Of a stretch of 28,310 bases of DNA, positions 1 through 28,310 are shown one piece after another (within the stretch, counting starts at the first letter, position 1; the number at the start of each line of letters is the position of its first letter). Origin of the DNA: a virus. The notes under the pieces were generated by a model. The model ran no database searches and was not told where the DNA came from. It was given only the letters and a program-made list of their open reading frames with translations. The translations under genes were made by a program, and so were the position numbers. The stretch covers positions 1 to 28,310 of the IMG/VR virus record IMGVR_UViG_3300025131_000311; one strand, written 5' to 3'.

Positions 1-14
1 AAAAAGGAGATAAT

Positions 15-917
15 ATGGCAGAAGAACAAGGTAACCCTGAGATAGGTATGCAAGCAGATTCATTTGAAGCTGCAGAAGCACAGACCGATACAGGCTCCTC
101 TGATTTTTTCGACCAACTCGAAAATGAAGTTAATGGTGGGATCATAGATAACACTGAGGTAACCCAAAATCAAACAAGTGGCTCCGAACAGGTAACCCAC
201 GTACAACACGATGATGGCTCCGATAACGTGGTACAGTCTTCAAATGACAGCACAGACTGGAAAAAAAGATACGAAGATAGTAGTAGAGAAGCTGTCCGCT
301 TATCAGAACAGTACAAAGATGTTGAACCTTTTGTGCCAGTTCTACAAGCGATGAAGAACGATAGTGGATTAGTAGATCATGTTAGGAACTATTTGGTGAA
401 TGGTGGTGAACCAGAAAAATCAATTCAAGATCATCTTGGTCTTGGAGAAGATTTTATGTTCGACCAACAGGAAGCGATGACAGAACCTGATTCTGATAGT
501 GCTAAACTAATGAATGCTCATGTAGACAGGATGGTACAAGGCAGAGTTGGACAGATGATCCAAGCTGAAAAGCAAAGGGCTCAACAAGTCCAGCAAGCCA
601 ATGCCAGAGTGACTGAAGAGCAGGAATTTAGAAAAAGAAATAGCATGTCAGATAAAGATTTTGAAACATTCAAAGCTAAGGCTCAGGAGCATGTAATGAC
701 ATTAGACGATGTTAATTATTTGTTAAACCGTGGCCAGAACAATGAGAATGTTGCAAACTCTGCAAAGAAGGATATGTTAAACCAAATGAAAAATGTCCGA
801 AATATGCCTACATCCGCATCGGGAGCAAACAATCAAGATCCAGGAAGATCAGAGTCAGACGAAGTGTTTGATGCGATAAAGGGTCTTGATGATGGTGTTG
901 ATAACCTGTTTGGTTAG
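15..917 (+). CDS. Putative capsid scaffolding protein
   Basis: A 300-aa, strongly acidic and Gln/Asn-rich protein with no hydrophobic core or signal peptide. It has a disordered N-terminal third (about residues 1-80) and charged helical stretches at about 80-110 and 170-235. The 170-235 stretch is rich in Gln, Arg and Glu and likely forms a coiled coil. The C-terminus is acidic (EVFDAIKGLDDGVDNLFG). Size, composition and position directly before the major capsid gene fit a scaffold that directs procapsid assembly and is then lost. The start is supported by an AAGGAGAT Shine-Dalgarno at 4-11. The stop is TAG. Function is inferred from gene order and composition, since scaffolds share little sequence. 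It could instead be an unrelated head-assembly protein. Confidence 0.6.
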   Translation: MAEEQGNPEIGMQADSFEAAEAQTDTGSSDFFDQLENEVNGGIIDNTEVTQNQTSGSEQVTHVQHDDGSDNVVQSSNDSTDWKKRYEDSSREAVRLSEQYKDVEPFVPVLQAMKNDSGLVDHVRNYLVNGGEPEKSIQDHLGLGEDFMFDQQEAMTEPDSDSAKLMNAHVDRMVQGRVGQMIQAEKQRAQQVQQANARVTEEQEFRKRNSMSDKDFETFKAKAQEHVMTLDDVNYLLNRGQNNENVANSAKKDMLNQMKNVRNMPTSASGANNQDPGRSESDEVFDAIKGLDDGVDNLFG

Positions 918-948
918 GCTTATATAAAATTTATGTAGTCTATCCGAA

Positions 949-964
949 CTTAATCCTAATTAAG
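949..964 (+). promoter_or_regulatory. Small hairpin overlapping the capsid gene ribosome binding site
   Basis: CTTAAT at 949-954 and ATTAAG at 959-964 are perfect inverse complements around a 4-base loop. The 3' arm overlaps the first bases of the AAGGAG Shine-Dalgarno (962-967) of the major capsid gene. An all-AT-rich 6-bp stem is weak, so any effect on translation would be mild. It may be chance. Confidence 0.25.
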
Positions 965-975
965 GAGATAGACAA

Positions 976-2568
976 ATGGCGGATATTCTTAACGTAACCG
1001 GGAGTAATTATACTTCCGAGCCTACGGTTCAAAGAGGATCGGCTGCTGCTACAGGTGCCCTTCGGAGAAAATATAACTTCGGAGATAAGGTATCTGAATT
1101 AGCATTAGCACAAGATCCATTCTTTCGATTTGTAAGCATGGTTTCTAAGAAACCAACAGATGACCCGACTTTCAAATTTACTGAAAAGCGGTCTTCTTAC
1201 ACCAAAAGATATGCATATCTATCCGATTATAGCAGTTCTGCTATATCGTCACCGGCAACTGATGTAACATCAGCTGCCCCAGACCCATCGGCTGGAGATG
1301 TATATTCTTTTAGTTTTTTCACAGACTATAATAATAATGGTAACAACCAGAATATTTATGGTCAAACAATAAGTCTTGCTGAAGGAGTTCTAGGTACCCA
1401 ACCTTTGTTCTTTATTCCAGGACAAATTGTAAAAATACCAGTAGGTGCAACAAGTACTCTAAATAACTTGGGATCTGAATTAACTAACTATACTTTATGG
1501 AAAGTTAATTCTGTAGATCTTGATACATATGGATCAGCTGCAACAGCTAATAGTGCAACTGTTAATAAGGCTATTGTTAATGCGACATGTGTAAAAGCAC
1601 CTGCAACTTGTAACTTTATGCAGGCTACTACAACTAGTTCAACTATTGGTAATGGTGAAGCTGGATTGGGGCATGCCTCTACATTAGCATCTAAATCTCA
1701 GTCTCAAGAAGATCTTGAGCCTTTTAAATGCTATGTAGTTGGTACTGCTTTTGCTGCTGGTTCTGGTTATCCAGAAACTTGGCAAGATCAGCCTTATAGT
1801 ACTTCAACCGGTCAAACTCAGATATTCAAAACATCTGCAGTTATGAATAATACTGATCGTGCAACTGTATTGAAGTATGAAGGTAACGAATGGGCACGTA
1901 TCTGGAAAGAGAAGCTCATTGAACATAAATGGGATATTGAAAATGCACTTCTATTTGGTAATCAAAGTTCTACTTATAATACCACTGAAGGTGCAGTAAA
2001 CTTTATTTCTACTTATGGAAATACTTTCAGTTTAACATTGGCAAGCAAATCTCAAGATGCATTTCTTGATGATATGTCAGCTTTGTTAGATCCAAGATAT
2101 AATAATGCTACATCAACTGTATTCTTCTGTCAGACAGCAGTTTACAATTGGTTGCATAAACTATCTGGATACTTTGCAAATAATATTGGTATGGTAGTTC
2201 CTGGCAAAGGTAATACTACTGGTTCTCCAGGAGTAGGAAACGATGCTGGAAATGGCTATGCTAGTTTTGCAGTAAGTGGCAGAAAGAAAGTATTTGGTGT
2301 TGATATTACAACAATCTCAACTGTATATGGTGACATGAATATTGCACGTAATGTGCATCTTGATGGAACTACAGTTAAGATGTTAGGTATTAATATGAAA
2401 TATTGTGCTTATCGTCCATTGGTTGGAAATGGCATTAACAGAGATACCGGAATCTACGTAGGAGTTCAGACTTTAGAGAACTCAGGAGTCGACCGTAGAG
2501 TGGATCAAATACTAACAGAAGCGGGGATGGAATGGTCTTGTCCTGAAACCCACGCTATCTGGACATAA
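976..2568 (+). CDS. Major capsid protein
   Basis: A 530-aa protein expected to form the icosahedral shell. The N-terminal region has KYNFGDKVSELALAQDPFF (about residues 33-51), then KKPTDDPTFKFTEKR at about 58-72. This layout resembles, from memory, coat proteins of uncultured marine phages and SU10-type coat proteins with an HK97-like fold. A central helical stretch, EWARIWKEKLIEHKWDIENA (about 303-322), looks like a spine-helix region. The middle (about 110-250) is rich in Ser, Thr, Asn and Ala. A strong AAGGAGAT Shine-Dalgarno lies 5 bases upstream. The gene sits between the scaffold-like and decoration-like genes, the usual head-operon order. The capsid role is fairly secure; the exact family is not. 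Confidence 0.8.
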   Translation: MADILNVTGSNYTSEPTVQRGSAAATGALRRKYNFGDKVSELALAQDPFFRFVSMVSKKPTDDPTFKFTEKRSSYTKRYAYLSDYSSSAISSPATDVTSAAPDPSAGDVYSFSFFTDYNNNGNNQNIYGQTISLAEGVLGTQPLFFIPGQIVKIPVGATSTLNNLGSELTNYTLWKVNSVDLDTYGSAATANSATVNKAIVNATCVKAPATCNFMQATTTSSTIGNGEAGLGHASTLASKSQSQEDLEPFKCYVVGTAFAAGSGYPETWQDQPYSTSTGQTQIFKTSAVMNNTDRATVLKYEGNEWARIWKEKLIEHKWDIENALLFGNQSSTYNTTEGAVNFISTYGNTFSLTLASKSQDAFLDDMSALLDPRYNNATSTVFFCQTAVYNWLHKLSGYFANNIGMVVPGKGNTTGSPGVGNDAGNGYASFAVSGRKKVFGVDITTISTVYGDMNIARNVHLDGTTVKMLGINMKYCAYRPLVGNGINRDTGIYVGVQTLENSGVDRRVDQILTEAGMEWSCPETHAIWT

Positions 2569-2579
2569 GGAGATAAATC

Positions 2580-3101
2580 ATGGCAAATCCATTATATGGA
2601 CAAAATAAGTCTGACAATGCTGTAGACTTTGCTTTAAATGCAAGTAGCGGTCAATCGTTTAGTACTGTTGTAGTTGCTGGTGATAATGCTCAGTATGGCA
2701 CAGCAGCAGCTCCTATGGGTAAATCTCATATGAACAGAACAATAGTTCAGGGACATACCAATGGTCTTGATCTTTGGCTTCCGTCTATTGATGCTACTGA
2801 TGCTGGTTTATGGCTTCAGATAATATCAGGAGTAACTAATGGTGGTGCATCTACTGTTATTACTGCTGCTTCTGGAGACCTGCTAGTAGGCAATACTATA
2901 TGGACAAAGGCAACTGATGCTGTAGCTAATGCTGCTTACTTTGCAGCTGATGGCTCTGATGACCTTATATTTACTTGGGATGGTACAACTACAGGTGGTT
3001 TGATTGGTAGTGAAGTATTTATTCAGGCAAATAAAGATGGTTATTGGTTTGTAAAATCAGTAGCTAATGGAAGTGGTTCAGCAGCTACTCCATTTAGTTA
3101 A
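2580..3101 (+). CDS. Probable head decoration or minor capsid protein
   Basis: A 173-aa protein, rich in Gly, Ala, Ser and Thr with alternating hydrophobic residues, that looks all-beta. It has no signal peptide or membrane segment. The N-terminal half contains AAPMGKSHMNRTIVQGHTNG (about 46-65). The C-terminal half has beta-like segments ending in EVFIQANKDGYWFVKSVANG. It starts 11 bases after the capsid stop with a strong AAGGAGAT Shine-Dalgarno, so it should be made in large amounts with the capsid protein. Position and amount point to a decoration protein on the capsid surface. No family was recognised. It could be a minor head component or a head-completion protein. Confidence 0.5.
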   Translation: MANPLYGQNKSDNAVDFALNASSGQSFSTVVVAGDNAQYGTAAAPMGKSHMNRTIVQGHTNGLDLWLPSIDATDAGLWLQIISGVTNGGASTVITAASGDLLVGNTIWTKATDAVANAAYFAADGSDDLIFTWDGTTTGGLIGSEVFIQANKDGYWFVKSVANGSGSAATPFS

Positions 3102-3120
3102 GAATAACTAACTAAAATAA

Positions 3121-3170
3121 TACCTGCCCCCTCTATTGAGATATGGGGTCTCTTCTAGAGGGGGTGGGTA
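3121..3170 (+). terminator. Long intergenic stem-loop after the head genes (terminator, attenuator or processing site)
   Basis: TACCTGCCCCCTCTA at 3121-3135 can pair with TAGAGGGGGTGGGTA at 3156-3170. The 15-bp stem has a perfect 9-bp core (3127-3135 with 3156-3164), two G-T wobbles, and an outer TACC/GGTA. The 20-base loop holds a further GAGA/TCTC stem (3138-3141 with 3149-3152). It occupies most of the gap between the decoration-like and neck genes. No U-tract follows (ccttagataagg), so a classical intrinsic terminator is doubtful. Partial attenuation, an RNase processing site or 3' protection of the capsid mRNA is equally plausible. Confidence 0.6.
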
Positions 3171-3189
3171 CCTTAGATAAGGAATATAA

Positions 3190-4950
3190 ATGGCCTTTAT
3201 AGACCAAGTACAAGATTTAACTTCGCTCACCGTTTCAGATAACGATGAGCTTTCCCAATTTTTAAAAGACGGTGTATTAGATGTTACTAATAGATGGCTT
3301 TCTATTAGGCCTCAAGATATAGAATTGTTTGGCAGGGAAAGTAGCGAAACAACATCTAATGCGTCTTTAAATTTAAATGGCGCAAGAATTATTAGCGTAA
3401 TAAGAGAAGATGGAACTAATAATCAATGGAGAAATTGTAGGAAAATATCACCTGCACTTCAATATGATGTGACAGATGTTGATAGTTTAAATTATGCATC
3501 TAAAATAAATCCTGCTTATATGATAGGAGATACTGGAAAGATTAGTGTATTCCCTACTCCAGGATCTGATCCTAATGCTTTTAAAGCTTATTATGTTAAT
3601 AAAGATCCAGTGAATAGTTCTGGTAGTGCATTAATCCATAGTCATGATGATATATTATATTTTCCAATAGATAAAGTTTATTTAGTAGTCATATATGCAG
3701 GGATGAAATTATTACAAGCTAATATGGGAGCTACAACAATTACTGATCTTTCAGTTACTGCAGTTCCACCTGATGCTCCCAGTGCTCCATCTTTTACAGT
3801 TACCACAATTACTGAGGATACAGTATCTGCTGGAAGTGTGGCTTCTGTAACCGTAGGTACTAGTACTTCTGTTGCTACAGTAGCTATAGCTGCTCCTTCA
3901 GTTCATTCTAATACAGTTCCTAGTTATGCAGATCAAAGCATACCAGTTGCAAGAGGTTCTTTTAATGATTATTGGGTCATCAGTGATTTTCCAGATAGTG
4001 ACCCAGGAGAATTAAGTGTTACCGCAGTGCCGCCTGATACTCCAGATGTACCTGAACTTACTGGAGTAGGTACAGCTCCTGCATATACAAAGCCATCACT
4101 ATCAAATGATGTTCAGAGTGCTATTACTACTTTTATAGATACAGATGAGGATGTTGAACTTGCTCAGGCAAAAATACAGCAGTTTCAAGCATCATTAGCT
4201 GAGTATCAGGCAGATATTCAGAATGAATTAAATGAATTTAATAAAGAAAATGTAGAGTTTCAGGCTACTATACAAAGAGAAGTTCAAGAAGATACTTTAA
4301 TTATTCAAAAATATCAGGCTGATTTAGCGGTATACCAAGCAGAAGTTGGATCACAGGTACAGGAGTATACTCAAAAACTTCAACGTTATACTACAGAATT
4401 AGGTACTGTTTTTCAAGCATGGCAAAAGACTGAATCAGATAATCTTCAGTTATTTCAAATTGAAATTCAAAATGAGTTGAATAATTTTAATGAAGCTAAT
4501 GCAGTCTATCAGGCAGCTTTAAAAGAAGAAGCTCAAAATTTACAAGTTGCAGCTGGTAGGGTGCAACAACAAGCTCAGATAGAAATACAAGAAGTATTAA
4601 AACAAGCTGATGTAGATATGACAGATGCTCAGAAAGAAGCTGACTTAAATCTTCAGGCTTCCATTCAGAATACAGCCAATGCTTTGAAGGCAGATATTGA
4701 AAGTAATGCAAAGACTCTAGAGAAAGATATACAGGAATATGCTAATACTCTTGGTAAATATGGAGCTGAAATACAAGCATATCAAGCAGAGGTTGGGACT
4801 CAAATACAAGAATATACGCAAAATTTACAAGCTGATGGTATGGGTTATCAATGGCTGCAGGATCAATATGCAAAACTAAAAGCTGAATATGATACAGCAT
4901 TTATGATAGCAGCACCTAAACAGCAGCCACAACAACAAGTGAGGGCATAA
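3190..4950 (+). CDS. Neck/tail structural protein with long coiled coil
   Basis: A 586-aa protein in three parts. Residues 1-185 form a globular domain opening with FIDQVQDLTSLTVSDNDELS and including INPAYMIGDTGKISVFP. A similar domain is known to me from structural proteins of uncultured marine phages (recollection, unverified). Residues about 186-300 are Ser/Thr/Val/Pro-rich and carry SVTAVPP-DxP twice (near 188 and 276), perhaps paired beta modules. Residues about 310-575 are a long coiled coil rich in Gln, Glu, Ala and Tyr, with internal repeats such as IQNELN(E/N)FN (near 342 and 425) and YQAEVG(S/T)Q(V/I)QEYTQ (near 380 and 528). The C-terminus is Gln-rich. A trimeric appendage anchored at the neck is likely. 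The Shine-Dalgarno is AAGGA, after the stem-loop. Confidence 0.6.
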   Translation: MAFIDQVQDLTSLTVSDNDELSQFLKDGVLDVTNRWLSIRPQDIELFGRESSETTSNASLNLNGARIISVIREDGTNNQWRNCRKISPALQYDVTDVDSLNYASKINPAYMIGDTGKISVFPTPGSDPNAFKAYYVNKDPVNSSGSALIHSHDDILYFPIDKVYLVVIYAGMKLLQANMGATTITDLSVTAVPPDAPSAPSFTVTTITEDTVSAGSVASVTVGTSTSVATVAIAAPSVHSNTVPSYADQSIPVARGSFNDYWVISDFPDSDPGELSVTAVPPDTPDVPELTGVGTAPAYTKPSLSNDVQSAITTFIDTDEDVELAQAKIQQFQASLAEYQADIQNELNEFNKENVEFQATIQREVQEDTLIIQKYQADLAVYQAEVGSQVQEYTQKLQRYTTELGTVFQAWQKTESDNLQLFQIEIQNELNNFNEANAVYQAALKEEAQNLQVAAGRVQQQAQIEIQEVLKQADVDMTDAQKEADLNLQASIQNTANALKADIESNAKTLEKDIQEYANTLGKYGAEIQAYQAEVGTQIQEYTQNLQADGMGYQWLQDQYAKLKAEYDTAFMIAAPKQQPQQQVRA

Positions 4951-5336
4951 TGGCAATTACCTATAAAGTAAGATATAAAAATCATTGCACACCACAGGCA
5001 CAAGTAATCTCTGGTGGTAGGTATTATTTAGATAGTGATTGTGGTAGGAAGTTGACAGGTGATTGTAGTACAGTTGCTAGTCTAACTACTACTGGTACTT
5101 ATGATGAAACTCTTGCTGTTACTGATTCTGCCTCATCCGCACTTACTAGTAGTCACGAATTTCTTTTTATAAAAAATACTGGTTCAACAGATGTTCAGGT
5201 AACTCTTAATAATAGTGATTATCATATATTGCTATCAGAAGGGGAAGCTTTTGCTTCAGAGATTGATACTAGTTCTGTTGTTAAGGTTAAGACAGGAAGC
5301 GGAACTTCAACAGTTGAATATTTTGTGAGTAAATAA
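4950..5336 (+). CDS. Small beta-rich virion-associated protein (domain shared with next gene)
   Basis: A 128-aa protein with no signal peptide. The C-terminal 60 residues read as a small beta-sandwich: FLFIKNTGSTDVQVTLNNSD, then LLSEGEAFASEID, then VKVKTG and VEYFVS. The next gene carries a diverged copy of the same pattern (FLYIKNTG, then IIPPGGSLCLRG, VYVKA and IEWIIA), so the two are probably paralogs. The ATG overlaps the previous stop as TAATG with only a weak GAGGG upstream, so it is probably translated by coupling. Its place between the neck protein and a tail fibre suggests a minor tail or fibre-base component, but no named family was recognised. Confidence 0.5.
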   Translation: MAITYKVRYKNHCTPQAQVISGGRYYLDSDCGRKLTGDCSTVASLTTTGTYDETLAVTDSASSALTSSHEFLFIKNTGSTDVQVTLNNSDYHILLSEGEAFASEIDTSSVVKVKTGSGTSTVEYFVSK

Positions 5337-5884
5337 TGGCAACTGATAGAAGAGTAATATTCGGTACATATGTAGTTCCAACCAGAATAGATACAATGGA
5401 AGAAGATTCTATATCTAAAACATCATTTTTAGGTGCAACTTCTAATGATACTTTAAGTAAAACTCTTGGAGGAAAAGGTTCTGCAGAAATAGATACTACA
5501 CAGTGGAATGATGCATGGACTTCAATGTTTCATACTCAAGTAAAGTGGGAAGACTTGGATGATACTGATAATGATACAGGAAATAGATGGGAAGATTCTC
5601 ACGAACCATGGAATGGAACTTTAACATTAGGAACAGGGGGTGTACAATTAACAGCAGATTCTACTAATTGCGGATTTTTATATATAAAGAATACTGGCAC
5701 AGCTAAGAATGCACTTGTATCCTTAACTGCGGAAAGTCCAGCCAATTATTATATGATAATTCCTCCAGGTGGAAGTCTATGTTTGAGAGGAAACCCAGGG
5801 TTTACATGTAGTGAAGTCTATGTTAAAGCATCTCATTCGGATGGAACTACAATAGAATGGATAATAGCACAATTAACGCCTTAA
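5336..5884 (+). CDS. Beta-rich virion-associated protein, paralog of preceding gene
   Basis: A 182-aa protein. The N-terminal 80 residues are polar and acidic, with TMEEDSISKTSFLGATSNDT and Trp-rich stretches (TQWNDAWTSMF, EPWNGTLTLG). The C-terminal part repeats the FLYIKNTG ... PPGGSLCLRG ... VYVKASHSDG ... IEWIIA pattern of the 128-aa protein upstream, consistent with tandem duplication followed by a new N-terminal extension. It starts by TAATG overlap with no good Shine-Dalgarno, and ends 15 bases before the tail-fibre gene. It is likely a virion component near the tail. Function is unknown. Confidence 0.5.
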   Translation: MATDRRVIFGTYVVPTRIDTMEEDSISKTSFLGATSNDTLSKTLGGKGSAEIDTTQWNDAWTSMFHTQVKWEDLDDTDNDTGNRWEDSHEPWNGTLTLGTGGVQLTADSTNCGFLYIKNTGTAKNALVSLTAESPANYYMIIPPGGSLCLRGNPGFTCSEVYVKASHSDGTTIEWIIAQLTP

Positions 5885-5899
5885 TAGGGAGATACTGAA

Positions 5900-7594
5900 A
5901 TGGCAACTTTAACAGGGCAAACAATAGCAGATACATATCTTACATTATTAAGATTATCATCTGCAACTATAGGTGCAGATAGTAGTGCAAAATATATACA
6001 TGATGCTGCGGATACAGCATCTGCACTTTCAATAAGTACAACTAAAGTCGGTATTGGAACTGCCGCACCAAATGCCGATACTTTGCTACATACAAAGACA
6101 TCTAGCACAACTACAAATAGATTGGCAATTGAAAGTAATGATATATTTCTTGTGGCGTTTGTAGAGGATGCAGATTTATGTGGACTGTATTGGAAAGATG
6201 GTGCCGCTTTCCAAATTGGACAATCATCAGTTATTGGTGGTTCAGGATATGATGCGAGAGTAGCTATTTTAGATGGTGGCAATGTTGGTATTGGAGTTAC
6301 TGATCCAGATGCAGCACTTGAGGTATTTAATACAGGTACTCAATTAAAGTTATCTTATGATGCAACTGACTTTTGTACTTTTGCAGTTGACACTAACCAT
6401 GATATAACAATTACACCATCATCAACTGGTCAGATAAAATTGAAACCAACCACAGATTCTGTAGATTTCTTTCAGGTGTTGGATGCTGATGCTGGAACTC
6501 CAATATTAAATGTAGATTCTACAAATGAAAGAGTCGGTATTGGGACTGCTGCGCCAGCTGGGTTACTTGATATATCTTCAGATGGTACAACTGCCGACTA
6601 TACGGCACTGGCTTTTGCTTCAGGGCAACTAAGACTAACAAATTCAACTGATCCAGCTGATGATACAAAAAGATATGCAGCTATAACTTTTGCCCAAAGG
6701 GATGATGAGGTTGCAAGAATAGTTTCAAAGATGAATAAAAACTCTAGTTCAGCTGACACTTATGGTGATTTAAGATTTTTAACAAAAGGAGATGGTGACG
6801 CAGCTTTAACTGAAAGGATGACAATATTAGAAGATGGCAATGTCGGTATTGGGGCTGCTGCACCCACAAAACCTCTATGTTTTGGTAGTTCTGCTGTAGG
6901 ACATGGTATGACAGCTGATTTTGCTACGACTATTTATGGGGCTCTTGGGCTTGCCCATGCTACGGCTGGTGGTTTAAAAATTGAAGGATATAGGGATGCT
7001 GATGGTGATGGCGAGGGAGCTGTACTTATAAAAGGTGCTCTTGGCGAGGCTGCCGTGGATACCACAGCCACAGGATCAGGTGGTATAATATTTCTCCAAG
7101 CTGATATTAAATCAAGTAATACTACTGGGACTGCTGCTACTGATGCAAATCTGATGACAATTAGAACTGGCAGTACTACACGCTTTATATTTAAGGAACC
7201 TGGGGAGTTACATTGTGATGGAGGTGCTGATTCAACTTATGATGGATACAATGATGCTCATCTTGTAAGAGCTTTTGATCTTTCTAGAAGTGGTAAAGGA
7301 TTTATAGAGAATCAGTTTGATAAATTTGTTGAGTATAACCATGAAAAACTTGCAGAGCTAAAACTTGTTGGAAGAGAAGAAGATGGTACTCCAAATCATT
7401 TTATAAATGTTACTGGAATGCAAAGACTTCATAATGGTGCAATTTGGCAACAGTATACGGAGATGCAAAAGATGAAAGAACTTATATATGATACAATGGT
7501 AGAATTTATAGGTGAGGAGAGGGCGATGGATAAGTTAAATGAGCATGATATAGCTTTAATAGATAACGGTAATCAACCAAGGAGAATCAAGTAA
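5900..7594 (+). CDS. Tail fibre with VGIG repeats
   Basis: A 564-aa fibre-like protein with four (N/K/R)VGIG(T/V/A)xxP motifs near residues 49, 130, 212 and 314. Such repeats are typical of trimeric phage fibres and of proteins carrying intramolecular chaperones. The shaft is Ser/Thr/Asp/Ala-rich. The last 103 residues (from 462) switch to a charged helical domain with GKGFIENQFDKFVEYN and NVTGMQRLHNGAIWQ (503-517). From memory this ending recurs at the C-terminus of predicted phage fibres and may drive trimer folding. The Ser-Asp-x-Arg-Leu-Lys signature of peptidase S74 is absent. The Shine-Dalgarno is GGGAGAT. A receptor-binding or side-fibre role is likely. Confidence 0.7.
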   Translation: MATLTGQTIADTYLTLLRLSSATIGADSSAKYIHDAADTASALSISTTKVGIGTAAPNADTLLHTKTSSTTTNRLAIESNDIFLVAFVEDADLCGLYWKDGAAFQIGQSSVIGGSGYDARVAILDGGNVGIGVTDPDAALEVFNTGTQLKLSYDATDFCTFAVDTNHDITITPSSTGQIKLKPTTDSVDFFQVLDADAGTPILNVDSTNERVGIGTAAPAGLLDISSDGTTADYTALAFASGQLRLTNSTDPADDTKRYAAITFAQRDDEVARIVSKMNKNSSSADTYGDLRFLTKGDGDAALTERMTILEDGNVGIGAAAPTKPLCFGSSAVGHGMTADFATTIYGALGLAHATAGGLKIEGYRDADGDGEGAVLIKGALGEAAVDTTATGSGGIIFLQADIKSSNTTGTAATDANLMTIRTGSTTRFIFKEPGELHCDGGADSTYDGYNDAHLVRAFDLSRSGKGFIENQFDKFVEYNHEKLAELKLVGREEDGTPNHFINVTGMQRLHNGAIWQQYTEMQKMKELIYDTMVEFIGEERAMDKLNEHDIALIDNGNQPRRIK

Positions 7595-7845
7595 TGTCTA
7601 AAAATAAGACAAAAGAACAAACGCTAGCAAATCCGAAAGGAAAAACAGTAGAGGAGCTGAAAGAAATAGTTAAAACTCTACAAACACAACTTAATGAACA
7701 TCAGAGATTAGCTACTCACCATCAGACGATGGCAACTAAAGCTCAGGGAGCCTTAGAAGTAACTCTCCAAATGATTCCAAAGGAGGAAGTGGAAGAGATG
7801 ATAGTTGAAGAGAATAAGGAAAATGGAGAAGTAGTTGAAGGTTAA
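7594..7845 (+). CDS. Short coiled-coil protein of unknown role
   Basis: An 83-aa hydrophilic protein with a Lys/Glu-rich N-terminus, a predicted coiled coil at about residues 18-60 (VEELKEIVKTLQTQLNEHQ and on), and an acidic tail (EEMIVEENKENGEVVEG). The ATG overlaps the fibre stop as TAATG with a strong AAGGAG 9-10 bases upstream. It overlaps the next gene by 11 bases. Position right after a fibre suggests a fibre-assembly chaperone or small structural partner, but nothing in the sequence proves it. Confidence 0.45.
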   Translation: MSKNKTKEQTLANPKGKTVEELKEIVKTLQTQLNEHQRLATHHQTMATKAQGALEVTLQMIPKEEVEEMIVEENKENGEVVEG

Positions 7846-8116
7846 AGAGATTATGGAAAGGGCAGGCACGACTCAAACGGGTCGTGCTGTCGCCTATATA
7901 AAGGATGCTTTAGATGAGATGAATATCTTATCTGAGACACATATTACTACTCAGCGTATGGATATTAATGCAAATCAACGTTTTTATTCTGTTCCAAATG
8001 ATTGTTTAAAGATACTTGATATTCGCTGTAAAAGCCATAATAATGAAAATAGTAAGTATAGATCTATTTCAAGATCTATATATGAACCTGCAATAGTGGA
8101 TGAAGATGGCAACTAA
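7835..8116 (+). CDS. Head-tail adaptor-like protein, N-terminal part
   Basis: A 93-aa product that looks like the N-terminal domain of a phage adaptor or tail-completion protein: KVKEIMERAGTTQTGRAVAY, then IKDALDEMN, INANQRFYSVPNDCLKILDI and a C-terminal YRSISRSIYEPAIVDEDGN. Such domains normally continue into a second half within one protein (recollection of marine-phage relatives). Here a TAA ends the frame and the continuation lies at 8100-9161, one frame away. The start is taken as TTG at 7835, because GGAG lies about 7 bases upstream and homolog-like sequence begins there; ATG at 7853 is the alternative. Expected to act between portal and tail. Either a true two-gene arrangement or a frameshifted gene. 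Confidence 0.55.
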   Translation: MKVKEIMERAGTTQTGRAVAYIKDALDEMNILSETHITTQRMDINANQRFYSVPNDCLKILDIRCKSHNNENSKYRSISRSIYEPAIVDEDGN

Positions 8117-9161
8117 AAGAAAATACGCATATTATATAAAAGGCAACAATATAGCCATCATAGAAGAGGGTCAGGGTGCTGGTGTCTGTAGTCTTTCTGG
8201 CTATAATACTCAATCAGCTTGTGAAGATGCTGGTGGTACTTGGACTGAGAATGCTTCTGGTGTTGATGATGGAGAGTATAGAAGTCCTATTCAAACAATT
8301 ACAGGTGGACTAGAAATACAGTATGCCTATAGTCCTACATTTAACTTACAATCTACTGGTACAGAAGGTACTGATTTTCATCAGTTTATAGGTTGGGGTT
8401 CCAACGGTACAGAATTACTTTTATTTACATATGGAGCTGCTGCAGTAAGGGATTTATCTAGCGGGCCTGTTTTTGCAGCAGATGATTGGATATATATATC
8501 TGGATCTGGAAGATGGTCTGGATTGCATCAAGTTAAGTCCACTGGAGGGGCTACTGGAATATTAACTTTAAAAACTAAGTGTAATCTAAAACCTTCTACA
8601 ATATCAGTTGCTGGAACTTTTGCAAATATTGGCGGTACCTTTAATGGTGATAATGCAGCAGCTGATCTGGATATCGAGACTTTTAAGGACTTAATATCTA
8701 CCTATGATGGAAGAGAAACTCCTTATATTTTTGTAGATGTTGCTGTGGATGCTAAAAATAATGGCATATTTTCAGTTACTTATGATTCAACTTCGGGACA
8801 GATAACTTTTGGAAATAAGATTACTATTGATGCAGATGGAGATTATACATCTACGACTGAAGATATTCAGGACGAAGATGGTGATACAATAACTATATAT
8901 AATCTCTTCTATGAACAGATATCTGTTTATGAAGGTGTGGAAGTAATGAGTGGAGAATCAGCTGAAACATTTGAACTGGATATTAGTAGATATCAAGCTA
9001 ATGCTGTAGTATACTATTTAAAGGCTAAAATGGCTGAAGATGCGGGAGATATGGAGAAAAGAGAGTTCTTCCTCAGGGAATTTAAAAGACAACTAGAAAA
9101 GGGTGTTTCAGCCCTTAAACGTGGTCCTTACATTGTACAGGGCTTTAAGGAAATGAGATAA
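8100..9161 (+). CDS. Head-tail adaptor-like protein, C-terminal part with inserted domains
   Basis: A 353-aa protein that continues the preceding ORF in another frame. Its opening KRKYAYYIKGNNIAIIEEG reads naturally on from VDEDG. Residues 28-50 hold a two-Cys microdomain (Cys30, Cys41, then AGGTW). Residues about 80-275 are beta-rich insertions. The C-terminal helices, SRYQANAVVYYLKAKMAEDA and EKREFFLREFKRQLEK (about 295-335), look like the conserved end of adaptor proteins. The possible starts ATG 8100 and ATG 8106 overlap the upstream ORF by 17 or 11 bases and have no clear Shine-Dalgarno, so coupled re-initiation is the only visible way to start it separately. If the split is a sequencing indel, 7835-9161 is one gene of about 440 codons. 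Confidence 0.55.
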   Translation: MKMATKRKYAYYIKGNNIAIIEEGQGAGVCSLSGYNTQSACEDAGGTWTENASGVDDGEYRSPIQTITGGLEIQYAYSPTFNLQSTGTEGTDFHQFIGWGSNGTELLLFTYGAAAVRDLSSGPVFAADDWIYISGSGRWSGLHQVKSTGGATGILTLKTKCNLKPSTISVAGTFANIGGTFNGDNAAADLDIETFKDLISTYDGRETPYIFVDVAVDAKNNGIFSVTYDSTSGQITFGNKITIDADGDYTSTTEDIQDEDGDTITIYNLFYEQISVYEGVEVMSGESAETFELDISRYQANAVVYYLKAKMAEDAGDMEKREFFLREFKRQLEKGVSALKRGPYIVQGFKEMR

Positions 9162-9530
9162 ATGAGACCTTCTTTATTTGATCAATTATATTATAATATA
9201 GATTTAGGGACATCATCAAGAGCAGAAGCTCCAACTCAGCCGGCATTAACTCCAGCTCAGAGGACTCCTACTACTGATGAAGCTGGACTTGGAGCTAAGC
9301 CATCAGCAGATCCCAAAGAATTTACCGGAATGAAATTTACACATTCCCTTATTAAGCATCTAGATCAGCTATATAGTAAGATGCTTGCAGGAGAGGTTAA
9401 AGAGATAGCTTCAGAACCAGAGTATGATCCAAAGCAAAAAATAATAGAAGGTCAAACTGGTGCTTTAGTTCTTAACGAGAAAGAAGCTTTCTATAATCCA
9501 GGTAATAGTGCGGTAACGGAAAGTACATAA
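9162..9530 (+). CDS. Small protein of unknown function in the tail cluster
   Basis: A 122-aa protein. It opens with MRPSLFDQLYYNIDLG, passes through a Pro/Ala/Thr-rich, probably disordered stretch (about 20-55), and then a helical segment MKFTHSLIKHLDQLYSKMLA (about 57-76). The C-terminus is polar, containing GQTGALVLNEKEAFYNPGNS. No membrane segment or catalytic motif is visible. The ATG directly follows the previous stop, with AAGGA about 11 bases upstream. A connector or linker in the tail is possible, but no family was recognised. Confidence 0.45.
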   Translation: MRPSLFDQLYYNIDLGTSSRAEAPTQPALTPAQRTPTTDEAGLGAKPSADPKEFTGMKFTHSLIKHLDQLYSKMLAGEVKEIASEPEYDPKQKIIEGQTGALVLNEKEAFYNPGNSAVTEST

Positions 9531-9547
9531 CAATAACTAATAAACAA

Positions 9548-9577
9548 GCCCATTCACGGACAGTCAGTCCTTAGGGC
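9548..9577 (+). promoter_or_regulatory. Intergenic two-part stem-loop before the adhesion module
   Basis: GCCC (9548-9551) can pair with GGGC (9574-9577). Inside it GGAC (9558-9561) pairs with GTCC (9567-9570) around a 5-base loop, with an asymmetric internal loop between the stems. It fills much of the 58-base gap before the 113-aa gene and ends just before that gene's AGGGAGA ribosome binding site. There is no U-tract. It could be an RNA processing site or a translational control element, or chance. Confidence 0.3.
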
Positions 9578-9588
9578 AGGGAGAAAAT

Positions 9589-9930
9589 ATGGCAGACTTA
9601 CATAAATTAACAGTACAAGAGGCAATGAATGCAGGTGGTGCAGGAGGTGTCTGGACAGTAAATGCAATATCTTCAGCTCATGATGGAACGGCAGATACAG
9701 ATACAAAATCTGTCGATGTTTCAGGAGCTGGGCAATTAGGTATTTATGCAGCAGGAGATATATATTTTAGATTTTCATCTGGAGCAGCTCAAGATTGTGT
9801 TGCAGCTAATGATCTTTTAATCCCAAGTGAAACATTAACTTTCATAACAGTACCGAGAGGATTAGGCCCTACAATATATTTTAATCATCTTGGGGTTGCA
9901 GCCTGTACTGTAAGAATAGTGGAGGTGTAA
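9589..9930 (+). CDS. Small beta-rich putative tail/adhesion protein
   Basis: A 113-aa, Ala/Gly-rich protein without signal peptide or membrane helix. Its C-terminal half (IYFRFSSGAAQDCVAANDLL, then FITVPRGLGPTIYFNHLG and CTVRIVEV) alternates strands like a single small beta-sandwich. It resembles in layout, though not clearly in sequence, the 128- and 182-aa proteins upstream. The AGGGAGA Shine-Dalgarno is strong, so this gene appears to open a new translational block leading into the large repeat fibre 2 bases downstream. A fibre-base or capping role is a guess from position. Confidence 0.5.
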   Translation: MADLHKLTVQEAMNAGGAGGVWTVNAISSAHDGTADTDTKSVDVSGAGQLGIYAAGDIYFRFSSGAAQDCVAANDLLIPSETLTFITVPRGLGPTIYFNHLGVAACTVRIVEV

Positions 9931-9931
9931 T

Positions 9932-11704
9932 ATGATAAATAAAATGATAAGCTCAGCAGGGCGAGGGTCATCAGTACTTCACATAGATAAAGATCAGGAC
10001 AATTATGGTATTGGTGAAAGCTTAACTTTTCATGGTGATGCTGAAGATAATATAGCTATAGGTGAAAATGCTCTTAATAGTACATCTGGAGCTGCTGCAG
10101 ATAACAATATAGGTATAGGCACTAATGCATTAACGTCTAATCAAACTGGAACCAAAAATATTTGTTTAGGAACAAGGGCTGGTACGACTTTGGTATCTGG
10201 TGGGTCTAATGTTGCAATTGGTTATCAGGCATTTGATGCTGCTGGCGTAGGAGAATCTCATAATATTGCCATAGGTACAGATGCTATGGGTGCGGTAGAT
10301 GAAGGAGATAATGGTTTAGCCGATGGCAATATAGCAATAGGGTATGAATCTTTAAGGGGTGGTGATTATGCAGATGCATCAGCTCAATCATTACTTGGCA
10401 ATATAGCAATAGGGTATGAATCTTTAAAGGATACTAGTACTGAACCTCAAACAGGTACAATCGCCATAGGGCATAAGGCACTCACCGCTCTTACATCTGG
10501 TGCAGGTAATACTGCTATTGGGTATTTGGCTTTAACGACAGAAGATGAAGGGTCTAAAAATACTGCCATTGGGTATCAAGCATTAACTGCTCAGAACAAT
10601 GACAATAGTCAGAATACTGCAGTGGGATATAATGCGGGGCTTGCAATCTCATCCGCTTATCTTAACACGCTTATTGGCTGTGAAGCAGGTGATGAATTAA
10701 CTACAGGAATATCAAATACTGTAGTTGGTGCTAGGGCACTTAATGCTGCTGATGGTAGTGAGGCTTATAATGTAGCTATTGGAACTGATTGTATGTCATC
10801 AGTTGATAATGATTCGTCTGTAGATAATATTGGAATTGGTGTGGATGCACTGACTGGTGGAACTGGTGCTTTAATTGGCTGCATTGCTATAGGTAAAAAT
10901 GCTTTAAATGGTACTACTACTCAAGCTCAAACAGGTACAATAGCAATAGGGCATGATGCACTTACTGCTCTTACATCTGGTGCTGGGAATGTGGCTATTG
11001 GGTATACTGCTCTGGACGAATTAACTACGGGAAATTATAACACAGCCTTGGGATATGCGGCACTTCATCAAATGGATAGTGGTGAGGAACACATGACTGC
11101 TGTCGGCTATAATGCTGGTGATGCGGCTGATGGTAATACTACTTGTACGTTTATTGGTTCGCAAACAGACCCAAATACTACTGGTACGGACAATGAAACA
11201 GTTATCGGATATAATACAACTGGTGCTGGTGGATCAAATACAGTAACACTTGGGAATGCTTCTGTTACTGATGTGTATATGGCATCGGATGGTGCTGCCG
11301 AAGTTCATTGTGGAACACTTGCTGTTGGTCATGGTACGGGTAGTACCGCAGGGTCTGGTTGTCTTGTTGAAATTGGAGATGTTAGCACTGGTGCTGGTGG
11401 AATGCTTATTAAAAGAATGACTATAGACGAAGATGTGGCAACCACTTTCTTTACAACACCTGGCAACCAAGAATGGGCAGGTATTGTTGAAATTACAGCA
11501 GTAGCTACTGATGATGTAAATAGGTCTTCTTATTTCCTTGCAAGGTTTTCTTACGATGAAACATTTACTACAATAATTGACAGTAACCAAAATACCACAA
11601 CAACTCTTTCTATGTCAGGGAATGATATGCAAATTACTATGACAGGTGCTGGTTCATCTGATTTTAGATTGGTCATTCGATTAATGGGTTCAGAAGAATC
11701 ATAA
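9932..11704 (+). CDS. Large fibre with YadA-head-like AIG repeats
   Basis: A 590-aa protein built mostly of short repeats of the form N-x-AIG-x-x-AL, present in over a dozen copies between about residues 40 and 430. This pattern defines the left-handed beta-roll head of trimeric autotransporter adhesins (YadA/Hia type) and also occurs in phage fibres. The C-terminal 130 residues (from about 460) are different: beta-rich, with GGMLIKRMTIDEDVATTFF and SSYFLARFSYDE, ending in FRLVIRLMGSEES, and perhaps a trimeric tip. There is no signal peptide or autotransporter anchor, which suits a virion fibre rather than a secreted adhesin. A diverged unit of about 160 residues is duplicated. It is a likely receptor-binding fibre. 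Confidence 0.75.
   Translation: MINKMISSAGRGSSVLHIDKDQDNYGIGESLTFHGDAEDNIAIGENALNSTSGAAADNNIGIGTNALTSNQTGTKNICLGTRAGTTLVSGGSNVAIGYQAFDAAGVGESHNIAIGTDAMGAVDEGDNGLADGNIAIGYESLRGGDYADASAQSLLGNIAIGYESLKDTSTEPQTGTIAIGHKALTALTSGAGNTAIGYLALTTEDEGSKNTAIGYQALTAQNNDNSQNTAVGYNAGLAISSAYLNTLIGCEAGDELTTGISNTVVGARALNAADGSEAYNVAIGTDCMSSVDNDSSVDNIGIGVDALTGGTGALIGCIAIGKNALNGTTTQAQTGTIAIGHDALTALTSGAGNVAIGYTALDELTTGNYNTALGYAALHQMDSGEEHMTAVGYNAGDAADGNTTCTFIGSQTDPNTTGTDNETVIGYNTTGAGGSNTVTLGNASVTDVYMASDGAAEVHCGTLAVGHGTGSTAGSGCLVEIGDVSTGAGGMLIKRMTIDEDVATTFFTTPGNQEWAGIVEITAVATDDVNRSSYFLARFSYDETFTTIIDSNQNTTTTLSMSGNDMQITMTGAGSSDFRLVIRLMGSEES
10258..11118 (+). repeat. Internal tandem duplication of about 160 codons in the AIG fibre
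   Basis: The protein block encoded at about 10258-10639 (AIGTDAM ... QTGTIAIGHKALTALTSGAG ... AVGYNAG) recurs at about 10764-11118 (AIGTDCM ... QTGTIAIGHDALTALTSGAG ... AVGYNAG). Matching landmarks are 480 bases apart in the second half and about 507 bases apart in the first, so the copies differ by a roughly 9-codon indel. DNA identity is only partial, which indicates an old duplication. Confidence 0.65.
10324..10427 (+). repeat. Pair of 32-bp exact direct repeats, 72 bp apart
   Basis: Positions 10324-10355 and 10396-10427 are identical over 32 bases; both encode GNIAIGYESL. The spacing of 72 is a multiple of three, so loss or gain of a unit would keep the frame. The identity stands out against the other, diverged AIG repeats, suggesting recent duplication or gene conversion. 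Confidence 0.85.
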
Positions 11705-11736
11705 TAGAAAAACTAAAAAACAAATAAGGAAAAATA

Positions 11737-12066
11737 ATGAATTGGAAAGATTATAGCAGTTTAAAGTCTGGAAGTAAAGTATCTTTTGCCAAAGAAAAGG
11801 TAACTACAAGAGAAGCTGTCTCAGAAGTAACAGATGATGATGGTAATGTTACAACACCAGCACAGGCAAAGGAAGAGCGTGAATTTGTATCTCTTGTGCA
11901 AAAGTCTTGGAACTCATCAACTGGTGTTGCAAATGCTGATAGTAAGAGAGAATATAGCCTTTTAGATTTAGAACGTGAGAAGGCTCGTTATGATACTGAT
12001 ATGGCAAGAGCAAAAGCACAATCTGATGGATTGGCAGCAGCAATTGCTGACTTTAAGAAGCTTTAA
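11737..12066 (+). CDS. Small protein with C-terminal coiled coil between two fibres
   Basis: A 109-aa soluble protein. The N-terminal half is a polar beta-like segment (LKSGSKVSFAKEKVTTREAV, then TDDDGNVTTPAQ). The C-terminal 40 residues (LLDLEREKARYDTDMARAKA and on) form a charged helix typical of a coiled coil. The Shine-Dalgarno is AAGGA. It lies between the AIG-repeat fibre and the 597-aa fibre. A fibre-assembly chaperone or small connector is plausible. The C-terminal helix resembles short proteins encoded next to fibres in other phages, but no family was identified. Confidence 0.45.
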   Translation: MNWKDYSSLKSGSKVSFAKEKVTTREAVSEVTDDDGNVTTPAQAKEEREFVSLVQKSWNSSTGVANADSKREYSLLDLEREKARYDTDMARAKAQSDGLAAAIADFKKL

Positions 12067-12077
12067 TATAATATATA

Positions 12078-13871
12078 ATGCCCTTTCCTAAGATAAAACT
12101 ATCAGATGACTCTGGCAATGCAGTTAGCGTAACTGATAATCGTCTTAATGTAAATGCATATCTATCAGCAACTCCTACAATAGATATTGGTGATGTATCA
12201 CTCTTGCTTGATGGTACAGCAGCAGATTATGGAACTGGCAATGTAAATACTTCTGGTAGAACTCTTCGTGTTACACTTGCAAGTGATGATTATCATTTTG
12301 GAGAAAAGGGAACAGCTGCTGATCATGATGGCACTATTCATGGACAGCTTAGATATATTGGCGATCAAGTTAAAAATGCATATGATGAATTAGTAGCTAT
12401 TGATGCTGATACAAATGTTCTTCTTTTAACTGCTCATACAGAAGATTCAGCACATAGTAATGCAGATATAGGTACGATGTCTCTTGCTGTTAGGAATGAT
12501 ACTCTTGCATCTTTAGTTAGTGATGATGGTGATTATGCTCCATTTCAAGTAAATGCAAATGGTGCTTTATATATAACTGGAGGTGAAGTTGAAAATGCTG
12601 CTGTTCAGAGTGAACCTTTACTTATAGGTGGTAGATATGATAGTTCGGCAAGAACACTTGATGATGGTGACGCTGGTGCAGTAGCTTTAAATGCTTCTGG
12701 ACATATGATTATGGATGTTGTAGATGGTGGTCAATTAGATACAATTATTGATACATTAGAGACTACATTAACAGCTATAGAAACAGATCAAGCAGCTATT
12801 GAAGCTTTACTTATTACTATAGATTCAGATACAGATGCAATTAAAACGGCTATACAGATTCTTGATGATTGGGATGATAGTAACTATGCAAATGTGAATA
12901 TTAATCTTGCTGGCAGTGATGCTCCAACTGGAGGTGGTACTGAATCTGGAGCATTAAGAGTTACTCTTGCTAATGATTCAACTGGAGTTATTAGTATTGA
13001 TGATGGTGGTAATACAATAACTGTGGATGGTACAGTTGATCTTGGTTCTACAGCAACAACCCATCTAAGTGAAATAGAAGGGGCAGTGGAGACTATCGAA
13101 GGTGCTATTAGTGGCAGTGAAATGCAGGTAGATATAGTATCTTCTGCAACATTAAGCGTTAATTCCCATGCAGTTACTAATGCAGGCACTTTTGCAACAC
13201 AAGTGGATGGCGATGCTTTAACTGCTTTACAACTTATTGATGATGCTGTTCATGTAGATGATGCTGGATTTACACTTGGTACTCATAAAGGTGTGATGAT
13301 GATGGGTTTTGCAGGTACGCAGAGTGTGGATGCCAATGATGCTGCTGCTCTTGCATGTAATCAAAGTGGCTTTTTGAAAGTTACTCTAGCAGGCCAGCTA
13401 TCAGCCTTTGTCAATGCTAGTGATGAAACTCTTGGTACTTCTACTTATAGCGAAACCAGCACTACTGGTTCAGTTATTGGTGTAGTTAGGAATGATACTC
13501 TTGCAGCCTTGGCAGGTACAGACAATGAAATTGCTCCGTTGCAGGTAGATGCACAGGGAGCATTATATACCACTCATGGTATGACTGGTCTTGCAAGTGA
13601 TGATAATCCAACTGTCGGTACAAGTGCAGAAGCAATTACTACTGATGGTGCTGATGGTGCTGCTGCTTGTAAGCGTATGGATATTATGTCACATCCAGCT
13701 AACACTGGTGAAATATGGGTAGGTGATGCTGCTGTTACTACTAATGGGGCGAATGGTGGGATACGACTTTTACCTGGAGATGTTTATAGTATAGATATAG
13801 ATAATACAGGCGATGTTTATGTGGTAGCAACTGTTAATGGTGAAAATGTTTGTTATAATTATTATACATAA
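12078..13871 (+). CDS. Large repeat-containing putative tail fibre
   Basis: A 597-aa protein, Asp/Ala/Thr/Gly-rich, with internal repeats. VRNDTLA(S/A)L, followed by a short spacer, AP(F/L)QV(N/D)AxGALY and a T-rich end, occurs near residues 137-170 and 470-498. LRVTLA(S/N)D occurs near residues 58 and 294. A short helical stretch (about 215-270, TIIDTLETTLTAIETDQAAI) probably trimerises the shaft. The C-terminal about 90 residues (EAITTDGADGAAACKRMDIM, then GEIWVGDAAV, LLPGDVYSIDIDNTGDVYVV and a Tyr-rich end) form a beta domain I associate with ends of marine-phage fibres. It has almost no Shine-Dalgarno and starts 12 bases after the previous gene. A receptor-binding or shaft role is likely. 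Confidence 0.6.
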   Translation: MPFPKIKLSDDSGNAVSVTDNRLNVNAYLSATPTIDIGDVSLLLDGTAADYGTGNVNTSGRTLRVTLASDDYHFGEKGTAADHDGTIHGQLRYIGDQVKNAYDELVAIDADTNVLLLTAHTEDSAHSNADIGTMSLAVRNDTLASLVSDDGDYAPFQVNANGALYITGGEVENAAVQSEPLLIGGRYDSSARTLDDGDAGAVALNASGHMIMDVVDGGQLDTIIDTLETTLTAIETDQAAIEALLITIDSDTDAIKTAIQILDDWDDSNYANVNINLAGSDAPTGGGTESGALRVTLANDSTGVISIDDGGNTITVDGTVDLGSTATTHLSEIEGAVETIEGAISGSEMQVDIVSSATLSVNSHAVTNAGTFATQVDGDALTALQLIDDAVHVDDAGFTLGTHKGVMMMGFAGTQSVDANDAAALACNQSGFLKVTLAGQLSAFVNASDETLGTSTYSETSTTGSVIGVVRNDTLAALAGTDNEIAPLQVDAQGALYTTHGMTGLASDDNPTVGTSAEAITTDGADGAAACKRMDIMSHPANTGEIWVGDAAVTTNGANGGIRLLPGDVYSIDIDNTGDVYVVATVNGENVCYNYYT

Positions 13872-14254
13872 TGCCTAATTCAATTACAAGAGATCATCAT
13901 AATTTTTATAGAACTGCTAGTTTTATAGTTCAATCAGGGACAGATGCTGTATCTATAAATTGGTCACTGGGGAATAAATATCACTTGCTTATGGAGAATA
14001 ATAGTACAGTAACATTTGCTACTAATCCAATCAATCCTTGCAATTTACTTTTAAAGGTAGCACAAGGGAATGGGGGTAGCAAGGTTATCACTTGGGCTGT
14101 AACATCAGGAACTATATATTGGGCTGGTGGTGGCATACTAAATACAGATGAGCCGACACTTACTACAACTGATGACAAGACGGATATATTAACTTTTTAT
14201 TTTGATGGAACTAACTACTTCGGAGTTGCTTCCTTGGACTTTGATACTACATAA
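13871..14254 (+). CDS. Small jelly-roll-like phage tail protein
   Basis: A 127-aa protein with a pattern widely seen in phage receptor-binding modules: a strand with a small polar core (LLMENNSTVTFATNPINPCN), then LLLKVAQGNGGSKVITWAV, then IYWAGGG, and DKTDILTFYFDGTNYFGVAS at the end. Similar modules are often found as C-terminal domains of larger tail proteins; here it is a stand-alone gene. It begins by TAATG overlap with the 597-aa fibre and no visible Shine-Dalgarno, so it is probably translated by coupling, perhaps in set ratio with that fibre. A tip or side-domain of the adhesion apparatus is likely. No catalytic residues are evident. Confidence 0.6.
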   Translation: MPNSITRDHHNFYRTASFIVQSGTDAVSINWSLGNKYHLLMENNSTVTFATNPINPCNLLLKVAQGNGGSKVITWAVTSGTIYWAGGGILNTDEPTLTTTDDKTDILTFYFDGTNYFGVASLDFDTT

Positions 14255-14811
14255 TGGCATTTAAAGATACTATATTAACCTTTGAAGATGATAAGATAGT
14301 TGCGGATGATAATTATCATAATATGGAAGTAATGATGTCTTGGGAAGCTCCGATAATGGAAAAGAGTGCAGAATATATTTGTGAAAGTAAAGGAGATATT
14401 TTAGAAATAGGCTTTGGTATGGGTATATGTTCAGATTATATACAAGCACAAGGTGTTAATTCTCATACAATTGTAGAGATACATCCCCAGATAATTGAGA
14501 AACTTAAAGTATGGGCTAAAGATAAGGATAATGTTACTATTGCAGAGGGTGATTGGAATAGTCTAGAGCTAGGGACTTATGATGGTATATTTTTAGATAC
14601 ATTTGGAGATGACAATTTAGACAAGTTTAAAGGCTTTGTTTTATCTAAAGCTAAAAGTGGGGCTAAAGTAACTTATTGGAATAACTATGGCAGGGAGGAC
14701 AATCAGCATAACTTTTCCTCTATTAGCCATGAAGTTATAAGTATCGCCCCAGAATCAAATCAATACACAAAGATTAAAGATGGCTATTATATGCCAAAGG
14801 TGGTGATATAA
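14254..14811 (+). CDS. GAMT/arginine N-methyltransferase-like SAM-dependent methyltransferase
   Basis: A 185-aa class I methyltransferase fold. Motif I is ILEIGFGMG (49-57), the SAM ribose-binding acid lies in IVEIHP (73-78), and GDW (99-101) and YDGIFLDTF (109-117) follow. Upstream, VMMSWEAPIM (26-35) matches the WExPxM segment typical of guanidinoacetate methyltransferase (GAMT) and of the RMT2 arginine methyltransferase. In that family the Glu of this segment and the Asp of the YDT motif hold the guanidino group; both are present (Glu31, Asp115). The end, GYYMPKVVI, also resembles GAMT. It is shorter than GAMT (about 236 aa in animals), mostly at the N-terminus. It has no Shine-Dalgarno and starts by TAATG overlap between two adhesion genes. 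Substrate unknown: protein arginine or a free guanidino compound. Confidence 0.75.
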   Translation: MAFKDTILTFEDDKIVADDNYHNMEVMMSWEAPIMEKSAEYICESKGDILEIGFGMGICSDYIQAQGVNSHTIVEIHPQIIEKLKVWAKDKDNVTIAEGDWNSLELGTYDGIFLDTFGDDNLDKFKGFVLSKAKSGAKVTYWNNYGREDNQHNFSSISHEVISIAPESNQYTKIKDGYYMPKVVI

Positions 14812-15482
14812 TGGCAATTGTTTATGCTGGCTTAGGAGATAGTTATGTTCTAAGAACAAGCGCAACAAATTGGGATGATGCTCAAGGGAGTGCAACTATT
14901 AATGGTACTGCCCAGCACTCTGGTAGAACGGTTTACAGTCTTGGAGTTTATGCAAGAACTTTAGGTGGAAGAGGGGGTACTACCTATTTTTGTTATAGAA
15001 GTTATTTTGGTTTCAACCTTTTATCTGAAAGTGGAACTATAGATAGTGCGACTATATCCATCTATCTTGATAATTTGGGAGATACAGGTAATAGTGGTAA
15101 GGCTATATTGGTAAAGGCTACTGCTCTTGATGATGGCGTAGAAGATCATGGAAATGTATTTTCAAGTGGAACAACTTGGCATGATGATATATCAAGTTCT
15201 GTTGATGTAAGCACCACGGAAGGCTATCATGATTTTGATTTAAATAGTGATGGTATTGCACATTTGCAAAGTGCGATTGATTCGAGTGGTACTGCTTTTG
15301 TGGGACTTGTTAGTTATTATCATGACTATGGAGAACATGCACCTGCGTCTGGTGGCGATTATAGTAAATTTCAAGTAACTTATACTAACTACACAGGTAC
15401 ATCAAGAGACCCGAAGGTAGATATAACTTATGCAATAACAGCAGCAACAGATAACGCAACATTTTTTGGAGCAAACTTTTAA
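14811..15482 (+). CDS. Beta-rich putative carbohydrate-binding tail protein
   Basis: A 223-aa protein predicted all-beta. It holds YRSYFGFNLLSESGTIDSAT, then ISIYLDNL, AILVKATALDDG and YHDFDLNSDGIAHLQSAIDS, and ends in VDITYAITAATDNATFFGAN. The pattern of a framework strand (SYFGFNL), then IDSATISIYL, and a final strand matching a Y-x-T-Y end recalls the beta-sandwich DNRLRE-type modules that bind or sit beside carbohydrate. The Cys and His are sparse, so no metal site is evident. The AGGTGG Shine-Dalgarno is good even though the start overlaps the methyltransferase stop. As the last gene of the adhesion module it is a good candidate receptor-binding component. Confidence 0.5.
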   Translation: MAIVYAGLGDSYVLRTSATNWDDAQGSATINGTAQHSGRTVYSLGVYARTLGGRGGTTYFCYRSYFGFNLLSESGTIDSATISIYLDNLGDTGNSGKAILVKATALDDGVEDHGNVFSSGTTWHDDISSSVDVSTTEGYHDFDLNSDGIAHLQSAIDSSGTAFVGLVSYYHDYGEHAPASGGDYSKFQVTYTNYTGTSRDPKVDITYAITAATDNATFFGANF

Positions 15483-15631
15483 TGATAGATACACTTAAAA
15501 CAACAGGTACAGGAATAGGCGGATTTTGGATTTCAATATGGACATGGCTACCAGAGATTGTTAGTTTATCTGTTGGTATAGCTACTATAGTGTATCTTGT
15601 AGTAAAGATAAGAAAGGAACTAAAACAATAG
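15482..15631 (+). CDS. Small holin-like membrane protein
   Basis: A 49-aa protein. The N-terminus is short and polar (MIDTLKTTGTGIGGF), followed by a Trp-rich turn (ISIWTWLPEI) and a membrane helix at about residues 27-43 (SLSVGIATIVYLVV), with a basic tail (KIRKELKQ). Charge follows the positive-inside rule for a cytoplasmic C-terminus. Size and layout resemble small phage holins, which open the membrane at lysis. The start overlaps the previous stop as TAATG; GGAG lies about 15 bases upstream, too far to be ideal. It precedes the phosphoesterase by 10 bases. No endolysin is seen in the window. Confidence 0.5.
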   Translation: MIDTLKTTGTGIGGFWISIWTWLPEIVSLSVGIATIVYLVVKIRKELKQ

Positions 15632-15641
15632 GGAGAACAAT

Positions 15642-16421
15642 ATGCCTAAAGCGGACAAGGGTGTCGTCAAAAGAGCAATAGTAACACCAGACAAACACTT
15701 TCCCTTGCACGACCAGCGGGCAATAAACTGTCTCAAAAGAGCCATAGAGATAGTAAGGCCAGATGCTTACATAGATCTGGGTGATGTGGGGGAGTTTCAT
15801 GCTTTTTCCGCTTGGAAGTTCAAGCGTATAAAAAAGCCACCGCTGGAATACTTGATTGAAAGTTTTGATCAAGATGTGGAAGATGCAAATAAAGGGATGG
15901 ATCAGATAGATGAATCCCTGGATAAGGTTAACTGTAAAGAGAAGTATATTACAGAAGGTAATCATGATAACTGGCTTAATATGGCAGTTGAAATGTATCC
16001 ATATCTTCCAAGTTATAAGTTTGCCAATGCAGTTAAGTTAAAAGAAAGAGGGTATACGTACTACCCATTTGGTAAGGCTTTAAAGATAGGAAAGCTTTAC
16101 TTTTATCACGGTCACCAATATGGTGGCATGTATCACACTGCAAACCACCTCCGGAAAATGGGGTGCAATGTTATGTACGGGCATTGGCATGATTTACAAC
16201 AGATGACTGCGACTCATATGGATGGACCCAAAGCTGCATGGAGTATAGGGTGTTTGAAAGATATGAGTCCAAAGGCCAATGATTGGCTTGCAAATAGAAA
16301 TAACAACTGGGCACATGCATTTGCTATAGTTGACTTCTATAAAGCTGGTTTGTTTACGGTGCATGTCATACAAATAATAAACGGAAAGACCTCATTGTGG
16401 GGTGAATTAATTGAGGGTTGA
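15642..16421 (+). CDS. Calcineurin-like metallophosphoesterase
   Basis: A 259-aa protein with the full set of two-metal phosphoesterase motifs: DKH at 17-19 (D-x-H), GDVGE at 47-51, GNHDNW at 106-111, YHGH at 155-158 and GHWH at 180-183. These would bind a dimetal centre and hydrolyse phosphomonoesters, diesters or nucleic-acid ends. No signal peptide or membrane segment is visible, so it is cytoplasmic or virion-associated. The Shine-Dalgarno is AGGGAG. It lies between small membrane-protein genes rather than with replication genes. Possible substrates are nucleotides, DNA ends or cell-wall/lipid phosphates; the sequence does not decide. The family assignment is secure. Confidence 0.9.
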   Translation: MPKADKGVVKRAIVTPDKHFPLHDQRAINCLKRAIEIVRPDAYIDLGDVGEFHAFSAWKFKRIKKPPLEYLIESFDQDVEDANKGMDQIDESLDKVNCKEKYITEGNHDNWLNMAVEMYPYLPSYKFANAVKLKERGYTYYPFGKALKIGKLYFYHGHQYGGMYHTANHLRKMGCNVMYGHWHDLQQMTATHMDGPKAAWSIGCLKDMSPKANDWLANRNNNWAHAFAIVDFYKAGLFTVHVIQIINGKTSLWGELIEG

Positions 16422-16564
16422 TGGACTTTATAAAACAGTTTTGGCCACAACTAATGTCATTCTTGGTGTTGGTAGCGATCTTCGTCAGGATGAGGGTAGA
16501 TGTAGACGTGCTTAAAGAAAAAGTACGTACTTTGTTTGAACTATGGAATAAAAAAGGAGAATAA
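16421..16564 (+). CDS. Tiny single-pass membrane protein with helical tail
   Basis: A 47-aa protein. It has a short N-terminus, a hydrophobic helix at about residues 9-22 (PQLMSFLVLVAIFV), then MRVDVDVLKEKVRTLFELWN, a charged amphipathic or coiled-coil helix. The layout recalls small phage holin-accessory, antiholin or inner-membrane spanin proteins. It starts by TGATG overlap with the phosphoesterase, helped by GAGGG. Found by reading the frame directly; coding is supported by its join to neighbouring genes and by the ribosome binding site. Function is inferred only. Confidence 0.5.
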   Translation: MDFIKQFWPQLMSFLVLVAIFVRMRVDVDVLKEKVRTLFELWNKKGE

Positions 16565-16566
16565 GA

Positions 16567-16716
16567 ATGGACTTCATTATAGCAAATTGGGAATATATGA
16601 CAATAGCTATACTTTGTATTGATAAGGCGGTTGCATTAAGCCCATCAGAATGGGATGATCTTATTTGGACTTCAATTAAAAAAGCAATTTACAAAGCGGT
16701 AGGTAAAAGTGCTTAA
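16567..16716 (+). CDS. Tiny membrane-associated protein
   Basis: A 49-aa protein that starts with the same MDFI as the preceding small gene. It has an apolar segment at about residues 4-24 (IIANWEYMTIAILCIDKAVA), then SPSEWDDLIWTSIKKAIYKA, an amphipathic helix with a basic end. Small proteins with an apolar N-terminus and a WDD-type helix recur, as I recall, near lysis genes of marine phages. An excellent AAGGAG lies 8 bases upstream of the ATG. It may help form a membrane lesion or act with the next gene. No function can be assigned from sequence alone. Confidence 0.5.
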   Translation: MDFIIANWEYMTIAILCIDKAVALSPSEWDDLIWTSIKKAIYKAVGKSA

Positions 16717-16858
16717 AGTGTTGGTAGGTAAGTTTGTTGCTAAGCATGGTATTGTCCCTTTGCTCTTAAAGGTCGGAAATTGGGCCGTAAAGGCCACAAA
16801 AACTAAAGATGATGATAAGGTATGGGAAAAGGTAAAAGAGGTCTTAGAAGGGCTTTAA
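16709..16858 (+). CDS. Tiny basic amphipathic protein
   Basis: A 49-aa protein read from GTG at 16709, overlapping the previous gene by 8 bases; an in-frame GTG at 16718 is a weaker alternative. It holds a basic, apolar N-terminal helix (LKVLVGKFVAKHGIVPLLLK), then NWAVKATKTKDDDKVWEKVK, an acidic-to-basic helix ending in EVLEGL. The upstream GGTAGG is only a modest ribosome binding site. The helix pair could sit on a membrane. No family was recognised. The regular small-ORF tiling around it supports coding. Confidence 0.4.
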   Translation: MLKVLVGKFVAKHGIVPLLLKVGNWAVKATKTKDDDKVWEKVKEVLEGL

Positions 16859-16998
16859 TGGACGAATACTATGTATCATATTACAATTGGGAGAGGGACT
16901 ACATTGCTCCTCCTTGGTTCTCTCGGCTCACATGTTCTAGCGGTTCGCTGACTGTTGTGTATACCTCTCCCAGTAATTCAGAGGAAGATAATGCCTAA
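16858..16998 (+). CDS. Doubtful small ORF over a GC-rich stem-loop
   Basis: A 46-aa ORF beginning by TAATG overlap, with AGAAGG about 6 bases upstream. It reads MDEYYVSYYNWERDYIAPPW, then FSRLTCSSGSLTVVYTSPSN and an acidic end. It ends 8 bases inside the next gene. The second half coincides with a G+C-rich segment (about half G+C over 16895-16972, higher than its neighbours by eye) and with the two arms of a 9-bp stem. So this stretch may be a structured RNA rather than a gene. It is kept because start, Shine-Dalgarno and spacing match its neighbours. Confidence 0.3.
   Translation: MDEYYVSYYNWERDYIAPPWFSRLTCSSGSLTVVYTSPSNSEEDNA
16888..16972 (+). ncRNA. Structured GC-rich element upstream of the nozzle gene
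   Basis: TGGGAGAGG at 16888-16896 is perfectly complementary to CCTCTCCCA at 16964-16972, and can be extended outward by a T-G wobble and an A-T pair. The 67-base interior includes a small AGCG/CGCT hairpin (16939-16942 with 16946-16949). Base composition changes sharply from the AT-rich surroundings. A tRNA was considered and rejected. The element ends 18 bases before the nozzle-like ATG, where a structured leader, processing site or attenuator would make sense. Confidence 0.4.
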
Positions 16999-19480
16999 GC
17001 AGCTTTATAAGATAGTTCAGTTTCATGGTGGCTTGAATAGTAATTCAGATGCCAGGGATATAGCTGAGAATGAATTGTCTGATGCTACTGATGTAATGGT
17101 AGATGAGTTGGGTAAGATTAGGTTAATGGGTGGTACCTCTACATCTGTAGATCCTCCAGCTAATGCAGCTAAAATTAATCCTGGTTATGGATTATTTCAG
17201 TTTAGTCATGATAGAACGGAAGGAGAAGCTTCAGGAGATACTTCTCCAGAGACAGGAGATGACTATTTGGCAATGGCTGATTCTGAGGGTAATGCTAATA
17301 TAGATATTTATAGTAGAGTTGCTGATGCATGGGGTTTAGGTAAAATTGATCTAGGTGATACTACGGGAATGAAGTCTACCTTTTATTCTGCAGATGGTGC
17401 ATTAAGGGTAAGTGATGGAAACTTTGGTGCTAATAATGAAACTCAATGGTATGGCTATATATATAGATGGTTCTTTGGAGATGGAGTTTCCGGATATGAT
17501 GATGGAACCGTATATGAAGAAGGTCTTTTAGTTAATAAATGGTATACAAGTGCAGCTGCTCCAAAAGCATTGAGTATTAGATATGTGGATACTGCTGTAC
17601 CAGTAGCCGCACATCCTATGGCTGTTGAATTTACTGGAAATGATATGGAAGATGAAGGGACATATGCAGTTGTTAGCGGTGTTGATCAGACTTTTACTGC
17701 AATGCATTCAATTAGTATCGCAATGACTGTTACGGATCCTGCTGGTGGTGGTCTTTTTACAACAGCTGGAGGTGGAGCTTTTGGTATGGATGAGTTCTGC
17801 AGTGCTGGAGATACTATTGCTATAAAAGGGCATGGAACAGGTGGTGAGAATGATAAATTATTTGTAGTTCAGACAGCAACCTCAAGTACTATAAAAATAA
17901 CTTCATCAATTACTGCAGAGTCAGGCAATACTTATCAAATATTTAATCTTTCTAAAAGTTTATGGTTTGATGCTGATAATCCGCAGTGGGATTGTGCTGT
18001 TTCGACATTATATGATGATTCTAAACAAGAATCTGCTCTACATGTAGTAAAGACTGCTATTGATCCGTGGGATATATATTCAGATGAGAATGAAGGATAT
18101 CAAAAAATTAAAATACATGTTTTTGTTTGGGCTGGAACTACAGATAATGCCACACAAGGTCTTCCATATGACTATCCAAGAGTTTCTGGATTTAAAATAT
18201 ATATGCGAAGAACAGGTACTTCTACATGGTATTTACAGTCTGAAGTAGATATAACTAAGGGATATAGATTGCCTCATGCGAATGATTATACTATGTGGGA
18301 TGATGGAGATGGGGCTCATACTGGTGCAACAACGATAAATGATTGTGCCTATACCCTAGGAGCATTTGAAGAAGCACCAAGAGAAATAGAAACATATGAA
18401 TATGCAGGATATACTTCTGATGTTGCTCAAGTAGGATTTGATGGAGTAGGGACTGGATTTAAAACTGCAGTAATTGCCAATAGAATTGCATATGTAGGAA
18501 ATGTAAGAATTAAAGATAAATTAGGTGTAACACAAATTCATGGAGATGCAGTATTAAAGTCAAGTGTTAATAAGTTTGATACTTTTACATTAGATAGAAT
18601 ACTTGAAGCATCTGTTAATGATGGAGATAATATAGTAAAGCTTGAAGCTTATGCAGATAGAATTTTGATATTTAAAAAGAATAAATTGGAACTTCTAAAT
18701 ATTTCTCAAGAAGTAGAGTTTCTAGAAGATACATTTATGCATAAGGGAGTATCTCATCCGGCCGCTACATGCAAGACTGACTTTGGTATAGCATGGGTAA
18801 ATAAACAAGGATGCTATATATATGATGGACAGAAAGTAACTAACCTGCTTGAGAAGCAGGGTAGGCAGATAATAAAGGAGAGTGATTGGGCTACGTTTAC
18901 TGCTCTTGAACCTATGATTGGATATATACCTAAGAAAAGACAACTTCTTATTGTAGATGATAATAGTGCTACTGGTACTGGTAAAATATTTCTATATGAT
19001 ATGGTGACTCAATCTTGGGTCAAGGGAGCTGATGCTACTATTACAAGCAATGATTTGACCAATTTTGTTACAGATTGGAACAATGATTTAATATATGCTC
19101 ATACTGATGATACTGGTACTGTAGTTAAATGGGATGATGCTGCAGATAGTAGTGCAGCTGTAGATATAAAAACTAAAGATATAGATTTCGGACAACCAGG
19201 ACAAGTAAAGAGAATATATAAATTTTATGTTACACATAGAGGTAGTGCTAGTAACATTCAATTATCTTATGCTACGAATGGCGATCAAGATACATATACT
19301 GAAGCTGGCTCTGAGTTACCAGTAACTTCTGCTACAACAGATTGGGTCACTACAGCAATTACACCTACTACATTTAGTTGTTATTCAGTACGTTTAAGGT
19401 TATTTAGCGATGGAACAACTCCGGCTGATTTTGAAATTAATGATATAACTATAGTTTTTAGGTTGAAAGGTCAGAGATAA
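16991..19480 (+). CDS. Large tail nozzle-like structural protein
   Basis: An 829-aa protein. The opening, IVQFHGGLNSNSDARDIAEN with ELSDATDVMVDELGKIRLMG (about residues 8-46), is a common first segment of phage tail proteins of the nozzle or stabilisation type. Residues about 490-680 resemble beta-propeller parts of T7 gp12-like nozzles: FKTAVIANRIAYVGNV, VKLEAYADRILIFKKNKLEL, IAWVNKQGCYIYDG and KIFLYDMVTQSWVKG are propeller-type strands. The C-terminal part is also beta. T7 gp12 is of similar length (794 aa). The start is ATG 16991 because GAGGAAG lies 5 bases upstream; an ATG 36 bases earlier lacks one and would add an unnatural MCIPLPVIQ leader. It likely forms the lower tail tube or tip. 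Confidence 0.65.
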   Translation: MPKQLYKIVQFHGGLNSNSDARDIAENELSDATDVMVDELGKIRLMGGTSTSVDPPANAAKINPGYGLFQFSHDRTEGEASGDTSPETGDDYLAMADSEGNANIDIYSRVADAWGLGKIDLGDTTGMKSTFYSADGALRVSDGNFGANNETQWYGYIYRWFFGDGVSGYDDGTVYEEGLLVNKWYTSAAAPKALSIRYVDTAVPVAAHPMAVEFTGNDMEDEGTYAVVSGVDQTFTAMHSISIAMTVTDPAGGGLFTTAGGGAFGMDEFCSAGDTIAIKGHGTGGENDKLFVVQTATSSTIKITSSITAESGNTYQIFNLSKSLWFDADNPQWDCAVSTLYDDSKQESALHVVKTAIDPWDIYSDENEGYQKIKIHVFVWAGTTDNATQGLPYDYPRVSGFKIYMRRTGTSTWYLQSEVDITKGYRLPHANDYTMWDDGDGAHTGATTINDCAYTLGAFEEAPREIETYEYAGYTSDVAQVGFDGVGTGFKTAVIANRIAYVGNVRIKDKLGVTQIHGDAVLKSSVNKFDTFTLDRILEASVNDGDNIVKLEAYADRILIFKKNKLELLNISQEVEFLEDTFMHKGVSHPAATCKTDFGIAWVNKQGCYIYDGQKVTNLLEKQGRQIIKESDWATFTALEPMIGYIPKKRQLLIVDDNSATGTGKIFLYDMVTQSWVKGADATITSNDLTNFVTDWNNDLIYAHTDDTGTVVKWDDAADSSAAVDIKTKDIDFGQPGQVKRIYKFYVTHRGSASNIQLSYATNGDQDTYTEAGSELPVTSATTDWVTTAITPTTFSCYSVRLRLFSDGTTPADFEINDITIVFRLKGQR

Positions 19481-19668
19481 TGGGAATGACAAGACAGGAA
19501 AGAATAGCTTTACATAAGAAACAAGAGAGATTACAAGTTAAGAGCGGTGTTCCCTTGGTTACTGATTTAAAAGAAGGTGTACCTGCACTTAGATCTACGT
19601 CAGAAGGTGTGGTAGAATATGTACGACATAATGGTGTGTTGTTTAAGAAAATATTAGATAGAGGATAA
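19480..19668 (+). CDS. Small conserved-looking phage protein
   Basis: A 62-aa soluble protein. A basic helix (MTRQERIALHKKQERLQVKS) is followed by GVPLVTDLKEGVPALRSTSE and a short beta end, GVVEYVRHNGVLFKKILDRG. The LKEG(V)P-LRST-GVVEYVRYNGVLYK pattern is familiar to me from small genes next to tail genes in uncultured phages, and may be a strand-capping or beta-hairpin module. The start overlaps the nozzle-like stop as TAATG with AAGG upstream. Function unknown. Confidence 0.5.
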   Translation: MGMTRQERIALHKKQERLQVKSGVPLVTDLKEGVPALRSTSEGVVEYVRHNGVLFKKILDRG

Positions 19669-19672
19669 GATT

Positions 19673-20572
19673 ATGGCAAGTGCAAGAGCAGCATTAGGTA
19701 AGGCAAGAAGGAGAATGATTGGACGTCAAAAGAAATCTGATGTATTTCAAGGTGTCCTAAGTACAGTTGGTACTGTGGCTGCTTTTGCGGCTGGTCAAGC
19801 AAAGAAAGCTGGTACAGCTTGGGAAGAATATGAAGCTGGCTATAAAGAGCTTGGAGGTGAGGGTTTTGAAAGACCAAAATTTGGACAAAAGGGATATTTT
19901 AAAGGTCCTGAAGGTGATGTGAGGATAGGTGAGAAAATGTATGGCAGGGAGAATATTAGGAAGGCAGGCAGTTTTTTAGGTAGTGATGCTGCTTCCATAC
20001 TTGATCCTGAACAGCGTCAACAATATTTGGGAAGAACAGCTCCAGGAACATTAGCACCTGGGCTTGGAAGTGCACCAGCTACACAACCGCATATATATTC
20101 TCCTACAGAGATTAGAGACCAATTAACTTCTGGTGTTCCTTTTTTAACAAAAATGGATATGCCAATTGCAGGAAGAACATCCTCTATACCAAAGATAGAG
20201 GATATTCAGCAAGTAGAGCCAGGCCCTCAAATACCTGAAACGAATAAACCTTTATATGGAATGTCTTCTGAAGAAGTGGGTGCTAGAAAAACTCAGGAAA
20301 GTGCGTGGGATGTGCAGAGATCTAATGTAAATAAGTTTAAGAATCAATCTCTTGAAGGTTATGATGCTATGAATCAATACAGAATGCCCTCATATGCACG
20401 TGGTGGTGATTTTATAACTAACGGACCACAAAAGATTATAGTTGGAGATAATGCTAGCGGTCGTGAGAGGGTAACTATCAAGCCGTTACCTTCCAAAGAT
20501 GATGAAGAGTATAAAAAAAGGAGTTTATTAGAATCGTTATATGAAAATAATAGAAGAAGGAAAATATATTAG
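19673..20572 (+). CDS. Protein with tape-measure-like C-terminal motif
   Basis: A 299-aa protein. A basic N-terminus (ASARAALGKARRRMIGRQKK) is followed by an apolar helix at about 24-43 (VFQGVLSTVGTVAAFAAGQA) that could insert in a membrane. The middle is Gly/Pro/Gln-rich and probably flexible. Near the C-terminus (about 243-272), RGGDFITNGPQKIIVGDNAS then GRERVTIKPLP matches the GG-x-GP-x-VGE-GxERV-x-P signature usually found at or near the end of tape-measure proteins. At 299 aa it is too short to be a long-tail ruler, so an ejected or tail-tube protein is more likely. A basic tail follows. The Shine-Dalgarno is AGAGGA. Confidence 0.5.
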   Translation: MASARAALGKARRRMIGRQKKSDVFQGVLSTVGTVAAFAAGQAKKAGTAWEEYEAGYKELGGEGFERPKFGQKGYFKGPEGDVRIGEKMYGRENIRKAGSFLGSDAASILDPEQRQQYLGRTAPGTLAPGLGSAPATQPHIYSPTEIRDQLTSGVPFLTKMDMPIAGRTSSIPKIEDIQQVEPGPQIPETNKPLYGMSSEEVGARKTQESAWDVQRSNVNKFKNQSLEGYDAMNQYRMPSYARGGDFITNGPQKIIVGDNASGRERVTIKPLPSKDDEEYKKRSLLESLYENNRRRKIY

Positions 20573-21159
20573 TGCCTACTAAAGACTTTGCTAAATTCCA
20601 ATTTGACTTCTGGACGCAGACATTGGGTCTAGAACACACTTTCTCTTTTGATGAGATGTATGACCTTGCTATGCAAAAAAGGGAGGAGAAACGGCAATTA
20701 CAGCTGTCTAAAGAGGAGTTTAGAAATGGTATCATGAAAGTTCAGGAGAACTTAGAGAACCATCCTAATGGATTAACAGGTGAAGCGTTAGAAAAACTTA
20801 ATCCTTTAAAGCATTCTTTTGCTGATGGGTGCTATATAAGGGAGATATTTAATCCTAAAGGTGAGTTGTTAGTTACTAAGATACATAAGGTATCACATCC
20901 ATTCTTTCTTATGAAAGGTGATATGAGTATATTGATGGAAGATGGGATAAAGCGTATTAGAGCTCCTCATTATGGTATTACTCCAGCAGGAACTAAGCGT
21001 ATTATATATTGTCATGAAGATTGTATATTTGTCACTGTGCATGTAACTAAAGAAACAGATTTAAAGAAGATAGAAGAAGAAGTTATAGCAAAAGACTTTT
21101 CTGAAGTAGATCAGAATGATATAGATAGCTTTATGAAAAAAGTGGAGGTAGAATTATGA
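20572..21159 (+). CDS. Conserved phage protein with cupin-like beta barrel
   Basis: A 195-aa protein, GTG start; TAG of the previous gene overlaps the GTG and AAGGA lies upstream. The N-terminal 70 residues are helical and charged. The core (about 81-160) is a cupin-like barrel: GCYIREIFNPKGELLVTK (86-103), H105 and H109 in KIHKVSHPFF, KGD turn (115-117), ITPAGTKRIIYCHED (136-150), and H157. The His pattern is not the full metal site of a dioxygenase, so binding or structure is more likely than catalysis. This family recurs in diverse phages as a short protein of unknown role, in my recollection. It lies between tail and ejection genes. Confidence 0.6.
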   Translation: MPTKDFAKFQFDFWTQTLGLEHTFSFDEMYDLAMQKREEKRQLQLSKEEFRNGIMKVQENLENHPNGLTGEALEKLNPLKHSFADGCYIREIFNPKGELLVTKIHKVSHPFFLMKGDMSILMEDGIKRIRAPHYGITPAGTKRIIYCHEDCIFVTVHVTKETDLKKIEEEVIAKDFSEVDQNDIDSFMKKVEVEL

Positions 21160-21773
21160 GTTGGATAGTAGCAGGAATAACGGCAGGGACAGCAATAATA
21201 GGCGGAATTGGTAGGGGTATTTCTGCAATGGGTAATGAAGAAGATGTTATTGCTGGAAGGGCGGCAGCATATGGCATGAAGAAACAGAAATTGGATTTAT
21301 TAGGCGATGTGAAGACACAAGCTGTTACTGGTGCTACTGAACAAGCAGAATTAGGATTTGCTGGAGCAGAATTAGGATATGATGTTGCTCAAAGTCAATT
21401 TGCTGGCGGAGTAGGAGATGTATCTATGGGAACTCAAATGGGAATGCGTGGCATTCAAGCAGGTGCTGCTACTGCTGCTTCTAGATCTGGTTTAGCTACA
21501 TCTGGAACTATTGAACAACAAACTAAAACACAGACAGGTGATTTAATGGCAAAATATAAAAGTGATATGACAAAATTATTTGAGACAAGAGATTTCGCAG
21601 CAAGGAGAAAAGATCTTGCAAGTCAGGAAAGAGGTCTTACAATTTCAACTGCAAAAGAGAAAGCAGATCTTGCATATAGAAGTGGTGAGATATCAGCAGA
21701 AGATGCATATCAAAGTACATTAACAGAATTAGAATCCCAACCAACCACATTTTTGGAAGGTATATTCGGGTAA
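21156..21773 (+). CDS. Small internal virion (ejection) protein, gp14-like
   Basis: A 205-aa protein. The N-terminus is a Gly/Ala/Ile-rich hydrophobic segment (WIVAGITAGTAIIGGIGRGI, residues 3-22). The rest is helical and rich in Ala, Gln, Gly and Lys, including SRSGLATSGTIEQQTKTQTG and a long charged helix at about 130-190. Podovirus small internal proteins such as T7 gp14 (196 aa) share this size and layout, and assemble into a channel across the outer membrane during DNA ejection. It has a strong GGAGGT and overlaps the previous gene as ATGA. It is followed directly by larger internal proteins in the same order as T7 gp14-gp15-gp16. Sequence identity to gp14 was not demonstrated. Confidence 0.55.
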   Translation: MSWIVAGITAGTAIIGGIGRGISAMGNEEDVIAGRAAAYGMKKQKLDLLGDVKTQAVTGATEQAELGFAGAELGYDVAQSQFAGGVGDVSMGTQMGMRGIQAGAATAASRSGLATSGTIEQQTKTQTGDLMAKYKSDMTKLFETRDFAARRKDLASQERGLTISTAKEKADLAYRSGEISAEDAYQSTLTELESQPTTFLEGIFG

Positions 21774-21782
21774 GGAGATAGA

Positions 21783-23462
21783 ATGGCATTATCATCAGAT
21801 TTAGCAGCAGTATTTTCACTAATACAACAACAGCAAGCTCTTGAGGAGAGAAAGGAAGAACGTAATCAAGAGTTGGCTTTACAACTATTGTCAATGGATG
21901 TAGCTCAAGAGAGTAGACTTAAAGAAGTTGAATTGCAGGGTACTATTAGTGAGTATTATGACCTCAAAAAGGAGAGAGAAGAAGTTTATTCTACTCTTCA
22001 GAAAGAGTATCCAAAATTGCAAGAAAAATTCCTTACTGATAATTTCCATACTGTAAAGAATACATTTGAAGGTGTAGCTGAAGGTGATATGTCTAATCTT
22101 AAAAGCAATATGGATCAACTTGTTCAAGATATTACAGGCTTAGAGAGTTTAGAGCGAGAACTTACTGGACAGAGGTCTTATTATAAAGGACAGGAACAAG
22201 CTATAGCTGGCTTAACTAGGCTTGTAGATCCGGGAGAGTTTGAAACCTTTGTAGAAGAGTATGAAGAAAAGTTTCCTGGTGCTCCTACTGCAGGGCTTTA
22301 TGCTGAGTATGAAGCCGGTAAAGTAAATGCCTATCAAAGAGGAGAGGCTAAAGAGAAAATGCAATCAACATCTAAAGCTTTTGCTCAAAGTAATTGGACA
22401 AGCATGCGTACCTTGGCAGCTGATGAAAATTTTGAGGAGTATTTGAATGAGGCTACAGAAAATGAAGTTTTACAAAAATCCTTTACTCAAATGATTGGTT
22501 ATGAAAATTATCCAGATTTTATTAAATATATCAATGCAGATCAAACTGGCAAGATAAAGGATCTTTTTTATGATTTATTTCCTACACAAATGGGAGCATT
22601 GGAAGGGCATGTTCAAAGTGTAGATGCTTTAGAGAGTGAGTTCTTAGGTAGAGAAAAAGAAACTCATGTAGATAATATAACTAATGAATTTCTATCAAGT
22701 ATAGCTGATGTTAAAGCCATTGGTGGTTCTAATAAAGAAGCATTTATTTTATATGATGAGTATCAAGCTTTATTAACAAATGAAGCAGATAAGAAAGCTA
22801 TGTTTGCTGATATGGAAAAACAGCTTGAAAAGGGTGATCTTTATGAAGGAAAAGAAGGATATAAGGAGCATTTAGATAAGACTTCAAAGTTTGATCCCAA
22901 ATTACCTGCAAGAGTATCTTTAAAAGAACCTGTCTTAGAAAGCTATGTAGCTACTGATGACAAGACTCAGGCAGAACAAATATATGAAGCTTTAGATGAT
23001 CTTAGTTATTATGACGAAAGGGTGAGCGAAGAAGGTCTTTCGGGTAGGGAAGTTATGATTGCCCCAATATCTGCTCTAATGGCAGATAGTAGATTGTTTG
23101 AAGAACGTGAAGAATGGACTCCTGGTAAGGCTATGTTTGGTGGTGTTGGAAGTCTTGATGTGGGATTTGATTCACCTTATTATGATGCTTTCTATGATGA
23201 AATTGGAAACCTATACTCAAATCTAATATCAGAAGAAGATCCTTTTGGCCCTGACATTTTCTATTCTGGAATGCCAGAAGAACATCAAATTCCTAATTTA
23301 ATAAGAGAAAGATATGGAGATGCTGTTTATGAAAGTGTTTATAAACTTGCAGATGAAGCAGGAAGAAACGCACAAATCAAGGAGATAGAAACCGTGTTAA
23401 AGAAAAGATCTGGAGAAGACTACTGGGATTTAATTAGAGCACTAGATGCTATAAAGGAGTAA
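21783..23462 (+). CDS. Medium internal virion (ejection) protein, gp15-like
   Basis: A 559-aa protein, mostly helical and strongly acidic, with no signal peptide. Coiled-coil stretches occur at about 15-70 (LIQQQQALEERKEERNQELA and on) and 105-140 (MDQLVQDITGLESLERELTG), and an acidic C-terminus follows. T7 gp15 is similar in position (middle of three) and role, though longer (747 aa); it forms a tube in the periplasm. A strong AAGGAGAT precedes the ATG. The assignment rests on order, helical content and the flanking genes, so it could also be another internal head protein. Confidence 0.5.
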   Translation: MALSSDLAAVFSLIQQQQALEERKEERNQELALQLLSMDVAQESRLKEVELQGTISEYYDLKKEREEVYSTLQKEYPKLQEKFLTDNFHTVKNTFEGVAEGDMSNLKSNMDQLVQDITGLESLERELTGQRSYYKGQEQAIAGLTRLVDPGEFETFVEEYEEKFPGAPTAGLYAEYEAGKVNAYQRGEAKEKMQSTSKAFAQSNWTSMRTLAADENFEEYLNEATENEVLQKSFTQMIGYENYPDFIKYINADQTGKIKDLFYDLFPTQMGALEGHVQSVDALESEFLGREKETHVDNITNEFLSSIADVKAIGGSNKEAFILYDEYQALLTNEADKKAMFADMEKQLEKGDLYEGKEGYKEHLDKTSKFDPKLPARVSLKEPVLESYVATDDKTQAEQIYEALDDLSYYDERVSEEGLSGREVMIAPISALMADSRLFEEREEWTPGKAMFGGVGSLDVGFDSPYYDAFYDEIGNLYSNLISEEDPFGPDIFYSGMPEEHQIPNLIRERYGDAVYESVYKLADEAGRNAQIKEIETVLKKRSGEDYWDLIRALDAIKE

Positions 23463-23465
23463 CTA

Positions 23466-26400
23466 ATGCCATTACCAGAAGATTTTTTTGATAGACCGCT
23501 AGGAACCATCCCTACAGGTGAATATGCTCGTGATATTTTCCCAGAATTTGAAGAAGAAGATATAGCTGCAAAAGGTAGTGCCTATGATGCTATAGGTGAA
23601 GCTTTATGGAGTACTGGAGCACACTTTATATCTGGTGGTACTTTAGGACTTACTGAATTTATTGCTCCTACTAAAGCTTGGGAAGAGAAGACTACTGCTG
23701 AACGTGTAGGTGCTGCTGTTGGTGAAGCTGCTGGATTCTTTGTTCCTATGGCATTTATTGGTAAGGGTGTACGTGGTACTATGGGAGCCCTTAAAGGTGG
23801 CTCTAAAGCTATTGCAAAGAATGCTATAAAGGCATCTGTTAGTAAGGTAGACGATGCAGCTTTAAAGACTGCTGCTAAGAAAGGTTTAAATAAAGGTATC
23901 TTTTCAAGGGAAGGTAAGAGACTTTTATACCAACATGAGTTAGGTGGGGAAGCTGTTGAACAGATGAATAAAACCCTCATGACACATACTCAGGCAGCTT
24001 TAACAAAAGCAGTTAAAGATGCTGGCTTACAAGAGCTAGATGATGCTACTGTTAATACCATTATGAAGGGATTGCAAAAAGGATTAATGGAAGGTAAGCA
24101 TATTAATTCTGTTTCTTCTTGGATACATCAGTATACTGGCCCTGCTCTTGGTTCTGGCCGTGTAAGAGAATGGATGGCTAAATATCTCGGTGAGTTTGCA
24201 CAAGATGCTGTAGTACTTGGCATCCAAGGAGTGGCAAGTAATGCTATACATGCTGCTGCTAGAGATGATATGCCACTTGCACCTGGATCTGCATTAGGTC
24301 ATGCAGTAATGTTATCTGCTGCTTTCCCAGCTATTAGATCTTTTGGTGGTGGTGGTGAAAGAAAGATGGGTGAATTGTGGAATATATTAAGAGCAAAGAA
24401 TGCAAAGACTAATTATTCTAAGGTTACTGATCCTGAAGATGTACGTGGCATGCTCCAACTTATTACTGGTGGTAAGAAAGCAAATATATTGGGTAAGACA
24501 GAATGGACTGCTAAGAGTGGTAAGAAATATTCTATAAATGATTTTGAATTTGTAAATACAGCTAATAAAGAAATTGTTACTGATCTTAGGGATGTAGCTG
24601 GACAAATACAAAAGTCAATTGGCAAGATGGATGGGGTTAAACTTTGGGGTAAAGCTTATTTTAAAGATACATTAAATCCTGGAACTCTTACTCGTATGGC
24701 TGTTGGTGCTGCTGTTATGAATTTAGATCTGTTTAAAGATAATGCAGCAATGTTTCGTAATCTTCCACCAGAAGAAGTATTAACTCATATGCTTATTGGT
24801 GCTATGATGTCGAGAGGTAAGGGTGGCTGGGCAAGAGATCCGAAGTCAAGATCAGCTGATGCTACTGCAGAAGAGCTAAATAATTATTATGAAGTAATGC
24901 ATCTTCTTGGTATTGATCACAGTATTGTATCAGACTATGTTAAGGTTAAGAATTTTAGAGATCTGGTTATTGGTCATCATATGGGCTTAGCTGAAGATGA
25001 TACTGGCAAGGAAATAGAGCGTATCTATAGAAAATATGAGAAAAGGCTCAAGCCTACAGTACAATCAGAGCATGAAATAAATGATGTTATACAAGAATGG
25101 AAATTGTTACGTGACTCTATTGGATTAATGCGTGATGAAAAATACAATGGGTTTGATTATAGAAAACTTAGTCCAAAAGATAGGGTTGATTTTAAAAATG
25201 ATTTATCAAGAATAGTACATAATGATAAACCTTTAAGTGAAACTAGTTATGGTAAGTTTATGCACGAATTTTCTCTTGCACAGGCTGATGTTTCAGAGAG
25301 AATGCATTTGAATTTCTTTGAAAAACTTAATAGGGAGAGTACTGAAGGTGCTAATGATCAACCTTTAAATATGTTTATTGATAATAATGGTAAGATTAAT
25401 CATGGTGGTATAAATTGGGAGAATGAATCCCAAGAAGTATATGAATTATATAACCTATTAAGTGTTCTTGAAAAACGTGGTCTTGCTGTTAAGTTGGCTC
25501 AAGAGGATTTTCCTATGGTTGACTACAGTAAAAACCCTGCTGCTTTAAGGCAGTTGGAAAGGATAGCTACTGAATTTCGTGAAGAACAAAAGCAGTTAGG
25601 ATTTGGTGAAGGTGTTAATTACTCAATTCATCTAGGCAATCCTGATAGCAATCCATTCCTTCGTACATGGATCAATTCAGCTCAGTTTAAAGGCCAGGAT
25701 CGTATAGCTAATATGGCTACAAGGCAGAATGTTGAGTCAATGGATAAGGGTGATAGAGATTTTATGGAAACTATTATGACAGAACTTAGTGATGTTGATG
25801 GCTCTATTGTACATCCTACAAGATACAGAGTTGTGTCAGAAGACAAAGATGGCAATATAATAGAATCTAAAGATCCTGATTTGCAAGATAAAATATACGG
25901 TCTTGCTTCAGCCTTTTATCAGGGAGCACCTAAAACAAGCCTTACTCCTAAGGATAAGAATACAATAGATATATCGGAAGACATCGCAAAGCAGCTTATT
26001 GGTTCTTATGAGAATCTTGGTATGCCTTTACCTGCAGAAACTCTTTTTAATAGTCAACACTTAGATTTTATTGAATCAAGAGCATATGAAAAGTTTGATG
26101 CACGTCCAGAAAATATACGTGTAATGCAAGCACTTGAAGAAAACAATTTAGCCGTAGTAGAGAAAAATGAAGGTAGAATTCTTGTTAATTCAGAAGGAGC
26201 TATACGTGAACTCGCTAAGGATCTACCTAAAGATACAATAGAAGAACTAGTTATTGCACATAATGAAGTAGTATCTAATCTTCCGTCTAAAATTGTACAG
26301 GAAGCTGATGGTATAATAGAGTTTCCTCTTGAAGCAGGCAGAGAAGTTAATGTAGAATCCTTACTTGCTATTAGAAAGATGCTTCCAAAAATATTTGAAA

Positions 26401-28310
26401 AAGAAGTAAGAGCTAAAGTATATGAAGTAATGGATAATAGGACTGCAGTACTGGATGACATTGCTATCAATGGAGAGCTGGATCTACTTACAAAGAATCT
26501 AAGTGAGATGAATTATGATGCAGCATTTAAAAATTTGGAAAATATACAAAGAGAGTTACCTGGATTTGATAAAAAGTTTAAAGGTATATATGATGCTATA
26601 GTTAAACAACAAGAAGCTGGCCTACCTTTAGAGTTGAATGTATTTGAATTAAGTAAGGGTACAGGTAATGTGTATAATGCTATACAGGAATATGTTGGCT
26701 CTGAAAAGATGGCATCCAGAAGAATAGAGCGATACCTTGCTGAGTTAATCTATAAGGGTAGAAGTTTCAGTTCTGCTAGTGATTATAATAAATTGGTAGA
26801 TGTTTTAAATACTGAGATAGGTAAAGGAACAGAGAACATTTCATTGCACAGTCTATTTGAGACTTATTTGCAGAGAAACAATTATGAAAGTTTGCAGAAA
26901 TTAATGGATGGTTTGAACAAGATATATGCAGGTAGAACTAATCCTAATAATTTAGAAAATCAGCATCTTATGGATGCAATGGAGCAGATGTTCCAGAATC
27001 AGGTTTCAGAACAGACTAGAAATAAGATTAGTATAGGTAGAGAGTATGGATTGCTGGATCAGTATGGATCATTAAAACCTCTTGCTATAGAGAGATTGAA
27101 GAATGGTGAGTTTGATATTATTAAAGAAAAGATGATACCTGAAAGCAAACACACAGATAATATTGATCAAGATCTTTTACATCTAAGAGAGATTGTTAGG
27201 AATACTCGTGAACAAAAAATAATCAGATTTACCGAGACCCTTACAGAGAATGGGGAATCTATAATGGTTCGTGAATGGGTTATGCCTTGGGATAATGCAG
27301 AATTTAATACTCCTGCTAATATTGTATTGGATGCATTGAATGGATTAGGTGTAGAACTTATTCCTATATCTAAAACTGGTATAGTTGATGGAACCCACCA
27401 AAGTAATATCTCATATATTAGAGGTATAAAGGGTAAGTATGAAAATAATACTGTCATAAATATGCCAGAGGATAAGTATCTGTCTGAGCAAATAAAGAAG
27501 GGTGGCCAAATACATCCTGAAGATGAGTTGCTTCGCAGAATAGAGATGCCAGATGGTAAGATGCGTTTTGTTGAAGTATCGCTTGGAAGACCACTTAATT
27601 TTGTAGAGAATGATAATACATTGGAAAGTTTGAATACTGCTTTTAGAGGTTGGTTTGAAGTATATAAGTTACGATACACAGAGGGGTCAAGACAGAGAGA
27701 GAACTTTGAACGTCTGTTTGATCCTGAAAAAGTAACTGATCCAGAGGTAAAGATTAGAGCTTTATATTCTTCTATGTTAAATGACGTTGGTTTTGATGCT
27801 ACATTCACAGCAGGAGCTATAGAAATGTTTGCAGAATCTGGTGGACATTATGATCTGAATATGAAGCTTTTAAAATATAACAAACTTGCAGAGGGTGGTT
27901 CACTAAAGGCTCTCCCTAATGCAGATGAGATAGAGCTCTACTTAAATAATCTTGCAGATCTCCCAGCTGATAGAAGAGCATCATTAGAAAATATAATGAA
28001 TGATCTCAGGGATGATTCAAAACAAATTCCTATTGCTATTTATGCTGATGAATCTCCCAACAATCCTCTTATTGTACGTTCACGACAAATAGATCAGTTG
28101 AATACTACAGTACAAGATCCTGTATTAAGATCACATTTACAGGAGAGATATTCTGATACAAATAGATTTAAAAAGACTATGGATGTATCATCAGTAGATG
28201 GTGCTATATATATTGATACTGATATGAAGAATTTATTCTTAACTGTAATGGCAAACCCTGATCATTCAAATGGTTTCAAGGGTTCAATAGCTAAGAGTGG
28301 TAACACAGAT
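23466..28310 (+). CDS. Giant internal virion (ejection) protein, gp16-like, partial
   Basis: An open frame from ATG 23466 to the window edge (1615 codons, no stop), so the C-terminus is missing. Mainly helical and charged. Hydrophobic segments lie near residues 49-66, 81-100 (VGAAVGEAAGFFVPMAFIGK) and about 240-295 (FAQDAVVLGIQGVASNAIHA and on), which could be membrane-active during DNA entry. The rest alternates helical and beta stretches. It is longer than T7 gp16 (1318 aa), and the lytic transglycosylase domain that opens gp16 is not seen here. Such very large late proteins are also called large polyvalent proteins. AAGGAG lies 7 bases upstream. The role is inferred from its place as third in the ejection block. 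Confidence 0.6.
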   Translation, partial: MPLPEDFFDRPLGTIPTGEYARDIFPEFEEEDIAAKGSAYDAIGEALWSTGAHFISGGTLGLTEFIAPTKAWEEKTTAERVGAAVGEAAGFFVPMAFIGKGVRGTMGALKGGSKAIAKNAIKASVSKVDDAALKTAAKKGLNKGIFSREGKRLLYQHELGGEAVEQMNKTLMTHTQAALTKAVKDAGLQELDDATVNTIMKGLQKGLMEGKHINSVSSWIHQYTGPALGSGRVREWMAKYLGEFAQDAVVLGIQGVASNAIHAAARDDMPLAPGSALGHAVMLSAAFPAIRSFGGGGERKMGELWNILRAKNAKTNYSKVTDPEDVRGMLQLITGGKKANILGKTEWTAKSGKKYSINDFEFVNTANKEIVTDLRDVAGQIQKSIGKMDGVKLWGKAYFKDTLNPGTLTRMAVGAAVMNLDLFKDNAAMFRNLPPEEVLTHMLIGAMMSRGKGGWARDPKSRSADATAEELNNYYEVMHLLGIDHSIVSDYVKVKNFRDLVIGHHMGLAEDDTGKEIERIYRKYEKRLKPTVQSEHEINDVIQEWKLLRDSIGLMRDEKYNGFDYRKLSPKDRVDFKNDLSRIVHNDKPLSETSYGKFMHEFSLAQADVSERMHLNFFEKLNRESTEGANDQPLNMFIDNNGKINHGGINWENESQEVYELYNLLSVLEKRGLAVKLAQEDFPMVDYSKNPAALRQLERIATEFREEQKQLGFGEGVNYSIHLGNPDSNPFLRTWINSAQFKGQDRIANMATRQNVESMDKGDRDFMETIMTELSDVDGSIVHPTRYRVVSEDKDGNIIESKDPDLQDKIYGLASAFYQGAPKTSLTPKDKNTIDISEDIAKQLIGSYENLGMPLPAETLFNSQHLDFIESRAYEKFDARPENIRVMQALEENNLAVVEKNEGRILVNSEGAIRELAKDLPKDTIEELVIAHNEVVSNLPSKIVQEADGIIEFPLEAGREVNVESLLAIRKMLPKIFEKEVRAKVYEVMDNRTAVLDDIAINGELDLLTKNLSEMNYDAAFKNLENIQRELPGFDKKFKGIYDAIVKQQEAGLPLELNVFELSKGTGNVYNAIQEYVGSEKMASRRIERYLAELIYKGRSFSSASDYNKLVDVLNTEIGKGTENISLHSLFETYLQRNNYESLQKLMDGLNKIYAGRTNPNNLENQHLMDAMEQMFQNQVSEQTRNKISIGREYGLLDQYGSLKPLAIERLKNGEFDIIKEKMIPESKHTDNIDQDLLHLREIVRNTREQKIIRFTETLTENGESIMVREWVMPWDNAEFNTPANIVLDALNGLGVELIPISKTGIVDGTHQSNISYIRGIKGKYENNTVINMPEDKYLSEQIKKGGQIHPEDELLRRIEMPDGKMRFVEVSLGRPLNFVENDNTLESLNTAFRGWFEVYKLRYTEGSRQRENFERLFDPEKVTDPEVKIRALYSSMLNDVGFDATFTAGAIEMFAESGGHYDLNMKLLKYNKLAEGGSLKALPNADEIELYLNNLADLPADRRASLENIMNDLRDDSKQIPIAIYADESPNNPLIVRSRQIDQLNTTVQDPVLRSHLQERYSDTNRFKKTMDVSSVDGAIYIDTDMKNLFLTVMANPDHSNGFKGSIAKSGNTD

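Follow-up and report, generated by a model that had tools for sequence, protein, structure and literature searches.

A GAMT-type methyltransferase paired with a putative glycan-binding adhesin in marine phages: a candidate protein arginine methyltransferase

Abstract

A 28,310-base virus record carrying structural genes of a tailed phage (the whole stretch analyzed, here called the window) encodes a 185-amino-acid (aa) protein that is probably a SAM-dependent guanidino N-methyltransferase of the guanidinoacetate methyltransferase (GAMT) fold, modifying one virion protein, the adhesin c1 encoded directly downstream. The evidence in hand comprises homology, fold, conserved guanidino-contacting acids, a gene cassette, and covariation of the enzyme with an Arg-Gly turn in c1. 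We hold a broader reading with less conviction, as a possibility on which we would not yet bet: that a widespread marine-phage cassette supplies a dedicated type IV-like (delta-N) arginine methyltransferase that modifies the exposed Arg-Gly hairpin of the phage's own adhesin, and that this receptor-recognition switch has been mistaken for creatine metabolism. If it is true, the phage would encode a protein arginine methyltransferase whose target residue, on an adhesin of the virion, can be identified, and the recent finding of methylated phage virion proteins, which has lacked an explanation, would become testable with a single enzyme, a single substrate, and a single residue.

Results

The window encodes an SU10-type major capsid protein at 976 to 2568 on the plus strand (PF17236; Pfam E value of 5e-20) and, elsewhere, several tail-spike and fiber-like proteins. 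The major capsid protein had no relatives among the phage records searched, cultured phages included. As the phage record collection has no relative of this SU10-type capsid protein, the phage group appears to be uncultured.

The genes of interest follow one another on the plus strand. A 597-aa fiber-type protein (12078 to 13871; neighborhood cluster c16), which gave no informative Pfam or PHROG match, is followed by a 127-aa open reading frame (ORF) at 13871 to 14254 (cluster c2) that corresponds to the C-terminal part of long fiber proteins (match to the C terminus of phrog_5596; E value of 6e-7). Whether these two ORFs are joined or split varies among relatives, and in many the counterpart of the 127-aa ORF is fused into a single fiber-type ORF of 400 to 900 aa. 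The methyltransferase ORF (14254 to 14811) begins with an ATG that overlaps the upstream stop by 1 base (TAATG), and its own stop shares 1 base with the ATG of c1 (14811 to 15482; 223 aa). Coordinates and translation thus confirm the original prediction of a real 185-aa ORF with stop/start overlaps on both sides. A calcineurin-like phosphoesterase gene lies near the cassette at 15642 to 16421 on the plus strand (phrog_221; 2e-26); its cluster is present in 34 of 84 loci, at variable distances from the cassette.

The translation contains the class I SAM motif (LEIGFGMG, within motif I, ILEIGFGMGI, residues 49 to 58, at 14398 to 14427), a WEAPIM segment, and the sequence YDGIFLDT, as had been read from the DNA before any database search. 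In alignments, Glu31 (codon at 14344 to 14346) and Asp115 (codon at 14596 to 14598) pair with Glu46 and Asp135 of human GAMT (Glu45 and Asp134 in rat), in agreement with the earlier claim that both guanidino-contacting acids are kept. When the single sequence was searched against the PDB with phmmer, GAMT was the only significant match, with four GAMT sequences at an E value of about 1e-10 followed by KsgA at 0.1; a 19-sequence profile brought GAMT to 1e-17. The AlphaFold2 model of the enzyme (mean pLDDT of 93.6) placed GAMT at Foldseek ranks 1 to 5 (E value of 1.5e-13; TMq of 0.83; ~23% identity), and the first non-GAMT match, at 4e-7, was six orders of magnitude behind.

In Pfam, PHROGs, and NCBIfam the enzyme matched nothing more specific than class I methyltransferases, or no family at all, and no protein arginine methyltransferase (PRMT) family of types I to III was matched in Pfam at E values up to 1 or in NCBIfam. 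KsgA/Erm, spermidine synthase, and TehB, which appeared as weak profile or fold matches, were clearly weaker than GAMT and were rejected as identities. A DNA methyltransferase was rejected as well: the motif (D/N/S)PP(Y/F) is absent, as originally noted, the translation has no PP dipeptide at all, and no DNA methylase family was matched in Pfam, PHROGs, or NCBIfam. Neither a fold without the GAMT-type pocket nor a clear match to another family, the outcomes named beforehand as counting against a guanidino-methyltransferase, was obtained. With GAMT the best match by both sequence and structure, and with both acids invariant in the viral family, the sequence and model support a GAMT-type guanidino-methyltransferase fold. 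The phage enzyme resembles GAMT (3orh, 1xcj, and 1khh) in its fold, SAM motifs, WE-x-P-x-M segment with Glu45, Asp134, GxW, and LTYxN strand; it differs in size (185 aa versus 236 aa) and in having a shorter stretch after the catalytic Asp.

The two acids were compared between viral and bacterial homologues. Glu31 is kept in 84 of 84 viral sequences and Asp115 in 83 of 83, and together with the SAM motif I residues, E75, and W101 they are invariant in viral sequences down to ~45% identity. Among 76 bacterial homologues, 45 have Gln at the E31 position and 50 have His at the D115 position; the viral sequences fall together on one side of a supported branch. We take Glu45 of GAMT to contact the guanidino group, as in the GAMT ternary complexes. 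Asp134 is the acceptor of the substrate proton (PMC12471008), which would make Asp115 the catalytic base. Since the acid pair is invariant in viruses while bacterial homologues mostly carry Gln or His, the sequences indicate that it is a maintained feature and does not simply come with the fold. The same invariance bears on whether this methyltransferase fold has lost catalysis and acts as a chaperone, structural or in assembly, for the adhesin. The small size of the protein (185 aa) and the overlap of its gene with one that likely encodes a structural protein are compatible with such a role, but invariance of SAM motif I, E75, W101, and both acids is unlikely in a dead enzyme, and we regard a chaperone as highly improbable.

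The bacterial GAMT-like proteins (L085 to L163; GTDB), which mostly carry Gln and His at the two positions, are a large group. Many flavobacteria have a 262-aa form, and Chlamydiae and their relatives have forms of 300 to 330 aa. Other copies are parts of ORFs of 1200 to 2800 aa, and a GAMT-like domain lies within ORFs of 704 and 519 aa (L104 and L106; Rhodobacteraceae and Sciscionella), which are possible fusions.

A profile search of IMG/VR gave 442 contigs with relatives of the enzyme, most of them genome fragments, and the best 80 of the 442 were fetched. Loci obtained through the enzyme are therefore its closest relatives, mostly at least 52% identical, and more distant members may lack c1. 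One GenBank record holds a relative, a 45% identical copy in the 635-kb uncultured phage LR745206.1; the search of cultured phages gave no match to c1 and, for the enzyme, only LR745206.1. In all 84 loci examined the gene before the enzyme encodes a fiber-type protein. The next gene is c1 in 80 of the 82 loci with a downstream ORF, and in 78 of those 80 its start is 0 to 1 base away from where the methyltransferase gene ends; within the enzyme loci the c1 profile matched only the gene adjoining the methyltransferase. One of the two exceptions, L061, lies at the edge of its contig, where the first 59 residues of c1 are still encoded; the other is LR745206.1, in which c1 is found nowhere in the record. 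Because the outer neighbor genes differ between contigs, the enzyme and c1 behave as a cassette.

In LR745206.1 the enzyme follows three giant fiber genes (1075, 1169, and 762 aa), and the adjoining 762-aa fiber has a single RG (SRGT at 574). We counted this record, with the enzyme after fiber genes and without c1, against adhesin methylation. It speaks for an enzyme that methylates the upstream fiber or another tail protein, the RG turn of c1 being only a docking site, and the fiber-type gene directly upstream of the enzyme is in line with this. Against a fiber target, the fiber C termini that adjoin the enzyme fall into two or more types with no Arg conserved in half of them, for which reason we rejected the fiber C terminus as the substrate, and the specific covariation described below is with c1. 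We give a fiber or other tail protein a low probability as the target.

The protein c1 had been proposed to be a carbohydrate-binding neighbor, which its predicted fold and weak family matches support. The window copy has no Pfam match of its own; 10 of 59 c1 relatives weakly match Pfam CBM96 (best E value of 8e-4), in partial alignments below the curated cutoff level. The best folds for the c1 model (pLDDT of 90.5) are a chondroitin sulfate-binding module (8wab) and CBM96 (7vbo), with E values of 2e-7 to 1e-6, yet identity to these is 13 to 14%. Copies of c1 are very divergent (18 to 46% identity to the window copy), and Arg54 (codon at 14970 to 14972) and Arg63 are invariant among those adjoining the enzyme. 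Since strands 41 to 53 and 56 to 69 of the model flank residues 54 and 55, Arg54, within GGRGG, is predicted to sit at an exposed hairpin tip.

In CBM96, Ser30, Ser33, and Asp34 form part of the wall of the alginate groove, and binding requires Lys31 (PMC9971899). Because these residues come before the strand that corresponds to c1 residues 63 to 68, the c1 hairpin tip lies plausibly, by analogy, at the glycan face; turn lengths differ, and we claim no residue-level match. A one-to-one equivalence of c1 Arg54 with CBM96 Lys27, considered from spacing (PMC9971899), was rejected, as in genuine CBM96 sequence the turn length differs and the Arg that precedes the FD motif is displaced by one position from c1 Arg63. 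The GRGG tip of c1 differs from the CBM96 domains of the one genome read at this turn (Agaribacillus), none of which has it. The C termini of c1 proteins (e.g., at 15450 to 15479 in the window) end in either a conserved FFGANF tail or a repeat-like ANIGKVNxV tail, possibly a docking or recombination element.

We examined whether the tip residues follow the presence of the enzyme. Homologues of c1 were gathered by peptide patterns excluding Arg54 and the methyltransferase and were pooled with the enzyme-found loci; c1 searches of viral contigs were run with subfamily alignments. The resulting set held 164 distinct c1 domains with a readable upstream gene, 112 with the enzyme and 52 without. Arg-Gly occupied the tip in 110 of 112 domains with the enzyme versus 11 of 52 without it, and Arg did so in 112 of 112 versus 21 of 52 (Fisher test for association, 6e-26, kinship ignored). 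As a control, c1 columns were ranked by their conservation in the enzyme-bearing set. Between that set and the enzyme-less set, Arg54 fell from 1.00 to 0.39 and Gly55 from 0.98 to 0.33, and the next largest column drops were about 0.35. Arg63 (codon at 14997 to 14999), the control residue that is invariant with or without the methyltransferase, and Phe68 stayed at 1.00 in the enzyme-less set, and nearly all other strongly conserved columns were unchanged.

With the hairpin columns left out of the tree, a Pagel-type test, a kind that can overstate support on clustered traits, strongly favored a dependent over an independent trait model (2dlnL of 55.9; p of 2e-11). The fitted rate of enzyme loss was 9.3 without RG versus 0.2 with RG. 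Phylogenetically independent pairs gave 4 to 5 in the expected direction, none against, and 5 to 6 ties (sign test p of 0.06 to 0.25), so the direction of the covariation is uniform but its replication is limited. In enzyme-less contigs c1 comes directly after the fiber gene, with the same overlap in most; 45 of 48 such records hold no trace of the enzyme, and the other 3 retain its C-terminal end at the contig edge.

These data also bear on the view that Arg54-Gly55 is an ancestral turn, that its association with the enzyme reflects shared descent and sampling, and that the real target lies elsewhere, e.g., a host surface molecule or defense protein. The nonsignificant sign test, the 11 enzyme-less c1 copies that keep RG, and the concentration of many enzyme-less sequences in few clades agree with shared descent. 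Against it, the other conserved c1 columns show no such drop in those enzyme-less sequences, the tree-based likelihood test strongly favors dependence, and gains and losses of the enzyme are clean and occur at one and the same junction. On balance, we think it improbable that descent and sampling account for the association.

Besides the 11 of 52 enzyme-less c1 copies with RG, ten more keep Arg without Gly, and for this reason the tip Arg may have some value when unmethylated, or another enzyme may act on it. Several enzyme-less copies have Lys at the tip (L234/L235, L253/L254, and L298). The enzyme-less c1 clade L195 to L223 has a shorter hairpin, with RTKRF in place of RGG.

Discussion

Two substrates had originally been offered for this enzyme, an arginine of a virion protein and a small guanidino compound. 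Linkage and covariation favor the first and point to Arg54 of c1 as the candidate residue. In the mechanism that we propose, the enzyme and c1, made from the same message, would meet, and the enzyme would methylate Arg54 at the tip of the Gly-Arg-Gly-Gly beta-hairpin, near the expected glycan-binding face of an adhesin presumably carried on the virion. Methylation might tune how the adhesin binds acidic polysaccharide of the host surface, and so adsorption, or it might protect the adhesin.

The second substrate corresponds to an auxiliary metabolic gene whose product, inside the infected cell, would make creatine as a true GAMT or methylate some other small guanidino compound. The nearest solved relatives are indeed GAMT, both guanidino-contacting acids are kept, and virus-encoded K00542 has been interpreted in this way in PMC11360552. 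Unlike GAMT, however, the phage gene sits inside a fiber/adhesin cassette and not among metabolic genes, and an amidinotransferase partner (PF02274) was found in 0 of 41 records with the controls working, these records being mostly fragments and the enzyme being one that a host could supply. Creatine kinase (PF00217) likewise gave no match in the records, in a search whose controls were equally silent. The stretch after Asp115 is 10 residues (D115 to F125) versus 14 in GAMT, and creatine synthesis offers no explanation for covariation with the RG turn of an adhesin. The cassette context, the lack of an amidinotransferase in the 41 records, and the covariation argue for a role other than creatine synthesis, and we consider a metabolic role unlikely.

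If the enzyme does act on Arg54, the nitrogen that it modifies may be suggested by its relatives. The methyl group that GAMT transfers goes to the nitrogen carrying the carboxymethyl group, the counterpart of the arginine delta nitrogen, and yeast RMT2 presumably has a GAMT-type catalytic domain that acts on protein arginine. Because both of these enzymes modify the internal nitrogen of the guanidino group and the phage enzyme retains the two acid contacts, the product would by analogy most likely be delta-N-monomethylarginine. RMT2 is a type IV enzyme that forms delta-N-methylarginine on Rpl12 Arg67, an activity said to be specific to fungi and plants (PMC3365026). Our likening of the phage enzyme to RMT2 is by description, with no RMT2 entry among the PDB matches, and the two differ in substrate and setting. 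If our reading is true, delta-N arginine methylation might extend beyond fungi and plants.

Methylated virion proteins have been described in phages. Cellulophaga phages carry methyl-arginine and methyl-lysine on virion proteins of free virions, tail fibers included, as reported in 2026; they have no known encoded methyltransferase, and host enzymes were proposed (PMC13288928). The open-licence literature yielded nothing further on phage-encoded protein arginine methyltransferases acting on virions.

The gene itself had been recorded before, which qualifies the original description of a possible unreported system. Viral GAMT (K00542) appears, in nine virus populations, in a 2024 global-ocean catalogue of auxiliary genes, where it is 85-fold enriched over microbial homologues and is the most virus-enriched gene; the passages on this gene interpret it as creatine synthesis in low-oxygen Arctic water and make no use of gene context (PMC11360552). 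The catalogued K00542 sequences are probably the family of the phage enzyme or a part of it, and adhesin methylation, if true, would overturn the creatine-synthesis reading given there to the survey's most virus-enriched gene. A protein of an uncultured marine phage, A0A8D9CBY1 (44% identity; TMq of 0.92), is likewise already named a putative guanidinoacetate methyltransferase, its record giving the name only.
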